A stretch of 64,000 nucleotides of DNA from assembly GCA_007121455.1 (NCBI GenBank), contig SKKN01000001.1, forward strand, positions 1-64,000, read 5' to 3'. Position 1 is the first letter of the stretch; each line of letters starts with the position of its first letter. Made by a program: the position numbers and the translations under genes. Below the pieces are notes generated by a model, which was not told where the DNA came from, ran no database searches, and saw only the letters and a program-made list of their open reading frames with translations. Positions 1-64,000 of this stretch are shown here, piece by piece. Source of the DNA: Gemmatimonadota bacterium. Lineage in GTDB: Bacteria; Gemmatimonadota; Gemmatimonadetes; Longimicrobiales; Gaopeijiaceae.

Positions 1-347
1 AGCGCCACGGCGATGCTGATGAAGATGATCGCCGATGCTGCAGCCGTCACACGGGTGAAGAGTCCGATGATGAGCAGGGCGCCGAACACGAACTCGGCCA
101 GGGGTAGCGCATATCCGTAGGGGGCCGCGATCAGCTCCGGCAGCCAGGCGGGGTTGCGCCCCTGAAAGGATTCGCTCCGGTAAAACGCTCCGAGGCCTTC
201 ATTCCAGTCGAGCACCACCTTCCCCCATCCCTGGTGCATCAGGAACCAGCCGAGGGAGACCCGGGTGAGAAGACCCGCCACTTCCGTGGCCATCGGGACG
301 TCGGGGCCTTGAACGCCCGGATTGTCGGCTCCGACTTCGACGTTCAT
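1..347 (-). CDS. DoxX family membrane protein (3' end off the window)
   Basis: Read on the minus strand, an open frame runs from ATG at 347 to the left edge with no stop, giving 115 residues of an incomplete protein. A hydrophilic N-terminus is followed by LLTRVSLGWFLMHQGWGK, a loop, and then YALPLAEFVFGALLIIGLFTR, the paired-helix pattern of DoxX/SURF4-type integral membrane proteins. Family members are four-helix inner-membrane proteins tied to redox or thiosulfate metabolism, but the substrate cannot be read from sequence. A GAGG ribosome site lies 8 bases before the ATG. The gene diverges from the ribosomal operon to its right. Confidence 0.75.
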   Translation of the reverse strand, partial: MNVEVGADNPGVQGPDVPMATEVAGLLTRVSLGWFLMHQGWGKVVLDWNEGLGAFYRSESFQGRNPAWLPELIAAPYGYALPLAEFVFGALLIIGLFTRVTAAASAIIFISIAVA

Positions 348-475
348 CGTTCGCGCCTCGATCAAGGGGGGTGATGATGGGAGGCGGCAAGCTACGCCGA
401 GCTTCCCTGGACGGCAAACCGTGCCAGCCTCGGGTCCCGAGAAGGAGCCTCGCTACACGAGCCCCGACCTCGCTC

Positions 476-504
476 TTGAGTCGCCCTTCGGCTTCGTCTA
501 TACT
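476..504 (+). promoter_or_regulatory. Sigma-70 promoter of the S6/S18-L9 operon
   Basis: TTGAGT (476-481) and TATACT (499-504) are separated by exactly 17 bases, matching 4/6 and 5/6 of the sigma-70 consensus. Predicted transcription starts near 511, leaving a leader of about 65 bases before the S6-S18 gene. It is one of the best housekeeping promoters in the window, as expected for a ribosomal protein operon. Confidence 0.75.
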
Positions 505-512
505 GTATGGCT

Positions 513-547
513 CAACCCGCTCCGCCTAATCCGGGCGGGGCCCGTTG
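513..547 (+). promoter_or_regulatory. Candidate S6:S18-type leader structure
   Basis: The predicted leader can fold as an outer CAAC (513-516) / GUUG (544-547) stem and an inner CCGCC (522-526) / GGCGG (534-538) hairpin, with an internal loop carrying CCG at 517-519; a second CCG (531-533) lies at the apical loop. A CCG in a bulge between a stem and a hairpin is the published signature of the S6:S18 autoregulatory mRNA element. The stems here are short and other pairings (519-521 with 539-541) compete, so this is only a candidate. Confidence 0.3.
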
Positions 548-575
548 TACACAGCGGACCGAGGGAGTGTGAGTG

Positions 576-1223
576 ATGCGGGAGTACGAAGTCGTCTACA
601 TCTTCGACCCGTCCCTGGACGAGGACGCGGTCAATGCCCGGGTCGAGAAGTATCACGATCTGGTCACCCAGCCGGAAGGCGCGAGCGTGATCGCGGTGGA
701 CCATTGGGGCGCCCGCCAGTTGGCCTATCCGATTCGCAAGCTGGAGTCGGGGTACTACCTGGTCGCCCAGTTCCAGACCGAGCCGGAGGCTCTCCCGGAA
801 TTCGAGCGGCAGCTCAAGCTCGACGATGAGCTCATCCGGTTCCTGCTCGTCATCAGTGAGGGTGAGCCCACGTCGGGCATGTCGGTCGCGATCGAAAGCC
901 ACGGTGAGCCTTCCGAGTCGGACGACGACGATGACGACGAGGACGATGAGGAGGACGAGGACGACGAGGATGCCCATGGAGAGGCTTCGCCACCGGTGTT
1001 CTCTGGAGGCCGGGGGCGCCGCCGCCGGGTGGACGGGCCGCGCATCGAGCTCCTCAACTACAAGGACGTGAGCACGCTCTCCCGCTTCGTCACGGAACAG
1101 GGGAAGGTGCTTCCGCGGCGGACCACCAAGGTCACGGCTCCCTTTCAGAGGCAGCTCGGCCGCGCCGTGAAGAGGGCACGCTTCCTGGCTCTCCTCCCGT
1201 ACGTGTCGAGTCACGACAGCTGA
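576..1223 (+). CDS. rpsF-rpsR: Fused ribosomal proteins S6 and S18 (acidic linker)
   Basis: One 215-residue frame carries two small-subunit proteins. Residues 1-96 are S6 (MREYEVVYIFDPSLDEDAV at the N-terminus, then AYPIRKLESGYYLVAQF). Residues 116-132 are seventeen consecutive Asp/Glu. Residues about 146-215 are S18: a basic GRGRRRRV start, NYKDVSTLSRFVTEQGKVLP, and the hallmark QRQLGRAVKRARFLALLPY. S6 and S18 are normally separate proteins that form a heterodimer on the 30S platform. No stop separates the two halves, and no other S18 gene is in the window. GAGGGAG (561-567) best fits ATG 576; an in-frame GTG at 573 is possible. An in-frame GTG at 996, with GGAGAGG 11 bases upstream, could also release free S18. 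The S18 part lacks the Cys pairs of zinc-type S18. Confidence 0.93.
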   Translation: MREYEVVYIFDPSLDEDAVNARVEKYHDLVTQPEGASVIAVDHWGARQLAYPIRKLESGYYLVAQFQTEPEALPEFERQLKLDDELIRFLLVISEGEPTSGMSVAIESHGEPSESDDDDDDEDDEEDEDDEDAHGEASPPVFSGGRGRRRRVDGPRIELLNYKDVSTLSRFVTEQGKVLPRRTTKVTAPFQRQLGRAVKRARFLALLPYVSSHDS

Positions 1224-1238
1224 CGGGAAGCTCTCTCG

Positions 1239-2192
1239 ATGGCGGTGCCCGGGGGCCCGGAACGGAGGTGGCCGCGGCCGCTGGCGCTCTTCCTCGCTAC
1301 CCTGAGCCTGACGGTTCTGCAGCCGATCCTGCTCGTGGCCGTTCCGTTCGCCCTGTTGGCGGTCGTGGCGCCGGGGCACCGGTTGGGCGCCCTCGCGCTG
1401 GCAGGTGTGGTGCTGGCGCTCGCCTTTTCGGGCTCGCCGGGGACGGGGCTCTGGTACGTGGAGCGAGGCTGGACGCTTCTGGTGGGTGGTTGCTTCGCCG
1501 CGATCACGCTCGTTTGGCCGGCCGGGGATTTCACCCGACGGGGACTGGTCGCGGTGGGCGGAGGCGTCGCCTCGGCCCTCGGGGTTTTTCTGCTTTGGCC
1601 CGAAGGGTGGGCGGTCACGGACTGGGTGGTGTCGGAGCGGATCGTGCGCGGCTCCCTCGCCACGCTCGAGACGTTCGGCGCATTGCAGGGGCAGGATGGA
1701 CTGTCGGAAACCCTGATGAGCACGGTGGAGCGAACCGCCGAGCTTCAGGGGAGGGTTTTCCCGGCACTGCTGGCGCTTTCCAGCCTCTCCGCGCTCGGAG
1801 TGGCCTGGTGGCTGCACGTGCGACTCTCCCACGGGAGGAACACCGGACTCGGCCCGATCAGGAGCTTCCGGTTTCCGGATCAGCTCGTTTGGCTCCTGAT
1901 CGTCGGGGTCCTGCTTCTGATCTGGGGATGGGGGGAGGAGTGGAGTCGAGCGGGCGAGAACGTCGTAGTGTTCATGAGTGTGCTTTACGCGTTGCGCGGG
2001 ATCGCGGTCGTGGTCGCGCTCGCAGGGGGTGTATCGGTGGTCGGGTTCGCCCTCGCCACCGGGGCGATGATTCTTGCGGCGCCTCTGGTTCTGGCCGGGG
2101 CGTTCGCGCTCGGCCTCGGGGATACCTGGCTGGATCTGCGGACCCGCTTTCGGCGGGCCGACGCGGACCCGGAAACGAACGGAACGATTTGA
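1239..2192 (+). CDS. DUF2232 (YybS-like) multi-pass membrane protein
   Basis: A 317-residue protein with roughly eight hydrophobic segments (for example LALFLATLSLTVLQPILLVA, VALAGGVSVVGFALATGAMI) spread over the whole length. DUF2232 proteins are polytopic membrane proteins commonly encoded beside the rpsF/rpsR/rplI genes, and this one sits exactly between the S18-coding end and rplI. Their biochemical role is unknown; some resemblance to substrate-binding subunits of transporters has been proposed. It starts 15 bases after the upstream stop with only a weak GGGAAG ribosome site, suggesting translation coupled to the ribosomal gene. Confidence 0.7.
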   Translation: MAVPGGPERRWPRPLALFLATLSLTVLQPILLVAVPFALLAVVAPGHRLGALALAGVVLALAFSGSPGTGLWYVERGWTLLVGGCFAAITLVWPAGDFTRRGLVAVGGGVASALGVFLLWPEGWAVTDWVVSERIVRGSLATLETFGALQGQDGLSETLMSTVERTAELQGRVFPALLALSSLSALGVAWWLHVRLSHGRNTGLGPIRSFRFPDQLVWLLIVGVLLLIWGWGEEWSRAGENVVVFMSVLYALRGIAVVVALAGGVSVVGFALATGAMILAAPLVLAGAFALGLGDTWLDLRTRFRRADADPETNGTI

Positions 2193-2202
2193 GGAGCGAG
2201 AG

Positions 2203-2661
2203 ATGAAGCTGATTTTGAAGCGGGACGTCGAACACCTCGGTGAGTCGGGTCAGGTCGTGTCGGTGAAGCCGGGGTACGCCCGGAATTACCTCCTGCCCCA
2301 GGACCTGGCATACGAGGCCTCCGAAGCGAACCTCCGGCGCATCGAGGAGGAGCAGAAGCTGGTGGAGGAGCGTTCCCGCCGGGACTATCTGGAAGCCCGT
2401 CGCAGGGCCTCCATCCTCGAGGGGACCACGCTCACCTTCCAGGCCCGAGCCGGTGAGGGAGACGACGCGAAACTCTTCGGCTCCGTCACCTCCGGCGACG
2501 TCGTGGAGCGCCTGAACGAGGGCCTCGAGTTCGAAGTCGACCGGAAGCAGGTGGTTCTCGATGAACCCCTCAAGGCGCTCGGCCGTTTCGAGGTTCCGAT
2601 CCGCCTCCATACCGAGGTCAAGGTGATGGTGAACGTCGAGGTGGAGAGGGAGGAAGGATAG
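2203..2661 (+). CDS. rplI: 50S ribosomal protein L9
   Basis: A 152-residue protein of normal L9 length. The N-terminal domain shows MKLILKRDVEHLGESGQVV followed by VKPGYARNYLLPQDLA, the L9 signature that binds 23S rRNA near the L1 stalk. A long charged helix (about residues 42-75) leads to the C-terminal domain (DAKLFGSVTSGDVVERL; DEPLKALGRFEVPIRLH). The start is fixed by GAGGAG (2191-2196), 6 bases before ATG, which overlaps the end of the DUF2232 gene, so the two are coupled in one operon. Confidence 0.97.
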   Translation: MKLILKRDVEHLGESGQVVSVKPGYARNYLLPQDLAYEASEANLRRIEEEQKLVEERSRRDYLEARRRASILEGTTLTFQARAGEGDDAKLFGSVTSGDVVERLNEGLEFEVDRKQVVLDEPLKALGRFEVPIRLHTEVKVMVNVEVEREEG

Positions 2662-2764
2662 TCGGCATCGTGGCGCTGCATCCGAACCGATCCCGATGCG
2701 AGGTCCGCGGCGGCGAAGCGTACCGCGCTGATCGCTCGCCCCTCTCCTTCCGCGTCCGAGCCGA

Positions 2765-3157
2765 ATGAGCTCCTCCTCTGCGGGTAACCCGCCGGAGCCG
2801 GCCCCCTTCGCCCTTCCTTCGGAGGTGGAGAGAGCGGTGGCGCTCGCTCTGGAGCGGAAGGCGATCGACCTGGTCGTTCTCGACCTCCGAGGCCGATCCA
2901 CGGCCACCGATTTCTTTCTCCTCGGATCGGGCGCCTCCGACGTGCAGGTGCGGGCGATCGCGGACCACCTGATCGACGAGCTCAAGGCGGAAGGTGTTCG
3001 CCCGAACCATGTGGAAGGGCTCAAGGACGGCCGGTGGGTCCTCATCGACTATGTCGATTTCGTCGTTCACGTCTTCCATGCGGCCGTTCGCGATTTCTAC
3101 CACCTCGAGGACCTCTGGGGCGATGCACCGCAGAGGCGCTTCACGGAGGACGGGTAG
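2765..3157 (+). CDS. rsfS: Ribosome silencing factor RsfS
   Basis: A 130-residue RsfS/Iojap-family protein. It binds L14 on the 50S subunit and blocks joining of the subunits when nutrients are scarce. The core reads KAIDLVVLDLRGRSTATDFF, then SDVQVRAIADHLIDELK, GLKDGRWVLIDYVDFVVHVF and the closing FYHLEDLWGDA, all standard family blocks. A proline-rich N-terminal extension of about 20 residues precedes the core, and the start could lie slightly further in. A 103-base gap without a clear promoter separates it from rplI; many genomes instead pair rsfS with nadD or lytR, which are absent here. Confidence 0.93.
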   Translation: MSSSSAGNPPEPAPFALPSEVERAVALALERKAIDLVVLDLRGRSTATDFFLLGSGASDVQVRAIADHLIDELKAEGVRPNHVEGLKDGRWVLIDYVDFVVHVFHAAVRDFYHLEDLWGDAPQRRFTEDG

Positions 3158-3193
3158 CGGTGAAGCGACCCGAGGCTCCGACGACGGGCCGGA

Positions 3194-3223
3194 TTGCCCG
3201 TGGATTCCTGGGCACCTTACCTT
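3194..3223 (+). promoter_or_regulatory. Promoter of the pseudo-ATPase/smc operon
   Basis: TTGCCC (3194-3199) and TACCTT (3218-3223) are 18 bases apart. The same two hexamers with the same spacing occur ahead of murA (63720-63749), which raises confidence that both are used. Predicted transcription starts near 3230, giving a leader of about 94 bases. Confidence 0.5.
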
Positions 3224-3257
3224 CCCCCCCGCAGTCTTTCCGCTGCATAGGCCTGTC

Positions 3258-3316
3258 CTCCTCGAAGCGCTGACGGGCTGAAACGGCGGGACCCGTGCCG
3301 AACCCTCTTCGAGGAG
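3258..3316 (+). promoter_or_regulatory. Leader stem covering the ribosome binding site
   Basis: CTCCTCGAAG (3258-3267) is a perfect 10-base complement of CTTCGAGGAG (3307-3316). The second arm contains the GAGGAG ribosome site for the ATG at 3324. Inside the loop, ACGGG (3273-3277) can pair with CCCGT (3292-3296). The structure would hide the ribosome site of the gene before smc, so it may control translation of the coupled pair. Confidence 0.4.
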
Positions 3317-3323
3317 AGTCGCG

Positions 3324-4286
3324 ATGATTGTCGAGTCCGAGGTTTGGCGATCCCTCGATCCGGACGATTCCGCCTCCGTTTCGCTCGTCACTCCCGCCGT
3401 CGAGAATGGCGGGGCGGGGAAGGTCGTCCTGCTGGAGGCAACGGAGGCAGCGCTCACCGATGGGTGGGCGGCCCGCGCAGCCGTGGCTCTCGTTCGTTCC
3501 TGGGCCGACCGGGGAGCTCAGGTCGTGCTCGTCGACCTGAATCTCGACGCTCCGTCGCTTCACGAAGCCGTGGGTGAGGGTGGCCGGGAAGAGGGGATCG
3601 CCGACGTGATCGTGTACGGCGCTTCGATCCGCCGGGTTTCGAGACCACAGGCGAACGGCGCGTTCTACCTGATCACCGCCGGCACGCCGGTTCCGGATCC
3701 TGCCCCGGTCCTCTCACACCCTCGGTGGAACGACGTGCTGCGGGGATTCCAGGAGGCCTCGGTCACCTTCGTCGCGCTCCTTCCTTCGGGACATTCGGGA
3801 GGCGAGGCCCTGCGGGCCAGCGAGACCGACCGGATCCTTCTCTCGACGGAGGAGGAGTGGCATGCGCTCCGTGACCAGGACGGAGCCGGCGACCGCTACA
3901 CCGTCGCCCTCGGCCCGGCCTCCACGGAGGCGTCCCCCGACGCTGCGTCCCCTACTGCCTCGTCGGAGATCGACCCTCCTCCTCCGGAAGCGGGCGAAGC
4001 GGACCAAGCGGGGGAGCGGCGGTCGGAACGTGGTCCGGCCGAGGGCGCCACACCTTCGGTGTCCGGGAAGGCGGCCCCTGCCGTCCACCCCCGGAAGGAA
4101 GGACGGAAGGCGCCGAAGCCGAAGGACGAGCGGAAGGAGCGGCGAACATCGCCCTGGCTCCTCTTCCTCCTGTTCGGAATCGTGGCCGGGATCCTCGTCG
4201 GCGCCTGGCTCGGCCTCCTGGAGATCCCCGGAATCGATCTCTTCGGCTTCGACCCGACTCCCCCCGAGGGACGCGCGGCGGGATGA
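3324..4286 (+). CDS. ParA/BY-kinase-like pseudo-ATPase with C-terminal membrane anchor
   Basis: I cannot assign a function to this 320-residue protein. Residues about 30-160 look like the ATPase fold of the MinD/ParA/CpsD (bacterial tyrosine kinase) group: VVLLEATEAALTDGWAARAA, then AQVVLVDLNLDAPSLHEAVG (a Walker A' position), then ADVIVYG and LITAGTPVPDPAPVL, which mimics the family's LPAG-PNP block. The Walker A position lacks the GKS/GKT residues, so ATP binding is doubtful. A disordered Pro/Glu/Lys-rich linker (about 195-280) leads to one transmembrane helix, WLLFLLFGIVAGILVGAWLG, near the C-terminus. Its TGA overlaps the smc start (ATGA), so the two proteins are made together. Confidence 0.6.
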   Translation: MIVESEVWRSLDPDDSASVSLVTPAVENGGAGKVVLLEATEAALTDGWAARAAVALVRSWADRGAQVVLVDLNLDAPSLHEAVGEGGREEGIADVIVYGASIRRVSRPQANGAFYLITAGTPVPDPAPVLSHPRWNDVLRGFQEASVTFVALLPSGHSGGEALRASETDRILLSTEEEWHALRDQDGAGDRYTVALGPASTEASPDAASPTASSEIDPPPPEAGEADQAGERRSERGPAEGATPSVSGKAAPAVHPRKEGRKAPKPKDERKERRTSPWLLFLLFGIVAGILVGAWLGLLEIPGIDLFGFDPTPPEGRAAG

Positions 4287-7200
4287 AGCTGCAAGCGCTC
4301 CGCCTTCATGGGTTCAAGTCGTTCGCGGACCGGACCGAGATTCGGTTCCACGACGGGATCACGACGATCGTCGGCCCCAACGGGTGCGGCAAGTCGAACA
4401 TCAGCGACGCGATCCGGTGGGTACTCGGCGAGCAACGACCCACCGCGATCCGTGGTGCGAAGATGGAAGAGGCGATCTTCCAGGGGACGGTGAACCGGCG
4501 CCCCGTCAATCGCGGCTCGGTCATGATCGCCGTCTCCAACGAAGCGGGCGCCCTCCCGGTTCCGTTCGAGGAAGTGGAGATCTCGCGGACGGTGTACCGC
4601 GATGGAGGAAGCGAGTACTCGCTGAACCGATCCTCCTGTCGGCTCAAGGACATCCAGGAGCTCTGTCGAGACACGGGCCTCGGGGCGAACGCCTACGCCG
4701 TGATCGAGTCCCGGATGATCGATGCGATCCTGTCCGATCGCGCCGAGGAACGCCGGGGCCTCTTCGAGGAAGCGGCCGGAATCGGAAAGTACAAGGACCG
4801 GCGAAAGGCGGCGTCGCGCCGTCTCGAGCGGGCGCAGATCGACCTGCAGCGACTCGAGGACGTGATCGGCGAGGTCCAGTCGAAGGTTCGGTCGCTCGCC
4901 CGGCAGAAGGGTCGGGCTCAGCGATATCAGGAACTGCGCGAGCGCCGCCTCTCCGTGGAGATCGCCGTCGTTCGGGAGGAGATGGGGGGCCTCGAGGGGA
5001 GGCTCGAGCAGATCCGAGCGGAACTTCGCGAGGGGGAGAACGGAGGGGAGGGCCTCCAGGCCGAGCTGGGCACGGCAGAGGCTCGCTTCGAGGAGTTCCG
5101 GATCGAACAGGTCGCGGCGGAGAAAGCCCGTTCCGAGGCGGGGCGGCGCCTCGACGAGATCCGAAGGCGACTCGTCGAATGGGAGCGGGAGTTGGCCGTT
5201 GCGGACGAGCGCATGACCTATGCGACGCGGAGGACGGAACAGGTCGAGAAGGAGCGGACCGAAGCCGGGAGTCGTCTCACCGGGCTGGACGGGGCCGGCT
5301 CGGAGGAGAAGGCCCGGGTGGTCCAGCTCGAAGGTGAGTTGGAAGCGCTCCGGAAGGAGCAGGAGCGCCACCAGGAGGTCGCCGCGGAGGTGCGCGCCCG
5401 CCTCGGCGAAGCGCGAACGCACGTGGAGGGGCTGGAGGCGCGGGAGCGGGAGCTCGCACGACGCGGCGCCCAACTCGAGGGAGACGCGGAAGCGGCGGAG
5501 GAGCAGTCGAAGGAGATGGCGCTCCGTCTGGAGAGGCTGGGCAGCGAGCTGGAGGAGGCGGTTCGGGCAGCCGGCGACCTGGCCGACCAGGGGGATCTCT
5601 TTTCCGACCGGCTCTCGGAGCTCGAGGAAGCCGTCGGTGAACGTCGACGGGCGGTGGAGGTGGCGCGGGAGCGAGCGGAGGGCCTCCGGGAGAGGCTGCA
5701 GGATATCCGTCGCCGGGAGCTGGCCGCGGCGGATCACGCGTCCTCTCTGGCCGCGGAGGTCTCCACCCTCGAGAGGATGGAGCGGGATCAGGAAGGGGTG
5801 GATCCCGTGGTGCGCGCGGTCCTCGAACAGGACGACGAGGGTGTGCTGGGAATCCTCACCGATTTCCTCGAGGGACCCGGCTCGGCGCTCTCCGCCGTGG
5901 AGGGATACCTCGGGGCGCTCACCCGCGCTCTGGTCGTACGCGACGAGGAGACCGCGGAGAGGTTGATCCGCTGGTTCCGGGAGGAGTGGGAGGGCGGGGG
6001 AGGTGTGGTGATCCTGCCCGTAGACCGTGCTCCGAAACCCCCGAAGGACGGCACCCTGCTGAGCCGATTGTCGGTCCATGGTGACGGGGCTCCCTGGGTC
6101 CGGGTGCTTCTCGGAGGGGTCGACTACGACGAATCGGGAGACGGGATCGCGGGGAGCTCGTCCGCCCGGTCCGTGGTCTTCGATTCCGGTGCGGTGCGGG
6201 AAGCGACCGGGGTGTTGAGGGTGGGCAACCCTCTCGGCGCCACAGGCATCCTCGAGCGGCGGGAGCGGCTCAAGGACCTGAGAGCGGCTCTCCAGGAGCG
6301 CGAGGAGGAACGGGACGCGCGGCGGCGGGAGCGCGAGGAGGCCGAACAGCATCTCGAGGAGGAGGAGCGAGCCCTCGAGGAGGCGCGGTCCCGGCTCCAC
6401 GAGGCGGAGGACGAACGGAGGACTGCCGCGGCGGACGAGACGGCCCATTCCGAGCGAAAGGTCCGGATGGAGCGCCAACGGGAAGAGATGGAGCGACAGC
6501 TCGAAGTCGTCGACGTCGCTCGCACCCGGGCGGCCGCTCGAGTGGAGGAGGCTCGCCGGCAGCGCGCGGAGCTCGTTGAAGATGAGGAAGGAGTGCGCCT
6601 CGACCGGAAGGAGGCGCGGGATGCATGGGAGAGTGTGCAGGAGGAGTGGGAGGGGGTGCGGGAGGAGGAGTCACGACTGAGCGTGGAGCGGGCCCGACTC
6701 GACGGGGAGCTCTCTCGCGGTCGGGAGCGACTCGAGAGTCTGGCCGCTACTCGCGCATCCCTCGAGGAGCGCATCCAGAGCCTCACGGTCGAGGAGGAGG
6801 AGCTTGCGGAGGAAGTCGCGAGCTCCCGAAAGCTGCGGAGCCAGGGAGAGACCGAGCTCGAACGGCTGTTCGCCGAACGGACCACCGCGGAGGCGGAGTT
6901 CAAGGAGCGCGAGAACGAGGTGCAGGCCCTCTCCGAGGCGCTCGGTGAGGCGGAGCGAAAGGTCCGGGCTGCGCGGGCCGCGGAGCGGGACGACCAGGAG
7001 CGGCGGCACCGGTTGGAGCTTGAGCGCAGCGAGCTGACGAGCCGGGTCGAGCGCATCAAGGACCGCCTCGAAGGAGAATGGGGGCGACCGTTGGACGCAC
7101 TGTTCGAGGAAGCCCAGCCGGTGAGCGGCGAGCCCGAGGAACTCCAGGTGGAGCTGCGGGAGATCGTCCAGGCACTGGACGGCCTCGGGCCCGTCAACAT

Positions 7201-7807
7201 GCTCGCGGTCGAGGAGCACGAGGAGGAGAGCGGGCGCCTCGATTTCCTGACGGGCCAGAGAGACGACCTCGTCGAGGCCCGCGACGACCTGGAGGCGGCC
7301 ATCGAGGAGATCAACCAGACCGCGACGGAGGTGTTCTCCGAGACCTTCGACGCGATCCGAACGCACTTCCGCGACACCTTCCAGAGATTGTTCGAAGGTG
7401 GAGAGTGTGACCTCTGGCTGTCCGACCCCGACGACCCCCTCGAGGCGCCGATCGAGATCCATGCCTCGCCCGTCGGGAAACGGACGCAGCGCATCGACCT
7501 GTTGTCGGGGGGTGAGCGCGCCCTCACTGCGCTCGCGCTCCTGTTCGGGATCTATCTCGTCAAGCCGAGCCCCTTCTGCGTCCTGGACGAGGTGGATGCG
7601 CCGCTCGACGAATCCAACATCGGTCGCTTCATCCGATTGCTCCAGGAGTTTAAGTCCCACACGCAGTTCGTGGTCATCACGCACAACACCCGCACGATCG
7701 AGGCTGCCGACTGGATCTACGGCGTCACGATGGAGGAGCCGGGCGTGAGCACGGTCGTGGGCGTCCGTCTCGAAGAGGCGCTCGAATCGGCGGGTTCCGC
7801 CGCCTGA
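4283..7807 (+). CDS. smc: Chromosome segregation protein SMC
   Basis: A full-length SMC of 1174 residues. Walker A is GPNGCGKSN at residues 31-39. Long coiled coils rich in Glu/Arg span about 165-495 and 670-1010, flanking a hinge near 505-670 (GVLGILTDFLEGPGSALSAVEGYLGALTRALVV region). The C-terminal head has the ABC signature LLSGGERALTALAL near 1073 and Walker B VLDEVDAPLDESN near 1099. SMC dimers with ScpA/ScpB organise and segregate the chromosome; scpAB are not in this window. The start codon overlaps the stop of the upstream pseudo-ATPase gene. Confidence 0.98.
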   Translation: MKLQALRLHGFKSFADRTEIRFHDGITTIVGPNGCGKSNISDAIRWVLGEQRPTAIRGAKMEEAIFQGTVNRRPVNRGSVMIAVSNEAGALPVPFEEVEISRTVYRDGGSEYSLNRSSCRLKDIQELCRDTGLGANAYAVIESRMIDAILSDRAEERRGLFEEAAGIGKYKDRRKAASRRLERAQIDLQRLEDVIGEVQSKVRSLARQKGRAQRYQELRERRLSVEIAVVREEMGGLEGRLEQIRAELREGENGGEGLQAELGTAEARFEEFRIEQVAAEKARSEAGRRLDEIRRRLVEWERELAVADERMTYATRRTEQVEKERTEAGSRLTGLDGAGSEEKARVVQLEGELEALRKEQERHQEVAAEVRARLGEARTHVEGLEARERELARRGAQLEGDAEAAEEQSKEMALRLERLGSELEEAVRAAGDLADQGDLFSDRLSELEEAVGERRRAVEVARERAEGLRERLQDIRRRELAAADHASSLAAEVSTLERMERDQEGVDPVVRAVLEQDDEGVLGILTDFLEGPGSALSAVEGYLGALTRALVVRDEETAERLIRWFREEWEGGGGVVILPVDRAPKPPKDGTLLSRLSVHGDGAPWVRVLLGGVDYDESGDGIAGSSSARSVVFDSGAVREATGVLRVGNPLGATGILERRERLKDLRAALQEREEERDARRREREEAEQHLEEEERALEEARSRLHEAEDERRTAAADETAHSERKVRMERQREEMERQLEVVDVARTRAAARVEEARRQRAELVEDEEGVRLDRKEARDAWESVQEEWEGVREEESRLSVERARLDGELSRGRERLESLAATRASLEERIQSLTVEEEELAEEVASSRKLRSQGETELERLFAERTTAEAEFKERENEVQALSEALGEAERKVRAARAAERDDQERRHRLELERSELTSRVERIKDRLEGEWGRPLDALFEEAQPVSGEPEELQVELREIVQALDGLGPVNMLAVEEHEEESGRLDFLTGQRDDLVEARDDLEAAIEEINQTATEVFSETFDAIRTHFRDTFQRLFEGGECDLWLSDPDDPLEAPIEIHASPVGKRTQRIDLLSGGERALTALALLFGIYLVKPSPFCVLDEVDAPLDESNIGRFIRLLQEFKSHTQFVVITHNTRTIEAADWIYGVTMEEPGVSTVVGVRLEEALESAGSAA

Positions 7808-7825
7808 CCGCGAGGGAATCGAATC

Positions 7826-8674
7826 GTGGAGACTGGGGAAGCGAACCGCCCCTCCGGCGCTGGACCCGAAGTCACGGTCCTCGGAGCGGGGACCCTGATC
7901 CCGGACGACGATCGCCGCTCGGCCGCCCACTGGGTGGAGGCAGGGGGCGTTCGACTCCTCGTGGACTGCGGTTCGGGGGCGCTCCACGGCACCGCTCGAT
8001 ACGGCCTACGCTGGTCTCAGGTGAGCCACATCGCCCTCACCCACTTCCATACCGATCATGTCGGAGACCTCGCGCCCTTCCTCTGGGCACTCCGTCATGG
8101 AAGCCGGCCCCCGCGGCAGCAACCGCTCGTCCTTCTCGGCCCACCGGGCACGAAATCGTTCCTGCATCGCCTGGCCGGCGCGTTCGGTGATTTCGTGATC
8201 GATCCGCCCTTTCCTCTGGAGGTCGTCGAGCTGCCTCGACGCGGAGCCTGGACGTCTTCCGATGGTCTCCTCCATCTCGAGTCGCATCCTACGCCTCATA
8301 CGGAGGAGTCGGTGGCGTACCGGATCGAGCTCGGTGGAGCGGCGGTCGGCTTCACGGGTGACACCGGCCCGAGCGAGGACCTCGGTCGCTTCTTCGCGGG
8401 GGTATCCCTCCTCCTGGCGGAGTGCAGCCTCTCCGATCCGACCGATCTCGACAACCACCTCTCTCCGTCGACGCTCGCTGCGCTCGCCCGAGCGGCGGAG
8501 CCGGAGCTGCTCCTCGTCACGCACTGCTATCCCGAGGTTCCTCGAAGCGAGCTTCCGGACCTCCTGCAATCGTTGGGGTATACGGGCGCGTGCGCTGTCG
8601 CAGTGGACGGCATGCGCACACGAGTGACCCGGAACTCGGCCGAGCTCCGGGGAGGTTTCCCGACACGCGAGTGA
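7826..8674 (+). CDS. Metallo-beta-lactamase-fold hydrolase (RNase Z-like group)
   Basis: A 282-residue MBL-fold protein. The zinc motif THFHTDHVGD places ligands at H73, H75, D77 and H78; later ligands are SHPTPHTEESVAY and the Asp of GFTGDTGPSEDL, and VTHCYPEV supplies a final His. The arrangement (GAGTLIPDDDRRSAAHWVE near the start, TGDTG) fits the RNase Z/arylsulfatase-like hydrolase branch, but it lacks features that would prove tRNA 3' processing, so the substrate is open. The start is GTG with GAGGGAA about 9 bases upstream, 18 bases after smc and 7 bases before the DAHP synthase gene. Confidence 0.8.
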   Translation: METGEANRPSGAGPEVTVLGAGTLIPDDDRRSAAHWVEAGGVRLLVDCGSGALHGTARYGLRWSQVSHIALTHFHTDHVGDLAPFLWALRHGSRPPRQQPLVLLGPPGTKSFLHRLAGAFGDFVIDPPFPLEVVELPRRGAWTSSDGLLHLESHPTPHTEESVAYRIELGGAAVGFTGDTGPSEDLGRFFAGVSLLLAECSLSDPTDLDNHLSPSTLAALARAAEPELLLVTHCYPEVPRSELPDLLQSLGYTGACAVAVDGMRTRVTRNSAELRGGFPTRE

Positions 8675-8681
8675 CGCACGT

Positions 8682-9734
8682 ATGCTCATCGTCATGAAGC
8701 ACAGCGCCACCCAGGGTGAGGTGGACCGGGTGGTCGAAACGATTCGGGAGATGGGATACGACGCTCGTCCGATCCCCGGTCGGCAGCGGACGGCAGTCGG
8801 TCTCATCGGCAACGACGGCCGGGTCGAATCGGGCCGGATCGAGGGGCTGTCCGGCGTCCTCGAAGTGATCGCGGTGACTCAGCCGTACAAGCAGGTGTCC
8901 CGGGAGTGGAAGGAGGAGCCCACCATCGTGGAGCTTCCGAATGGAGCCCGGATCGGCGGAAACGAGCTCGTGGTCATGGCCGGCCCCTGCGCTGTGGAGA
9001 GCGAGGATCAGATCATGGAGATCGCGGGCCTCCTCCGAGCTTCCGGCGCGACCGTTCTCAGGGGAGGTGCCTTCAAGCCGCGCACCTCTCCGTACTCCTT
9101 CGATGGGCTGGGCGAGGAAGGCCTCCGCCTCCTGGCGCGGGCGAGGGAAGCCACCGGGATGGCCGTCGTCACGGAGGCCCTCGAGCCGGAGTCCGTCGAG
9201 CTCGTGGCCGACCACGCGGACATGATCCAGATCGGCGCTCGCAACATGCAGAACTACCCGCTCCTTCGGAAGGCGGGTCGCTCCGGACGCCCGATTCTCC
9301 TCAAGCGCGGGTTGTCGGCGACGATCGATGAGCTTCTGCTCGCGGCCGAGTATCTGCTCGCGGAGGGGAACGACCAGGTCATCCTCTGCGAGCGGGGGGT
9401 TCGGAGCTTCGACAACCACACGCGAAACCTCCTCGACCTGACCGCGATTCCCGTGGTGAAGGCCCTCTCCCATCTCCCGATCATCGCTGACCCGAGCCAT
9501 GGTACGGGGGTACGCGCAAAGGTCACACCGATGGCCAGGGCCGCAGTCGCAGCCGGGGCAGACGGTCTCATGGTGGAGGTGCACCCGGACCCGGAGCGCG
9601 CCCTCTCCGATGGGGCGCAGTCGCTCTATCCGCAGGAGTTCGACGAGCTGATGGCCCAGATTCGAATGATTGCCCGGGCGATCGGTCGGGAGGTCGCCCC
9701 GGGGTTCGAGGAGCTCAGCGCCTCCGCACCGTGA
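8682..9734 (+). CDS. aroF: 3-deoxy-7-phosphoheptulonate (DAHP) synthase, class I beta
   Basis: First enzyme of the shikimate pathway: condenses phosphoenolpyruvate and erythrose 4-phosphate. The 350 residues split into an N-terminal ferredoxin-like regulatory domain (about 1-70, MLIVMKHSATQGEVDRVVE) and a TIM barrel. Barrel landmarks are VVMAGPCAVESEDQI, RGGAFKPRTSPYSF, QIGARNMQNYPLL, PILLKRG, ILCERGVRSFD and IADPSHGTG, which carry the phosphate and metal ligands of the AroF/KDO8P synthase superfamily. The N-terminal domain is the type that mediates feedback inhibition by aromatic amino acids in Thermotoga-type enzymes. Confidence 0.95.
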   Translation: MLIVMKHSATQGEVDRVVETIREMGYDARPIPGRQRTAVGLIGNDGRVESGRIEGLSGVLEVIAVTQPYKQVSREWKEEPTIVELPNGARIGGNELVVMAGPCAVESEDQIMEIAGLLRASGATVLRGGAFKPRTSPYSFDGLGEEGLRLLARAREATGMAVVTEALEPESVELVADHADMIQIGARNMQNYPLLRKAGRSGRPILLKRGLSATIDELLLAAEYLLAEGNDQVILCERGVRSFDNHTRNLLDLTAIPVVKALSHLPIIADPSHGTGVRAKVTPMARAAVAAGADGLMVEVHPDPERALSDGAQSLYPQEFDELMAQIRMIARAIGREVAPGFEELSASAP

Positions 9735-9798
9735 TCCCGATGTCCGGACGGGCGGATTTGCGCATCCCATTGCCCGATGTGCGGCGTACCTTGTTCCC

Positions 9799-10170
9799 AT
9801 GGCTACGGCACGCGGGATCGGAGCGAAAGGGGAAGAGATCGGCGCACGATATCTGGAGGAGCGGGGCTGGACGGTCCTGGAGCGGAACTTCCGGGACGGC
9901 CCCCGCGAAATCGATCTCATCGTCGAGCGACGGGGGGTGCTCGCCTTCGTCGAGGTGAAGAGTCGAAGCAGCACCTCCCGGGGCGGCCCGCTGGAGGCGA
10001 TCACCAAGCGGAAGCGGCGGGAGGTGGAGACTGCCGCCCGGGCCTGGCTGCGTGGCCGGAAGGCGACATTTTCGGAAGCGCGCTTTGACGCCATCTCGGT
10101 ACACTGGCTCGAGCAAGGCGGGGTGCGGGTGGAGCACGTTCCCGACGCCTGGTGGCCCGGCGGGCCGTGA
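9799..10170 (+). CDS. YraN family (UPF0102) endonuclease-fold protein
   Basis: A 123-residue protein with the restriction-endonuclease-like fold of the UPF0102/YraN family: GAKGEEIGARYLEERGW, NFRDGPREIDLIVER and VLAFVEVKSR give the conserved E, D and ExK catalytic pattern. The natural role is not settled; the family is thought to act in DNA processing. I chose ATG 9799 because the conserved block starts right after it; an open frame extends further upstream but overlaps aroF. A TACCTT hexamer lies only 7 bases before the start, see findings. Confidence 0.85.
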   Translation: MATARGIGAKGEEIGARYLEERGWTVLERNFRDGPREIDLIVERRGVLAFVEVKSRSSTSRGGPLEAITKRKRREVETAARAWLRGRKATFSEARFDAISVHWLEQGGVRVEHVPDAWWPGGP

Positions 10171-10179
10171 TCCCCACGC

Positions 10180-10206
10180 TTGACTTGCGATCCTCGGCTT
10201 TCTAAG
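10180..10206 (+). promoter_or_regulatory. Promoter of the SRP RNA
   Basis: TTGACT (10180-10185) matches the -35 consensus in 5 of 6 positions. The -10 is weaker: TCTAAG (10201-10206) with a short 15-base spacer, or TAAGTT (10203-10208) with 17. Either would start transcription within a few bases of the 5' arm of the SRP RNA helix. Confidence 0.55.
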
Positions 10207-10209
10207 TTG

Positions 10210-10319
10210 GGACCGTGCCCCAGGTCCGCAGAGCGAGAGCCCACGAATTCCGTCAGGACCCCGCAGGTAGCAGCGGTAAGTGCGGCGATCGTGGCTGCGG
10301 GTTGCCTGGGGCACTTTTT
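10210..10319 (+). ncRNA. ffs: Signal recognition particle RNA (4.5S type) with terminator tract
   Basis: The conserved SRP domain IV is present: GTCAGGACC (10252-10260), a short loop, then AGGTAGCAGCGG (10265-10276). The RNA closes as one long hairpin. GTGCCCCAGG (10215-10224) pairs with CCTGGGGCAC (10305-10314), CCGCAG (10226-10231) with CTGCGG (10295-10300), CCACGA (10241-10246) with TCGTGG (10289-10294), and CCG (10250-10252) with CGG (10274-10276). TTTTT (10315-10319) follows directly, so the terminal helix can double as terminator. The RNA pairs with Ffh to target nascent membrane proteins. Location just before dnaX-ybaB-recR matches Bacillus and many other bacteria. The apical stem ACC/GGU closes a 5-base CCGCA loop rather than a GNRA tetraloop. 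Confidence 0.93.
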
Positions 10320-10402
10320 GTCCACCACTCCTCCGGTCCCGGGATTTCCCTCCGTCCCTGACCCCGGGAAGCCCGGCCCGGCGTCGCCAGCCCGGAGCCA
10401 AC

Positions 10403-12160
10403 GTGTCCCGCACCGCTCTTGCTCGCAGGTATCGACCGCGAAGCTTCGCCGACGTTGCCACCCAGCAGCACGTCTCGGAGACGCTCCGACGCGCGGTCGC
10501 ATCCGATCGCGTCGGGCACGCCTACCTCTTTTGCGGTCCACGCGGAGTAGGGAAGACCACTCTGGCCCGCGTCCTGGCCATGGCCCTCAACTGTCAGACG
10601 CGCACGGAGGCGGGCGAGCCGTGCGGTGTCTGCGAGAGCTGCGAGCGGATCTGGAGCGGAAACACCTCCCTGGACGTCATCGAGATCGACGCCGCGTCGA
10701 ATCGCGGAGTCGATGACGCCCGTCAACTTCGGGAGCGGGCCATGTATGCTCCCTCGGAGGACGGTCGCCACAAGATCTACATCGTGGACGAGGCCCACAT
10801 GCTCACCCGGGAGGCCTGGAACACGCTGCTCAAGATCATCGAAGAGCCCCCGCCCAGGGTGATCTTCATCTTCGCCACTACCGAGCCGCAGAAGATCGAA
10901 CAAACGGCGTCCCCGATCCTCTCCCGGTGCCAGCGCTTCGATTTCCGCCGGGTCGGGATGGCGGATATCGCGCTCCGCCTCCGGGAGGTCCTTACCGCCG
11001 AAGGTGCGGAGGCCACGGACGACGCGCTGAGGGCGATCGCGCGGAAGGCGGACGGGGGCATGCGGGACGCCCTCTCGATCACGGACCAGGTGCTATCGTT
11101 GGCGGGGGGGGCGGTCACCCGGGAGTCGGTCGCGGGGATTCTCGGCATGGTTCCCGACGACCGATATCTGGAGCTCTTCGATCTTCTTTCCGGTCGGAAT
11201 CACGCGGGGATCTTCCGCTTCGTCGGTGAGCTTCTGGATGAAGGATACGACCTGGTCGAGTTCTACCACGGGTTGATGGAGGCAATGCGGGTGGTTCTGC
11301 GGCTCCGTCTCGCTGGCGAGGAGGTGCCGGAGCTTTCGGACGACGTTCGTTCCGATTGGGAGACGCGGGCCGAGCGCTTTGCCCCGGGAGACCTCCTCCG
11401 GATGCTTGCCCTCGGCTCGGAGCTGGAGGTCACCGGGTCGATCAGGAGGAGCGCTCAGCCGCGCGTGCTGCTGGAGTTGCTCCTGCTCCGGATGAGCCAC
11501 CTGGAGCGAACGGTCGAACTGGAATCCCTGATTCGGGCGCTGGGGGAGGACCCGCGCGCATCGAAGCCTCCCCGGGGTGGGGCGGGAAGCGCGGCTGCCG
11601 CCACGGAGACGGGCCGGCCCCCTCCTCACCGCGATGTGAGCAAGACGCGCCCGACCCGCGGGGCGGAAGAGGGGAGCTCGAAGACCACGCCGTCGCCTCG
11701 AGCAGGGGTAGCGCGGGGAGCGGAGGCATCGGAAGCGGAGCCGGAGAGCGGAAGCGCACCTGCGAGCCGACTGCCGGAAGCAGCGTCCGCTCCGAGTGTT
11801 GCCGAAGCGTGGACGGCGCTTCTCAGCGATCGTGCCCATCTGCCCGAGGGTCTGGGCCCGTTCCTCCGCGCAGGCCGGGTGGAGGAGACGCCCGAGGGCC
11901 TCCTCCTGCAGCTTCCGGCCGGCCCCGGATTGGATCGCCTGCGGGATGCCTCCGTGCGAAAGCGGCTCGAGGCGGCGCTGGGGAAGCATCTCGGACGGAG
12001 TCTCCCCCTTGCGATCGAGGAGATGGGGGCGGGAGCGGGGAGCGCAGGCGGGAGGATCGATCAGGGCACCGTGCGTGAAGACCGGCTCAGGGACCTGCTC
12101 GAGCGGGAACCCACCCTGGGCGCGGCGGTAGAAGAACTCGACCTGGAAATCCTTGACTGA
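10403..12160 (+). CDS. dnaX: DNA polymerase III subunit gamma/tau
   Basis: The clamp-loader ATPase, 585 residues from GTG 10403 (GGAG 5 bases upstream). The AAA+ module has Walker A GPRGVGKTT (45-53), zinc ligands C64, C74, C77 and C80, Walker B IYIVDEAHML and the SRC arginine finger in PILSRCQRFDF. Domain III follows to about residue 360. A low-complexity, Pro/Ser/Glu-rich linker (about 370-470) and a short C-terminal domain complete a tau-length product. I see no A-rich slippery heptamer, so a separate gamma form by frameshift is unlikely. It follows the SRP RNA and precedes ybaB and recR. Confidence 0.96.
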   Translation: MSRTALARRYRPRSFADVATQQHVSETLRRAVASDRVGHAYLFCGPRGVGKTTLARVLAMALNCQTRTEAGEPCGVCESCERIWSGNTSLDVIEIDAASNRGVDDARQLRERAMYAPSEDGRHKIYIVDEAHMLTREAWNTLLKIIEEPPPRVIFIFATTEPQKIEQTASPILSRCQRFDFRRVGMADIALRLREVLTAEGAEATDDALRAIARKADGGMRDALSITDQVLSLAGGAVTRESVAGILGMVPDDRYLELFDLLSGRNHAGIFRFVGELLDEGYDLVEFYHGLMEAMRVVLRLRLAGEEVPELSDDVRSDWETRAERFAPGDLLRMLALGSELEVTGSIRRSAQPRVLLELLLLRMSHLERTVELESLIRALGEDPRASKPPRGGAGSAAAATETGRPPPHRDVSKTRPTRGAEEGSSKTTPSPRAGVARGAEASEAEPESGSAPASRLPEAASAPSVAEAWTALLSDRAHLPEGLGPFLRAGRVEETPEGLLLQLPAGPGLDRLRDASVRKRLEAALGKHLGRSLPLAIEEMGAGAGSAGGRIDQGTVREDRLRDLLEREPTLGAAVEELDLEILD

Positions 12161-12164
12161 TCGT

Positions 12165-12201
12165 GATAAGGACCCTTCGACCGATAAGGACCCTTTCGAC
12201 C
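12165..12201 (+). repeat. Short tandem repeat carrying two ribosome-site-like cores
   Basis: An 18-base unit (12165-12182) is followed at once by a 19-base copy (12183-12201) that differs by one extra T. Each copy contains GATAAGGACC, so the AAGGA core is present twice between the dnaX stop and the ybaB start. Confidence 0.8.
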
Positions 12202-12203
12202 AC

Positions 12204-12527
12204 ATGAAGAACATCCAACAGCTCATCCAGATGGGGCAGCAGATGCAGTCCCGCATGTCCGAGATCCAGGAGACCCTCGATCAGAAGGAGGTCTCGGCTA
12301 CGTCGGGCGGAGGGATGGTCAGTGCCACCGTGGACGGAAAGGGTGAGCTCCGCGGAGTCCAGATCGATCCCACCGTCGTGGATCCGGGGGACGTGGAGAT
12401 GCTCGAGGATCTCGTGCTGGCGGCGGTGGCGGAGGCTCAGAAGAAAGCACGGTCCCTGTACGAGGAGGAGATGCAGAAAGTCGCAGGGGGACTGCCCTTC
12501 CCAATGAAGATCCCCGGACTGCCCTAG
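12204..12527 (+). CDS. ybaB: YbaB/EbfC nucleoid-associated protein
   Basis: A 107-residue YbaB/EbfC protein. It begins MKNIQQLIQMGQQMQSRM, the usual amphipathic start, followed by SGGGMVSATVDGKGELRGVQ and DVEMLEDLVLAAVAEAQKKA, all family blocks. The dimer binds DNA and is part of the dnaX-ybaB-recR recombination cluster. ATG 12204 gives normal family length; an in-frame TTG at 12153, overlapping dnaX, would add 17 Asp-rich residues encoded by the tandem repeat. The AAGGA of the second repeat is 13 bases from ATG, a long spacing, so the exact start is uncertain. Confidence 0.93.
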   Translation: MKNIQQLIQMGQQMQSRMSEIQETLDQKEVSATSGGGMVSATVDGKGELRGVQIDPTVVDPGDVEMLEDLVLAAVAEAQKKARSLYEEEMQKVAGGLPFPMKIPGLP

Positions 12528-12540
12528 TCTCTTTCCCCGC

Positions 12541-13134
12541 ATGTCAGCAATCGAGGATGTGGTTCGCGAGTTGAGCCGCCTTCCGGGAATCGGGCCGAAG
12601 ACCGCGACCCGCCTCGTGCACCAGCTCATGCGAGGCCCCGGAGAGGACACGCTCCGATTGGCGCGCGCGCTCGATTCGCTCGCCGAACGTGTCCGGCCCT
12701 GCGAAGAATGCGGAAACTTCGGCGAGGAGGACCTCTGTGCGATCTGCAGGGACCCCCGCCGTGATCTCAGCGTGCTCTGCGTCGTCGAGGGCGCCTTCGA
12801 GGTGGGGTCCATCGAACGAACCGGACAGTTCAGGGGCCGGTTCCACGTGCTCGGTGGCCGGCTGTCCCCGCTGGACGGCATCGGGCCCGAGGAGCTGAAC
12901 GTGCATGGCTTGCTCGAGCGGATCCGAGGTGCGGAGGGAAGGGTGCGGGAGGTGATCCTTGCCACGAGCCCGAGCGTCGAAGGTGAAGCCACGGCAGTCT
13001 ACCTCGAAGGAGAGATTCGACCGCTGGGACCGAGGGTGACCCGTCTCGCCCGGGGGATTCCGATGGGGAGCGATCTGGAGTACGTCGATGGCTCCACGAT
13101 CGTCGAGGCCCTTGCCGGTCGGCGGGAGATGTGA
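12541..13134 (+). CDS. recR: Recombination mediator protein RecR
   Basis: A 197-residue RecR. It has a helix-hairpin-helix (RLPGIGPKTATRL, 13-25), a zinc finger at C54, C57, C66 and C69, and a Toprim domain (LCVVEGAFEVGSIE, then LDGIGPEELNV, VILATSPSVEGEATAVYL). With RecF/RecO it loads RecA onto gapped DNA. It starts 14 bases after ybaB, with the same gene order (dnaX-ybaB-recR) as in most bacteria. Confidence 0.97.
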   Translation: MSAIEDVVRELSRLPGIGPKTATRLVHQLMRGPGEDTLRLARALDSLAERVRPCEECGNFGEEDLCAICRDPRRDLSVLCVVEGAFEVGSIERTGQFRGRFHVLGGRLSPLDGIGPEELNVHGLLERIRGAEGRVREVILATSPSVEGEATAVYLEGEIRPLGPRVTRLARGIPMGSDLEYVDGSTIVEALAGRREM

Positions 13135-13179
13135 TTCTTTGCGTTGCTGGACAGTCGAGACTGAGGGGAAAGGGCAGAG

Positions 13180-13494
13180 ATGAATCGGACCTTACGGATT
13201 ACGGGAATCGCTTTGGCCGCGGTGGTGGTCGCGGGTGTGACGGCGTCGCTCCTGGTCCGTGACCAGATCCGACGGCAGCGACGCAATCTCTTCAACCCCC
13301 TTGCGATTCGAAGGATCGCAGCGCTCGAGCACATGGCGCGCCAGGAAGCCAGCGTGGACCATATCAATCTCCTGAGGGACTTCATGCGGTGGGAGCCCCG
13401 GAAGCTGCTGCGGAATCGTGCCCGGGCCATCGTGGAACGGATGGAGCGGGAAGCGTCTCAGTGGGAGCACCCGACCGGACAGCTCGCGTCGTGA
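13180..13494 (+). CDS. Small membrane-anchored protein of unknown function
   Basis: I do not recognise this 104-residue protein. It has one N-terminal hydrophobic helix (ITGIALAAVVVAGVTASLLV) directly followed by a basic stretch (RDQIRRQRR), predicting an anchor with the rest in the cytoplasm. The remainder is helical (NPLAIRRIAALEHMARQEASVDHINLLRDFMRW) and hints at a HEAT-like repeat unit. The ribosome site is GAGGGGAAAGGG. It is followed, with a GTGA overlap, by a 43-residue frame and then mglA, so it may work with the GTPase. Confidence 0.6.
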   Translation: MNRTLRITGIALAAVVVAGVTASLLVRDQIRRQRRNLFNPLAIRRIAALEHMARQEASVDHINLLRDFMRWEPRKLLRNRARAIVERMEREASQWEHPTGQLAS

Positions 13495-13622
13495 CCTCGG
13501 TGTCGGATACCTCCGAATCCGATGACGCCTCCCCGGCGGGGTGGATTCGGGCGGCACTGGCACGGATCTCGTCGGAACCTTCCCCGGGTCCGAAGCGGGC
13601 CCGTCTGATGGACCAGGCGTAG
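13491..13622 (+). CDS. Short frame coupled to the upstream gene, unknown
   Basis: A 43-residue frame starts at GTG 13491, overlapping the previous stop as GTGA, and ends 13 bases before mglA. The product is Ser/Asp-rich at the N-terminus with a small amphipathic segment ([11 protein letters not shown]). Evidence for coding is only the overlap and the tight fit between neighbours; it could be non-coding spacer. Confidence 0.3.
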
Positions 13623-13635
13623 AGGACGACGTCCA

Positions 13636-14214
13636 ATGTCCATGATCAACTACGCGAGCCGGGAGATCAACTGCAAGATCGTCTACTACGGTCCCGGACT
13701 GGGGGGAAAGACCACGAACCTGGAGCACGTGTACTCCAAGGTGAATCCGGATACACGAGGGAAGATGATCTCCCTCGCCACGGAAACGGACCGAACCCTC
13801 TTCTTCGACTTCCTTCCGATCGACCTCGGCTCGATCCGGGGCTTCAAGACGCGGTTCCACCTCTACACCGTGCCGGGGCAGGTGTACTACAATGCGAGTC
13901 GTAAGCTGATCCTCAAAGGTGTGGACGGCATCATCTTCGTCTCCGATTCACAGTCCGATCGAGCGGAGGCGAACATCGAGTCGATGCACAATCTCTATGA
14001 GAACCTGGAGGGGTACGGGTACGATCTGAGTGAGCTTCCGTTCGCCATTCAGTACAACAAGCGTGACCTTCCCGACGTGCTTCCGGTATCCGACCTCCGC
14101 GCGCAGCTCAACCCGAACGAGGTGCCCGACTTCGAAGCCGTCGCCATCCGCGGGGAAGGGGTCTTCGAGACGTTGCAGGCCGTGAGCAAGCTCGTCGTCA
14201 AGTCCCTGAGCTGA
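13636..14214 (+). CDS. mglA: MglA-type small Ras-like GTPase
   Basis: A 192-residue GTPase of the bacterial MglA family. P-loop GPGLGGKTT is at 19-27, the switch region includes [10 protein letters not shown], the [13 protein letters not shown] block replaces the usual DxxG, and NKRD is the guanine-binding motif. MglA is a polarity switch controlling gliding and type IV pili in Myxococcus, where MglB is its activator. MglA homologues occur in many non-gliding phyla, including Gemmatimonadota. No MglB (roadblock) gene is adjacent; the two small preceding genes are the only local partner candidates. Confidence 0.92.
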
Positions 14215-14221
14215 CGGCCCG

Positions 14222-14872
14222 ATGGCTGCCAGCCCCGTCAACCTCCCCAATCTGATCACCCTCGGGCGAATCCTCGCCTGTCCGGTCCTGTTCGTGCTCG
14301 TCCTTTCGCCCGAGACCACCCACCTTCTCACGGCGTTCATCCTCTTCGTCTTCGCCAGTGTGAGCGATCTCTGGGATGGCTTCCTGGCTCGAAAGTACGA
14401 CCTCGTTTCCGACACCGGGAAGATCCTCGACCCGCTAGCCGACAAGCTTCTGTTGGCCTCGACGCTCATTCCCTTCTACCTCGTCTCGCAGGGTCCGGAC
14501 CTGCTCGGACGGATTCCCATGTGGGGTGCGCTCCCACTGTGGGTCCTGATTGTCTTCTTCGGGCGTGAGGTGGCAGTGACGCTGTTGCGGGCATGGGCCG
14601 CGAGACGCGGCCATGTCATTTCTGCCGGGATGTCGGGAAAGATCAAGGCTTTCGTGCAGAATCTGTTCAGCGGCAGCTTGATCCTCTGGTATTTCCTGGT
14701 GCGAACGGCGGAGGTCCAAGGCTGGTCGGGCACCCTCTGGGAGGGGTGGGCTGCCTTTCATCGGAGCTTCGTCGTAACCTCGTTGGCGGTGGCCCTCTTC
14801 CTCACAGTCTACTCGATGGGAGTCTATCTCTGGCAGTACCGACATCTGTTGGACGATGGGGTGAGGTCGTGA
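14222..14872 (+). CDS. pgsA: CDP-diacylglycerol--glycerol-3-phosphate 3-phosphatidyltransferase
   Basis: A 216-residue membrane enzyme making phosphatidylglycerol phosphate. The CDP-alcohol phosphotransferase motif is complete, with D49, D52, G53, A56, R57, G66, D70 and D74 (SDLWDGFLARKY...GKILDPLADK). Five to six hydrophobic helices span the rest, starting with NLITLGRILACPVLFVLVL. Related CDP-alcohol transferases cannot be fully excluded, but the NLPNLITLGRI start is typical of PgsA. It begins 7 bases after mglA and overlaps the cinA start by GTGA; pgsA-cinA is a common pair. Confidence 0.9.
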   Translation: MAASPVNLPNLITLGRILACPVLFVLVLSPETTHLLTAFILFVFASVSDLWDGFLARKYDLVSDTGKILDPLADKLLLASTLIPFYLVSQGPDLLGRIPMWGALPLWVLIVFFGREVAVTLLRAWAARRGHVISAGMSGKIKAFVQNLFSGSLILWYFLVRTAEVQGWSGTLWEGWAAFHRSFVVTSLAVALFLTVYSMGVYLWQYRHLLDDGVRS

Positions 14873-15387
14873 GTCGGCCATCGTACCCTGGAAGTTCGGG
14901 CTCCGGCGGGAGTCTGGCAGGAACGGTCGGTGCTGCGCTCGTCGAACGTCGGCTGAAGGTCGCTGTGGCGGAGAGTTGCACGGGAGGGTTGGTCGGAGCA
15001 CGCATCACGGATGTCGCGGGTGCCTCGCAGTATTTCGAGGGAGGGGTCGTCGCCTACTCGAACAAGGCGAAGGAGGTGCACCTGGGGATCACGCCGGATA
15101 TTCTTCGCCGCGACGGAGCTGTATCGCGCACGGTGGCCGAAGCAATGGCCATCGGGGTGGCCCGACGGTTCGGCGTCCAGGTGGGCGTCGCGGTGACCGG
15201 TGTCGCAGGTCCGACGGGGGGAAGCGAGGAGAAGCCTGTCGGCACCGTATGGATCGCCGTCTCACTGTCGGGAACGATCCATGCTGTACATCACCGCTTC
15301 GAGGGCTCGCGAGTGGAGATTCGGGAGCGGAGTGCTGAAGCTGTCCTGGCACTCGTCCTGACCGTCGTGGACGGAAAACGTGAATGA
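14869..15387 (+). CDS. cinA: CinA C-terminal domain protein (nicotinamide-nucleotide amidase)
   Basis: A 172-residue protein corresponding only to the C-terminal (PncC) domain of CinA. It shows LKVAVAESCTGGLVGARIT, then FEGGVVAYSNKAKEVHLGI and VAVTGVAGPTGGSEEKPVGTVWIAV, the family blocks with the catalytic SC. PncC deamidates nicotinamide mononucleotide in NAD recycling. The N-terminal molybdopterin-like domain found in full CinA is absent, a common natural arrangement. The GTG start overlaps the pgsA stop (GTGA), with GAGG just upstream. Confidence 0.92.
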   Translation: MSRPSYPGSSGSGGSLAGTVGAALVERRLKVAVAESCTGGLVGARITDVAGASQYFEGGVVAYSNKAKEVHLGITPDILRRDGAVSRTVAEAMAIGVARRFGVQVGVAVTGVAGPTGGSEEKPVGTVWIAVSLSGTIHAVHHRFEGSRVEIRERSAEAVLALVLTVVDGKRE

Positions 15388-15523
15388 GGTGCGGTGGCGG
15401 GGAGCAGTAGATCCGGCCTCCCCTCGCACGGCAGCCCTGCCGAACCCCGGCCTCGTCTCCGGGGGTATTGGACCGAGTCGCGACGGTACGGCTCGCCCCG
15501 GCCCGAGCGAGAGTGGAACCGAA

Positions 15524-15553
15524 GGACGAACCAGGACGAACCAGGACGAGCTA
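15524..15553 (+). repeat. Ten-base tandem repeat in the grpE leader
   Basis: GGACGAACCA occurs twice (15524-15533, 15534-15543) and a third, diverged copy (15544-15553) runs into the grpE ATG. The AGGA of the last copy is the likely ribosome site, 6 bases from the start. No CIRCE-type inverted repeat is present in this leader. Confidence 0.75.
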
Positions 15554-16185
15554 TGAACGATGATCGCCGCACGGATTCGGAAGGAACCCGGGACGATCGA
15601 GGGGCGGAAGATCCCTCGAGGGAAGGCGGAAGTGCGGGAGAGGAGTTCAGGGCCGACCGTCCGGGGCCCGGCGTCGAGGACGGATCCGACGCATCCGAAG
15701 CGAACACTTCCAGGAACGAGGAGGTAGGGGGAAGAGTGGGAGAATTGGAATCGGAGATTGCGGCGCTTCACGATCGGCACCTCCGGCTCGCGGCGGAGTT
15801 CGACAACTACCGCCGGCGTTCCCAGGGGGAGCTTCAGGAGTCGAGCGCCCGCGCTCAGGCGCAGTTGATCGGTCGCCTGCTCGATGCGATCGACGACCTC
15901 GAGCGCATCGGTCGAGTGGACGCCGCTACGTCCCAGCCCGAAGACCTCCTCGAAGGAGTCGGGTTGGTCACGAGAAAGTTGGACGGCATCCTCAAGGAAG
16001 CCGGCGTCGAGATGCTGGCCCCCGTGGGTGAGACGTTCAGCCCCTCGACGATGGAGGCGGTGATGAAAGTTCCGGCCGATTCTCCCGAGGAGGACGATGT
16101 CGTGCACGAGGTGTTCCAACGGGGCTGTATGTTCAAAGGTCACCTCGTTCGCCCGGCGCGGGTAAGCGTGCAAAAGCATGAGTAG
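15553..16185 (+). CDS. grpE: Nucleotide exchange factor GrpE
   Basis: A 210-residue GrpE, the exchange factor for DnaK. A disordered acidic/Ser-rich N-terminus (1-60) precedes the long dimer helix ([34 protein letters not shown]) and the C-terminal beta domain with the conserved [20 protein letters not shown] and [19 protein letters not shown]. It lies 29 bases before dnaJ; dnaK and hrcA are not in the window. A 165-base gap separates it from cinA, without a clear consensus promoter. Confidence 0.95.
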
Positions 16186-16214
16186 CCGGCGAGCCGCCGG
16201 GTAAGGCGAGACCG

Positions 16215-17348
16215 ATGCCGACGACAAAGGATTTCTACAAGATCTTGGGTGTGCCGGAAAACGCGAGTCAGGACGAGATCCGCAAAGCATACCGGAAGCT
16301 CGCAAAAAAGCACCATCCAGATGCGAACGCGGACGACCCGAGTGCGGCCGATCGCTTCAAGGAGATCGGGGAGGCCCATTCGGTGCTCTCCGATCCGGAG
16401 AAGCGGAAGCAGTACGATGAGGTGCGGAGATACGGGGGATTTGGATTCGGGAAGGCGGGTGATCGGACCGGACCTTCCCCCCGCGACTTCGCATCGCGGG
16501 CTTCTCGGCCCGGTGGTGAGGAGAGCTTCTCCTTCGAGGACCTCGGCGGGCTCGGAGGCCTGGGCGACCTGTTCAACTCGATGTTCGAGCGAGGGCGGCG
16601 GGGACCGGGGACCCGGGACAGGACGCGAAAAGGCCAGGATGTCGAGTACGTGGTGGAGGTCCCCTTCGAACAGGCGGTCCGAGGTGGGAAGGTTTCCGTC
16701 ACGGTCCCGGTCACCGAGGAGTGTGCGGTGTGCCTCGGCTCCGGAGCGGCTCCCGGCACGGGCCTGCGTCGCTGCACGGAGTGTGGTGGAGGAGGCACCG
16801 TCTCCTTCGGGCAGGGAGGATTCGCCGTGAGCCGGCCGTGCCCCGCTTGCATGGGCCGTGGCTCGGTGCCGGAGCGGCCATGTGGCTCGTGCGGAGGCTC
16901 GGGCCAGGTCCGGCAGAACCGGACGATCCAGGTTTCCGTTCCCAAGGGTGTGGATACGGGGTCGAAGCTTCGCCTGACAGGTCAAGGTGAGCGGGCGCCG
17001 GGAGGCGGCGCTCCGGGTGACCTCATCCTCACGTTCAAGGTGAAGCCGCACTCGTTCTTCCGCAGGGACGGCCTCGACGTGCACGTCACGGTGCCGGTCA
17101 ACGTGGTGCAGGCGATTCTGGGGTCCAGGATGAAGGTGCGGACCGTGCACGGAAAGAGCGTCGTACTGCGGATTCCGCCGGGAACCCAATCGGGGACGAA
17201 GTTCCGGCTCAGGGGTCAGGGGGTCGAAAAGGGAGAGCGCCGGGGCGACCAGTTCGTCGAGGTTCGAGTGGAGATCCCCGAGGTGATCGGCGAGGAAGAA
17301 CGACAAGCCCTCGAGGACTTCGCGGACGCAGCTGAGCTGCGGTATTGA
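16215..17348 (+). CDS. dnaJ: Chaperone DnaJ
   Basis: A full type I DnaJ of 377 residues. The J domain has [11 protein letters not shown] (HPD motif), followed by a Gly/Phe-rich region. The zinc domain carries all four CxxCxGxG repeats ([32 protein letters not shown], about residues 170-235), and a C-terminal substrate domain ends the protein. It delivers substrates to DnaK and stimulates its ATPase. Downstream is a small unknown gene 16 bases away. Confidence 0.97.
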
Positions 17349-17364
17349 GGGAGCGTAAAGGGGG

Positions 17365-17598
17365 ATGACGCGAATGGTATTGGATGCGGACTTCGAGGAG
17401 TGGGAAGCCTATGCTTCTGCCGGACGATTTGGTTTTCCCGAGCCGGCGCGGATCGTGTTCCGCTGCCGGACCAATCCGCGCTTGAGACCGAGGGTCGTCG
17501 ACATCGACGGGGACCGGACGAAGGCGGAAGAACTCGTACTCGGGCTTTCAGCCAACGAATTCGTCGCGCTGCTCGGCCGTGCCGAAGAGGTGGCGTAG
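17365..17598 (+). CDS. Small protein of unknown function downstream of dnaJ
   Basis: A 77-residue frame I do not recognise. It is hydrophilic with no signal peptide or membrane helix, and has an FEEWEAYASAGRFGFPEPARI start and a KAEELVLGLSANEFVALLG end. Two in-frame ATGs (17365, 17374) are possible starts, with GGGGGATG-type purines just upstream. The short distance to dnaJ suggests co-transcription. It ends 21 bases from the convergent mnmA gene. Confidence 0.55.
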   Translation: MTRMVLDADFEEWEAYASAGRFGFPEPARIVFRCRTNPRLRPRVVDIDGDRTKAEELVLGLSANEFVALLGRAEEVA

Positions 17599-17619
17599 TC
17601 GCCGACGAGGAGGAACGCG

Positions 17620-18798
17620 CTACTGCATGGTGCCCAAAGCCGGGGAAGGGGCCGGAGCACGGGTGTCCGCGCGGATGATCCGCCCCCCTCCGAGGAGCTG
17701 ATCTCCGGAGAAGAGCACCGCCGATTGACCGGGCGTCACCGCGCTCTGGGGGCTGTGAAGCGACAGGCGGAGCAAGGGGGAGGCCTGCTGGATCGAAGCG
17801 GGTACGGCACGGGCCCGGTGGCGGATCTGGACGAGGACCTCATCGCCCGGACCCGGAGGGGAACCGACCACCCAGTTGACTTCACCCACCTCCACACGAC
17901 TCGCATCCAGCTCATCCTTCGTGCCGACCACGACCTCGCGCGTCGCGGATCTCACCTCGATCACGAAGTGGGGCTCCGAGAAGCCTCCTCCGAGCCCTTT
18001 CCTCTGTCCGACGGTAAACCCGGCGTATCCGTCGTGCTCCCCGACGACGGTCCCGTCGGAGGTGACGATCGGCCCCGGCTCCAGGGCCGGATGGCGGGTC
18101 TCGAGCCGACGTGTGAGGAGGTCGCGGTAATCTCCTGTCGGAACGAAGCAGATCTCCTGGGACTCCGGCTTGTCGGCGGTGACGAGCCCGAGCGCCGAAG
18201 CCTGCTCCCGGACCTCCTCCTTCGTCAGGTCCCCGACCGGCAGATGAAGGACTTCGACGACGTCCGGTGGAAGGCCCCATAGGAAATAGGCCTGGTCCTT
18301 CTCCTGATCTCGGCCGCGCAGGAGTGTGGTGCCTCCCTCCTCGGACCGCTCCACCCGAGCGTAGTGACCGGAAGCGATCCCATCACAATCGAGCGCCTTC
18401 CCCCGCGCGATGAGGTCGCGGAACTTCGTATTCGAGTTGCACCGGACACAGGGGTTCGGAGTCCGGCCCTGTGCATACTCCGATACGAAGTCGTCGATGA
18501 CGTCCCGCGTGAAGGCTTCCTCCACATCGAAGACGTAATGCGGAATGCCCAGGCCGTCAGCGACTCGGCGTGCGTCGCGGATTCCGTCCAGGCCACAGCA
18601 CGTCTTCCCATGATCCACCGTGTCCTCGTAGCAGAAGGTCTTCATCGTGACACCGATGACCTCATAGCCACGTTCCACGAGGAGCGCCGCGGCGACCGAG
18701 GAATCTACCCCTCCGGACATGGCGACGAGGATACGCGGTCTCCTTCCCCCGGGAAGTACGGGGGGGGCTGCTTCGGGCTGCTTCATTGGGGAAGTCAC
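17620..18798 (-). CDS. mnmA: tRNA-specific 2-thiouridylase MnmA
   Basis: A 392-residue MnmA (TrmU), which makes 2-thiouridine at position 34 of tRNA Lys, Glu and Gln. The PP-loop SGGVDSS is at 28-34. The two catalytic cysteines are C117 (TPNPCVRCN) and C217 (QEICFVP), and GYAGFTVGQRKGL marks the tRNA-binding and beta-barrel part. Its ATG overlaps the stop of the cysteine desulfurase gene upstream (ATGA), which couples the sulfur donor with its acceptor enzyme. Confidence 0.96.
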   Translation of the reverse strand: MTSPMKQPEAAPPVLPGGRRPRILVAMSGGVDSSVAAALLVERGYEVIGVTMKTFCYEDTVDHGKTCCGLDGIRDARRVADGLGIPHYVFDVEEAFTRDVIDDFVSEYAQGRTPNPCVRCNSNTKFRDLIARGKALDCDGIASGHYARVERSEEGGTTLLRGRDQEKDQAYFLWGLPPDVVEVLHLPVGDLTKEEVREQASALGLVTADKPESQEICFVPTGDYRDLLTRRLETRHPALEPGPIVTSDGTVVGEHDGYAGFTVGQRKGLGGGFSEPHFVIEVRSATREVVVGTKDELDASRVEVGEVNWVVGSPPGPGDEVLVQIRHRARAVPASIQQASPLLRLSLHSPQSAVTPGQSAVLFSGDQLLGGGRIIRADTRAPAPSPALGTMQ

Positions 18799-19967
18799 CG
18801 TCCTACGCGCTCCAGCATGTTGATCTTCTCTACTGCGGCCACGGTCCTTCGTACCGCTTCTTCGATCTCCGGTTCATCCGTGCCGAGCCCCAGACTGAAT
18901 CGGATCGGCGTCGCCGCCTCCGCCTGCTCCCCGTAAAGGGCTTCGAGCACGTGGCTCCTTCGGCTCGCGCCGCTCGAGCACGCGGAGCCCTGCGAAACAG
19001 CGACTCCCTGGAGGTCGAGAGCCATCATCAGCGTCGCTCCGTCCACATCCCGGACTCCCACGTTCAGGATGTGCGGCGCCCGTTCCAGGCCGGCACCGTG
19101 GACGCGAAGGTCCGGAAGGTGGCGGCTCAGCCCTTCCGCCAGCGAGTCCCGCAGGCTTTCGAGTCGCTGCGCTTCCGACTCCCTTTCCCCGAGCGCGAGG
19201 CGAAACGCGGTCCAGACACCGACCGCCCCGGCAACGTCCTGGGTGCCCGGTCGAATTCCGTCCTCCTGTCCCCCTCCATAGTGGAGCGGGTCCAGCTTGA
19301 TTCCGCTTCGGAGGACGAGCACCCCCGTGCCCTTCGGCCCACCCAGCTTGTGGCCGGAAAAGGTCACGAGGTCCACCGGAGAGTCGGCGAGGTGGACCGG
19401 GACCCTGCCGAGCGCCTGGACCGCATCCGTATGGTACGGCACTCCCGCGGCTCGGCATCGAGCGCCCACCTCTGCGACGGGGAGCACCGCTCCGATCTCG
19501 TTGTTCACCCACATGATCGAGACGAGCGCGGGCTGCTCGTCGAGGAGCGCGTCCAGGTGGGCGAGATCGAGGCCTGCCTCGGGGTCGACTCCGACATGGT
19601 GGACCTCGGCTCCCTCGCGCTCGGCTTGCAAGGCCGCTTCCCGAACCGCGGAGTGTTCGATCGCAGAGACGACGATCCGGGTGCGGTCCCCGATCCGGAG
19701 ACCGGGGCGGGCTCGCCCGAGCACGGCGAGGTTGTCCGCCTCCGTTCCTCCTCGCACGAAAAAAACCTCGCCGGCGTCCACCCCCAGAAGGTCTGCGATC
19801 CCTTCCCGCGCTGTCTCGATGGAATTTCTCGCGGCACGTCCCCACCGGTGCAGGCTCGAAGGATTCCCGAAGTTCTCCGCCAGGTGGGGCTCCATGGCCT
19901 CTCGCACCTCTCCTCGAAGAGGAGAGGTGGCGGCATGATCCAGGTAGATCGGTTCAGTAGTGTTCAT
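18795..19967 (-). CDS. iscS: Cysteine desulfurase, IscS/NifS type
   Basis: A 390-residue PLP enzyme that releases sulfur from cysteine as a persulfide. From ATG 19967 the protein opens MNTTEPIYLDHAATSPLRG. The PLP lysine is K207 in FSGHKLGGPKG, H105 lies in EHSAV, and the catalytic cysteine is C330 in QGSACSSGA, the group I (IscS/NifS) loop. An in-frame TTG at 19991 would add 8 residues without a ribosome site. Co-translation with mnmA suggests it feeds tRNA thiolation; no iscU or fdx lies next to it. Confidence 0.92.
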   Translation of the reverse strand: MNTTEPIYLDHAATSPLRGEVREAMEPHLAENFGNPSSLHRWGRAARNSIETAREGIADLLGVDAGEVFFVRGGTEADNLAVLGRARPGLRIGDRTRIVVSAIEHSAVREAALQAEREGAEVHHVGVDPEAGLDLAHLDALLDEQPALVSIMWVNNEIGAVLPVAEVGARCRAAGVPYHTDAVQALGRVPVHLADSPVDLVTFSGHKLGGPKGTGVLVLRSGIKLDPLHYGGGQEDGIRPGTQDVAGAVGVWTAFRLALGERESEAQRLESLRDSLAEGLSRHLPDLRVHGAGLERAPHILNVGVRDVDGATLMMALDLQGVAVSQGSACSSGASRRSHVLEALYGEQAEAATPIRFSLGLGTDEPEIEEAVRRTVAAVEKINMLERVGR

Positions 19968-20035
19968 TCCGACCGGATTCGGGTGGTGCAACCGTTTCGC
20001 ATCAGGATGGACCGCCCTAACTTAGCGGAAGTTCC

Positions 20036-20416
20036 ATGGCGCATGGCACCGTGCCCTGCGCCTCGATCCTTCGGAGGCTCATGCGGTCCGATACTCCACC
20101 ATTTCCTGAGAATCAACCTAGGCATTTCCGGGCGACGGTCCACGGGACGGTGTTCGCGGGCCGGGATCAGCACCTGGAGAGATTGAATGTCGGCGACACC
20201 GTCCGTCTCATTGCCGATCCCCCCGACCAGAAGGCTCCGGAGGTATGGGTTCACCTCGATTCCGGAGATCCGATCGGCCATCTGCCCCCCGAAATTGCAC
20301 GCTGGCTCGCTCCATGGCTTCACCGGGGTGGCGCGGCGCGGGCCCATGCACTCAAGGTCAAGGGGGCCGAGGTGCCCAGTTGGCGAAGGCTCCTCCTGGA
20401 AGTCCGCTGCGTCTGA
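20036..20416 (+). CDS. HIRAN-like domain protein
   Basis: A 126-residue protein. After about 25 variable residues comes FRATVHGTVFAGRDQHLERL, then VGDTVRLIADPPDQKAPEVWVH, GDPIGHLPPEIARWLAPWL and a final strand LLLEVRCV. The order (G-x-x-F, LxxGDxVxLxxxPxxxxxxAVxV, IGxLPxxxAxxLA) matches the HIRAN domain, which in helicases such as HLTF binds DNA 3' ends. Standalone HIRAN proteins are known in bacteria but their role is unclear. TAACTT lies 13 bases before the start, and the gene diverges from iscS-mnmA. Confidence 0.55.
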   Translation: MAHGTVPCASILRRLMRSDTPPFPENQPRHFRATVHGTVFAGRDQHLERLNVGDTVRLIADPPDQKAPEVWVHLDSGDPIGHLPPEIARWLAPWLHRGGAARAHALKVKGAEVPSWRRLLLEVRCV

Positions 20417-20463
20417 ATCAGGCTCGCGCTCCCTCGCGTGCGGTGGCGCATCGGCGGAGCCGG

Positions 20464-21186
20464 TCAGAAGGTGGATACGGACAGCTCGCCGAGACTTTCG
20501 GTGGACAGTGGCTCCCGCATCCAGAAGGGCTCGCCGTATCCTACCCGGATCAAGGACCCGGATCGTGCAGCGTGCACGCGGACCTGTTCAGCAAAAGGCC
20601 GCGACCCGCCCGGAAACACCTCGCCTGCGGACACCGCGCCTTCGAACTGAGACTCGAAGCAGGCGAGGGCTTCGAGCTTTCGGTCGATCGTCGCCGTGAT
20701 GTCCACCACCAGGCTGGGGTGCGGAGCATCCTCGCGAAAGGCGATCGCATGGACGATCTTTTCCGGTCGGTGGGGTGCGCCATCCGCGTCGAAGTTCTTC
20801 AGGCCGGAGAGGAAGGCTGCATCGTAGGTGAGTTGGGCAGCCTCCCGGTGGTCCGGGTGCCGACCCTCCAACCAGTGGGTCACCACGACTCTCGGGCGCA
20901 GGGCACGGAAGATTCCCGCGACCCTTTGTCGTGCTTCGAGCGTGTTGCGGAGGGCGGAATCGGGAAGCCCGGCTCGTCGTCGCACCGCGAGCCCGAGCAC
21001 CTCTGCCGCCCGCTCCGCCTCGCGCCGCCGCGTCTCCACCGAGCCCTTGCTTCCCATCTCACCATCCGTCAGGTCGAGGACACCCACCCGCTCACCTCGA
21101 TCCGCACTTTTCAGCAGGGTTCCCCCACACAACAGCTCCGCATCGTCCGGGTGTGCCATCACCGCCAGCAGGTCCAGTGCACTCAT
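20464..21186 (-). CDS. bshB1: N-acetylglucosaminyl-malate deacetylase BshB1 (LmbE family)
   Basis: A 240-residue zinc deacetylase. AHPDDAE (H12, D15) and EGRHPDHREAA give the metal ligands of the LmbE/PIG-L family. The downstream GLKNFDADGAPHRPEKIVHA and CFESQFEG blocks resemble BshB1, which removes the acetyl group from GlcNAc-malate during bacillithiol synthesis. bshA and bshC are not in the window, so the pathway is inferred from the subfamily alone; a mycothiol or general LmbE role is the alternative. It is encoded 90 bases downstream of a secreted protein on the same strand. Confidence 0.82.
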   Translation of the reverse strand: MSALDLLAVMAHPDDAELLCGGTLLKSADRGERVGVLDLTDGEMGSKGSVETRRREAERAAEVLGLAVRRRAGLPDSALRNTLEARQRVAGIFRALRPRVVVTHWLEGRHPDHREAAQLTYDAAFLSGLKNFDADGAPHRPEKIVHAIAFREDAPHPSLVVDITATIDRKLEALACFESQFEGAVSAGEVFPGGSRPFAEQVRVHAARSGSLIRVGYGEPFWMREPLSTESLGELSVSTF

Positions 21187-21276
21187 TCATTCTCCGTTTT
21201 GTCGTCGACCCGAAGAGCTCGATCCTCGTCGTGCAGCGGAACCTGGAGTTCCGGACTGCCGGCGCCAGCCCATGCT

Positions 21277-21996
21277 TCAGCCCGGAACCGCCTCACGGAT
21301 CGCTCGGTACCCCGATCCGGGCTCCTCAACGCGAAGGACGCGCCCCTGAGCATCGAACCAGAGGAGCCATTCCTCGCCTCCGCCTTCCAGTTGGAAGCGG
21401 TGAGCCTGGACGGTCTGTCCGCCGATCTGCAAAGACTCCGTTCCGGTGGGGGTGAGGCGAAGCTGGACCTGACGACCCTGCCGAGGAATGATCACGGGGA
21501 CTGTTCCTTCACCCCTGTCGAGCAGAGGTTGAAGGAAGTAGAACTGGTGGGCGACTCCCCGGTCGAGGAGGAGTGTCCCGGTCTGCGCGCGGTACTCCCG
21601 CTCCTGCTCACCCCGAGCAGAGACTACCTTCGTGTGGAACCGTCGGTCTCCCAGAGTGACGTAGATCTCTTCTTCGCTGGATCCGGAGACTTTCACCTGG
21701 TAGGCGGATATGGCGAGCTCGGGACCCCGGGCCTGGAGGGCGGGCCGGAGTTCGATCGCTCCCTCCGGGAGGTTCATCTGAATCTGTGCCGTGGCGATGA
21801 CCTGCGCATCGTCCCCGGAACCGGATCTCCGGATCGAAAAGGACTCATCGCCGGCGCTTTGGTCGTTGAGGAAGAGGATGAAGCGTCCCTCGTCCAGCGG
21901 CACGTTCTGTCCGAGGAGGGTGGAGGCCCCGAGGGACCCCGCCGTGACCGAGAACAGTACGAAGCTCAGAAACCCATGGATCCTCATCATCGCCAT
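21277..21996 (-). CDS. Secreted protein of unknown function
   Basis: About 239 residues with an N-terminal signal peptide (FLSFVLFSVTAGSLGAS). The mature part is strand-rich (GRFILFLNDQSAGDESFSIR, VIATAQIQMNLPEGAIELRP, HRFQLEGGGEEWLLWFD). The opening 'xxFxxFxNxxxxGxExFxI' suggests a DUF6134-like periplasmic beta protein, but I am not certain of that. Three ATGs (21996, 21990, 21987) could start it; none has a strong ribosome site. It diverges from the large kinase gene and is upstream of bshB1. Confidence 0.6.
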   Translation of the reverse strand: MAMMRIHGFLSFVLFSVTAGSLGASTLLGQNVPLDEGRFILFLNDQSAGDESFSIRRSGSGDDAQVIATAQIQMNLPEGAIELRPALQARGPELAISAYQVKVSGSSEEEIYVTLGDRRFHTKVVSARGEQEREYRAQTGTLLLDRGVAHQFYFLQPLLDRGEGTVPVIIPRQGRQVQLRLTPTGTESLQIGGQTVQAHRFQLEGGGEEWLLWFDAQGRVLRVEEPGSGYRAIREAVPG

Positions 21997-22136
21997 CCAG
22001 TCCGGGAGGAACGCTCCGCCAGCCCATTCCGGGCCGTCGGCTCCGGAACCCGGTCCCATACCCCCGCCCTCCTCTTCGGGTTCGGAAGGGCAGGGTGGAG
22101 TGCGCTTCCCTGCTTCCCGCTCCGTCCAGGAGGTTC

Positions 22137-25100
22137 ATGAGCGAGCAGACTTTCCAAAGACTGTCGCACCGTATTTCTCAGGACGAGTGGGGCATCGGTG
22201 CATGGATCACGGTGCTCTCCCTGGCGGCCTGGGTACGCTGGCTGGACCCTGCTCTCCTCGCTCTCGCCGCCGTCGCCCTCGTTCTGTCCCTCCTGGCGCC
22301 CCGATTTCGGTCGGGCGCCGGGGCGTTCGCCGCCGTCGCCCTCATCCTGGCGGTGCTCGCGGCTTTCGGAGGGAGTCGGGAGCTCGACCGCATCGCTTTG
22401 GATTGGGAGTCGATTCGCGAGGTCCGTGAGGACGAGGTGCAGGCCCTCCTCAGCGGGGCGATGGACCGAACGATCGAGGAAGGGGACCTGGCGCTCGAGC
22501 TCCTCCTCGCGACGCCAATCGAGGAGGCTACGGCGAGCCCAACGCTCGCCTCCATACGTCGCGCGACCCGCATGGAGGCGCTCGCGATCTTCGACGGCGA
22601 CGGCCAACTCGTGTCCTGGGACGGCACGCATCACGGACGGATTCCCGCCGCTGCGAGGGCGGGGGAAAGCCTCTACCTCTACGCTGAGCGTCCCCTTTTC
22701 GGATACCTCTATTTCACGGCGCCGATGCCGGATGGAGAGGGCACCGCAATGGCCGCCCGGCTTCTCAGGAGCGACCTGCCTCCTACGTTGAACGGAGCGG
22801 ATGGGGGGTTCGCGTCCCAGTTCGAGGCCGCGACGGGGGCCGTGGTTCAGATCTCTACTGCGGAGCGGATCGAAGGGGAAAGCGTCTGGGACCTACGTTG
22901 GGAGAACGAGGTTCTCCTCAGCGTGGCTCTCGCACCCGTCACCCAGGCACAGCTTCGCGAGCGCCTCGTCGCCCGATGGGGCGGAATCGTTACCGTCCTC
23001 CTGCTCCTCGCGTGGCTCCTGCTGGCGCGTGCCACGGCGGCGAGCGGGGGAAGCCGGCTGCCTGCAGGGCTGTCTGTGGTGGCGGTAGTCCTTCTCCTGC
23101 CTGTGGGCGCGCTCATGGGACTGCCGGCGCTTTTTTCGCCTGCTGATTTCCTCTTGCCGGGTCCCCTCGACATCACGCTGGGAAGGCTCCTCGTGCTGGG
23201 AGCCGTCGGCGCCCTGCTCGTCGGCTTCCTTCGCACCCCCTCCGGCGGGCTCGTGCGCGCCCTGCTCGGGGTCACGGCGGCGCTCGCCGGCTATGCCACC
23301 GTCCTCTGGTTTTTCAGGAATGGAGCAGCTCCGGAGCTGCTCGCGGGGGGCGATATCGAGTGGGTGGGTTATACCGTGACGCTCGGTCTCTTCCTCTCGC
23401 TCGTCGGTGCGGTGACCCTCCGCCCGATCCGAAGCGATGACCTGACCGGCCGGCGCTATGGCTTTCTCCTTCTCTCGCTCGTCGCGGCGGCGGCGTTGAG
23501 CATCGCCTTGACGTTCCGGGTCTTCACGGGGCCCGTTCTGCCGTGGAGCGTGCTCCTCCTCTGGGCGCTTCCCTTCCTCTTCGCGACGATGGGCCTCGAC
23601 TCCGGGGACGGGATGCGCGCCCCCGGCCTTCGCTGGCTCGTGGCGATCGTGCTCGGGATGAGTCTGGCTCTTCCATTCGCGTTCGGAGACCGGGTCACTG
23701 CTCGCATGACGGTCGCCGAGCGGGAGGTCGAGCGTCTCGGTACCCGGGTCGATCCCTATCTCGAGTTCCTGCTGCACCGGATGGGAGAGGAAGCCGCGGA
23801 ACTGCGGCGTGCCGACCGGGATCCGGTCGAGATCCTCTACGGGGCATGGATGGGAAGTGGCCTGGGTTGGGAAGGATATCCCATCTGGTTGACCCATTGG
23901 AGCCCAGACGGCATGCCGGTGGAGGAGTTGATGGTGGGAGTCTCCGAGGAGCGTCCTCCCATCCCAGTGGAGTTGGTGGACGAAGCAGACGACACGGGGA
24001 ATGTGGTCATTCGACGGTTCGAGTTCGCGGACATGCACTACGTCGCCGTCGTCCCGCTTCCGGAGGGGGGCAGGGTGACCGCGGTGCTCCCGCCCCGCCG
24101 GGCTCTCGCGCCGGCCTCGCCTCTCGGACCCCTCCTGACGCCGGACCGGCCAGGTCGTGAGACTCTGGTTCTGATCCCGCTGCTTCCGGGCGAGGTGCCC
24201 GGGGAGACGGGTGTCTTCCGGTGGATCCCGACCGAGGAAGGGTGGCAAGCGGAGCTCTACCTCGCATACCCCGATGAGGTCTACCACGCCCACTATATCG
24301 TGGACCTCCCGGGGCGCGTCCTGCTGGTCGCTCGCGGGGCGCTCGTCACGCTCGCGCTCGTGCTTGCGCTCGGGCTCCTCTGGCTGACGGGGAGGTGGCT
24401 CGCAGGCGGGAGCCTGGCCCGCGCATTGCACTGGCCCCGAATCGCCTCGTCCTTTCGGACCCGGGTCACGCTGGCGCTCTTCGCCTTTTTCCTCGTCCCG
24501 ACCCTGGTGTTCGGCATGATGGCCTACCGTACGCTTCACGGTGCCTCGGTCCGGGCGGCGGAGGTGTTGGCGGAACGAGCGGTGGAAGATGCGGCAGGGT
24601 GGTTCCTCGAGTTGGATCGCGAGATGGGCCAGCTTTCGCGGCGTGTGGGCTCCGATCTCCTCCTCTACGACAGGGGGGAGCTTACGGACAGCTCCCTCCC
24701 GGCCCTGACCGAGTTGGGTCTGTACCCTGGATGGCTCCCGCGTCGGGTCCATCGAACGATGGAGGAGGGGGAAGAGCTCATGATGACCCTTCCCGCTTCC
24801 CTGGGAGGTTGGGATTATGTCGTCGCCTATCGACGGGTGACCGGGCAGCAGGTCCTCGCCGCACCGGCGCCGGTGGAGGTGGGCGCCATGGCGCTTCGAC
24901 AGCGGGAGATCACGGACCTCCTCGCCTTCGCCGTGGTGCTCGGTGCCGGGCTTTCCATCCTGCTTGCACTCGTGGTGGGAAGGGCTCTTGCCCGCCCGAT
25001 CCATACGCTGCAAGTCGCGTCGGAGCGGGTAGGGGCGGGCAACCTCGGCGTTCACATTCCGGAGGACCGAACGGACGAGTTCGGTTCGGTGTTCTCGGCG

Positions 25101-26213
25101 TTCAACCGAATGGTTCGGAGGTTGAGGAGAGCACGGAAGGCGCTGATTCGATCGACCAGAAGAAGTCGGGCGATCGTGGAGGAGGTCGCGACGGGGGTCG
25201 TGGCTCTCGATTCGGAGGGGCGCGTCGTGCTTGCGAACCCGATGGCGGAGAACCTCCTCGGCGTCGAACTCCCCTCCGGGACCCACCTCTCGAGCCGAGA
25301 GGGGGATCGTCGCGGCGGCGCGGATGAGTTCTTCCGGTGGCTCGCGGGGTACTTCCGGGACGACCTGGAAGAGGAGAGCGTCGAGTTGCAAGTGGCATCC
25401 CGGCGGATCCGCGTGCGCGCCCGGCGCATTTCGCGGCGAGGCCCCAGGGGCGGGGCAGTGGTGAGCCTCGAGGATGTGACGGACGAGCTTCGCAGCGAAC
25501 GCATCCTCGCCTGGGGTGAGATGGCAAGGCAGGTGGCGCACGAGGTGAAGAATCCCCTTACACCGATCAAGCTCGGGGTGCAGCACATCCGACGAGCCTG
25601 GCGGGATCAGCGGCCGGATTTCACCCAGATCCTGGAGGGGAACGCGGACGCGATCCTCCGGGAGATCGATCGCCTGGCGAAAGTCGCCACCGGATTCTCA
25701 CGGTTCGCGGCTCCCGACGGTGGGCCGGACCTTCCCCTCGAGCCGGTGAGGGTGGAAAAGGCCGTGGACGAGGTGCTGACCCTCTACCAGGCCGGCGATG
25801 GGCCAGTGGAGTTCGACTTCGAGGCCGAAAGCGGCATCGAATCGGTGCGGGCTCGAGAGGCGGAGTTCAAGGAGGTGCTCGTGAACCTGCTGGAGAACTC
25901 GCGTGCAGCGCTCTCGAACGGAGGTGCGGTCCGCATCAGCGCCCGATCGCGGGGGACGCGCGTGGAGGTCACGGTCGAGGACGACGGTGCGGGAATCCCC
26001 CGGGAGGATCTTCCTCGTATCTTCGATCCCTACTTCTCCACCCGTTCATCCGGCAGTGGGCTGGGACTCGCGATCGTCCGAAGGCTTGTGGAGTCGTGGG
26101 GCGGCGAGGTGACCGTGGAGAGCGTGCAGGGGGAAGGGACGACCGTCCGTTTGTCCCTCCCGCGGTGGTCGGTGAGGGAGGGGGAGACTGGCGGCGATCC
26201 TGAAATTGGGTAA
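22137..26213 (+). CDS. Very large NtrY-like transmembrane sensor histidine kinase
   Basis: A 1358-residue kinase started by a perfect AGGAGG (22128-22133) before ATG 22137. It has about 14 membrane helices in three groups. Helices near 20-80 lead into a first extracytoplasmic domain (to about 280). A cluster of eight helices (about 285-525) leads into a second domain (to about 715). Two more helices enclose a third domain, ending with a helix near 930-950. Then follow HAMP (about 950-1000), PAS (about 1010-1110), the H-box ARQVAHEVKNPLTPIKLG with H1135, the N-box LLENSRAAL near 1251 and GSGLGLAIV near 1305. The H-box matches NtrY kinases. The sigma-54 regulator at 37309 is the natural partner candidate in this window. 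Confidence 0.9.
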   Translation: MSEQTFQRLSHRISQDEWGIGAWITVLSLAAWVRWLDPALLALAAVALVLSLLAPRFRSGAGAFAAVALILAVLAAFGGSRELDRIALDWESIREVREDEVQALLSGAMDRTIEEGDLALELLLATPIEEATASPTLASIRRATRMEALAIFDGDGQLVSWDGTHHGRIPAAARAGESLYLYAERPLFGYLYFTAPMPDGEGTAMAARLLRSDLPPTLNGADGGFASQFEAATGAVVQISTAERIEGESVWDLRWENEVLLSVALAPVTQAQLRERLVARWGGIVTVLLLLAWLLLARATAASGGSRLPAGLSVVAVVLLLPVGALMGLPALFSPADFLLPGPLDITLGRLLVLGAVGALLVGFLRTPSGGLVRALLGVTAALAGYATVLWFFRNGAAPELLAGGDIEWVGYTVTLGLFLSLVGAVTLRPIRSDDLTGRRYGFLLLSLVAAAALSIALTFRVFTGPVLPWSVLLLWALPFLFATMGLDSGDGMRAPGLRWLVAIVLGMSLALPFAFGDRVTARMTVAEREVERLGTRVDPYLEFLLHRMGEEAAELRRADRDPVEILYGAWMGSGLGWEGYPIWLTHWSPDGMPVEELMVGVSEERPPIPVELVDEADDTGNVVIRRFEFADMHYVAVVPLPEGGRVTAVLPPRRALAPASPLGPLLTPDRPGRETLVLIPLLPGEVPGETGVFRWIPTEEGWQAELYLAYPDEVYHAHYIVDLPGRVLLVARGALVTLALVLALGLLWLTGRWLAGGSLARALHWPRIASSFRTRVTLALFAFFLVPTLVFGMMAYRTLHGASVRAAEVLAERAVEDAAGWFLELDREMGQLSRRVGSDLLLYDRGELTDSSLPALTELGLYPGWLPRRVHRTMEEGEELMMTLPASLGGWDYVVAYRRVTGQQVLAAPAPVEVGAMALRQREITDLLAFAVVLGAGLSILLALVVGRALARPIHTLQVASERVGAGNLGVHIPEDRTDEFGSVFSAFNRMVRRLRRARKALIRSTRRSRAIVEEVATGVVALDSEGRVVLANPMAENLLGVELPSGTHLSSREGDRRGGADEFFRWLAGYFRDDLEEESVELQVASRRIRVRARRISRRGPRGGAVVSLEDVTDELRSERILAWGEMARQVAHEVKNPLTPIKLGVQHIRRAWRDQRPDFTQILEGNADAILREIDRLAKVATGFSRFAAPDGGPDLPLEPVRVEKAVDEVLTLYQAGDGPVEFDFEAESGIESVRAREAEFKEVLVNLLENSRAALSNGGAVRISARSRGTRVEVTVEDDGAGIPREDLPRIFDPYFSTRSSGSGLGLAIVRRLVESWGGEVTVESVQGEGTTVRLSLPRWSVREGETGGDPEIG

Positions 26214-26304
26214 CTTGAAAGCGGACCCCGACAGGTGCTTCGGTCCACCAGATGACGGCTCATCGTTTCGAAATAGAGCGTTTCTCACCCTTCACCCCTA
26301 TCGA

Positions 26305-26934
26305 ATGCCGAATCCCACAATCGGCTCCCGCGACGCCCGTCCCGCCGCTCCGGCTCCTCTTGCCAAACAGGGGCCCCACCGGTTTTTGGATCCCCTGCAG
26401 GTTGCTCGGTGGCTCGAACGCAAGAAGGATCGACTGGCCGATCGGTGGCTTGCAGAGATCCGTTCCCGAGGGATCCGGGACGAAGGGGAGCTCGGGGACA
26501 TCGTCGACGAGTTCGTCTGCCTGCTCACCTCCCTCCTCCCGGGCTTGATGGGTCCGCTGAAGGACCAGGTGGAGCCACTGTGGCATCAGGCGGCGGAGCT
26601 CTATGGGAACGCGGGAGCGCTTCGCGGCCTCGCCTCGGGTGAGGCGACCGAAGAGTTCCAGCTTCTCCGGGAAGTCCTCATCCGCCAGCTCTATCTCGAC
26701 CCCCCCGGCGACGATCTGCGCGCGTTGGCTCTGCGGGAGGTGTTGGTCCTGAACCGGATCGTCGACGATGGAGTCACCTTCGCGGGTGTGGGTCACACCG
26801 ACTCCCTCTTCTTCGCGCTCTTCCAGGGAAACGGGGTATCCGACAGCCCCACGACCGACGTCGTGGACGAGCTCCGGGGACAGGTCGAGGCGATCCGCAG
26901 CGAAGCGGAGCGGCTCGGCGCCCTTCAGACCTGA
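26305..26934 (+). CDS. Helical RsbRD_N-like sensor domain protein
   Basis: A 209-residue all-helical protein with no membrane segment. ERKKDRLADRWLAEIRSRGI, IVDEFVCLLTSLLPGLMGPL, LRGLASGEATEEFQLLREVL and ALREVLVLNRIVDDGVTF resemble the N-terminal RsbRD_N domain found on stress-signalling co-antagonists and some kinases, but here no output domain follows. A C-terminal coiled coil (VVDELRGQVEAIRSEAERLG) may give dimers. ATG 26305 is chosen by the start of plausible coding sequence; the ribosome site is poor. It lies 91 bases after the large kinase and may belong to the same signalling unit. Confidence 0.5.
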   Translation: MPNPTIGSRDARPAAPAPLAKQGPHRFLDPLQVARWLERKKDRLADRWLAEIRSRGIRDEGELGDIVDEFVCLLTSLLPGLMGPLKDQVEPLWHQAAELYGNAGALRGLASGEATEEFQLLREVLIRQLYLDPPGDDLRALALREVLVLNRIVDDGVTFAGVGHTDSLFFALFQGNGVSDSPTTDVVDELRGQVEAIRSEAERLGALQT

Positions 26935-27097
26935 CCGGGATCGCTCCCTCCTCCTCCCCCCCTCCTCCTCTCCCTCTTCCTCGAGTCCGGCCTCGGTGCG
27001 GGTCGTCCGCTCCACGGAACCCTGGGGAACCGACTACGGTAGTGGAGCCGGCCGAATCGAGTGGATCCATGACACAGGCATTCGAGGGGGAGTCGAA

Positions 27098-28576
27098 ATG
27101 ACGGTCGAAGGGCTCGAAGGGAACGGGAGGCAGAACCTCGGCGACATGCCTCCGGAGGAGTTCCACGCGGTCGCGTCCGAGGTGATCGAGTGGGTGGCAC
27201 GGTATCTGGATCAGGTTGAAGATTACCCGGTCCTCGCACAGGTGCGTCCTGGCGATATCCGCTCTCGGCTTCCATTGTCCGCCCCGGAGAGAGGAGAGTC
27301 GTTCGATCGGATCCTCTCCGATTTCCAGAAGGTGATCCTGCCCGGCATCACCCACTGGAATCACCCTTCGTTCCACGGCTACTTCGCCGTCACCGGATCG
27401 GGTCCGGGCATTCTGGGAGAGATACTTACGGCGGCGTTGAACGTGAACGCCATGGTCTGGCGCAGCTCTCCGGCCGGGACGGAGCTGGAGCAGCATACGC
27501 TCGACTGGATCCGGGATCTGCTCGGGTTGCCCGACGCTTTTCAGGGCGTGATCAACGACACCGCGTCCCACAGCTCTCTCTACGCACTCGCCGCTGCCCG
27601 TGAGTGGGCGTTCCCGGAGGCACGGGAAGTCGGCCTGGGAGGGGGTCCGAGAGGGCGGATCTACGCGTCCACGGAGGCCCACTCGTCGATCGAAAAAGCG
27701 GCGCTGACCCTCGGGCTCGGCCGACAGGGAGTGAAAAAGATCGAGGCCGACGAGGCGTACCGGATGCGACCGGATGCGCTCCGGGCGGCCATCCTCGAGG
27801 ACCTGGCCGACGGGATCCGGCCCGTTGCCGTCGTCGCCACGGTCGGCACCACCTCCTCGAGCAGCGTGGACCCGGTCGACTCCATCGCGGATCTGGCGAA
27901 GGAGTTCGGCCTCTGGCTGCACGTGGACGCGGCGTATGCCGGATCCTCGGCGATCGTACCGGAGCTTCGCCCCCACTTCCGAGGCTGGGAGCGTTCCGAC
28001 TCGGTCGTGTTCAATCCTCACAAGTGGCTCTTCACGCCGGTCGACTGCTCTGTTCTCTACTGCAGCCGACCCGACGTGTTGCGGGGCGCGTTCAGCCTCA
28101 CGCCCGAGTATCTCAGGACCCAGGAGGAAGGCTCGGTCCGCAACCTCATGGACCACGGGGTTGCACTCGGCCGGCGGTTCCGCGCCCTCAAGCTCTGGTT
28201 CGTCCTCCGGTACTTCGGTGCCTCCGGGATCCGCGATCGGATCCGGGAGCATGTGCGGCTTGCCCGCTATTTCGCGGCGCACGTCGAAGCCAACCCGAAC
28301 TGGGTGCGCACGGCGCCGGTTCCCTTCAGCACGGTGACCTTCCGCTATCTGGGGGAGGATCTCACCGGAGAGGAAGAGGACGCGCTGAACGAGGAGCTCC
28401 TGGAGCGCGTGAACGCTACGGGAGAGGCCTTCCTCTCCCACACGCGGCTCGGGGGGCGGATCACGCTTCGCCTCTCGATCGGTAACCTCCGGACCCGGGA
28501 GGAGCACCTGGACCGGACGTGGCAGATCCTCGAACGAGCGGCCCGGGAGGTGGACGAGCGCGCCCTGGTGCAGTGA
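27098..28576 (+). CDS. Aromatic-L-amino-acid decarboxylase (group II PLP decarboxylase)
   Basis: A 492-residue PLP enzyme of the DDC/TDC family. WVARYLDQVEDYPVLAQVRPG, THWNHPSFHGYFAVTGSGPG, NDTASHSSLYALAAAREWA, LHVDAAYAGSSAIVPELR and NPHKWLF (PLP lysine K309) follow the family order. Such enzymes decarboxylate L-tryptophan, tyrosine, DOPA or phenylalanine to arylamines; the substrate cannot be fixed from sequence. GAGGGGGAG (27084-27092) sets ATG 27098. It is convergent with the transhydrogenase operon, ending 22 bases from pntB. Confidence 0.93.
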   Translation: MTVEGLEGNGRQNLGDMPPEEFHAVASEVIEWVARYLDQVEDYPVLAQVRPGDIRSRLPLSAPERGESFDRILSDFQKVILPGITHWNHPSFHGYFAVTGSGPGILGEILTAALNVNAMVWRSSPAGTELEQHTLDWIRDLLGLPDAFQGVINDTASHSSLYALAAAREWAFPEAREVGLGGGPRGRIYASTEAHSSIEKAALTLGLGRQGVKKIEADEAYRMRPDALRAAILEDLADGIRPVAVVATVGTTSSSSVDPVDSIADLAKEFGLWLHVDAAYAGSSAIVPELRPHFRGWERSDSVVFNPHKWLFTPVDCSVLYCSRPDVLRGAFSLTPEYLRTQEEGSVRNLMDHGVALGRRFRALKLWFVLRYFGASGIRDRIREHVRLARYFAAHVEANPNWVRTAPVPFSTVTFRYLGEDLTGEEEDALNEELLERVNATGEAFLSHTRLGGRITLRLSIGNLRTREEHLDRTWQILERAAREVDERALVQ

Positions 28577-28598
28577 AGGAAGGGGATCGAGCAGCCCG

Positions 28599-29984
28599 TC
28601 AACCCAGCTCTCGAATCTCTTTCACCAGTCCGGAAAGGGATTCTTTCGCATCACCGAAGAACATCATCGAGCGGTCCATGTAGAAGAGCTCGTTGTCGAT
28701 GCCGGCGAAGCCCGGGCTCAAGCTCCTCTTCAGGATGACGATGTTCCGTGCCTTGTCCACGTTCAGGATCGGCATCCCGGCGATCACGCTTCCCGGGTCC
28801 CGTGCCGCAGGGTTCACCACGTCGTTCGCCCCCACCACAACCACCACATCCGTCCTCTCGAAGTCCGGGTTGATCTCGTCGAGGTCGAAGAGCCGGTCGT
28901 AGGGCACGTCGGCTTCCGCGAGGAGCACGTTCATATGCCCCGGCATCCGACCGGCCACCGGATGGATCGCGAACCGAGCCGTCACACCGCGTTCCTCGAG
29001 GAGGTCCATGAGCTTCCGCACCTCATGCTGGGCCTGGGCCACCGCGAGCCCATAGCCCGGGACGAAGACCACGGACCCCGAGTAGGAGAGGAGCATCGCC
29101 GTCTCCTCGGCGTCGACGCTGCGCACCTGCTTGTCTCCATCGTCCACGGCTGCCGCCCCGTCCACCCCTCCGAATGCTCCGAACGCGACGTTCGCGAGCG
29201 ACCGGTTCATGGCCTTGCACATCAGCTGGGTCAGGATCAGCCCCGCAGCCCCCACGAGCGCTCCGCTGATGATCAGGATGTTGTTGCCCAGGACGAACCC
29301 CGCCGCGGATGCGGCCAGCCCGGAATACGAGTTGAGAAGGGAGATCACCACCGGCATGTCGGCGCCTCCGATGGGGATCACGAGCAGGACTCCGAGGAGG
29401 AAAGCCAGCGCGAGGAGGCCGAGGTAGAAGCGCTCGTCGTGCACGCCGGATCCGAGATAAACCGCGATGCCGACGATGGCGAGGAAGAGCAAGAGGTTGA
29501 AGGACTTTTGGAGTGAAAACGTGACCGGACTCCCGGTCACCACTCCCTGAAGCTTTCCGAACGCAATCATGCTTCCGGAGAACGTCACGGTGCCGATCAG
29601 CGTCGAGAGGGCGATGGTCGCGCCGTCCGAAACCGGGATCGTCTCCGCCCCGGTCACCCGGTAGAACTCCGCGGCGGCAACGACCGCGGATGCGCCTCCG
29701 CCGAGCCCGTTGAAGATCCCCACGAGTTGGGGCATCGCCGTCATCTGGACGCTTCGTGCGAGGACCGCTCCGATCAGGGAGCCCAGAATCAGGCCAAGGG
29801 CCACCGTCCTCCAGTCCAGAATGTCTTGTTCGAGAAGGGTGACGACGATGGCGAGCAGCATCGCGGAGGAGGCGAAGAGGTTGCCCCGGCGAGCAGAGGC
29901 GGGTGAACCGAGGAGCTTGAGCCCGAAGACGAAGAGGATCGCAGAGACGATGTAGGCGAGATCCACGGCGACGGGCGGGATCAT
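28599..29984 (-). CDS. pntB: NAD(P) transhydrogenase subunit beta
   Basis: A 461-residue subunit with about nine transmembrane helices in the first 270 residues (LAYIVSAILFVFGLKLL onward; IFNGLGGGASAVVAAAEF is the conserved loop). A C-terminal NADP-binding domain III contains VVFVPGYGLAVAQAQHEV, FAIHPVAGRMPGHMNVLLAEA, DVVVVVGANDVVNPAA and SPGFAGIDNELFY. With PntA it couples hydride transfer from NADH to NADP+ to proton re-entry. It is the last gene of a minus-strand operon pntAA-pntAB-pntB. Confidence 0.97.
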   Translation of the reverse strand: MIPPVAVDLAYIVSAILFVFGLKLLGSPASARRGNLFASSAMLLAIVVTLLEQDILDWRTVALGLILGSLIGAVLARSVQMTAMPQLVGIFNGLGGGASAVVAAAEFYRVTGAETIPVSDGATIALSTLIGTVTFSGSMIAFGKLQGVVTGSPVTFSLQKSFNLLLFLAIVGIAVYLGSGVHDERFYLGLLALAFLLGVLLVIPIGGADMPVVISLLNSYSGLAASAAGFVLGNNILIISGALVGAAGLILTQLMCKAMNRSLANVAFGAFGGVDGAAAVDDGDKQVRSVDAEETAMLLSYSGSVVFVPGYGLAVAQAQHEVRKLMDLLEERGVTARFAIHPVAGRMPGHMNVLLAEADVPYDRLFDLDEINPDFERTDVVVVVGANDVVNPAARDPGSVIAGMPILNVDKARNIVILKRSLSPGFAGIDNELFYMDRSMMFFGDAKESLSGLVKEIRELG

Positions 29985-30051
29985 CGGTCTCTCATCCGGG
30001 GATCCCAGGGTGAGGGGAGGTACCGAGGACGGGGTCGCACTCTCTCATCGC

Positions 30052-30330
30052 TCACCTCCGCCTGAACATCTTGAGCATCCGGTCCGTGACGAGGAAGCCG
30101 CCGACCACGTTGATCGTGGCCATCACGATGGCCACGACCCCGAGGATCGTCACGAGGAGTGTGTCCGCTCGAGCCGAAACCACGATCGCCCCGATCACCG
30201 TGATGCCCGAGATCGCATTCGCTCCGGACATCAGCGGAGTGTGGAGGGTCGGTGGGACCTTCGTGATGACTTCGAACCCGGCGAGCATCGCGAGGACGAA
30301 GACGTACAGGCCGATGATCAGCTCACCCAT
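30052..30330 (-). CDS. pntAB: NAD(P) transhydrogenase subunit alpha, membrane part
   Basis: A 92-residue protein with three helices (GELIIGLYVFVLAMLAGFEV, TVIGAIVVSARADTLL, LGVVAIVMATINVVGGFLV) and the conserved loop TKVPPTLHTPLMSGANAISG. It corresponds to the C-terminal membrane domain of E. coli PntA, here a separate gene as in Rhodospirillum rubrum. Its ATG at 30330 overlaps the end of the upstream gene by 8 bases, so the two are translated together. Confidence 0.95.
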   Translation of the reverse strand: MGELIIGLYVFVLAMLAGFEVITKVPPTLHTPLMSGANAISGITVIGAIVVSARADTLLVTILGVVAIVMATINVVGGFLVTDRMLKMFRRR

Positions 30331-31582
30331 CGGAATCCTCCGTTTCGGGCGCTCCAGGCTCCTTTCTCTCTCCGGATCCACCTCTGCCTTCCTTCTCACC
30401 CCTGTGGAAGGCGAGATCGGCTTCGCCCCGCTCAGCGAGAGCGGCAGCCACACGCGGGTGCCGGATCTCGCCCGCGTGCGTCACGCAGCATCCGGTCACG
30501 ATCTCGTCCTCCCAATCCGGGTCGATCCGTTCTTCCCGGACAAGGTGCAGGAGGAGGGAGCCGATGTTTCGTCCATACATCTGACTCGCGTGGGTCGGAA
30601 GCTCGGACGGAAGATTGGTCGGCCCGAGGATACGCACGCCATGTCTCTCCACCGTCGTATCCATCTCGCTCAGGGCGCAGTTGCCCCCCGAGGCCGTGGC
30701 CATGTCCACGATGACCGAGCCGGGCTTCATCGAGCGGATCATCTCTTCGGTGAGGAGGAGGGGCGCGGGACGCCCCGGGATCTGGGCAGTGGTGATCACC
30801 ACATCCATCTCCTTCGCATGGAGGGCGATCAGGCGCAGCTCTTTCTCGTGCTCCTCGTCGGAGAGCGCGCGGGCGTAGCCCTCCGTGGTCTCGGCGTCTT
30901 CCTCGAGCTCCGCCTCGACGAACTTCGCGCCCAGGCTCTCGACCTGTTCCTTTACCGCCGGCCTGACGTCGAAGGCCGAGACCGTCGCGCCGAGCCTGCG
31001 GCACGTCGCGATCGCCTGCAAGCCGGCGACCCCCGCGCCCAGGACGAGGACCTTGGCGGGAGGCACCGTACCCGCGGCGGTCATGAGCATCGGAAAGAAT
31101 CGGCCGAGGTTCGTGGCTCCGAGGAGAGCCGCCCGGTACCCTCCGACCGTGGCCTGCGACGACAGGGCATCCATCTTCTGCGCCCGCGTCACCCGGGGGA
31201 CGAGCTCCAGGGAGAAGGTGGTCACCCCCCGCTCGGCCAGCCGCTCGATGGTCTGGATGCGCTGGAGCGGGTCGAGCAGGCCGATGAGCACGGATCCTTC
31301 CCGAAGGACTCCCACCTCGTCCCGCTCTTCCTCGGCGGCGTCGAGCGGAGCTTGCACCTTCAGGATCGCATCCGCGTTGTCGAGCACGCGTTCGAGTCCC
31401 GCGACGACCTCTCCACCCGCCTCTTCGTACTGCTGGTCTGGAAAGCCTGCGGAAAGTCCTGCGCCGGCCTCTACCACCACCGTGACGCCGGCATCCTGGA
31501 GGGGTTGGAGTGCGGAGGGGACGAGAGCGACGCGACGCTCACCGGATCGAAGCTCCCGGAGCACTGCAACCGTTATCGGCAA
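30323..31582 (-). CDS. pntAA: NAD(P) transhydrogenase subunit alpha, NAD-binding part
   Basis: A 419-residue soluble domain I. It opens LPITVAVLRELRSGERRVAL, contains SSQATVGGYRAALLGA, the NAD fold VLVLGAGVAGLQAI, the RPAVKEQVESLGAKFVE block, and TTAQIPGRPAPLLL then GSVIVDMATASGGNC. I place the start at TTG 31582 because AGGAGG lies 6-7 bases upstream and homology begins there; the open frame extends much further without family similarity. A charged, Glu/Gly-rich C-terminal tail replaces the membrane helices that are encoded by the next gene. Confidence 0.93.
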   Translation of the reverse strand: MPITVAVLRELRSGERRVALVPSALQPLQDAGVTVVVEAGAGLSAGFPDQQYEEAGGEVVAGLERVLDNADAILKVQAPLDAAEEERDEVGVLREGSVLIGLLDPLQRIQTIERLAERGVTTFSLELVPRVTRAQKMDALSSQATVGGYRAALLGATNLGRFFPMLMTAAGTVPPAKVLVLGAGVAGLQAIATCRRLGATVSAFDVRPAVKEQVESLGAKFVEAELEEDAETTEGYARALSDEEHEKELRLIALHAKEMDVVITTAQIPGRPAPLLLTEEMIRSMKPGSVIVDMATASGGNCALSEMDTTVERHGVRILGPTNLPSELPTHASQMYGRNIGSLLLHLVREERIDPDWEDEIVTGCCVTHAGEIRHPRVAAALAERGEADLAFHRGEKEGRGGSGERKEPGAPETEDSDG

Positions 31583-31966
31583 GCGAGCCTCCTCCCATGG
31601 ACACCTGGATCCGGACCCGGGTCGTCCCGGGAGTCCGGAAATGCCCTCCGTCAGCACAATGGTGCCGAAGACGTCCGTAATGCAATGCTTATCGCACCCG
31701 GGTCCGTATGGGGCCGGTCGAAGGGGCGCCGTTGTCCGGACCGGACTCTCCGTTCGGACCCTCCGGAAACGCACCCGTCCGCAGATGCACGCCCACACCT
31801 CTCCCGCCCCACTCGATGGCCACTGCCCGACTCGAGGTGGCGATCTGGCTTCTCGGCGTCTCCCTCGCGCATGGAGCCGCCCACGCGGCCGGTGCATCCT
31901 CAATGGGACGATCCGCGGCCACCGACCTTTCAGCTCAGGTAATCCACTCTCTCGAGAGGAGTGTCC
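31583..31966. other. Divergent intergenic region, 384 bases, no supported gene
   Basis: This space between pntAA (minus) and comM (plus) should hold both promoters, but I find no TTGACA/TATAAT-like pair with proper spacing on either strand. Short frames on both strands read as arginine- and proline-rich noise with no ribosome site. TAATCC at about 31940, just before comM, is the only weak -10 candidate. Confidence 0.6.
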
Positions 31967-33508
31967 ATGCTCGCACAGATCACCTCGGCTGCGATCCGCG
32001 GCATCGACAGCTTTCTCGTGAGGGTGGAGGTGAATCTCGGCGGAGGGCTTCCGTCGTTCTCGGTCGTGGGGCTGCCGCAAGGGGCGGTGCGTGAGGGACG
32101 AGATCGTGTGTGGGCGGCTCTCGGAAACGTCGGCATCCAAATCCCACCACGGAAGATCACGGTGAATCTTGCGCCGGCCGACGTGAAGAAGGAGGGAAGT
32201 GCCTTCGATCTCCCCATCGCGGTAGGGCTTCTCGTGGGGACGGGCCACCTGCCCCGTGAGCGGGCGGAGGGGCCGGCGCTCGTCGGGGAGCTCGGGCTCG
32301 ATGGAACGCTCCGTCCGATCCGCGGGGCCCTTGCGGTGGCCGAGCGTTGCCGCCGGGAGAGGATTGCCGAGCTGATCGTGCCGAGGGTGAACGCAAGGGA
32401 GGCGGCGGTGGTGGAGGGCGTGCGGGTCCGGGGCGCCGGAAGCCTGGAGGAGGTGATGAGGCACCTCCGAGGAGCGCGTGTCCTTCCCGTGGCGGCACCG
32501 GCCCCCCTCGACTCCCCCTCCGGCGAGGAGGGAGGGGAGGAGGGGCCGGACCTGCTCGACGTGCGAGGCCAGGAGGTCGCTCGACGAGCCATGGAGGTCG
32601 CGGCTGCCGGCGGTCACAATCTCCTGATGATCGGTCCTCCTGGAGCGGGAAAAACGATGCTCGCCCGTCGAATGCCCGGGATCCTCCCGCCTCTCGAGTT
32701 CGAGGAAGCTCTCCAGGTGACGACGGTGCACTCGGTGGCCGGAATCCTTCCGCCCGCGGTGAGTGTCGTGACGAGGCGACCCTTCCGGGCGCCCCATCAT
32801 ACGATCAGCACCGCCGGCCTCGTGGGTGGCGGTCGGCCGATCCGGCCCGGAGAGGTGAGCCTGGCGCACCACGGCGTGCTCTTTCTGGACGAGCTCCCGG
32901 AGTTCCACCGGAACGTCCTCGAGGTGTTGCGGCAGCCTCTCGAGGAGGGGCACATCACCGTATCACGGGTGACCGAGACGGTGCGCTACCCCGCCCGGTT
33001 GACCCTCGTCGCCGCGATGAACCCCTGTCCGTGCGGATATCATGACGAGCCGGAGGGGCGCTGCACGTGTGATCCGGCTCGCGTGCGCCGGTATGCAAGC
33101 CGGATCTCCGGCCCGCTCAAGGACCGGATCGACCTCCACGTTCATGTGCCCGCCGTACCCCTGGAGCGACTCCGAAGCTGGAAGTCGGGCGAGTCGTCCG
33201 GGGAAGTGCGGAAGCGGGTCGTCCGCGCCCGTCGGGTACAGGGCGCCCGCTACCGATCGGAGCAGGGCACGTGCTCGAACGCGGAGCTGAGCCAGAGCGG
33301 GATCGATGAGTGGTGTGCACTCTGTAGCTCCGGAGAGAAACTCCTGCGGACCGGGGCCGTCCGGCTTCGGCTTTCCGCGCGGGCGGTCACCCGTGTGCTC
33401 AAGCTCGCCCGAACGATCGCGGACCTCGACGACCGGGAGCGGATTCGCCCCGACCATCTCGCCGAAGCGCTCCACTTTCGGTCTGCGGAAGCGGGGGCGG
33501 GGACCTGA
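31967..33508 (+). CDS. comM: YifB/ComM family Mg-chelatase-like AAA+ ATPase
   Basis: A 513-residue ComM/YifB protein. The N-terminal Lon-like domain (LVRVEVNLGGGLPSFSVVGL, PADVKKEGSAFDLPIAVGLL) is followed by an AAA+ domain with Walker A IGPPGAGKTMLARRM, Walker B VLFLDELPEF and the cysteine cluster MNPCPCGYHDEPEGRCTCDP. ComM acts as a hexameric helicase promoting branch migration in natural transformation. GAGAGGAG (31953-31960) points to ATG 31967 rather than the in-frame GTG at 31961. Confidence 0.95.
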   Translation: MLAQITSAAIRGIDSFLVRVEVNLGGGLPSFSVVGLPQGAVREGRDRVWAALGNVGIQIPPRKITVNLAPADVKKEGSAFDLPIAVGLLVGTGHLPRERAEGPALVGELGLDGTLRPIRGALAVAERCRRERIAELIVPRVNAREAAVVEGVRVRGAGSLEEVMRHLRGARVLPVAAPAPLDSPSGEEGGEEGPDLLDVRGQEVARRAMEVAAAGGHNLLMIGPPGAGKTMLARRMPGILPPLEFEEALQVTTVHSVAGILPPAVSVVTRRPFRAPHHTISTAGLVGGGRPIRPGEVSLAHHGVLFLDELPEFHRNVLEVLRQPLEEGHITVSRVTETVRYPARLTLVAAMNPCPCGYHDEPEGRCTCDPARVRRYASRISGPLKDRIDLHVHVPAVPLERLRSWKSGESSGEVRKRVVRARRVQGARYRSEQGTCSNAELSQSGIDEWCALCSSGEKLLRTGAVRLRLSARAVTRVLKLARTIADLDDRERIRPDHLAEALHFRSAEAGAGT

Positions 33509-33717
33509 ACACCTCGGGAATGCGACCGAGGCCCGGGCCGATCCGGCCGCACCGCCGCGGCTGCCCGAGGAAGCCCGGGGGACGTGGTCTCGTCGGCGAG
33601 CGTGCGGACGCAGGGGGTCCGGGGTAGAATGTAGATGGCGCGCCACACGGATTGCTTCGGACCCGGTCCGGACCTCGGGTGCAGCGCGATGTCGCGATTC
33701 GGATGCCGGGAGTCTGC

Positions 33718-34662
33718 ATGAGCGAGTGGCTCGATCAGTTTGGCGCCACGGTCGGGATGGGCCCCGATGTCCTGGGAAAGTTCTTCCTCTCCGTTGTCGT
33801 CATCGCGCTCATCATCCTCATCCGCGCGATTTCCCTGCGGGTCGTGGAACGTCGCGTCGAGGAGCCCCGGACCCGCTATCAGTGGGCGAAGAGCACGGCG
33901 TATGTAGGCTTCGCGTTCGCCGTGGTTCTCACCGGGGTCATCTGGCTCGAGTGGGTCCAGACGCTCGGCACGTTCCTGGGATTGCTGAGTGCAGGTCTGG
34001 CGATCGCCCTGCGAGATCTCGTCGCGAGTCTGGCCGGCTGGATGTTCATCGTGGTGCGGCGTCCCTTCGAGGTCGGTGATCGCGTCCAGGTTGGCCAGAA
34101 CTCCGGTGACGTCGTGGACATCCGGATCTTCCAGTTCACCATCCTCGAGATCGGAAACTGGGTCGATGCCGACCAGAGCACGGGGAGGCTGATCCACCTT
34201 CCCAATTCGATGGTCTTCCTGGAGCCGTTGGCGAACTACACGTCGGAGTTCGAGTACCTCTGGCACGAGATCCCGGTCATGGTCACGTTCGACAGCGACT
34301 GGCGGAAGGCGAAGGATATCCTGCAGGGCGTGGTGTCTGAAAAGGCGGGCGGGATGAGTCAGGCCGCGCAGAAGTCGATGCTGAAGGCATCTCGACACAT
34401 CCTCATCTTCTACCGGACCTTCACGCCCACGGTCTACACCGCGGCCCGGAGGGATGGAATCCTTCTCACCATCCGGTACCTCTGCCTCCCTCGGGCGAGG
34501 CGCGGGACCGAGCAGGCCATCTGGGAATCGATCCTGGACGCGTTCCAGGAGGAGCCCGCGATCGAGTTCGCCTATCCCACGCAGCGAATCTTTCATCATC
34601 CCATCGAAGGAAAACAGGACCTCCGGGCTCCACTCCCGGATTGGCCGCGCCCGTCGGAGTAG
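33718..34662 (+). CDS. MscS family mechanosensitive ion channel
   Basis: A 314-residue channel protein. Helices are FLSVVVIALIILIRAISLRVV, TAYVGFAFAVVLTGVIWLEW and a pore helix region TLGTFLGLLSAGLAIALRDL-VASLAG, with the MscS beta domain RRPFEVGDRVQVGQNSGDVVDIRIFQFTI after it. These channels open under membrane tension to release solutes. The C-terminal part (about 180-314) is longer than in a minimal MscS and includes a Lys/Glu-rich segment. GGGAG 6 bases before ATG 33718 sets the start; ATG 33703 is less likely. Confidence 0.9.
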   Translation: MSEWLDQFGATVGMGPDVLGKFFLSVVVIALIILIRAISLRVVERRVEEPRTRYQWAKSTAYVGFAFAVVLTGVIWLEWVQTLGTFLGLLSAGLAIALRDLVASLAGWMFIVVRRPFEVGDRVQVGQNSGDVVDIRIFQFTILEIGNWVDADQSTGRLIHLPNSMVFLEPLANYTSEFEYLWHEIPVMVTFDSDWRKAKDILQGVVSEKAGGMSQAAQKSMLKASRHILIFYRTFTPTVYTAARRDGILLTIRYLCLPRARRGTEQAIWESILDAFQEEPAIEFAYPTQRIFHHPIEGKQDLRAPLPDWPRPSE

Positions 34663-34697
34663 GTTCCCGCTCCCTTCCGGCCCGCTCGCCGGTTCGG

Positions 34698-34727
34698 TTG
34701 TACCCGGTCCCCCGGGCCGGTTAACTT
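34698..34727 (+). promoter_or_regulatory. Possible promoter of the second desulfurase gene
   Basis: TTGTAC (34698-34703) and TAACTT (34722-34727) are spaced by 18 bases. Both boxes are weak, but TAACTT/TACCTT hexamers recur ahead of other transcription units in this window. Transcription would start near 34734, leaving an 89-base leader. Confidence 0.4.
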
Positions 34728-34822
34728 GAAGGTCTTCTGCCAAGTGGAGGGAGGTTCCCTTCGAACGGAGGATCGGTCGTCGGCTCGGCGGTCGGTGGAA
34801 TGGGCCTGAACCGGGACCTGCG

Positions 34823-35983
34823 GTGCACTACCTCGACTACGCAGCCACCTCCGCGATCCGCCCCGAGTGTGTGGTGACCGCCGTCCGGGACTTCCTCGGC
34901 GAGGTGGGAGCGACGCCGGGACGCGGGGGGCATGCCCTTTCCCTCGAAGCAGGCCGAACGGCCCTGCGTTGCCGCCGCTCTCTGAGTCGGGTCCTCGGAC
35001 TTGGGGGGGATCCTGGCCGCATCGTGTTCATGCTCAATGCGACCCATGCTCTGAACACGGCCTTGTGGGGTACGCTTCAGGAACGGGATGCCGTCGTGGT
35101 GACGGCGTACGATCACAATGCCGTGTTGCGTCCGGCGCACCAGCTTGCCCGGGTCCGAAGCGTGGACGTGCGCATGGTGGCGGGTGCCCCGGACGGTTCC
35201 GTGGACCTGGACGAGGTGAGCCGTCTGGTCGAAGGTGCCCGCCTTCTCGTGGTGAACCATGTGTCGAATGTCCTGGGGACCCGCCTCCCCCTCGAGGAGA
35301 TGGCTTGCAGGGCGAGGGAAGCCGGAGCGCTCGTCCTGGTGGATGCCGCTCAGTCGGCCGGCCACTTCCCTCCGACCTGGGCCGAGAACAGCGCGGACCT
35401 CATCGCCTTCACCGGCCACAAGGGTCTTCTCGGTCCCCAGGGCATCGGCGGGCTCTGGATTCGAGAGGGCCTCGAGGTAGAACCCTTGCTCCGGGGCGGG
35501 ACCGGCGGGAACTCGGCGCTGAGGGATATGCCCCCATTCTACCCGGACCGACTCGAGGCGGGAACCCAGAATGGTCCGGGCATGGCCGGCCTCTGCGCCG
35601 GGTGCGACTACCTGCTGGAGCGGGGCGTCGAGAGCCTTCACGAGCAGGAGCTGGAGTTGAAACGCCGCCTTCGTGAAGGCGTCGCGGCGATCTCCGGTGT
35701 CACGGTTCGTTCCCCGCCCGGTCCGGATGGAGTGGGGATCGTCACGGTCACCGCCAAGAACCTGGATGCCGCGAGTCTCGCCATGCGGCTCGAACGCGAG
35801 TGGGGCGTCCTCGTTCGGGTCGGGCTGCACTGCGCACCCGAAGCCCATCGGCTCCTCGGCACGCTGGACACCGGGGCGATTCGGTTCTCCCTCGGGTGGG
35901 CCTCCACGACGGAAGACGTCGACCGCGCGATCGAGGGGCTCGATGCACTCGTGAGCCCGCCCACGGTCCCGGTCCGAAGTTGA
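34823..35983 (+). CDS. Class V aminotransferase, cysteine desulfurase family (SufS-like loop)
   Basis: A 386-residue PLP enzyme. It opens MHYLDYAATSAIRPECV, has the PLP lysine K200 in FTGHKGLLGPQGIGGLW, and the cysteine loop VRVGLHCAPEAHRLLGT near residue 333, which matches the RxGxHC loop of group II (SufS/CsdA) enzymes rather than the iscS at 18795. The family also includes selenocysteine lyases and uncharacterised 'cysteine desulfurase family' proteins, so the acceptor is unknown. The start is GTG 34823 with a poor ribosome site. No suf genes are adjacent. Confidence 0.85.
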   Translation: MHYLDYAATSAIRPECVVTAVRDFLGEVGATPGRGGHALSLEAGRTALRCRRSLSRVLGLGGDPGRIVFMLNATHALNTALWGTLQERDAVVVTAYDHNAVLRPAHQLARVRSVDVRMVAGAPDGSVDLDEVSRLVEGARLLVVNHVSNVLGTRLPLEEMACRAREAGALVLVDAAQSAGHFPPTWAENSADLIAFTGHKGLLGPQGIGGLWIREGLEVEPLLRGGTGGNSALRDMPPFYPDRLEAGTQNGPGMAGLCAGCDYLLERGVESLHEQELELKRRLREGVAAISGVTVRSPPGPDGVGIVTVTAKNLDAASLAMRLEREWGVLVRVGLHCAPEAHRLLGTLDTGAIRFSLGWASTTEDVDRAIEGLDALVSPPTVPVRS

Positions 35984-36066
35984 GGCGCGAACGCGCCGGC
36001 CAACCGCGGGTACTGCGACCGCACGCAAGTCCGGCCCCTCGAGCTGAAAGGCACTGAAAACCGAAA

Positions 36067-36642
36067 ATGCGACTTTTCATCGCTCTCAAGGTCCCCGAGG
36101 AGGAGCGGAACCGGATCCACGCGGCTGCGGCGCCTCTTCGAGAGGCCGGTTATCCCGTCCGCTGGCTGGATCCAGACCGCTTTCATCTCACGTTGAAGTT
36201 CCTCGGTGAGGTGAGGCCGGACCGCGCTCCCACGGTCGAGAAGGTCGTGGAACGGATCGCCCAGGCCACCACCGCGTTCGATTTCGAGATCCGTGGGTTT
36301 GGAGCCTTCCCTACGATCCGGCGCCCCCAGGTTCTCTGGATCGGCGTGGACCCGATCCCCGCCTTGCGTTGCCTGAAGCAGGATCTGGAATGGGCTCTCG
36401 CGAACCACGGGTTCGAACGGGAGACACGGGCCTTCCATCCCCACATCACCCTCGGCCGGGTCGATTCGCAGGACGGAGCGGGCGTCTTCCGGGGACTGGA
36501 CGAGCTCTCGGCGGGTATCGAGTACCGGGGCAAGGTGCGCGCCGACACCGTGGACGTGATGCGGAGCCATCTCTCCAGGCAGGGCGCACGGTATTCGCTT
36601 GTGAAGCCGTGTGGGCTCAAAGCGGACGCCTCCCGGAGCTGA
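36067..36642 (+). CDS. thpR: RNA 2',3'-cyclic phosphodiesterase
   Basis: A 191-residue 2H phosphoesterase. The two histidine motifs are HLTLKFLGEV (about 40) and HITLGRV (about 125). The start MRLFIALKVPEE is typical of ThpR/LigT, which opens 2',3'-cyclic phosphates to 2'-phosphates and can ligate tRNA halves in vitro. It is 83 bases downstream of the desulfurase gene, and the next gene starts 10 bases after its stop. Confidence 0.92.
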   Translation: MRLFIALKVPEEERNRIHAAAAPLREAGYPVRWLDPDRFHLTLKFLGEVRPDRAPTVEKVVERIAQATTAFDFEIRGFGAFPTIRRPQVLWIGVDPIPALRCLKQDLEWALANHGFERETRAFHPHITLGRVDSQDGAGVFRGLDELSAGIEYRGKVRADTVDVMRSHLSRQGARYSLVKPCGLKADASRS

Positions 36643-36652
36643 GGGGGAGCCC

Positions 36653-37312
36653 GTGGCCCGCTCGATCGGAGGATGTCTCTCGTTCCTGCTCCTCCTCTGC
36701 CTCCTGGCGGGCGGCCTCTATGCAGGATGGAGATGGGACCCGGTCATCTTTCCCCATGTTCGTTCGTGGATGGGAGTCGAGGAAAGGGTCGAGGAGGAAC
36801 GAGACGAGCCGTCGGTCGAGGTCGCCGAAGCAACGCTTCTGCGGATCGAACGATTTCTCCAGGACGGTGGCGCTGATTCCCTCTCGGTCAATGGCGTCGA
36901 AGTCTCGAGCGTCTTGCGCTATTCGGTTCCAGGGATCCTGCCCCCGGGTCTCTCCACGCCCCACGTCCGGATTCTGGATGGAGAGGTGCTCCTGAGGGCG
37001 AGGCTCGCCACGGACGGGCTCCCCTCCTTCCCCGAACTGGAGCAGGTCGTGCAGATGCTTCCGGACACCGTCCCCGTGGAGCTCAGGACATCGATCATGC
37101 CATTCCGCGACGAGTCGGCGGCCCTCCTCGTCCGTCGGATCGAGGTGTCCGGCATCCCCCTCCCCCGGCACCTGCACCCCCGCATCATGGAGGCGATGGG
37201 GCGGGTCGATCATCCCGGGCTTCCCCCTGAGGCCATGCGTGTCCCGTTGCCGAAGGGGTTGAGCTCCGTCTACGCCGAAGGGGACAGGCTCATCCTCGTG
37301 GCGGGCGCGTGA
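36653..37312 (+). CDS. Membrane-anchored protein of unknown function
   Basis: A 219-residue protein starting at GTG 36653 behind GAGGGGGAG. Residues 3-25 (RSIGGCLSFLLLLCLLAGGLYAG) form a signal anchor; the remainder is predicted extracytoplasmic. It has VEVAEATLLRIERFLQDGG, SLSVNGVEVSSVLRYSVPG, RILDGEVLLRARL and a C-terminal LSSVYAEGDRLILVAG. I do not recognise a family, though the pattern resembles lipid- or membrane-binding periplasmic domains. Its stop overlaps the GTG of the sigma-54 regulator gene (GTGA), linking the two. Confidence 0.6.
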   Translation: MARSIGGCLSFLLLLCLLAGGLYAGWRWDPVIFPHVRSWMGVEERVEEERDEPSVEVAEATLLRIERFLQDGGADSLSVNGVEVSSVLRYSVPGILPPGLSTPHVRILDGEVLLRARLATDGLPSFPELEQVVQMLPDTVPVELRTSIMPFRDESAALLVRRIEVSGIPLPRHLHPRIMEAMGRVDHPGLPPEAMRVPLPKGLSSVYAEGDRLILVAGA

Positions 37313-38718
37313 CGGACCGAGGTGGCGCAGCGGTGTCGGAATCCGCGACCGACCGATCGGCTCACATCCTCGTGGTCGACGACGAAGAGTCCATTCGCGG
37401 TGCCCTGAAGCAGCTCTTCGAGTACGAGGGACATGAAGTCACGCTGGCCGCAGGGGGAGCAGAGGCTCTCGAGCTCCTTCCCGACATCCGGCCGGACATC
37501 GTATTCCTGGATGTCAAGATGGAGGGAATGGATGGGCTCGAAGTCCTTCAGCGGCTTCGGGAGCGCGAACCCGACATCCAGGTGGTCATGATCAGCGGTC
37601 ACGGTACGATCGACACCGCAGTGGAGGCCACGCGGCGCGGCGCCTACGACTTCCTCGAGAAGCCGCTCGACACGGACCGGCTCCTTCTTACCCTTCGGAA
37701 CGTGCTCGACAGAAAGGGGCTCGCAGAAAGTATCCAGGCTTTGCGGAGCGAGGTGGAGTCCCGCCACGAGATTGTCGGGTCGTCGTTTCACATTCATCAG
37801 GTGTTGGAGCGGATCGAGCGGGTCGCACCCACGGATGCTCGGGTGCTCGTGAGCGGGGAGAACGGAACCGGGAAGGAGCTCGTCGCTCGCGCGGTCCACC
37901 GCCTCTCCCGCCGGCGGGACCGTCCATTCGTGGAGGTGAACTGCGCCGCCATCCCCTCCGAGCTCATCGAGTCGGAGTTGTTCGGCCATGTGAAGGGCTC
38001 GTTCACGGGGGCGGTGCAGGATCGGCCCGGGAAGTTCGAGCAAGCAGACGGCGGGACCCTCTTCCTCGATGAGGTCGGGGACATGTCTGCGGCGGCTCAG
38101 GCGAAGGTTCTTCGCGCGCTCGAGGAAGGTGTGGTCAGCCGGGTGGGAGACGACCGGCCGAGGCGGGTGGACGTACGGGTGATTTCCGCCACGAACAAGG
38201 AGCTCGAAAAGGAGATCGAGGAAGGGGCGTTTCGCGAAGACCTCTTCTATCGCCTGAACGTCGTGCCGATCACGGTGCCTCCGCTGCGGGAGCGCCGGGA
38301 GGACATTCCGATGCTCGTCCGGCACTTCACCGATCGCATGGCCGAGAAAGAAGGGGTTCCTCCGAAGGAGTTCGAGCCCGACGCGCTGAGGCGCCTCCAG
38401 GAGTTGGAATGGCCGGGCAACGTCAGGGAGCTCCGGAACACGGTCGAACGCCTGCTCATCCTTTCCAGTCGGGAACGGGTCACGGTGGAGGATGTCGACC
38501 GTCTCGTAACGGGACCCAGAGCTGCGGGGGGACTCGGTGCGGAGCTCTTGCAGTCTTCAACCTTCAGCGACTTCAAGGAACGTGCAGAGCGGGCTTTTAT
38601 CCTGCAGAAGCTTCGCGAGAGCGACTGGAACATCTCGGAAACCGCACGGATCCTCGAGATGCCGCGCTCCAACCTCTACAAGAAGATCGAGAAGTACGGC
38701 CTCACGAGGGAGGAGTGA
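37309..38718 (+). CDS. Sigma-54-dependent response regulator (NtrC/NtrX type)
   Basis: A 469-residue activator. The receiver domain has DDEES and phospho-acceptor D68 (IVFLDVKM), with FLEKPLD closing it. The AAA+ domain has Walker [13 protein letters not shown], the sigma-54 contact loop as GSFTGA ([13 protein letters not shown]) and Walker [13 protein letters not shown] Fis-type helix-turn-helix ([20 protein letters not shown]) ends the protein. GSFTGA instead of GAFTGA keeps the key F and T. It likely pairs with an NtrY-like kinase such as the one at 22137. The GTG start overlaps the preceding stop. rpoN is not in the window. Confidence 0.93.
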
Positions 38719-38894
38719 GCCCTCACCTGGCGCTCTTCCTGGTCTGGACGGTGTCCGCCGTCGTCGCGGGCGCTGCTCTCGCCTGGTTTGCGGTGCGGCT
38801 CCGGCGCGGATACTCCTTTTCGAAGCTCTGGGGGGTCTACACCGGAATCTCGGCGATCATCGCTGGGCTGCTGTGGGTTCTCTGGTTCGCCTGA
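38715..38894 (+). CDS. Two-helix small membrane protein
   Basis: A 59-residue frame beginning at GTG 38715, overlapping the regulator's stop as GTGA, with GGGAGGA just upstream. It is almost entirely two hydrophobic helices (LALFLVWTVSAVVAGAALAW and GISAIIAGLLWVLWFA) joined by a basic/aromatic loop (RLRRGYSFSKLWG). No family is recognised. The hydrophobic pattern, ribosome site and overlap make it a likely real gene. Confidence 0.55.
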   Translation: MSPHLALFLVWTVSAVVAGAALAWFAVRLRRGYSFSKLWGVYTGISAIIAGLLWVLWFA

Positions 38895-39008
38895 GCAGGA
38901 TCTGACGCCGGGCCCACTTGTCCTTTTCGTCACCTCTTCGCGAACTTTCCATTCGGGATGGGAGTTGTCGCTCCCATATGAAGAATCGGGGTCAACCGGT
39001 GGAGAGGG

Positions 39009-39803
39009 ATGCTCAACTCCCACGATTCGGCACCACCCTCCGGAGCCGACGAGCCAGCGCAGGACGAGGCTCGTTTCTCGCTCCGGGACGAAGGCGATCG
39101 GCGGGGAAGCCGTGCCCTGCGATGGACCTGGGAGACGAGCCGATCCCTCGCTCTCGCACTCCTGGTCGTAGTCCTCCTCCGAGGCTTCGTGGTCGAAGCG
39201 TTCAAGATCCCCACCGGATCGATGGAGAATACACTCCTCGTGGGTGATTTCTTGATCGTGAACAAGGCGGTATATGGAGCGGAGATTCCCGGCATGGGGC
39301 TTCAGCTCCTCCCTCCCTGGGACCCGCTCCGCGGCGACGTGGTCGTTTTCCATCCCCCGCACGACGCAGGAAAGCACTATGTGAAGAGGGTCGTTGGAAT
39401 CCCTGGGGATACGCTGGAGATGAGGAGGAAGCGACTGTTCGTGAATGGTGACTCCGTGGCGGAGCCGTACGTCCGCCACGTCGACCCCACCGGAGATGCC
39501 GTACATCCGGACATGCGATGGCAGCTCCCTTTCCTCGTGGAGGATGAGGAGGAGCCGGTCCGACGGCGCTATCGGCCCTCCCGGGATACGTGGGGGCCTC
39601 TCGTCGTGCCGGAGGATCGGTACTTCGTGCTCGGAGACAGCCGGGACAACTCCGAGGACTCGAGGTATTGGGGATTCGTCGAGCGGACGTCGGTGAGGGG
39701 TCAGCCGCTCTTCGTCTACTACTCGTTCGACCCACGCGCAGCTACGCCCCTCTCCTGGATGCGAGAGATTCGATGGGATCGGATCGGAGGAAGGATCCGT
39801 TAG
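39009..39803 (+). CDS. lepB: Signal peptidase I
   Basis: A 264-residue type I signal peptidase. One N-terminal helix (LALALLVVVLLRGFVVEAF) follows a 45-residue cytoplasmic tail. The catalytic serine is S71 in KIPTGSMENTLLVGD, the lysine is K126 in HYVKRVVGIPGD, and YFVLGDSRDNSEDSR is the conserved box E. It cleaves signal peptides of exported proteins at the outer face of the inner membrane. A 60-residue insert between the catalytic lysine and box E is within the family range. GGAGAGGG precedes the ATG. Confidence 0.96.
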   Translation: MLNSHDSAPPSGADEPAQDEARFSLRDEGDRRGSRALRWTWETSRSLALALLVVVLLRGFVVEAFKIPTGSMENTLLVGDFLIVNKAVYGAEIPGMGLQLLPPWDPLRGDVVVFHPPHDAGKHYVKRVVGIPGDTLEMRRKRLFVNGDSVAEPYVRHVDPTGDAVHPDMRWQLPFLVEDEEEPVRRRYRPSRDTWGPLVVPEDRYFVLGDSRDNSEDSRYWGFVERTSVRGQPLFVYYSFDPRAATPLSWMREIRWDRIGGRIR

Positions 39804-39961
39804 CTGCTGCGGGCTCCGGCCGCGGGTTGCGCGACGACGCGGGACCTCCGATCATGACGAAGAGCCTCTCGGCGCCATCGAACGCGCCGTCGCGATACGG
39901 ATTAGATTGCCTTTCCGGCCCTGACCGGCCCCCGTTCTGGACCAGGGGTGACGATGTTCGG

Positions 39962-40828
39962 ATGCTGCGCTCCATGAGCTATTCTCCCCGTCGGGAGGCC
40001 TTCCCGGACGGCTCTCTCGATCAGTACCTCAAGGAGATCAGCCAGTACCCGCTTATTGACCGTGCGGAAGAGGCTCGGTTGGCCCGCGGGATCCGCAGGG
40101 GCGAGGTCGAGGCCCTGGACAAGCTGGTACGCTCCAACCTGCGCTTCGTCGTCTCCGTGGCCAAGAAGTATCAGAACCAGGGCGTGCTGCTTTCTGATCT
40201 GATCAACGAGGGCAACCTCGGGCTGATCCGGGCCGCTCACAAGTTCGACGAGACGAAGGGGATCAAGTTCATATCGTACGCCGTGTGGTGGATCCGTCAG
40301 GCGATCCTTCAGGCGCTGGCGGAGCAGAGTCGGGTCGTTCGGGTCCCGCTCAACCGAGCCGGGGCGCTCCACCGGCTCGGCAAGCGAAGCTCGGCGTTGC
40401 TCCAGGAGCTGGGACGTGAGCCGACGGTAGGGGAGCTTGCGAAAGACCTGGATCTGACGGAGGAGGAGGTCACCCGCACGCTGGCGATGGCGCAGACCCA
40501 TCTCTCCCTGGACGCTCCTCTGGCTCCGGGGGAGGACGGTCGCCTGATGGACTACCTTCCGGACCAGTTCTCTCCGGATCCGGAGGACCGTGCGTACGAA
40601 GATGCCTTGAGACATACGGTCGATCACGCCCTCGGTACTCTCAAAGAACGGGAAGCCAAGGTGATTCGCCTCTACTTCGGCCTCGACGAACAGGAGCCGA
40701 TGACGCTCGAGGAGATCGGGTCCCTCCTCGGCATCACCCGGGAGCGGGTGAGGCAGATCAAGGAGAAGGCGCTGAATCGGCTTCGTCACGCATCCCGGGC
40801 CCGGCTCCTCGAGACCTTTACCCCGTGA
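39962..40828 (+). CDS. RpoD-like sigma-70 factor (short, no region 1.1)
   Basis: A 288-residue sigma factor. Region 1.2 is DQYLKEISQYPLIDRAEEARL. Region 2 has LVRSNLRFVVSVAKKYQNQG, LIRAAHKFDETKGIKFISYA and WWIRQAILQALAEQSRVVR. Region 3 follows, and region 4.2 is EEIGSLLGITRERVRQIKEK. The acidic region 1.1 is missing, as in group 2 factors, but region 2.4 matches primary sigma factors, so it may be the main or an alternative housekeeping factor. ATG 39962 is a choice by homology; ATG 39974 or an upstream ATG at 39854 are alternatives, and no strong ribosome site decides. Confidence 0.9.
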   Translation: MLRSMSYSPRREAFPDGSLDQYLKEISQYPLIDRAEEARLARGIRRGEVEALDKLVRSNLRFVVSVAKKYQNQGVLLSDLINEGNLGLIRAAHKFDETKGIKFISYAVWWIRQAILQALAEQSRVVRVPLNRAGALHRLGKRSSALLQELGREPTVGELAKDLDLTEEEVTRTLAMAQTHLSLDAPLAPGEDGRLMDYLPDQFSPDPEDRAYEDALRHTVDHALGTLKEREAKVIRLYFGLDEQEPMTLEEIGSLLGITRERVRQIKEKALNRLRHASRARLLETFTP

Positions 40829-40919
40829 CCGCGCTCGAAGGAGGGAGGGCCGACTGTGGCTGTTCGGGGAAGCGACCCCGCGATGTCCCGCCCGCATCTC
40901 CGAACGGAGGATCAGTGGA

Positions 40920-40944
40920 CCCTCCCGGGTTGACACCGGGAGGG
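40920..40944. repeat. Perfect 9-base inverted repeat around the rplM -35 box
   Basis: CCCTCCCGG (40920-40928) and CCGGGAGGG (40936-40944) are perfect complements with a 7-base centre, GTTGACA, that contains the -35 hexamer. No T tract follows, so it is not a standard intrinsic terminator for the sigma gene. An operator or an RNA end structure are both possible. Confidence 0.75.
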
Positions 40945-40958
40945 GGTGAAAATATGAT
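40930..40958 (+). promoter_or_regulatory. Strong promoter of the rplM-rpsI-rpsB-tsf block
   Basis: TTGACA (40930-40935, full consensus) and TATGAT (40953-40958, 5/6) are spaced by exactly 17 bases, the best promoter in the window. Transcription should start near 40965, leaving a leader of only about 34 bases to the rplM ATG. Confidence 0.88.
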
Positions 40959-40998
40959 TGAAAGCTCTGTATTCTAAATGGCCCCACCTGTCGGGACG

Positions 40999-41427
40999 AT
41001 GAAGACCTATACACCGAAGGCTCACGAAATCGAGGCCAAATGGTGGGTGGTGGATGCGACCGGGAAGCCCCTGGGTCGCCTCGCCTCCCAAGTGGCCCGT
41101 ATCATCCGGGGCAAGCACAAGCCCATATACACTCCACACCTGGACACTGGGGACCACGTCGTGGTCTTGAACGCGTCCAAGGTTCTCCTGACCGGTCGGA
41201 AGGCGGACCAGAAGGTCTACTTCCGGCATTCCGGATACATGGGGGGGAACAAGGAAATTCCGTTTCGGCGGATGATCGCGACGCACCCGGAACGGGTGAT
41301 CGAGTTGGCGGTCAAGGGAATGCTCCCCAAGAATGCGCTCGGGCGTAAGTTGAGAAAGAAGCTGAAGGTGTACCCGGAAGGGGATCATCCGCACCAGAGT
41401 CAGCAGCCCGAGTCCCTCGAGATCTGA
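40999..41427 (+). CDS. rplM: 50S ribosomal protein L13
   Basis: A 142-residue L13, the same length as in E. coli when started at ATG 40999 ([20 protein letters not shown]). Family blocks [39 protein letters not shown] and [18 protein letters not shown] are all present. An ATG at 40978 would add seven residues but sits only about 13 bases from the predicted transcription start. Neither start has a strong ribosome site. It is co-transcribed with rpsI, as in nearly all bacteria. Confidence 0.97.
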
Positions 41428-41455
41428 ACCGAAGAGAGAGAATGCGGGATCACCC

Positions 41456-41857
41456 ATGGCGGTAGAAATGAAGGAACCGATTCGAGCCGTAGGCCGACGC
41501 AAGACGAGCGTTGCCCGCGTCCATCTCGCTCCCGGGACGGGGAACTGGATCGTGAACGGTCGATCCCTCGAGGAGTACTTCCCAAGGCCTCTCCATCGTA
41601 AGCGGGTTGAGGAGGCCGTGCGGGTCACGGAGAACGACGGCGTGTTCGACATCGTCGTTCGCGTCAACGGCGGTGGGATCTCGGGCCAGGCGGGCGCACT
41701 TCGCCTCGCAGTGGCGCGCGCGCTGGTCGAGCGCGATGCGGAGATCCGGCCGCTCCTGCGCAGGCATGGCCTTCTGACCAGGGATCCGCGGAAAGTGGAG
41801 CGGAAGAAGCCCGGTCGTCCAAAAGCGCGTAAGCGCTTCCAGTTCAGCAAGCGGTAG
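41456..41857 (+). CDS. rpsI: 30S ribosomal protein S9
   Basis: A 133-residue S9. RAVGRRKTSVARVHLAPGTG, NGRSLEEYF, VNGGGISGQAGALRLAVARAL and the C-terminal KARKRFQFSKR are conserved; the final SKR tail reaches the P-site tRNA in the ribosome. It lies 28 bases after rplM and 4 bases before rpsB. Confidence 0.97.
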   Translation: MAVEMKEPIRAVGRRKTSVARVHLAPGTGNWIVNGRSLEEYFPRPLHRKRVEEAVRVTENDGVFDIVVRVNGGGISGQAGALRLAVARALVERDAEIRPLLRRHGLLTRDPRKVERKKPGRPKARKRFQFSKR

Positions 41858-41861
41858 GCCT

Positions 41862-42917
41862 GTGGAAACTGAAATCATGCAGAATGAGGGCGTCGGCCTG
41901 AACGAGCTTCTCGAAGCAGGCGTCCATTTCGGGCATCAGACCCGCCGGTGGAACCCGAAGATGCGCAAGTTCATCTTCACGAGCCGGAACGGGATTCACA
42001 TCATCGACCTGAGGAAGACCCTCGAGCGTCTTCGCGCTGCCGAAAAGGTGGTCCGAGACGTGACCTTGAAGGGGGAGAGGGTCCTTTTCGTTTGCACGAA
42101 GCCGCAGCTTCGCTCAATCATCGAGGAGGAGGCGGAGCGGAGCGGCGCCTTCTACGTGACAGAGCGGTGGCTCGGTGGGATGCTCACGAACTTCCAGACG
42201 ATTCGGCAGCAGATTCGCCGCTTGAAGGAGTTGGAGCGAGGGCAGGAAGAGAACGCCTTCGAGTTCTACACGAAGAAGGAGCGCCTCCTCCTCGACAGGG
42301 AGCGGCAGAAGCTCGACAAGTACTTCTCCGGTGTGAAGGACATGGGGCGGCTCCCCGGCGCGATCTTCGTGGTCGACGCGAAGCGGGAAGCGATCGCCGT
42401 GAAAGAGGCGCATCGGCTCAAGATTCCCGTGATCGCGATTGCGGATACCAACGCGGATCCCGATTTAATCGACTATCCGATCCCCGGCAACGACGACGCA
42501 ATCCGTGCGGTCAGCCTCATCACGCAGGCGTTGGGAGCCGCGATCGATGCCGCCCAGGGTGAGGTGCCCGACGAGGAACGGCGCCGCGTGGAGGATCTGG
42601 AAGCGACGACGTACTCGACCGAAACCGGAGAGAAGTCGGCAGCGGCCGATGATTCGGCGGCCCGGCGCCGAGTGCGGCGCCGGCGGCGCCCCCGGCCGGA
42701 GGTGATTGCCCAGCTCCAGAAAGGAGAGGAGGGGGCCGCTGCGACGGGAGGTGAGGCGGAGGCCGCAGCAGGTGAGACTGCGGCCGGCGAAGAGGGAGAG
42801 ACGGAAGAAGCGCCCAAAGCTGCTGCGCCGAAAGCGGTGGAGCCGAAGCGAGCCGAGACGGGCGAGGCCGAGGCCGAGGGCGAGGCCGAGGGCGAAGGCG
42901 GAGGCGAGGAGGAGTAG
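41862..42917 (+). CDS. rpsB: 30S ribosomal protein S2 with low-complexity C-terminal extension
   Basis: A 351-residue S2. Residues about 10-235 are the standard protein (LLEAGVHFGHQTRRWNPKM, RNGIHIIDLRKTLE, RWLGGMLTNFQTIRQQIRRL, GAIFVVDAKREAIAVKEAHR, DTNADPDLIDYPIPGNDDAI). Residues about 260-351 are an extra tail, first Arg-rich (RRRVRRRRRPRPE) and then Ala/Glu/Gly-rich, predicted disordered. GTG 41862 or ATG 41877 could start it. Long acidic S2 tails occur in several phyla, but this one is on the long side. Confidence 0.96.
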   Translation: METEIMQNEGVGLNELLEAGVHFGHQTRRWNPKMRKFIFTSRNGIHIIDLRKTLERLRAAEKVVRDVTLKGERVLFVCTKPQLRSIIEEEAERSGAFYVTERWLGGMLTNFQTIRQQIRRLKELERGQEENAFEFYTKKERLLLDRERQKLDKYFSGVKDMGRLPGAIFVVDAKREAIAVKEAHRLKIPVIAIADTNADPDLIDYPIPGNDDAIRAVSLITQALGAAIDAAQGEVPDEERRRVEDLEATTYSTETGEKSAAADDSAARRRVRRRRRPRPEVIAQLQKGEEGAAATGGEAEAAAGETAAGEEGETEEAPKAAAPKAVEPKRAETGEAEAEGEAEGEGGGEEE

Positions 42918-42992
42918 GCATTCCGACTCCCCGGGTCCGTGGGACCCGCGGTCGAAGCGGGTGGAAACACGAGGCGGTATCCGGTTGGTGAA

Positions 42993-43025
42993 GGGCCTCC
43001 CCGAAACGGGGGAGGTCCCCTTTCT
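42993..43025 (+). terminator. Terminator or attenuator between rpsB and tsf
   Basis: GGG plus CCTCCCC (42993-43002) pairs with GGGGAGG plus CCC (43009-43019) with one bulged T and a GAAAC-type loop, followed by CTTTCTT. It lies within the 195-base rpsB-tsf gap. A partial terminator here would set the ratio of S2 to EF-Ts. Confidence 0.6.
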
Positions 43026-43112
43026 TCCAGCGGGACCGCCTCTTTTCACGATCGGTCGCGCGGTGCAGTCGATCGCGACGACGACCAGGACGAAATCCGA
43101 GGCGAAGGAACC

Positions 43113-43712
43113 ATGACGATCACCGCACAGGATGTGAAGCAGCTCCGGGATCGCACCGGCGCGGGCATGATGGATTGCAAACGGGCGCTGAAGGAGACCG
43201 ACGGCGACCTCGAGGCCGCGATCGACCTGCTCCGGAGTCGAGGAGAAGCGAAAGCAGCGAAGCGAGCCGAGAAGGCTGCGAACGAGGGCACGATCGGGAG
43301 CTACGTTCATCACGGCGGCCGCATTGGCGTGCTCGTCGAGGTGAACTGCGAGACGGACTTCGTCGCGAATACGGAAGAGTTCGAGGCGCTTGCCCGGGAT
43401 CTTGCCATGCATGTGGCGGCGGCCCAGCCAATCGCGGTCAGTGAGGAGGACATCCCTCCGGAGGTTGTGGAGCGAGAGCGCCAAGTGTACCTGGAGCAGG
43501 TCCGCACCGAGGGCAAGCCCGAGCAGATCCAGGAGAAGATCGTGGAGGGCAAGCTCCGGAAGTTCTATGAGGAGAGCGTGCTCCTGAGCCAGACCTATGT
43601 GAAGGATCCGGAGAAGACGGTCGGCGACCTCGTCACCGAAGTGGCGGCCAAGACCGGTGAGAACATCCAGGTGGCCCGGTTCGCGCGGTTCGAGGTGGGG
43701 TCGGCGGGCTGA
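43113..43712 (+). CDS. tsf: Elongation factor Ts
   Basis: A 199-residue EF-Ts, the exchange factor for EF-Tu. The N-terminal UBA-like part is DVKQLRDRTGAGMMDCKRAL with the conserved TDGDLEAAIDLLR, followed by GRIGVLVEVNCETDFVA. The core is short, like those of Thermus-type EF-Ts (about 200 residues), with a single C-terminal EGKLRKFYEESVLLSQTYVKD module. GAAGGAA precedes ATG 43113. Confidence 0.97.
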   Translation: MTITAQDVKQLRDRTGAGMMDCKRALKETDGDLEAAIDLLRSRGEAKAAKRAEKAANEGTIGSYVHHGGRIGVLVEVNCETDFVANTEEFEALARDLAMHVAAAQPIAVSEEDIPPEVVERERQVYLEQVRTEGKPEQIQEKIVEGKLRKFYEESVLLSQTYVKDPEKTVGDLVTEVAAKTGENIQVARFARFEVGSAG

Positions 43713-43799
43713 GAGTTCGTTGTCACCGAGACGGTCCAGCGCCAGCACAGCATACGGCACATCAGCTCGGGCGGTGGCGCCCGACAACGGAAGGGGTCC

Positions 43800-44522
43800 A
43801 TGGGGGACGCACCTCAGGTGAAGTACGGGCGGGCTCTGGTCAAGCTGTCCGGGGAGGCTCTCGCCGGGGACCGTGGGTTCGGGATCGATCCGCCCGTGGT
43901 CGATCGGCTCACGGACGAGGTTCGGGAGGTCCACTCGATGGGCGTCTCCCTCGGGCTCGTGATCGGGGGGGGCAATATCGTCCGGGGGGCGATCGCCAGT
44001 CGCCAGGGCATGGACCGCGTCACCGCCGACTACATGGGCATGCTCGCCACGATCATCAATGCCCTGGCGGTTCAGGATATGCTCGAGCGGAAGGGCGTGG
44101 AGACGCGTGTGATGACTGCAATCAGGATGGAGGAGCTTGCCGAGCCGTACATTCGGCGTCGTGCGCTTCGGCACCTGGAGAAGGGAAGGGTGGTCATCTT
44201 TGCCGGCGGGACGGGGAACCCTTATTTCTCCACGGACACGGCCGCCGTCCTCCGCGCGATCGAGATGGAGTCGGACCTCCTCATCAAGGCGACGAAAGTA
44301 CAGGGCATCTACACCGCCGACCCGGTGACCGACCCCTCCGCGACTTTCATTCCGGCCATTACCTTTCATGAGGTGGTGACCCGCGAGCTCGAGGTCATGG
44401 ATGGGCCGGCGGTTTCGCTCTGCAAGGAGAATGATCTTCCGATCATCGTGCTGGATCTGCAGGAAAGAGGGACCGTCAGCGCCGCGATCCGTGGAGAGCG
44501 TGTCGGTACCCTCGTCTCGTGA
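43800..44522 (+). CDS. pyrH: UMP kinase
   Basis: A 240-residue bacterial UMP kinase of the amino-acid kinase fold: [69 protein letters not shown] and [15 protein letters not shown]. It phosphorylates UMP to UDP. The gene follows tsf by 87 bases and precedes frr by 39, the conserved order rpsB-tsf-pyrH-frr. Confidence 0.97.
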
Positions 44523-44561
44523 GGTGAAGCCCGGTACCGTGAGGAAGGAGGAAGGGGAACG

Positions 44562-45113
44562 ATGGAGACGTTGAAGGAGACGGAGCGCCGGATGGAGGAG
44601 GCGCTCATGGCGGTGCGCCGCGAGTTCTCCACCGTCCGGACCGGCAAGGCGACGCCTGCCATCCTCGACACCGTCCGCGTAGAGGCCTACGGTTCGAAGA
44701 TGCCTTTGAACCAGGTGGCTTCCGTGAGCACGCCGGAGCCTTCCCTGCTCGTCGTACAGCCATTCGACCGGTCGTTGATCGCCGATATCGAGCGGGCCAT
44801 CTTGACCGCCGATCTGGGCCTCAATCCTTCGAACGACGGTCAGGTGGTCCGGGTGCCGGTACCTCCCTTGAACGAGGAGCGGAGGAAGGAATACGTGCGC
44901 CTGCTCAGCAAGATGGCGGAGGAGGGAAGAGTCTCCATCCGTCATGCACGGAGAGACGCCAATGAAGAGATCAAGTCGCGGATGAAGGCCGGAGAGCTGT
45001 CGGACGACGAGGGCCGCCGACAGGTCGACGAGGTTCAGGGGCTGACGAATCGCCACATCGGCAAGATCGATGCTCTGCTCGAGACGAAGGAGAAGGAGGT
45101 GATGGCCCTCTGA
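44562..45113 (+). CDS. frr: Ribosome recycling factor
   Basis: A 183-residue RRF. It has EFSTVRTGKATPAILDTVRV, YGSKMPLNQVASVSTPEPSL, DRSLIADIERAILTADLGLN and the C-terminal DEVQGLTNRHIGKIDALLET. With EF-G it splits the post-termination ribosome. A strong purine-rich ribosome site (GAGGAAGGAGGAAGGGG) precedes the ATG. Confidence 0.97.
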   Translation: METLKETERRMEEALMAVRREFSTVRTGKATPAILDTVRVEAYGSKMPLNQVASVSTPEPSLLVVQPFDRSLIADIERAILTADLGLNPSNDGQVVRVPVPPLNEERRKEYVRLLSKMAEEGRVSIRHARRDANEEIKSRMKAGELSDDEGRRQVDEVQGLTNRHIGKIDALLETKEKEVMAL

Positions 45114-45203
45114 GAGCGGTTCTCCCGGCTGCCGGACATCACTTCGTCTCCCTGACGCGGCGCTTCCGGATTCCTGCGGATCCGCCGCCGGGGGGGGGCA
45201 CCC

Positions 45204-45977
45204 ATGCCACGAGCCTCAACCCGCGGTGTTCGCATGACAGATGATCCTGGGCGTGAGCCGTACGCGGAAGGGAAGGTTCCCCGGCACGTCGCGATCATCA
45301 TGGACGGCAACGGTCGTTGGGCACGCCGGCGAGGGCTCCCCAGACATGCCGGGCACCGGCAGGGGATGAAGGCCGTCCGGGAAGCCGTGGAAGGCGCGAG
45401 GCTCGCCGGTGTGGAGATCTTGACGTTGTTTGCTTTTTCGACGGAGAATTGGCAGCGGCCCGCGATAGAGGTTTCCGCGCTGATGTCCCTCCTGAAGCAT
45501 TACGCCGAGCAAGAGCAGAAGGAGTTGCGTGCAAAAGGGGTGGAGGTCCGGGTCCTGGGAGAGCTCGACCGGATCGATGGAGCCGCTCGAGCGGCAGTCG
45601 ACCGGATCGTACAGGCGACGGCCGGAGGGCAACACCTGAGGTTGAACCTCATGATCTCGTACGGTGGCCGCGAGGAGCTTCTTCGCGCTTTTCGAGACAT
45701 TGCGGAGAAGCTCGCGGAAGGGGTTCTGAAGCTGGAAGACGTGAACGAGGAGTGCGTCGAGAGCCATCTCTTCACCTCCGGTCTTCCGGATCCGGACTTG
45801 CTGATCCGGACATCGGGGGAGCTCCGTCTCAGCAACTTCATGCTCTGGCAGCTCGCCTACACGGAAATCCACACCACTGCCGTGCTCTGGCCCGACTTCA
45901 CACGTGACGACTTCGCCGGGGCGGTGCGCGAATACCAGCGACGTGATCGACGGTTCGGTCGCGTGAACGCCGGCTGA
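45204..45977 (+). CDS. uppS: Isoprenyl (undecaprenyl) diphosphate synthase
   Basis: A 257-residue cis-prenyltransferase making the lipid carrier for peptidoglycan. HVAIIMDGNGRWARRRGLPR holds the catalytic Asp, followed by LTLFAFSTENWQRP, LNLMISYGGREELL and DLLIRTSGELRLSNFMLWQLAYTEI. The start is ATG 45204; ATG 45234 would also leave the whole conserved core, and the ribosome site upstream is just a G-run. It starts the envelope part of the block (uppS-cdsA-dxr-rseP). Confidence 0.95.
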   Translation: MPRASTRGVRMTDDPGREPYAEGKVPRHVAIIMDGNGRWARRRGLPRHAGHRQGMKAVREAVEGARLAGVEILTLFAFSTENWQRPAIEVSALMSLLKHYAEQEQKELRAKGVEVRVLGELDRIDGAARAAVDRIVQATAGGQHLRLNLMISYGGREELLRAFRDIAEKLAEGVLKLEDVNEECVESHLFTSGLPDPDLLIRTSGELRLSNFMLWQLAYTEIHTTAVLWPDFTRDDFAGAVREYQRRDRRFGRVNAG

Positions 45978-46000
45978 CGCCGGGAACCGGGGAACGCAGG

Positions 46001-46876
46001 GTGGCGGGAAGCGAGTTGAAGCGTCGGGTGGCGGTCGCTGCTGTGGGCATTCCGGCCGGGGTCGTCGTGATCTATCTGGGCGGATGGGTCCTCGGTCTCG
46101 TGGTAGCCGCGCTCGCCGCTCTGGGTACCCGCGAGCTCTTCGGGCTTGCCCAGTCCCGTGGACGTGCTCCATTCACCTGGCTTGGCGTTTCGGCAGCGGT
46201 CCTGATCGTGGGTGCGGCGATGTGGAGCCCCCAATTCCTGACCGCGATCGCGTGGATGTGGCTCATCGTACTCACGCTCACCCTCGCGGCGCTCGTGTCC
46301 GCGATCTGGCTCAGGGGCACCGAGGGGAACCCACTCGATGCGGTCGCCATCACCGTCGTGGGCACCATCTATGTGGGAGGCACCCTTTCGTTCGCGGTGT
46401 TCATCCGGGAGTTGCCTCTTGCGGACGGCATCGCACGAGCAGGATGGGAGGGGGCGGTTTTGGTGCTCTTCCCGCTCGCGGTGACCTGGGCCTCGGATTC
46501 CGCCGCATACTTTGCGGGCAAACGGTGGGGAAGGCGAAAGCTCATGCCCAGCGTCAGTCCGGGGAAGACGGTCGTCGGAGGTGTCGCGGCCCTGATGGGA
46601 GCTACGCTCGCGGCCGCGATCTATGGCCACCTCTTCCTGGCGGATCTGGTGACCCTCCGGGTCGGTCCGGTGGCGGTGGTCGGGATGGGCGTGGCGATCG
46701 GAGTCGCGGCCCAGGTCGGGGACCTGGTGGAGTCCGTGCTCAAGCGCGCTGCAGGCGTGAAGGATTCAGGCCGGCTCCTTCCGGGCCACGGCGGCGTCCT
46801 CGACCGGTTCGATTCGCTCTTTCTCGTCCTGCCATTGACCTATGGCCTCTTCTACCTCGTGCGGAGTGCTGGATGA
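46001..46876 (+). CDS. cdsA: Phosphatidate cytidylyltransferase
   Basis: A 291-residue membrane enzyme producing CDP-diacylglycerol from phosphatidate and CTP. It has about eight helices and the CDS signature near the C-terminus: GVKDSGRLLPGHGGVLDRFD followed by SLFLVLPLTY. The metal site SDSAAYFAGKRWGRRKL and SPGKTVVGG are also conserved. The start is GTG 46001, 23 bases after uppS; its stop overlaps the dxr start (ATGA). Its product feeds PgsA (14222). Confidence 0.95.
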   Translation: MAGSELKRRVAVAAVGIPAGVVVIYLGGWVLGLVVAALAALGTRELFGLAQSRGRAPFTWLGVSAAVLIVGAAMWSPQFLTAIAWMWLIVLTLTLAALVSAIWLRGTEGNPLDAVAITVVGTIYVGGTLSFAVFIRELPLADGIARAGWEGAVLVLFPLAVTWASDSAAYFAGKRWGRRKLMPSVSPGKTVVGGVAALMGATLAAAIYGHLFLADLVTLRVGPVAVVGMGVAIGVAAQVGDLVESVLKRAAGVKDSGRLLPGHGGVLDRFDSLFLVLPLTYGLFYLVRSAG

Positions 46877-48048
46877 TCCGGCTCGCAATTCTCGGGTCCA
46901 CCGGATCGATCGGCGAGAGCACCCTCCGTGTGGTCGAGCGCCACCCGGGGCGATTCCAGGTCGTGGGGCTCGCAGCGAACCGCTCGCTCGCCGCGCTCCG
47001 TGAGCAGGTGGAGCGGCACAAGCCGCGGCACGCGGTGCTGGCCGACCCCGGGCTCCTCGGCTCCATCGCGAACGGAGGGCCCACCCGCTGGGCGTGTGGC
47101 CGGGACGAGGTTCTGGCCCTCGCCGCGGCCGATGGGGTAGATGTGGTCGTGAACGCGATGGTCGGAAGCGCGGGACTCGAGCCGACGCTCCGGGCCCTCG
47201 AGGCGGGGAAACGCGTAGCCCTTGCGAACAAGGAGTCGCTCGTCGCCGGTGGTTCGCTCGTCCTGGCCGCTGCTCGACGGGGCGGGGGAGAGCTGATTCC
47301 GGTCGACAGCGAGCACTCCGCGATCCTCCAGTGTATGGAGGGGTATGCCCGATCGGGCGTTCATCGAGTCGTGCTGACGGCCTCCGGAGGGCCCTTCCGG
47401 GGCCGGTCCCGTGAGGAGCTGCTCGAGGTCGGGCCGGATGAGGCGCTCCGCCATCCGACGTGGGAGATGGGGTCGAAGATCACCGTGGACTCGGCGACGC
47501 TCGCGAACAAGGCCCTCGAGGTCATCGAGGCCCATTTCCTCTACGGGGTGTCGTACGAAAGGATCGACGTGGTCGTCCACCCACAGTCGATCGTGCACTC
47601 CTTCGTCGAGTTCGTCGACGGATCGGTGCTCGGGCAGGTGGGCTTCCCGACGATGGAGCTCCCGATCCTGTACGCCCTGGCGTATCCGGAGAGAATTGGT
47701 GACCCGGAGCTTCGGACCTTCGATCCCGTGGGCTTCTCCCCGCTGACGTTCGAGGAGGTCGATGTCGACGCATTTCCTCTCTTCGCGCTCGGACTGGAAG
47801 CGGGGCGGCGGGGAGGAACGGCGCCGGCTGTGTACAACGCGGCGAACGAAGTCGCGGTGGAAGCTTTTCTTCAGGGAAAGGTGGGGTTCATCGCGATGGC
47901 GGAGGTGGTAAGCGAGGCGCTCGAGCGGCACCTCCTGTCGGAGATCGATGTCGTGGAAGACGTGATCGAAGCGGACCGGCAGGCTCGCCAGATCGCTTCC
48001 GCAGTGGTTCACGCCCTGGACGGAAAGGTCGGGGGCAGGCAAGGATGA
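46873..48048 (+). CDS. dxr: 1-deoxy-D-xylulose 5-phosphate reductoisomerase
   Basis: A 391-residue enzyme of the MEP isoprenoid pathway. The NADPH site is LGSTGSIGESTL at the N-terminus. VNAMVGSAGLEPTLRALEAG and ALANKESLVAGG follow. PVDSEHSAILQCM carries the metal ligands, and LTASGGPFRG, HPTWEMGSKITVDSATL, HPQSIVHSFVEFVDGSV and AANEVAVEAFL complete the pattern. The pathway supplies isoprenoids for UppS, encoded just upstream. ATGA overlap with cdsA. Confidence 0.97.
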   Translation: MIRLAILGSTGSIGESTLRVVERHPGRFQVVGLAANRSLAALREQVERHKPRHAVLADPGLLGSIANGGPTRWACGRDEVLALAAADGVDVVVNAMVGSAGLEPTLRALEAGKRVALANKESLVAGGSLVLAAARRGGGELIPVDSEHSAILQCMEGYARSGVHRVVLTASGGPFRGRSREELLEVGPDEALRHPTWEMGSKITVDSATLANKALEVIEAHFLYGVSYERIDVVVHPQSIVHSFVEFVDGSVLGQVGFPTMELPILYALAYPERIGDPELRTFDPVGFSPLTFEEVDVDAFPLFALGLEAGRRGGTAPAVYNAANEVAVEAFLQGKVGFIAMAEVVSEALERHLLSEIDVVEDVIEADRQARQIASAVVHALDGKVGGRQG

Positions 48049-48058
48049 TGGGTTCAAG

Positions 48059-49417
48059 ATGACAATCGTCGCCACAATCATCGTTCTGGGCGTTCTGATC
48101 TTCGTCCACGAGCTCGGTCATTTCTGGGCCGCGAAGTGGGTCGGAATCCGTGTGGAACGATTCTCGATCGGCCTGGGGCCCCGGGTGTGGGGGTTCCGCC
48201 GCGGAGACACGGAATACGTGCTCTCCGCCGTGCCGCTCGGTGGATACGTCAAGATGGCGGGTATGGGAGACGAGGTCCTCGAAGCGATCGAGGGAGGCGG
48301 GGACGGGAGCAAGCGGGTGCCGAGCGAATCGGATTTCGATCGCAAGTCTGTCGGGCAACGGGCGCTGGTGATCTCGGCCGGCGTCATCATGAACATGATC
48401 TTCGCATTCGCCGCCTACACGGCCGTGGCCGCCATCTGGGGGAGCACCGAGCTCGATACCGATCGGGTCGCGGCCGTACGTGCCGATCTCCTCCCCGATG
48501 GAATGGAGGCGCTTGGGGAGATCCCGGAGGGAGCTCGGCTCGTCCGGATCGGAGACCAGCCGGTGGGCCACTGGGGAGACGTGCGGGAGGGATTGCTCGA
48601 CGCTCCGTCCGGCGAGATCACGATCGAGTTCGACGAGCCCGCCGGAAGCGTGACGGCGGTGCTGCCGGAGGAGGACGAGCAGCGCAGGCGGGCCGTCGCT
48701 TCGCTCAACTACTGGATGGACGCACGGATTCTCGGGGTCCAGCCGGGCTCTCCCGCGGACCGCGCAAGCCTCCGCGCCGGAGATCGGATCATCGCTGTGG
48801 AGGGTGAACCGATCCCTCACTGGTGGGCTTTTCAGAGCGCGGTGCGAGCTCGTCCCGGCGAGGATACGGAGGTCACGATTCTGCGGGAAGGGGGTGAGCT
48901 CACCCGTGTGCTTTCTCCCAATCCGACCGAGGAGCGGGACACCGTGACGGGGGAGATGCAGACGATCGGGCAGATCGGAGTCTTTCCGGATGGACCGCCC
49001 ACGATCTACCGGGGGATGGGGCCGATCCAGGCCGTAGGTCACGGCTTCGAGGAGACGGTCGAGGTCACCTCCTTGATCGCCGGGTTCCTGAGGGATCTCG
49101 TCACCGGTCAGGTCTCACCGCGGAATCTCGGAAGCATCGTCACGATCGGTGAGGCGTCGGGGCAGGCGGCGCAGGCCGGAGCGGCGGTGTTCTTGAAGTT
49201 CATGGCCTTCTTCTCCATCAATCTCGCGATCCTGAATCTCCTCCCGATCCCGATCCTGGACGGCGGATGGCTCGTCTTTCTCGCGATCGAAGCGGTCCGT
49301 GGAAAACCGGTATCGATCGAACAGCGGATGAAGTGGAGTCAGGTGGGGTTCGTTGTCATTCTGGGCATCATGGCCCTCGCCCTCGGGAACGACTTCCTGC
49401 GTTTGTTGGGGATGTGA
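48059..49417 (+). CDS. rseP: RIP metalloprotease RseP (site-2 protease)
   Basis: A 452-residue intramembrane protease. HELGH is at residues 17-21 in the first helix, and the third zinc ligand lies in NLLPIPILDGG near 400. Two PDZ-like regions lie between: a weaker one near 145-190 (EIPEGARLVRIGDQPVGHW) and a clear one near 220-275 (LGVQPGSPADRASLRAGDRI). RseP cleaves anti-sigma factors and remnant signal peptides. The order cdsA-dxr-rseP is widely conserved. It ends 34 bases from a convergent gene. Confidence 0.96.
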   Translation: MTIVATIIVLGVLIFVHELGHFWAAKWVGIRVERFSIGLGPRVWGFRRGDTEYVLSAVPLGGYVKMAGMGDEVLEAIEGGGDGSKRVPSESDFDRKSVGQRALVISAGVIMNMIFAFAAYTAVAAIWGSTELDTDRVAAVRADLLPDGMEALGEIPEGARLVRIGDQPVGHWGDVREGLLDAPSGEITIEFDEPAGSVTAVLPEEDEQRRRAVASLNYWMDARILGVQPGSPADRASLRAGDRIIAVEGEPIPHWWAFQSAVRARPGEDTEVTILREGGELTRVLSPNPTEERDTVTGEMQTIGQIGVFPDGPPTIYRGMGPIQAVGHGFEETVEVTSLIAGFLRDLVTGQVSPRNLGSIVTIGEASGQAAQAGAAVFLKFMAFFSINLAILNLLPIPILDGGWLVFLAIEAVRGKPVSIEQRMKWSQVGFVVILGIMALALGNDFLRLLGM

Positions 49418-49418
49418 T

Positions 49419-49442
49419 GCGGGCTTGCGGCTGCCGGCCCGC
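49419..49442. terminator. Hairpin between convergent rseP and the WalJ-like gene
   Basis: GCGGGC (49419-49424) pairs with GCCCGC (49437-49442), and an inner CGG/CCG pair extends the stem. No T tract follows on either strand, so any terminator function is weak or Rho-aided; placement between two stop codons is the main support. Confidence 0.35.
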
Positions 49443-49451
49443 CTGGATCCC

Positions 49452-50273
49452 TCAGAGGAGGGTGAGCTGCTCGGGGCCGGTTCGAAGCCGGAGCTCGCCG
49501 ATGTCGAGGAGGGGCGTTGGCTCGTCCTGAAGAGCGACACCGAGAAAGCCTCGGTACCCGGCGGGTCCCAGAACGCTCTCGAGGACGTCGCGAGCCAGCT
49601 CGGGCCGATTGCACCGCTCCGAAAGATGAGCGAGGAGGATGCCGCTGAGACGGGGATGGAGGAGCTCGAGCGCGAACCGGGCGGCCGCACGGTTCGAGAG
49701 GTGGCCGTGGCTCGATCCAATCCGCCCCTTCACGGAAGCGGGATAGGAACTCTCCTGTAGGAGTCGTTCGTCGTGGTTCGCCTCCAGGATCAGGAAGTCG
49801 CAGTGGGCGAGCGAGTGGCGGATCTGCGCCGTAGGGCGTCCGAGGTCCGTGGCCACTCCGATCCGGGTGCCGCATTCCTCCCCCACGACCGTTACGGCGA
49901 CCGGGTCCACGGCGTCGTGCACCGTCAAGAAGGGCTCGAACCTCAGCGTTCCGATCCGAAAGGGCCGGCCCGGGCGATACGGCCGTATCGTCTCTGCTCC
50001 GGTGAGTAACTTTGCGCACTGTTGCTGCGTGCCGGCCGTCATGTAGAGGGGAAGGTCGTGCCTCCGGGCGAGGACGCCCATGCCGCGGGTGTGATCTCCG
50101 TGCTCATGGGTGATCACGACGGCATCGATCTGCGCCATATCCACCCCGAGGGTGGAGAGCCGTGCTTCGATCTGGCGCCCGCTGAACCCCGCATCGACCA
50201 GGATCCAGCTCTCGTTCGCGCCCACGAGGGTGGCATTCCCCCGGCTCCCGCTCCCGAGCATCGCCACCCTCAC
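49452..50273 (-). CDS. WalJ/YycJ-like metallo-beta-lactamase-fold hydrolase
   Basis: A 273-residue MBL-fold protein. It opens MRVAMLGSGSRGNATLV, the YycJ/WalJ-type start, with DAGFSGRQIEARL next. Zinc ligands H56, H58, D60 and H61 are in ITHEHGDHTRG, followed by GVATDLGRPT and EANHDERLL, and SSHGHLSNRAA. WalJ is a predicted double-strand DNA 5' exonuclease-like protein of the walRK operon in Firmicutes; here it ends a sugar-nucleotide operon. Its ATG overlaps the stop of the glmU-like gene. Confidence 0.85.
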   Translation of the reverse strand: MRVAMLGSGSRGNATLVGANESWILVDAGFSGRQIEARLSTLGVDMAQIDAVVITHEHGDHTRGMGVLARRHDLPLYMTAGTQQQCAKLLTGAETIRPYRPGRPFRIGTLRFEPFLTVHDAVDPVAVTVVGEECGTRIGVATDLGRPTAQIRHSLAHCDFLILEANHDERLLQESSYPASVKGRIGSSHGHLSNRAAARFALELLHPRLSGILLAHLSERCNRPELARDVLESVLGPAGYRGFLGVALQDEPTPLLDIGELRLRTGPEQLTLL

Positions 50274-51562
50274 CTGGCGCCGCCTCCTCGCTCGATTCCC
50301 AGCTCCCAGGCTCGCCGCAGCACCGACTCCATCCCCGACGAGAGCTCCACATGTCGGCGGCCCATCGCGGTGCGGGCCGTGGCGAGGAACCGCTCCAGGT
50401 CATGGGTTCCGCTTCCGGGCCCGCCTCCCCAGGAGAAGGGAGGCGTGTACCTCCCCACGACCTCATCGCCGAAGAGGTTGCTCCCGGCCCCCACGACCGC
50501 CCCGGTGCCAATGAGCGTACCGATGGCCGTCTTCACATGGTCTCCCAGGAAGCAACCCACCTTCATGAGGCCTGAGTCCTCTTCGCCTCGAGGGGTCCAG
50601 ACCCGCACGTTTCCGTAATTGTTCTTGAGGTCGCTGTTCGTCGTCATCGCGCCCAGATTCACCCATCTTCCCAGGTACGCGTGCCCGATGTGGCCATCGT
50701 GGGCCTTGTTCGTGTAGCCGAGGACCACGGAGTCCGCGAGCTCTCCCCGGAGCCGGCAGCCTGGTCCTGTGGAGACTCCGGAAACGAGCCCGCCGAGGAG
50801 TCGGGAATCCGGTCCGATGTAGGCAGGACCCTCGAGCAGGGTGAAGCTCCCGATCCGCACCCCGTGCGCGAGCGCAACGGGTCCCTTCCGCAGATCGAGC
50901 ACCACTCCCGGGTCGAGTTCCACTCCGTCCCCGAGAAGGAGTGGATGGTCGCCGAGGCGCTCGACGCCTCGGCCGGCGCCCGCGGCCGTGTCCGCCACAG
51001 CCATCTTCGAACCGGCCGCTCCACCTGCCCATGCGCGGAGGTCCCGGGTCAGCCGCGCGCCGTTTTCGGAGACGAGGTCCCACGGCCGGTCAAGAAGGCG
51101 CCCGGGCAACGTGATCGTGCGCCCCTTCCGCGGAGCCTCGTCCGGCCGAGCCAGCGCTTCCGGGGTAGGCCCCTCGGCACCCGGAGGCAGGAACCAACCC
51201 ACCACCCGATTCCCGACCGCGAGCGTCACCGCCGCCCCATCCCCTGCCCCCGCTCGCGCCTCCGGATTAGGCAGGTCGTCGAGTGGGCCGCCCGCGATGA
51301 GAGCTCGGCTGAGGACCACGAGCGTGGAGTGGTCGGGGTTCGGCGGCAGGCTCCCCTCGAGGACGGGAGGTGAGTCGCTCTCCTCGAACCCCCGGAGCTC
51401 GGCGCAGCCGAGATATCCCGAGCAGGGGGCGCCCCACACCATCTCGGCTCGTTCCCTTAGAAGGTAGGCGCCGAAGAGGAGCTCCCCCGCGGGTCGCGTG
51501 AGAGACAGGGGAACCCAGCTCCGGGCCGTGTCATCGTCGAAGAGGAGGAGGCGAGGGGTCAT
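50270..51562 (-). CDS. Alternative GlmU-type sugar nucleotidyltransferase/acetyltransferase
   Basis: A 430-residue protein. The N-terminus PRLLLFDDDTARSWVPLSLT-RPAGELLFG lacks the usual GGxGTRL loop and matches the start of the alternative bacterial GlmU group known from Bacteroidota. The C-terminal half is a left-handed beta helix of hexapeptide repeats with GHIGHAYLGRWVNLGAMTTN and SDLKNNYGNVRVW, as in acetyltransferase domains. It probably makes UDP-GlcNAc or a related nucleotide sugar, but activity is inferred. It overlaps manC upstream and the WalJ-like gene downstream by 4 bases each. Confidence 0.78.
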   Translation of the reverse strand: MTPRLLLFDDDTARSWVPLSLTRPAGELLFGAYLLRERAEMVWGAPCSGYLGCAELRGFEESDSPPVLEGSLPPNPDHSTLVVLSRALIAGGPLDDLPNPEARAGAGDGAAVTLAVGNRVVGWFLPPGAEGPTPEALARPDEAPRKGRTITLPGRLLDRPWDLVSENGARLTRDLRAWAGGAAGSKMAVADTAAGAGRGVERLGDHPLLLGDGVELDPGVVLDLRKGPVALAHGVRIGSFTLLEGPAYIGPDSRLLGGLVSGVSTGPGCRLRGELADSVVLGYTNKAHDGHIGHAYLGRWVNLGAMTTNSDLKNNYGNVRVWTPRGEEDSGLMKVGCFLGDHVKTAIGTLIGTGAVVGAGSNLFGDEVVGRYTPPFSWGGGPGSGTHDLERFLATARTAMGRRHVELSSGMESVLRRAWELGIERGGGAR

Positions 51563-52641
51563 TCGGTGCTCTCCTCCGGATCCCGGAGTTCCTCGGAGAG
51601 ATGGCGGAAAAGCTCCTTCAGGTCGCCGGTGCGCTCACGAGGGGTCACGAAGGTGGCTCCACGAGTACGAACCACGACGAGGTTCTCGGCCCCGAAGAGG
51701 ACGACCGGTCCTCCTTCCGCGTAGACGATGTTGCCGCTCGACTCGACCGCCTGCACGGAGCCTACGGTGACGTTTCCCTCCGAATCGGCACTTCGCGTGC
51801 GCGTCAGGGCCTCCCAGCTTCCGACGTCGTCCCACTCGAAGGTGGCGCGGACCGAGGCGACCCTCCCACTCCGTTCGAGAACGGCCTCGTCGACCGAGAT
51901 CGGGGAGACCGCCTGGAAGAATCCCTCCGCATCGTCCTCCTCCAGTAGAGAAAGGTGCTCACCGACCTCGGGCGCGTGTGTCCTCACTTCTTCGAGGAAG
52001 CGGTGGGCCGTCCAGGCGAAGATTCCGCTGTTCCAGAGGCACCCCTTCTCGAGATAGAGCCGGGCGGTCGTCGCGTCCGGCTTCTCCACGAAGGCCTCGA
52101 CCCGGAATCCATCGAGGCCCCGCTCTCCCTCGCTCACGGGGAGGGGTTCCCCCGGACGGATGTACCCGTACCCCGTCTCCGGCCGTGACGGGGGGACAGC
52201 GACAGCAACGAGCATATCCTGGTCCGTGGCGAGCTGGGCTGCCGCACGGAGCGTCCGGGTGAATTCTTCGGGCGGGCGAATGAGGTGGTCCGAATGGAGC
52301 GAAAGGATGATGGCATCGGGGTCCTCCCGCGCCACGAGCCAGGCGGCCCAGGCGAGGACGGGAGCGGTGCCCCGTGCGTGTGGCTCGACGAGGAAGGATC
52401 TGCCCAGAGCTTCCGGTAGCGCCCGGCGGATGGGCTCCACGAGATGGTAGCCGGTGAGGATCCGGATCCTTTCGGGTGGTGCGAGCGTGCGCGCCCTCTC
52501 CACGGTTTCCTCGATCAGGGACCGCGGCCCGCTCAGGGAGAGGAGCTGTTTCGGTCGTGATGCCGTGCTTGCGGGCCAGAACCGCGAGCCGATTCCTCCC
52601 GCGAGGATGAGGACGTGAAGGGGAGGCTCAGCGTGCGCCAA
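51559..52641 (-). CDS. manC: Mannose-1-phosphate guanylyltransferase
   Basis: A 360-residue GDP-mannose pyrophosphorylase. The signature VLILAGGIGSRFWPASTASR-PKQLL is near residue 10; LVEPHARGTAPVLAWAAWL, LSLHSDHLI, VEAFVEKPD and WNSGIFAWT follow, and SVRATFEWDDVGSWEAL closes the core. It supplies GDP-mannose for surface polysaccharide. No phosphomannose isomerase domain is fused. Its start overlaps the end of the receiver gene by 14 bases. Confidence 0.94.
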   Translation of the reverse strand: MAHAEPPLHVLILAGGIGSRFWPASTASRPKQLLSLSGPRSLIEETVERARTLAPPERIRILTGYHLVEPIRRALPEALGRSFLVEPHARGTAPVLAWAAWLVAREDPDAIILSLHSDHLIRPPEEFTRTLRAAAQLATDQDMLVAVAVPPSRPETGYGYIRPGEPLPVSEGERGLDGFRVEAFVEKPDATTARLYLEKGCLWNSGIFAWTAHRFLEEVRTHAPEVGEHLSLLEEDDAEGFFQAVSPISVDEAVLERSGRVASVRATFEWDDVGSWEALTRTRSADSEGNVTVGSVQAVESSGNIVYAEGGPVVLFGAENLVVVRTRGATFVTPRERTGDLKELFRHLSEELRDPEESTE

Positions 52642-53050
52642 GGAGCTCCTCCAGTCGGTTGAGGAGCTTCTTCGGGCTGAAGGGCTTCGTTAGGAAATCC
52701 GAGGCTCCGAGCGCGTAGGCTCGGTCCCGGTCCACATCCTGCCCCTTCGCGGTGAGCACGATGACAGGAAGGTGACGGCGGTGACCGAGGCTTCGGACCT
52801 CCTGGAGGACCTCGAGCCCGTCCGCTCCCGGCATGAGTAGATCGAGGAGCACGAGGTCGTATGCTCCTTCGCCGCGGAGTCGCTCCAGCGCGGTGCTTCC
52901 GTCCTCCACGGCATCGACCACGTAGGAGGACGCCTCGAGGAGCGTCGCGAGGATCCGGCGGATGTGTGGCTCGTCATCGGCGAGCAGGAGCCGGGGAGCC
53001 GGGGACGGAGTTGTGGGTCGGAGGGAGGATCCTCCGTCGATTGGAGTCAT
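52628..53050 (-). CDS. Single-domain response regulator
   Basis: A 140-residue protein that is mostly one receiver domain: ADDEPHIRRIL, phospho-acceptor D70 in LVLLDLLMPG, PVIVLTAKG and FLTKPFSPKKLL. A 20-residue disordered N-terminus precedes it and no DNA-binding domain follows. ATG 53050 is the only good start; an in-frame TTG at 53170 would overlap the promoter. It is the first gene of the manC operon and may signal by protein contact. Confidence 0.88.
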   Translation of the reverse strand: MTPIDGGSSLRPTTPSPAPRLLLADDEPHIRRILATLLEASSYVVDAVEDGSTALERLRGEGAYDLVLLDLLMPGADGLEVLQEVRSLGHRRHLPVIVLTAKGQDVDRDRAYALGASDFLTKPFSPKKLLNRLEELLGAR

Positions 53051-53141
53051 GCCGCGAACCGGTAGCCGATGGAGGAGCTCTACGAGTAGCGGCCTGGAGG
53101 GGGGATCCCATGGTCTCCGTGCGCCTCGGGCCGGCGGCGGG

Positions 53142-53170
53142 AACCTACCCGGCGAGTAGTGTAAAGTCAA
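53142..53170 (-). promoter_or_regulatory. Promoter of the receiver-manC-glmU-like operon
   Basis: On the minus strand, TTGACT (53170-53165) and TAGGTT (53147-53142) are 17 bases apart. The -35 is near consensus, the -10 weak. Transcription would start near 53135, about 85 bases before the receiver ATG. Confidence 0.5.
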
Positions 53171-53192
53171 GCGATCCCGGCCCCTCCGGAGC

Positions 53193-53222
53193 TTGACAGA
53201 GAAACCTCCGGAGAGGTAGTCT
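53193..53222 (+). promoter_or_regulatory. Promoter of the lipoprotein-serS unit
   Basis: TTGACA (53193-53198, full consensus) is followed after 18 bases by TAGTCT (53217-53222). It is divergent from the minus-strand promoter at 53142-53170, the two -35 boxes being 22 bases apart. The leader to the ATG at 53317 would be about 88 bases. Confidence 0.6.
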
Positions 53223-53316
53223 TCTGCGCTTCCTTACGGGTGATCCGGAAGCCTGAGGGCGCCCGAGTCCGATCCGTCCGCTCCGGCCGGATCGCCCCGA
53301 ACCACGTGATTCCAGA

Positions 53317-53886
53317 ATGCATCGACGTCAAACGCTCCATACGGTGGTGATCCTCATCGTCGCGCTCGGAACCGCGGCATGCGGAGACGACCCGTTCGCC
53401 CTTCGCTGGACCGAGAACCCGGAGGAGGTGACGATCCAGAGTCTGGACCGTCCCGGGCCCCAGGTCCGGGCCGGCTTCAACCTCTTCGAGCGGACTCCCG
53501 TAAGGATCGAAGCGCCGCAGACCGGCGGGCGCTGGGACTTCGCGTTGGAGCGGGAGGGGGAAACCCTTCGACTCCTCCCTCCCCGTACCATGGGAATCCA
53601 GGATTCGAGCGCCGGAATCAGCCCCATGGAGGGCGCTCAGTGGGATGACATCCGGGAAGCTCCGAGGGACACGACCGCGTACACCTTCGACGAGCCCGTG
53701 CCGGTCCGCGACGGAACGATCTATGTGGTCCGCACCCACGAGCAGGCGGGCAGCTTCGGACGGCGATGCATCTACTACGGAAAGTTGGAGCCGGTGGTGG
53801 TCGACGTCGAACGGGGCGCGCTCACCTTCCGGTTCGACGTCAATCCGGACTGCAACAATCGCAGCCTCGTTCCTCCGGGGAGCTGA
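53317..53886 (+). CDS. Putative lipoprotein of unknown function
   Basis: A 189-residue exported protein. The signal peptide TVVILIVALGTAAC-GDD ends at a cysteine in a tolerable lipobox context, suggesting lipidation. The mature part is beta-rich with GGRWDFALEREGETLRLLPP, YTFDEPVPVRDGTIYVVRTH and two late cysteines (GRRCIYYGKLEP, NPDCNNRS) that could form a disulfide. No family is recognised. It ends 4 bases before serS. Confidence 0.65.
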   Translation: MHRRQTLHTVVILIVALGTAACGDDPFALRWTENPEEVTIQSLDRPGPQVRAGFNLFERTPVRIEAPQTGGRWDFALEREGETLRLLPPRTMGIQDSSAGISPMEGAQWDDIREAPRDTTAYTFDEPVPVRDGTIYVVRTHEQAGSFGRRCIYYGKLEPVVVDVERGALTFRFDVNPDCNNRSLVPPGS

Positions 53887-53890
53887 GGCA

Positions 53891-55168
53891 ATGCTCGACC
53901 TCAAGCGCATCCGCGCGGAGCCGGAGTGGGCCCTCGATGGCTTGAGCCGGCGCGGACTCGACGGTGCGGAGAAGCTCCTCGAGGACGTGCTGGCCCTCGA
54001 CCGGGAACGACGGCGCGCGATCGGAGAGGCGGACGAGTTGAAGGCTCGCCGGAACGAGGTATCCCGGGAGATCGGAGAAGCGAAGAAGAGGGGGGAGGAC
54101 GCGAAGGATCGAATTCGCGAGATGCGGGAGGTCGCGGAGCGGATCTCCCTTCTCGACGCCCGGGAGAATGACGCGGATGCGGAGATCCTGGAACGACTCC
54201 TCCTCATTCCCAACGTGCCGCTCCCCGAGGTCCCCGAGGGCGACGAAGAGGCGAACGAGATCGTACGGACGTGGGGCGACCTTCCGTCCTTCGACTTCAC
54301 CCCCGTGCCTCACTGGGAGCTCGGCGAAAGCCTCGGGATCCTCGATCTTCCCCGGGGGGCAACCGTCTCGGGGTCGGGCTTCCCGCTGCTGCGGGGGATG
54401 GGGGCGAAGTACCAGCGCCACCTCATCGACTTCATGATCGGTCTCCACGTGGACGATCACGAATACGAGGAGCTCCGAATCCCCTACCTGGTCACGCGAG
54501 AGACGATGACGGGGACCGGTCAGCTCCCCAAGTTCGAGGAGGATTCCTACGTCGCGGAGCGGGACGACCTGTGGTTGATCCCGACAGCGGAGGTGCCGGT
54601 GACGAACCTCCATCGGGGCGAGCTCCTGTCGGTCTCGGACCTCCCCATTCGGTACACAGCCTACTCCCCCTGCTTCCGGCGGGAAGCCGGTGCCGCGGGA
54701 AAGGATACGCGGGGACTCCTGCGGGTTCATCAGTTCGACAAGGTGGAGTTGGTACGATACGAGACTCCCGACCGGAGTCGAGAGGCCCTCGAGGAGTTGA
54801 CCGGTGAGGCGGAGAAGATCCTGCAGCTCCTCGGGATTCCCTACCGCGTGGTGCGCCTGGCGGCCGGCGATCTCGGCTTCGCGAGTGCGCTGACATACGA
54901 CCTCGAGGTGTGGGCTCCCGGCGTGGGGAGGTGGTTGGAGGTGTCGAGCTGCAGCACGTTCACGGACTTCCAGGCTCGCCGTGCAAACCTTCGATACCGA
55001 CCAGCGCCCGGAGAGCGTCCGGAGTTCGTCCACACCCTGAATGGATCCGCACTCGCCCTTCCTCGCCTGCTCGTCGCGTTGATGGAGAACTACCAGGATG
55101 AGGAGGGCGGGGTGCGGGTGCCGGAGCCCCTTCGAGGGAAGATGGGAACGGACCGGCTGGGTTCGTGA
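53891..55168 (+). CDS. serS: Seryl-tRNA synthetase
   Basis: A 425-residue class II synthetase. The N-terminal coiled-coil arm (about 28-100) binds the long variable arm of tRNA-Ser. Motif 2 is YSPCFRREAGAAGKDTRGLL-RVHQF and motif 3 NGSALALPRLLVALMENYQ; LIPTAEVPVTNLH and EVSSCSTFTDFQARR are the serine-site blocks. GAGG lies 4 bases before ATG 53891, so the spacing is short and translation is probably coupled to the upstream gene. Confidence 0.98.
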   Translation: MLDLKRIRAEPEWALDGLSRRGLDGAEKLLEDVLALDRERRRAIGEADELKARRNEVSREIGEAKKRGEDAKDRIREMREVAERISLLDARENDADAEILERLLLIPNVPLPEVPEGDEEANEIVRTWGDLPSFDFTPVPHWELGESLGILDLPRGATVSGSGFPLLRGMGAKYQRHLIDFMIGLHVDDHEYEELRIPYLVTRETMTGTGQLPKFEEDSYVAERDDLWLIPTAEVPVTNLHRGELLSVSDLPIRYTAYSPCFRREAGAAGKDTRGLLRVHQFDKVELVRYETPDRSREALEELTGEAEKILQLLGIPYRVVRLAAGDLGFASALTYDLEVWAPGVGRWLEVSSCSTFTDFQARRANLRYRPAPGERPEFVHTLNGSALALPRLLVALMENYQDEEGGVRVPEPLRGKMGTDRLGS

Positions 55169-55246
55169 TCGAATAGGGAAAACAGGGGCCGCCTTCCCGC
55201 ATCGCAAGAGGAAGCAGCCGCCGCGGGAGAGACCGAGGAGGCTTCA

Positions 55247-56428
55247 ATGATCCGGATGAGGTGGACGCTCGTTCCCGCGCTTCTCTTTCTTGCCCTCCTC
55301 GGCTGGTATCTGCTCTACACCCAGGGCATCGTGCGAGCGCTCCGGGCCGATGCGGAGATGAAGACGCAGATGTTCTCCGAGGTGCAGGCGGGCCTGTCCG
55401 ACCCCGACCCCCTGCGGGCCGCACAGGCTCTCGTCCGCCTGCAGGAGATCATCGTTCAGTCCGGCGTCCCGCTCATCCTCTCCGGGCCGGAGGATACGGT
55501 CTACGATGCGGTGAATCTCCCCTTCGACGTCGAGCTCGATACGGACGCCGGACAAGAACGGGTTCGGCGCTACGCGGAGAGGCTCGCCCTGCAGAACCCC
55601 CCCGTCGGGGACCCCGACGTGGTCCAGATCCACTTCGGCGATCCACCGGAACTCCAGAGGTTGCGCTGGATCCCCTGGCTGCAGGCTGGCGGGCTTCTGC
55701 TCGTGTTCGTCCTCGGCATCGTGATGGTGCGATCACAGCGTCGGGCCGAGGCGGAGCAGGCATGGAGCTCGATGGCGCGTGAGCTGGCTCACCAGCTCGG
55801 GACACCGATCTCCTCGCTCCAGGGGTGGCTGGAGGTCCTGCGTCTCTCCACGACGGAGCGGCCCGAGGGGATCGAGGAGAGGGAAATCTCCGACGAAATG
55901 GAAGCGGACGTCGAACGGCTCGAACGGGTCAGTCGCCGGTTCGAGTTGATCGGACGCGATGTGGAGCTGGATACGCTGGACATCCGGGACCTCGTTCGCG
56001 GTCTCGAACGCTACCTGCAGGCGAGGATGCCCAAACTCGGTTCGGGAGTCGAGCTCCGTGTGGAGATCGCGCCGGATACGCCGAAGGTCATGGGGAACGA
56101 CGTGCTCCTCGCGTGGGCTCTGGAGAACCTCGTGAAGAATGCCCTCGATGCCCTGGCGGGACGTGGTGGCATAATCCGGCTCCGCGTGAAAGCGGGTGAC
56201 CCTGGATGGGTTCATGTACTCGTGGACGACGACGGCTCCGGCGTCGACCCCGAGATCAGGGAGCGGATCTTCGAGCCGGGCGTCACCTCCAAGGCGGGGG
56301 GGTGGGGAGTCGGCCTCGCACTCACCCGGAGGATCGTCGAGCGGATCCACCACGGCAGGATCGAGCTGCTCAACAGCGGGTCTTCGGGGTCGGTCTTCCG
56401 AATGAAACTTCCCGTCGCGGAGGGGTAA
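55247..56428 (+). CDS. Sensor histidine kinase with HQLGTP box
   Basis: A 393-residue kinase. One helix (LVPALLFLALLGWYLLYTQG) at the N-terminus, an extracytoplasmic region (about 28-140), and a second helix (LQAGGLLLVFVLGIVMV) lead directly, without HAMP, to the H-box MARELAHQLGTPISSLQGWL with H182. The ATPase has ENLVKNALDAL, DDDGSGVDPEIRERIFEPG and GGWGVGLALTRRIV. The HQLGTP box with a 'GWG' ATP-lid marks a subgroup common in Bacteroidota and Gemmatimonadota. No regulator gene is adjacent, so the partner is unknown. Confidence 0.9.
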   Translation: MIRMRWTLVPALLFLALLGWYLLYTQGIVRALRADAEMKTQMFSEVQAGLSDPDPLRAAQALVRLQEIIVQSGVPLILSGPEDTVYDAVNLPFDVELDTDAGQERVRRYAERLALQNPPVGDPDVVQIHFGDPPELQRLRWIPWLQAGGLLLVFVLGIVMVRSQRRAEAEQAWSSMARELAHQLGTPISSLQGWLEVLRLSTTERPEGIEEREISDEMEADVERLERVSRRFELIGRDVELDTLDIRDLVRGLERYLQARMPKLGSGVELRVEIAPDTPKVMGNDVLLAWALENLVKNALDALAGRGGIIRLRVKAGDPGWVHVLVDDDGSGVDPEIRERIFEPGVTSKAGGWGVGLALTRRIVERIHHGRIELLNSGSSGSVFRMKLPVAEG

Positions 56429-56504
56429 TGCGGGACGTTCTTTCCCCGGCCTCCGATGGCGAGGCCGGTCCGGGCGAGTCGAACGGCCACGATCGCGGAG
56501 CAGG

Positions 56505-58790
56505 ATGCCGACCCTTCAGGATCCCAGCGGTGCACGGAACCATCTGGATACGCTGAACCCCGAACAGCGGGAGGCGGTGGAGCACCTGGAGGGTCCCCTT
56601 TTGGTGCTCGCGGGTGCCGGTTCCGGAAAGACACGTGTCCTGACCAGCCGTGTCGTCCACCTCATCCGAGAGCACGGGATCTCCCCGGATCGCATCCTCG
56701 CCGTGACCTTCACGAACAAGGCCGCGGGAGAGATGCGGGAGCGGATCCGGAGCATGCTCGGTGGGGATCCGGCCGGAATCTGGATCGGCACCTTCCACTC
56801 GCTCGGGGCCCGCCTCCTCCGACGGCACGCCGAGCTTCTCGGCTGGGCGAGCACGTTCACGATCTTCGACGCCGAGGAAAGCCTCCGCGAGATCAAGCGC
56901 GTGCAGGTGGGGCTGGACATCGACCCGAAGCGCTGGAAGCCGAAGGCGCTCCGAACGGTGCTGTCGGACGCCAAGAACCAGCTCGTCTCTCCCGAGGAGT
57001 TCTGGGAGGACCACGGCGAGGGCTTCGATCTCTTCCTCCGCCAGGCTGCGCGCGTGTACCCCGAATACCAGAGCTCGCTGAAGGCTCAGAATGCCTTCGA
57101 CTTCGACGACCTCCTGGTGAAGCCGATCCAGCTCTTCGAGGGGCACGCGCAGGTGCTCGAAAGGTACCGGAGTCGCTTCGGGTTTCTTCTGGTGGACGAG
57201 TATCAGGACACGAATCGGGCTCAGTACCGGTTTCTGGAGCTGCTCGGCAAGGAGCATGGGAACCTGATGGTCGTCGGGGACGACGATCAGTCGATCTACG
57301 GCTGGCGCGGCGCGGACATCCGGAACATCCTCGACTTCGAAGGCACCTTCCCCGACGCGAAGGTGATCCGTCTCGAACGGAACTATCGCTCGACGGAGCG
57401 GATCCTTCAGGCCGCGAACGAGGTGATTCGCCAGAACCTCCGACGGAAGGGGAAGACCCTTCACACCGACCGTGCGGGAGGAGATCTGCTCACCGTTGTG
57501 GAGTGTCTCGACGAGCGGGACGAGGCTCGCTGGATCGTGGAGACGATCCAGGGTTGGAAGGAAGGGGCGATGGATGGACGGTATCGGGGCTTCTCGATCC
57601 TGTACCGGACGAATGCGCAGTCCCGGGCGCTCGAAGATGCGTTCCGCCGCGCCGGGGTTCCCTATCAGATCGTGGGCGGTGTGCGCTTCTACGAGCGAAG
57701 GGAGATCCAGGATGTCCTCGCCTATCTCCGGATCATCTCGAACCCCTTGGACGAGGCGGCCTTCCTCCGGGTGGTGAACTATCCCCGGCGTGGAGTCGGG
57801 GACACCTCCAAAGAGCGCCTCGTGCAGTGGGCGCAGGAGGAGCGGATGACCCTTCTCGAGGGCGCTCGGCGCGCGACCGAGATCCCCGACCTGAGGGGCC
57901 AAAGCGCCGCCTCGCTCGAGCGGTTCGCGGAGTTGATCCAGGTCTACAGCGGTCGAGCTGCCCGGGTCTCCGTCGGGCGCCTGCTGGAGGAGCTGATCGA
58001 GGAGCTCGACCTCCTCACGAATCTCCGGGACGAAGGCCCGGATGGAGAGGACCGGGCGGAGAACGTGAAGGAGCTCGTCGCTGGAGCACTGGATTTCGAT
58101 GCGCGCCTGGTCGAGGAGTGGGAAGGGGACCCGCCGGATCACTTCACCGAGCTCGATCTCTTCCTTCAGCATGTCGCGCTCGTCACCGACGTGGACCGCC
58201 ATGACCCCGATTCCGACGCGGTGACCCTGATGACGCTCCACAACGCCAAGGGGCTGGAGTTTCCGATCGTCTTCATCGCAGGGATGGAGGACGGGCTCTT
58301 CCCACTTTCCCGCTCCTTCGACGAGCCTGAGCAACTCGAGGAGGAGCGGCGGCTCTTCTACGTCGGGATCACCCGGGCGGAGGACCGCCTCGTGCTCACC
58401 CATGCGCGGGAGCGGCGCAGGGCGGGGGACTTCACATACGGAAGTCTCTCCTCGTTCGTGGAGGCCGTGCCCGCGGAGTTGCGCGAGACGGAACGGACTC
58501 CCGCGGTTCTGAGGCGTTCCGGGCCGGCCGGCACTGGGACTCGTCGCCTTGCCCGAACCCGCGCGAGCGAGCAGCCCGATCCGGACCTCGATCTGGACAT
58601 GGAGCTGAACCAGGATCTTCCCCGCTTCACCAAGGGGGAGCGGGTGGCCCATGGCACCTTCGGCTCCGGGTCGGTCGTCGACGTGGATGGATTCGGGCGT
58701 GACCTGAAGGTAGTCGTGAACTTCGACTCGGTCGGGCGGAAGAAGCTGCTTGCCCGATATGCGGATTTGACGAAGGAGATGGGCGGATGA
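56505..58790 (+). CDS. pcrA: UvrD/PcrA-type DNA helicase
   Basis: A 761-residue superfamily 1A helicase. Walker A AGAGSGKTR is at 36-44, motif Ia VTFTNKAAGEMRERI, motif II LVDEYQDTNRAQY, motif III VGDDDQSIYGWRGA, motif IV LERNYRS, motif V VTLMTLHNAKGLEFP and motif VI YVGITRAEDRL. The C-terminal tail ends in the PcrA-like GERVAHGTFGSGSVVDVDG (Tudor-like) element that contacts RNA polymerase. It acts in repair and in clearing blocked transcription and replication. Its stop overlaps the gatC start (ATGA). Confidence 0.96.
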   Translation: MPTLQDPSGARNHLDTLNPEQREAVEHLEGPLLVLAGAGSGKTRVLTSRVVHLIREHGISPDRILAVTFTNKAAGEMRERIRSMLGGDPAGIWIGTFHSLGARLLRRHAELLGWASTFTIFDAEESLREIKRVQVGLDIDPKRWKPKALRTVLSDAKNQLVSPEEFWEDHGEGFDLFLRQAARVYPEYQSSLKAQNAFDFDDLLVKPIQLFEGHAQVLERYRSRFGFLLVDEYQDTNRAQYRFLELLGKEHGNLMVVGDDDQSIYGWRGADIRNILDFEGTFPDAKVIRLERNYRSTERILQAANEVIRQNLRRKGKTLHTDRAGGDLLTVVECLDERDEARWIVETIQGWKEGAMDGRYRGFSILYRTNAQSRALEDAFRRAGVPYQIVGGVRFYERREIQDVLAYLRIISNPLDEAAFLRVVNYPRRGVGDTSKERLVQWAQEERMTLLEGARRATEIPDLRGQSAASLERFAELIQVYSGRAARVSVGRLLEELIEELDLLTNLRDEGPDGEDRAENVKELVAGALDFDARLVEEWEGDPPDHFTELDLFLQHVALVTDVDRHDPDSDAVTLMTLHNAKGLEFPIVFIAGMEDGLFPLSRSFDEPEQLEEERRLFYVGITRAEDRLVLTHARERRRAGDFTYGSLSSFVEAVPAELRETERTPAVLRRSGPAGTGTRRLARTRASEQPDPDLDLDMELNQDLPRFTKGERVAHGTFGSGSVVDVDGFGRDLKVVVNFDSVGRKKLLARYADLTKEMGG

Positions 58791-59131
58791 GTGGGAAGGA
58801 TGGACCGGACGGGAGTGGAGGGCGGGTCTCGCTCGATGAGGTGGAGCGGATCGCCCGACTCTCGCTTCTCCGATCCGACCGGGACGAGATGGAGCGGCTC
58901 CTGAAGGATCTCAACACGATCCTCGAGCACGTGGATTCTCTCACGAAGATCGAGGTCCCCTCGGATGAAGTGGGGGGCTCCTCTGTGGACGGTCCCTGCG
59001 TGCGGGACGAGGAGGTCGAACCCGATCCGCTCGAACGGCCGGCCGAGCAGATCGCGCCGGAGTGGCAGGACGGCTTCTTCATCGTCCCACGGCTCCCCGC
59101 AGTCGATGCGGACGAGGGAGGAGGCCCATGA
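58787..59131 (+). CDS. gatC: Asp/Glu-tRNA amidotransferase subunit C
   Basis: A 114-residue GatC. VSLDEVERIARLSLLRSDRD, LLKDLNTILEHVDSL and the C-terminal FFIVPRL match the family; GatC wraps around and stabilises GatA. The region between these blocks is somewhat longer than usual and acidic. It overlaps pcrA upstream and gatA downstream by 4 bases each. Confidence 0.95.
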   Translation: MSGKDGPDGSGGRVSLDEVERIARLSLLRSDRDEMERLLKDLNTILEHVDSLTKIEVPSDEVGGSSVDGPCVRDEEVEPDPLERPAEQIAPEWQDGFFIVPRLPAVDADEGGGP

Positions 59132-60600
59132 CCGCACCGGAAGGATCGGCCCGGCAAAATGGGGCCGCCTCCGTGCGGGCGACGGTGGAGGCCGTCCGGG
59201 AGGGGCGGAGGACCCCCGAACGGATTCTCGAGGAGACCCTGAGTCGGATTCGGAGCGCGGAAGGAGGTCCCAGCGGGCTCCATTCCTTTCTCGCGCTGAC
59301 GAGCGGAGAGGCCTCCGCCTCGGCCGAAGCCTCCGCCCACGGGAGGGGCGCCTCGCCCCTCGCCGGGGTTCCCGTGGCGGTCAAGGACAACCTGGTCACG
59401 CTCGACCTTCCCACCACATGCGGCTCGCGTTTTTTGGAGGGGTACCGCTCCCCGTTCGAGGCCACGGCGGTCCGGCGGCTGCGCGAGGCGGGTGCGCTCG
59501 TGGTGGGGAAGACGAACCTGGACGAGTTCGGCATGGGCTCCTCCACCGAAAACTCCGCATTCGGTCCCACCCGAAACCCCCTCGACCTCGATCGCGTGCC
59601 GGGGGGTAGTTCCGGCGGATCCGCAGCCGCAGTGGCTGCGGGGTACGTCCCGGCGGCGCTCGGGTCCGATACGGGTGGCTCCGTCCGCCAGCCGGCGGCC
59701 TTCTGCGGGATCGTCGGCGTCAAGCCGACGTACGGACGGGTGAGTCGGTACGGACTCGTGGCCTTCGCCTCCTCGCTCGACCAGGTGGGCACGTTCGGGC
59801 GGACGGTGGAGGACGCCGCCCGCCTCCTTCAGGTGGTGAGCGGCTTTGATCCCCGTGATTCGACTTCGGTCCGCACCCCGGTTCCGGACTTCCTCTCCGG
59901 GCTGGAGGGGGGGATCGAGGGACTCGTCGTCGGAGTGCCGAAGGAGTATTTTCCCGACAGTCTCCCGAGATCGGTCAGGGACGGGTGTGAGGAAGCGCTG
60001 GAGCGGCTGCGGGCCGGCGGCGCCGTGATCCGGGAGGTTTCCCTTCCGTACACCGAATACGCCGTGCCGACGTACTACGTGCTCGCCCCCGCCGAGGCGT
60101 CGAGCAATCTCGCTCGCTACGACGGGATTCGGTACGGAAACCGTGCGAGCGGGGCACGGTCGCTCCAGGAAGTCTACGAGGCGTCCCGGAGCCAGGGATT
60201 CGGGCGCGAGGTGAAGCGCCGGATCCTCCTGGGCACCTTCGCACTCTCGTCCGGTTACTACGATCGCTATTACGGACGCGCCCAGAAGGTGAGGAAGGTG
60301 ATCGCCCGCGAGTTTGCCGAGACCTTCGAACGCGGCGTCGACGTCCTCTTCACGCCCACTTCTCCCTCCGTCGCGTTTCCGCTTGGAGAGCGATTGGATG
60401 ATCCGGTCCGGATGTACCTGTCGGATGTCTTCACCGTCACCGCGAATCTGGCCGGCGTTCCGGCTCTGTCGCTTCCCGTCGGCGGGGCGGAGGGCTTACC
60501 CGTGGGCGGGCAGCTGCTGGCTCCGAAGTGGGAGGAGGCTCGACTCCTGCGGGTAGCCCGGTCGCTCGAGCGGACCTTCGGGGCGGTGGAGGCCACATGA
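59128..60600 (+). CDS. gatA: Asp/Glu-tRNA amidotransferase subunit A
   Basis: A 490-residue amidase-signature protein that frees ammonia from glutamine. The catalytic triad is K86 (VAVKDNLVT), cis-Ser S161 (VPGGSSGGSAA) and nucleophile S185 (GSDTGGSVRQPAAFCG), with the normal 24-residue spacing between the serines. ATG 59128 overlaps the gatC stop. With GatB it converts Glu-tRNA(Gln), and possibly Asp-tRNA(Asn), to the amide form, which implies that the organism mischarges at least one of these tRNAs. Confidence 0.97.
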   Translation: MTAPEGSARQNGAASVRATVEAVREGRRTPERILEETLSRIRSAEGGPSGLHSFLALTSGEASASAEASAHGRGASPLAGVPVAVKDNLVTLDLPTTCGSRFLEGYRSPFEATAVRRLREAGALVVGKTNLDEFGMGSSTENSAFGPTRNPLDLDRVPGGSSGGSAAAVAAGYVPAALGSDTGGSVRQPAAFCGIVGVKPTYGRVSRYGLVAFASSLDQVGTFGRTVEDAARLLQVVSGFDPRDSTSVRTPVPDFLSGLEGGIEGLVVGVPKEYFPDSLPRSVRDGCEEALERLRAGGAVIREVSLPYTEYAVPTYYVLAPAEASSNLARYDGIRYGNRASGARSLQEVYEASRSQGFGREVKRRILLGTFALSSGYYDRYYGRAQKVRKVIAREFAETFERGVDVLFTPTSPSVAFPLGERLDDPVRMYLSDVFTVTANLAGVPALSLPVGGAEGLPVGGQLLAPKWEEARLLRVARSLERTFGAVEAT

Positions 60601-62066
60601 GCGAGAGAGCGTTGGAGTCGGTGATCGGTCTCGAGGTGCATGTCCAGCTGCGCACCCGGCAGAAGTTGTTCTGCGCCGACTCGACCCAATTCGGCGCAGA
60701 CCCGAACACGCACGTATGCCCCGTCTGTCTCGGTCTCCCCGGCGCGCTTCCGGTCTTGAACGAGGAAGCGGTGGAGCTGGCCGTCCGGACGAGCCTCTCC
60801 CTGGGCTGCCGAGTCCACCCGGTGAGCGTGTTCGCGCGCAAGAACTACTTCTATCCGGACCTCCCGAAGGGCTACCAGATCTCCCAGTTCGAGCGCCCCC
60901 TCGCGACCGACGGGCGTTTCGCGGTGGAGAGGGAGGGTGGGGGCGAGGTCTCGGTGCGGATTCGGAGGCTCCACATGGAGGAAGATGCCGGGAAGTCGCT
61001 GCATGACCGGGTCGAAGGAGCAACGGCCGTGGATCTGAACCGGACCGGCGTCCCGCTCGTTGAGATCGTCACCGAGCCGGACCTCCGAGAACCGGCCGAC
61101 GCCCGCCTCTTTCTCCAGGGTTTGAAACGACATCTGGAGTACCTGGACGTGAGCGACTGCAACATGGAGGAAGGGAGCCTGCGGGTGGATGCGAACGTCT
61201 CCCTCCGGCCCAGAGGGGAGGCCTCCCTTTCCACGAAGACCGAACTCAAGAACCTGAACACCTTCTCAGGAGTCGAGAAGGCGCTCACGCGGGAAATCGA
61301 GAGGCAGCGCGGGCTCCGCGATGCGGGGGAGCTGGTGCAGCACCAAACGCTCCTCTGGGACGCAGGACGCTCCGAGATCCGCCCGATGCGGACGAAGGAA
61401 GAAAGCCACGACTACAGGTATTTCCCGGATCCGGATCTCCCGCCGGTGGTCGTCGCGGAGTCGCGGATCGAGGAGCTCCGCTCAGAACTTCCGGAGTTTC
61501 CCCGGGCCCGAAGACAGCGGTTCATCGAGCAGTACGCGCTTCCCGATTACGATGCCGGGGTCGTGACGGCCTCGCGGGGACTCGCGGACTACTTCGAGGA
61601 GGTGGTCGACTCGGTCGGAGACCCCAAGGTGGCCTCGAACTGGGTGATGGGACCCGTGCTACAGGAGGTGAACGAGCGGGGTCTGGGGATCGTGGACTTT
61701 CCGGTCGGAGCGACAGCACTGGCCGAGCTCGTGCAGCTCGTGGAGGAGGGGACGATCTCGCACCGCGTGGGCCGCGAGGTGCTGCATCGCATGCTCGACA
61801 GCGGGCGTACGGCTTCACGGGTGGTCGAGGAGGAGGGCTTGGCCCAGGTGCGGGACAGCTCGGCGCTGGAAGGGTGGGTGCTCGAGGTGCTGGAAGCGCA
61901 CCCGGAGGAGGCGGACCGATGCCGGGGAGGGGAACACCGGCTCATCGGCTTCTTCGTGGGACAGGTGATGCGGCACTCGCGGGGCAAGGCCGACCCGAAG
62001 GAGGTGAACCGCATGGTTCGCGCGGCATTCGGGGGCGAAACGGATGGTTCGCCGAGCGAGGCTTAG
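60597..62066 (+). CDS. gatB: Asp/Glu-tRNA amidotransferase subunit B
   Basis: A 489-residue GatB, the kinase/transamidase subunit. SVIGLEVHVQLRTRQKLFCA, CPVCLGLPGALPVLN, KNYFYPDLPKGYQISQF, RLHMEEDAGKSLHD and LVEIVTEPDLREP are conserved; the YqeY-like tail (VEEGTISHRVGREVLHRML, QVMRHSRGKADPKEVNRMV) binds the tRNA elbow. The start overlaps the gatA stop (ATGA), completing a gatCAB cluster in which every junction overlaps. Confidence 0.98.
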   Translation: MSERALESVIGLEVHVQLRTRQKLFCADSTQFGADPNTHVCPVCLGLPGALPVLNEEAVELAVRTSLSLGCRVHPVSVFARKNYFYPDLPKGYQISQFERPLATDGRFAVEREGGGEVSVRIRRLHMEEDAGKSLHDRVEGATAVDLNRTGVPLVEIVTEPDLREPADARLFLQGLKRHLEYLDVSDCNMEEGSLRVDANVSLRPRGEASLSTKTELKNLNTFSGVEKALTREIERQRGLRDAGELVQHQTLLWDAGRSEIRPMRTKEESHDYRYFPDPDLPPVVVAESRIEELRSELPEFPRARRQRFIEQYALPDYDAGVVTASRGLADYFEEVVDSVGDPKVASNWVMGPVLQEVNERGLGIVDFPVGATALAELVQLVEEGTISHRVGREVLHRMLDSGRTASRVVEEEGLAQVRDSSALEGWVLEVLEAHPEEADRCRGGEHRLIGFFVGQVMRHSRGKADPKEVNRMVRAAFGGETDGSPSEA

Positions 62067-62068
62067 AA

Positions 62069-62110
62069 GGCCGTTGCCCCGTTCGGAGCGCCGTGGGGCG
62101 CCTAACGGCC
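62069..62110. terminator. Stem-loop between convergent gatB and the phospholipase-like gene
   Basis: GGCCGTT (62069-62075) pairs with AACGGCC (62104-62110), and inside it GCCCC (62076-62080) pairs with GGGGC (62095-62099). It fills the gap between the two stop codons and overlaps the last codon of the minus-strand gene. There is no T tract, so it is a possible bidirectional terminator only. Confidence 0.45.
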
Positions 62111-63052
62111 CGTCGCCCGAATCCGACCCGGGAGAACGATCCCCGGGAGCTTGATGTCTCCCACCTTCGGAACCCAGAGGTGAGGGTGGTTGGGAAGAGG
62201 AAAGAACTGATCTGCCATCTCCTCCAGGCGCTCCTCCCCTTCATCACGGCCCTCGGAGAGGGCGCGTCTCCGGAGCTTCTTGGCGAGTCGGAGGTTCAAC
62301 TCCCCGATCGGATCCAGGGCCCATGGGCGAGACTCCTCGCCCCTCGCGAGGTAGTCGAGGACGTACTCCAGCGAAGTCCCGACGTACAGGTCGCGGAGGG
62401 GGTCCGGAAAGTCGAAGCGTGAGCGCCGCAGTACCTCGTCGAAGATCCTCTTCCACTGGTCGTGATCCTGGACCCGGATCCAGCCCCGGAAAATCCTTCG
62501 GTTCGTGCGGAAGCTGAAGAGGGTTCGGCTCAAGACGCGGTCGAAGAGCTCGTCGGCGGCGGAGTGGTCGTGGCGCATCACGACCTCCCGTGCCTTGCCC
62601 AGATAGGGTTCACCGAGATGGACGTCCATCCGGTATTCCCAGTAGGTGTGTCCCAGAGCCTGGGTGGTGCTCGTGAGGAGGAGCCGACGGGGCACATAGA
62701 TGTTGTGAGCGACGGTGTCCGCCGCCAGATGCGCCAGGTATCCGTAGCCGACCGCACGGAGCGGCTCGGTATCCGCCTCCTCGAGGATCTCGAGTCCTAC
62801 CCTCCACTCGTGGCAGTGCCGCCCCACCGGGGCGTACTTCTTCGCGAACGAGATGTCCGCCGCAACGGATCCGTAGAGGAAGTGGAGAGGGTAGCGGTGG
62901 AGGACGGCCCGCACTGCCGGCGGAAGGAGGTGGAGGGAGCCGAGGACGGCCTCCCCCAGAGCGATGTGCGTGGCTGGCCCCCACGCCGCGGCCTGCTCGG
63001 GGAGGAGAAGGAGGCCGAGGCCCACCGCCAGCACCAGGGAGAGCTTCGCCAC
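62102..63052 (-). CDS. Secreted zinc-dependent phospholipase C-like protein
   Basis: A 316-residue exported protein. The signal peptide is MAKLSLVLAVGLGLLLLPEQAAA, cut before WGPATH. The mature N-terminal Trp, the His of ATHIALGEAV and LYGSVAADISFAKKY, GRHCHEW, GYLAHLAADTVAHNIYVP give the W-H-D-H-HxxxD-type zinc ligands of the phospholipase C/P1 nuclease fold. Known members cleave phospholipids, but many bacterial homologues are uncharacterised. The start is GTG 63052. The C-terminal 100 residues are basic and helical. Confidence 0.75.
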   Translation of the reverse strand: MAKLSLVLAVGLGLLLLPEQAAAWGPATHIALGEAVLGSLHLLPPAVRAVLHRYPLHFLYGSVAADISFAKKYAPVGRHCHEWRVGLEILEEADTEPLRAVGYGYLAHLAADTVAHNIYVPRRLLLTSTTQALGHTYWEYRMDVHLGEPYLGKAREVVMRHDHSAADELFDRVLSRTLFSFRTNRRIFRGWIRVQDHDQWKRIFDEVLRRSRFDFPDPLRDLYVGTSLEYVLDYLARGEESRPWALDPIGELNLRLAKKLRRRALSEGRDEGEERLEEMADQFFPLPNHPHLWVPKVGDIKLPGIVLPGRIRATGR

Positions 63053-63129
63053 GGGGTTCGGTCCGTCAGGCTCTCAAGGCGTTTCGGAGCCCGCACCCAT
63101 CGGCGGTCCTCCAGTCGGCGACCGCGCGC

Positions 63130-63669
63130 TTAACCATCTACTTCCGGCCCTGGGCCGGAACCGGGCTCCGGCCGGGCAGCCGGTGGAGCTGCACGTGTCT
63201 GCCCATCCGTACGCCCGAGCTTTCGGGCCCCGGCCTTCACCCCCCGTACCGTCGACGCCGTGTCCAGGAAAACCCCCTCGGCTTCACCCTGGAGCACCTC
63301 CATCAGAGCGTTGAAATCCTCGAGGCGCTGCTCCATTCGCTCCGAAGCGCGCGTGACCGACGCGCTCAGCTTCTCGGTATCGGAGCGAACCGTATGGCTG
63401 ATGTAGTCGAGGTTGTCCGCGACGTTGCGGAGTCGTTCGACTCCGCGGTCCGTCGCGATGCCGCGCTTGACTTCCTGCAGGCCGCGCAGGGCATTCCGCA
63501 CCTGAAGGAGCACGACCCCCATACCCACGAGGAAGACGAGGGCAGTGAATCCCATCACGGCAACGCTGAGCCCCACGACCACGTCCCACGGATCACGGGC
63601 CTCCACGAGGACGGTATCCACCGCCTGGAGGGCGAAGGTCGACAGCGAAAGTTCTGCAAGGCCAATCAT
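63130..63669 (-). CDS. DUF948-type membrane-anchored coiled-coil protein
   Basis: A 179-residue protein with one membrane helix (VVVGLSVAVMGFTALVFLVG, about 30-50) and then a helical region, VRNALRGLQEVKRGIATDRG, NVADNLDYISHTVRSDTEKL and ERMEQRLEDFNALMEVLQGE, resembling DUF948 proteins. The C-terminus is a Pro/Ala-rich disordered tail. The function is unknown; the family is often near envelope or cell-division genes. It is transcribed towards the phospholipase-like gene, 77 bases away, and away from murA. Confidence 0.65.
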   Translation of the reverse strand: MIGLAELSLSTFALQAVDTVLVEARDPWDVVVGLSVAVMGFTALVFLVGMGVVLLQVRNALRGLQEVKRGIATDRGVERLRNVADNLDYISHTVRSDTEKLSASVTRASERMEQRLEDFNALMEVLQGEAEGVFLDTASTVRGVKAGARKLGRTDGQTRAAPPAARPEPGSGPGPEVDG

Positions 63670-63719
63670 GAACTAAAGAGTAACGCCTTTCCACGTCGGA
63701 GATCCAGGGCTCCGGTCGG

Positions 63720-63749
63720 TTGCCCCCTGTTCCTCCCGGGAGGTACCTT
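63720..63749 (+). promoter_or_regulatory. Promoter of murA
   Basis: TTGCCC (63720-63725) and TACCTT (63744-63749) are 18 bases apart, identical in both boxes and spacing to the promoter at 3194-3223. Transcription would start near 63756, 33 bases before the murA ATG. Confidence 0.5.
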
Positions 63750-63788
63750 TCGGTCGAAGAGGGTGTCGCCGAACGAACGAGAGGGGTC

Positions 63789-64000
63789 ATGCCTGTATAT
63801 ACGGTGGTCGGAGGCCGGTCCCTGAACGGGTCGATCCGGCCTGCAGGGAACAAGAACGCGGCCTTGCCCTGCCTGGCTGCCACATTGCTGACCGAGGAGC
63901 CCGTTGTCCTGGATAACGTGCCCAGGATTCGGGACGTGGAGACCCTCATCGAGCTCATCCGAACCCTGGGTGCCGAGGCGACCTGGAGGGGAGAGAACTC
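63789..64000 (+). CDS. murA: UDP-N-acetylglucosamine 1-carboxyvinyltransferase (5' part)
   Basis: The first 70 residues of MurA, cut by the right edge of the window. MPVYTVVGGRSLNGSIRPAG is followed by NKNAALPCLAATLLTEEPVV, with the conserved active-site K22 in the NKNAALP motif, and VPRIRDVETLIELIRTLGAE. MurA starts peptidoglycan precursor synthesis by adding enolpyruvate to UDP-GlcNAc. GAGGGG lies close before ATG 63789. Confidence 0.95.
   Translation, partial: MPVYTVVGGRSLNGSIRPAGNKNAALPCLAATLLTEEPVVLDNVPRIRDVETLIELIRTLGAEATWRGEN

Follow-up and report, generated by a model that had tools for sequence, protein, structure and literature searches.

Kinases of the NtrY family work with NtrX, a response regulator with an AAA+ domain, and in proteobacteria the ntrY and ntrX genes are adjacent. 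Large NtrY-like kinases occur in Bacteroidota, and the 7TMR and MASE modules and the SSS module of CbrA serve as multi-helix membrane sensors of other kinases. To our knowledge, the signals sensed by NtrYX-type kinases are mostly open. NtrYX of R. sphaeroides is tied to the cell envelope (PMC7240162). A second report proposes PlrP as a third component for PlrS of Bordetella and NtrZ for NtrY of Caulobacter, acting via the PDC domain, describes PlrP as always colocalized with ntrYX, and raises the possibility of exported partners of NtrYX-type kinases outside the proteobacteria (PMC13001219).

The window analyzed here, a stretch of 64,000 nucleotides, encodes a giant NtrY-like sensor histidine kinase of 1358 residues (22137..26213, + strand). 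The order of its kinase core and its likely NtrX-like AAA+ partner are as in the proteobacterial NtrY-NtrX systems, but it carries two extra PDC regions and a membrane block of eight helices, is nearly twice as long as a typical NtrY, and its gene lies mostly 5–75 kb from that of the regulator instead of next to it. This giant kinase with three outer sensing domains is kept in much of one class together with one regulator, which provides a concrete system to test. Judged by titles and the opening lines of abstracts, no paper among those listed for NtrY/NtrX, Cache-domain kinases and Gemmatimonadota histidine kinases describes it.

Size, Topology, and Spread of the Kinase

The reading frame is exact, from the ATG at 22137, with AGGAGG just 5′ of it, to the end of the stop codon at 26213. 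Stop-to-stop frames of 1,270–1,500 codons were observed at 71 of 80 named loci (970–1,710 across all 80), and the protein could be aligned with 53 other sequences from residue 4–67 to about residue 1000 at 33%–63% identity, which rules out a chance frame. Two + strand frames upstream, 18786–20186 and 20245–22140, are unlikely to be genes, the minus-strand frames of nifS, bshB1 and DUF6134 being better conserved.

In an AlphaFold2 model of the kinase (pLDDT 88.9), 14 helices cross the membrane, eight of them forming a middle block, and three domains lie in the periplasm. The helices span residues 20–35, 38–52 and 60–79 in the N-terminal part (22194..22373), 284–302, 308–327, 348–362, 372–396, 406–427, 439–461, 470–486 and 494–516 in the middle block, and 727–755, 773–797 (both within 24315..24527) and 925–948 (24909..24980) in the C-terminal part, all encoded on the + strand. 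Where a helix of the model continues into an outer domain, its membrane end was set by hydropathy. The count becomes 13 if 20–35 and 38–52 are taken as one helix, family-mean hydropathy gives about 13 membrane segments, and the charges of the loops, including those at the N-terminal helices, fit an N terminus inside and three domains outside. The original prediction of 1358 residues, about 14 helices, three extracytoplasmic domains and an eight-helix block is borne out by the frame coordinates, the model, hydropathy and loop charges. The protein was also called exceptionally large; large it is, but this is the usual form in the class, with orthologues detected in 53 of the 58 relatives and in 162 of the 200 Gemmatimonadota genomes sampled, the window's own genome being included in both sets.

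A scan of named genomes with the single protein returned no relative; with an alignment of 30 sequences it returned 133, of which 80 were used. A search of plasmids gave no match. The genome searches scored only the best first-look candidates and missed at least one kinase (in genome G120), so that the absences given below for the kinase, the regulator, DUF6134 and the kinase at 55247 are upper bounds. A diverged relative of 1471 codons in family f8 suggests that this type of kinase is spread more widely.

The catalytic part lies within residues 947–1343 and comprises HAMP (24975..25127; PF00672, E 3.9e-14), PAS (25161..25298; PF13188, E 2.4e-5), HisKA (25512..25679; PF00512, 25.2 bits, just under the cut-off of 26.9) and HATPase_c (25860..26165; PF02518, E 4.5e-27), all on the + strand. 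The phospho-acceptor H1135 (HEVKNPLTP) is present in all 30 kinase sequences compared. From residue 773 to 1343 the order is that of NtrY, namely a membrane helix, a single PDC domain, a second membrane helix, HAMP, PAS, HisKA and HATPase. The DHp sequence, WGEMARQVAHEVKNPLTP, which is NtrY-like around the phospho-acceptor histidine, is close to that of a second NtrY-like kinase of the genome, which adjoins a paralogue of NtrX. For the C-terminal part, this domain order and the likeness of the DHp sequence uphold the designation NtrY-like. Of the 87 NCBIfam matches of the kinase, the best 25 include no NtrY model, the top one being AtoS with 222 bits against 646, and the Pfam search gave no match named for NtrY. 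The protein is described as NtrY-like and not filed as NtrY because the regulator gene lies 11.1 kb away and does not adjoin it.

Outer Domains and the Eight-Helix Block

In the predicted model, about 755 residues at the N terminus make up a sensor module, which consists of three helices, a double PDC, the eight-helix block, a second PDC and one helix. Outer domain 1 (residues 80–283; 22374..22985, + strand) resembles the double-PDC/Cache domains of LuxQ (2hje; Z 10.8, rmsd 4.1, 160 residues aligned) and KinD (4jgq; Z 10.7, rmsd 3.2, 162 aligned), and W161, G163, H165, G167, P170, Y190 and Y192 are invariant in 30 sequences. Outer domain 2 (residues 517–726; 23685..24314, +) appears to be a single PDC-like domain with a C-terminal β section; the match to WalK (4ywz; Z 8.6, rmsd 4.0, 106 aligned) extends over residues 530–652, about half of the domain. 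Outer domain 3 (residues 798–924; 24528..24908, +), which occupies the place of the periplasmic domain in an ordinary NtrY, is single PDC/sCache-like in the model (8py1; Z 9.6, rmsd 3.7, 115 aligned). On these comparisons all three are predicted to have the PDC/Cache fold, and none of the 30 sequences matched a Pfam Cache family. The double-PDC fold of domain 1 is common to the sensor domains of LuxQ, KinD and DctB; in contrast to these proteins, with which the outer domains share about 8%–12% identity, the kinase has three PDC regions per chain.

The eight-helix block (residues 284–516; 22986..23684, + strand) is confidently modeled (pLDDT 92.3, pTM 0.88), and the kinase provides with it a membrane domain whose predicted fold has no recognized match. 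No Pfam family matched the block in 30 kinase sequences, and a profile of it matched this kinase only in 58 genomes. Foldseek returned nothing from the PDB at E 0.001 or better; the structure comparison covers the 477 chains that Foldseek ranked, and a fold absent from it need not be new. The middle block had been suggested to be transporter-like or a ligand-gated sensor. A transport domain through which the kinase senses substrate flux would suit the position of eight helices between outer domains and the weak transporter matches in the PDB comparison. However, the best match, with Z 6.3, spans 60 residues, and transporters aligned over at least 100 residues all scored Z 4.5 or less, none above the noise level of the tool. 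In addition, conservation at the 80% level in the helices is confined to positions with W, P, L or G, with no charged residue among them. On this pattern and the weak PDB matches, transport was dropped as the best explanation and is very improbable, whereas a sensing role for the block is possible. The suggestion that the extra domains come from a known sensor family is matched by the model for the three outer domains but not for this block. As in kinases with 7TMR, MASE or SSS (CbrA) modules, a multi-helix membrane block precedes the kinase; the 30 sequences matched 10 families at E 1 or better, and none of these modules is among them.

Pairing with the Regulator at 37309

The gene at 37309..38718 (+ strand) encodes an NtrX-like sigma-54 response regulator with a receiver, an AAA+ domain and a Fis-type helix-turn-helix. 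NtrX is the best of its 125 NCBIfam matches, at 464 bits under the equivalog cut-off of 600. The sigma-54 loop motif is GAFTGA; here the loop reads GSFTGA (residue 230), and rpoN is present in the genome. The start of the gene is overlapped by 4 bases by the end of a gene for a membrane-anchored protein (36611..37312, +, starting at 36611 or 36770; no Pfam match, anchor read by eye).

Both kinase and regulator were found in 157 of 200 genomes and neither in 32; five had the kinase only and six the regulator only (Fisher 8.5e-26, relatedness ignored). Regulator paralogues at 46%–50% identity, among them the sole match of G032, were left out of the count; for the 58 relatives, partial matches to the regulator in G039 and G048 were included. 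Upon follow-up, pieces of the regulator were seen at contig ends in three of the five kinase-only genomes, and among the six regulator-only genomes the kinase was found in one (G120) and a diverged giant kinase in G140. Six of the 11 remain discordant, G088 and G229 with the kinase only and G096, G156, G205 and G213 with the regulator only. The discordant genomes among the 58 relatives are G038, which the follow-up accounts for, and G015, which it does not.

Gene order is similarly conserved. In 71 of the 73 cases with both genes on one contig, the regulator lies downstream on the kinase strand (28/29 in relatives and 43/44 in other families, where order and distance, from f4–f6, rest on 47 genomes), and the distance is 5–28 kb in 28 of the 29 pairs in relatives. 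In G043 the pair is inverted, 24 kb apart, and in G230 the genes are on opposite strands at 333 kb. The two genes are also lost together. In G014, G162, G201 and G194 the kinase is absent and the regulator is missing from its slot with the flanks kept, and G173 retains a stub of the kinase and a frame-broken regulator; such natural double losses are ready-made controls. The other kinase of the window (55247–56428) is present in all 16 listed genomes that lack both kinase and regulator, and it was rejected as the partner of the regulator.

Because it is kept together with the kinase across much of the class, the regulator is the likely partner, and co-occurrence, conserved order and joint loss agree with the original proposal that it fits the kinase from 11 kb away. 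Order alone could be inherited, since the region around the pair is conserved and contains many housekeeping genes, and several genomes without both genes are small (1.6–2.6 Mb). The kinase might accordingly act on another regulator, its link with 37309 then being a product of ancestral gene order and of common losses in reduced genomes. This is quite unlikely, as the flanking genes remain where the pair is missing, the genomes without both include ones of 3.0–4.8 Mb in families f7 and f9, the 55247 kinase is retained, and rpoN is kept in 19 of 20 genomes examined.

The favored reading, at a probability of roughly 0.7, is of an NtrY-NtrX-type two-component pair in which the kinase, with an ordinary NtrY core and an N-terminal sensor module, is the sensor and 37309 the putative partner. 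The pair is probably old in the class and is best read as a new architecture within NtrY-NtrX signaling. In such a pair, signals from the periplasm or the membrane would be picked up by the PDC domains together with the membrane block, the envelope being the presumed compartment sensed. These signals may come together at the last helix and HAMP, whose input would set the balance of kinase and phosphatase at H1135. Phosphotransfer to the regulator would then alter transcription, presumably through D68, as read from the sequence, the AAA+ domain and Fis-type DNA binding.

The DUF6134 Neighbor and Other Genes

Divergent from the kinase is a gene for a DUF6134 protein (21277..21996, − strand), a conserved frame that is apparently exported (signal peptide read by eye). 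No paper on DUF6134 was found. With a match threshold of E 1e-6, 136 of 200 genomes have both DUF6134 and the kinase, 26 the kinase only, 24 DUF6134 only and 14 neither. Both places are listed for 121 of the 136; the genes are divergent neighbors in all 117 genomes that have them on one contig and lie on different contigs in the other four. They also adjoin at all 72 of the named loci for which the upstream sequence suffices. The gap between the matched parts is 87–1137 bp, and an extra gene separates the two at the wide-gap loci.

This constant placement, and the retention of DUF6134 without the kinase, which fits an effector with its own role, would suit a main target gene whose divergent promoter is activated by the kinase-regulator pair. 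Against this, sigma-54-like sites in 45 intergenic regions gave no signal over the shuffle level (mean 10.4 versus 10.3), DUF6134 is unmatched in 26 of the 162 kinase genomes, 25 of which belong to f4/f5, and the extra gene intervenes at wide gaps. The idea is rather unlikely.

Alternatively, DUF6134 could be a periplasmic third component that, by binding to a PDC domain, shifts the balance between kinase and phosphatase. As in PlrSR-PlrP of Bordetella and NtrZ-NtrY of Caulobacter, an NtrY-family kinase would be joined by a small exported protein with the PDC domain as the likely contact, a precedent given in PMC13001219; here the relation is known by neighborhood. The protein differs, however, in being DUF6134 and not DUF4390, in its divergent gene and in having no match in the PDB. 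The tie to the kinase is also loose in both directions, and DUF6134 is kept in 22 genomes from which kinase and regulator are absent, whereas PlrP always colocalizes with ntrYX according to the same source. Such a role is unlikely. DUF4390, the PlrP family, was found in 4 of 10 genomes, two above cut-off; in the three of these that bear a kinase (G230, G127 and G074), hundreds of kb separate it from the kinase gene. A broader and equally speculative picture, also unlikely, is a three-part NtrYX-like system outside the proteobacteria: the eight-helix block would be a private membrane-sensing domain of unsolved fold, the three PDC domains, joined in most lineages by DUF6134, would let the kinase compare periplasm with bilayer, and the NtrX-like regulator would adjust the envelope.

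The gene downstream of the kinase (26386–26934) was also weighed as a partner and set aside, being present at 65 of 80 named loci but in 0 of 20 in other families; it has a weak RsbRD_N match in 14 of 27.

The kinase gene and its distribution

As originally predicted, the frame at 22137–26213 (plus strand) encodes a large NtrY-like kinase, 1358 residues long with HAMP, PAS, HisKA and HATPase_c domains toward the C terminus. It is indeed far larger than typical, but it is no singular oddity, since it is a normal, standard gene of its lineage. A query of residues 1–900 matched in 53 of the 58 genomes belonging to its family and order, the window's own genome counted (3.53 Mb in 80 contigs, the window being contig C19). 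A 30-sequence profile, run against 200 genomes drawn from across the phylum, matched in 162 of them with E 1e-20 or better, in class families f1 to f6. In the 58 relatives the matches represent a single gene, save for split matches or pieces across several contigs. The negatives of the phylum search include at least one false one, genome G120, which was missed by two kinase searches and carries the gene (E 1e-107) beside that for an exported DUF6134 protein. Family f8 has a 1471-codon frame with a core 33% identical to the kinase and a strongly diverged sensor part. Among the matches listed, the named relatives with the kinase are metagenome assemblies (labelled Gemmatimonadetes/Gemmatimonadota, Gemmatimonadales, Longimicrobiales or BD2-11, and four labelled Gammaproteobacteria). 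Those four (L058, L071, L082, L117) show a Gemmatimonadota neighbourhood around the kinase, and their label is probably wrong.

Architecture of the sensor part

Pfam recognised no family across residues 1–940 of the window protein; over 30 orthologues HAMP alone was common, and nine further families matched one member apiece. An AlphaFold2 model of residues 1–1000, built from 54 sequences (the window and named loci; pLDDT 88.9, pTM 0.85), displays 14 membrane helices, three extracytoplasmic domains and an eight-helix middle, as originally predicted, with loop charges in agreement. Compared with solved structures, outer domain 1 (88–274) resembles in its predicted form the double-PDC sensors LuxQ (Z 10.8), KinD (Z 10.7) and DctB (Z 9.6), outer domain 2 (530–652) resembles WalK (Z 8.6), and outer domain 3 (799–921) resembles formate-chemoreceptor domains (Z 9.6), values that moderately exceed the Z 7–8 that the tool terms common. 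PDC folds make up the majority of the match list, and the matches cover the greater part of outer domains 1 and 3 and, in outer domain 2, about half. Domain order and the PDC-like outer domain 3 therefore liken residues 773–1358 to ordinary NtrY, and residues 1–755 look in the model like an addition to that form. The kinase is a real, well-conserved, NtrY-like protein with a new architecture.

Within residues 80–720, the stretch that the original prediction had put forward for domain prediction, the outer domains appear PDC-like, a known sensor fold, and the eight-helix block (284–516) appears to be without a recognised fold, which by the tool's own caution is not proof of novelty. The block was modelled well alone (pLDDT 92.3, pTM 0.88). 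The suggestion that it is transporter-like fared poorly: Foldseek against the PDB gave nothing at E 0.001 or better, the top VIA row reached Z 6.3 over 60 residues, and no charged residue stands among the positions that 80% or more of 54 sequences share (W293, P322, L348, G349, W409, W476, P479, W500, P513, W516). A transport function is unlikely. A block profile matched 51 of the 58 genomes at 53 places, all 53 overlapping kinase places, and the module was therefore detected in the kinase alone at the sensitivity used.

The sigma-54 regulator as probable partner

The regulator at 37309–38718 (plus strand) has receiver, AAA+ and Fis-type domains, and its best NCBIfam match is NtrX (464 bits, under the cut-off of 600). 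Kinase and regulator occur together in 52 of the 58 relatives; G038 has the kinase only, G015 the regulator only, and G014, G027, G030 and G032 neither. The co-occurrence check across the 200 phylum genomes gave 157 with both, 32 with neither and 11 discordant (five kinase only, six regulator only). On follow-up, G038, G039 and G207 proved to have pieces of the regulator at the ends of contigs, the kinase was found in G120, counted at first as regulator only, and a diverged kinase relative in G140; G088, G229, G096, G156, G205 and G213 are still discordant. Where both lie on one contig, the regulator is downstream on the same strand in 28 of 29 relatives (5.3–27.9 kb), the exception, G043, having it upstream and inverted. 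Order and strand are likewise kept in 43 of 44 same-contig pairs from the 47 genomes of other families entered (5.4–74.4 kb), with G230 as the lone exception.

Joint absence is the strongest evidence for the pairing. In G014 and G162 a decarboxylase directly follows the DUF6134 gene, with no kinase, and the genes flanking the regulator lie 220–235 bp apart with the regulator gone; in G201 and G194 the slot is also closed, to 320–370 bp. All four retain in place the membrane-anchored protein of 36611–37312. In G165 and G097 (f7) the slot is taken by another frame, by eye presumably an aldehyde dehydrogenase, and in G027 its flanks are missing too; G139 and G218, with too few recognisable genes, are excluded from this judgement. 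G173 (loci L173, L188) has a kinase stub of the first ∼100–130 codons and a regulator split over two frames, an apparent joint decay; in G033, of the same genus, both are retained. These losses are assigned from family and genus labels, with no tree. Each of the 16 genomes named in printed lists as lacking both genes has a comparison kinase (55247–56428), as do, by list comparison, 30 or more of the 32 without the pair. Of 20 genomes examined for rpoN, 19 have it, the miss being G145. Co-occurrence, kept order and joint absence, all read from genome sequence, strongly support the regulator at 37309 as the probable partner, the fit originally proposed.

A paralogue of the regulator (NtrX, 48% identical) adjoins a second NtrY-like kinase on contig C41 of the window's genome, at about 180978–183028. 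The comparison kinase, a 393-residue histidine kinase between serS and uvrD, was matched in 175 of the 200 genomes and has no regulator gene adjoining it on either side. The membrane-anchored protein matches no Pfam family, and its gene runs 4 bases into the start of the regulator.

The exported DUF6134 neighbour

The DUF6134 domain was matched in 41 of 51 orthologues of the exported protein encoded at 21277–21996 (minus strand). Its gene and the kinase are divergent neighbours in every one of the 72 named loci that reach far enough upstream (the other 8 of 80 start ≤741 bp from the kinase match). The arrangement recurs at 19 of 20 loci from other families, a constancy that no other window gene tested matched in those 20. 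Among 121 genomes with both places listed, it lies divergently 87–1137 bp from the matched kinase part in 117, and on a different contig in the remaining 4. Where the gap is at least 700 bp (37 loci), related frames intervene in at least 35 (e.g., L067, L073, L085), which we take by eye to be a creatininase-like gene; this gene, so named, also adjoins DUF6134 in the kinase-less f9 (L175). In the 200 genomes, DUF6134 and kinase were both matched in 136, the kinase without DUF6134 in 26, DUF6134 without the kinase in 24 and neither in 14. Adjacency is therefore constant when both are present, and presence is weakly coupled, unlike the tightly tied presence of kinase and regulator. The 26 kinase genomes without DUF6134, and the 22 without kinase and regulator that retain it, speak against a dedicated link.

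One study describes genetic evidence that PlrP, an exported DUF4390 protein, restrains the NtrY-family kinase PlrS in its phosphatase activity, probably via the PDC domain of the kinase; it mentions NtrZ of Caulobacter alongside PlrP and raises the possibility of exported partners of such kinases beyond proteobacteria (PMC13001219). NtrYX is tied to the cell envelope in another (PMC7240162). Framed by these two accounts, we infer that the kinase-regulator pair may serve the envelope. A small protein (26386–26934) with weak similarity to RsbRD_N comes after the kinase at 65 of 80 named loci and at none of 20 other-family loci.
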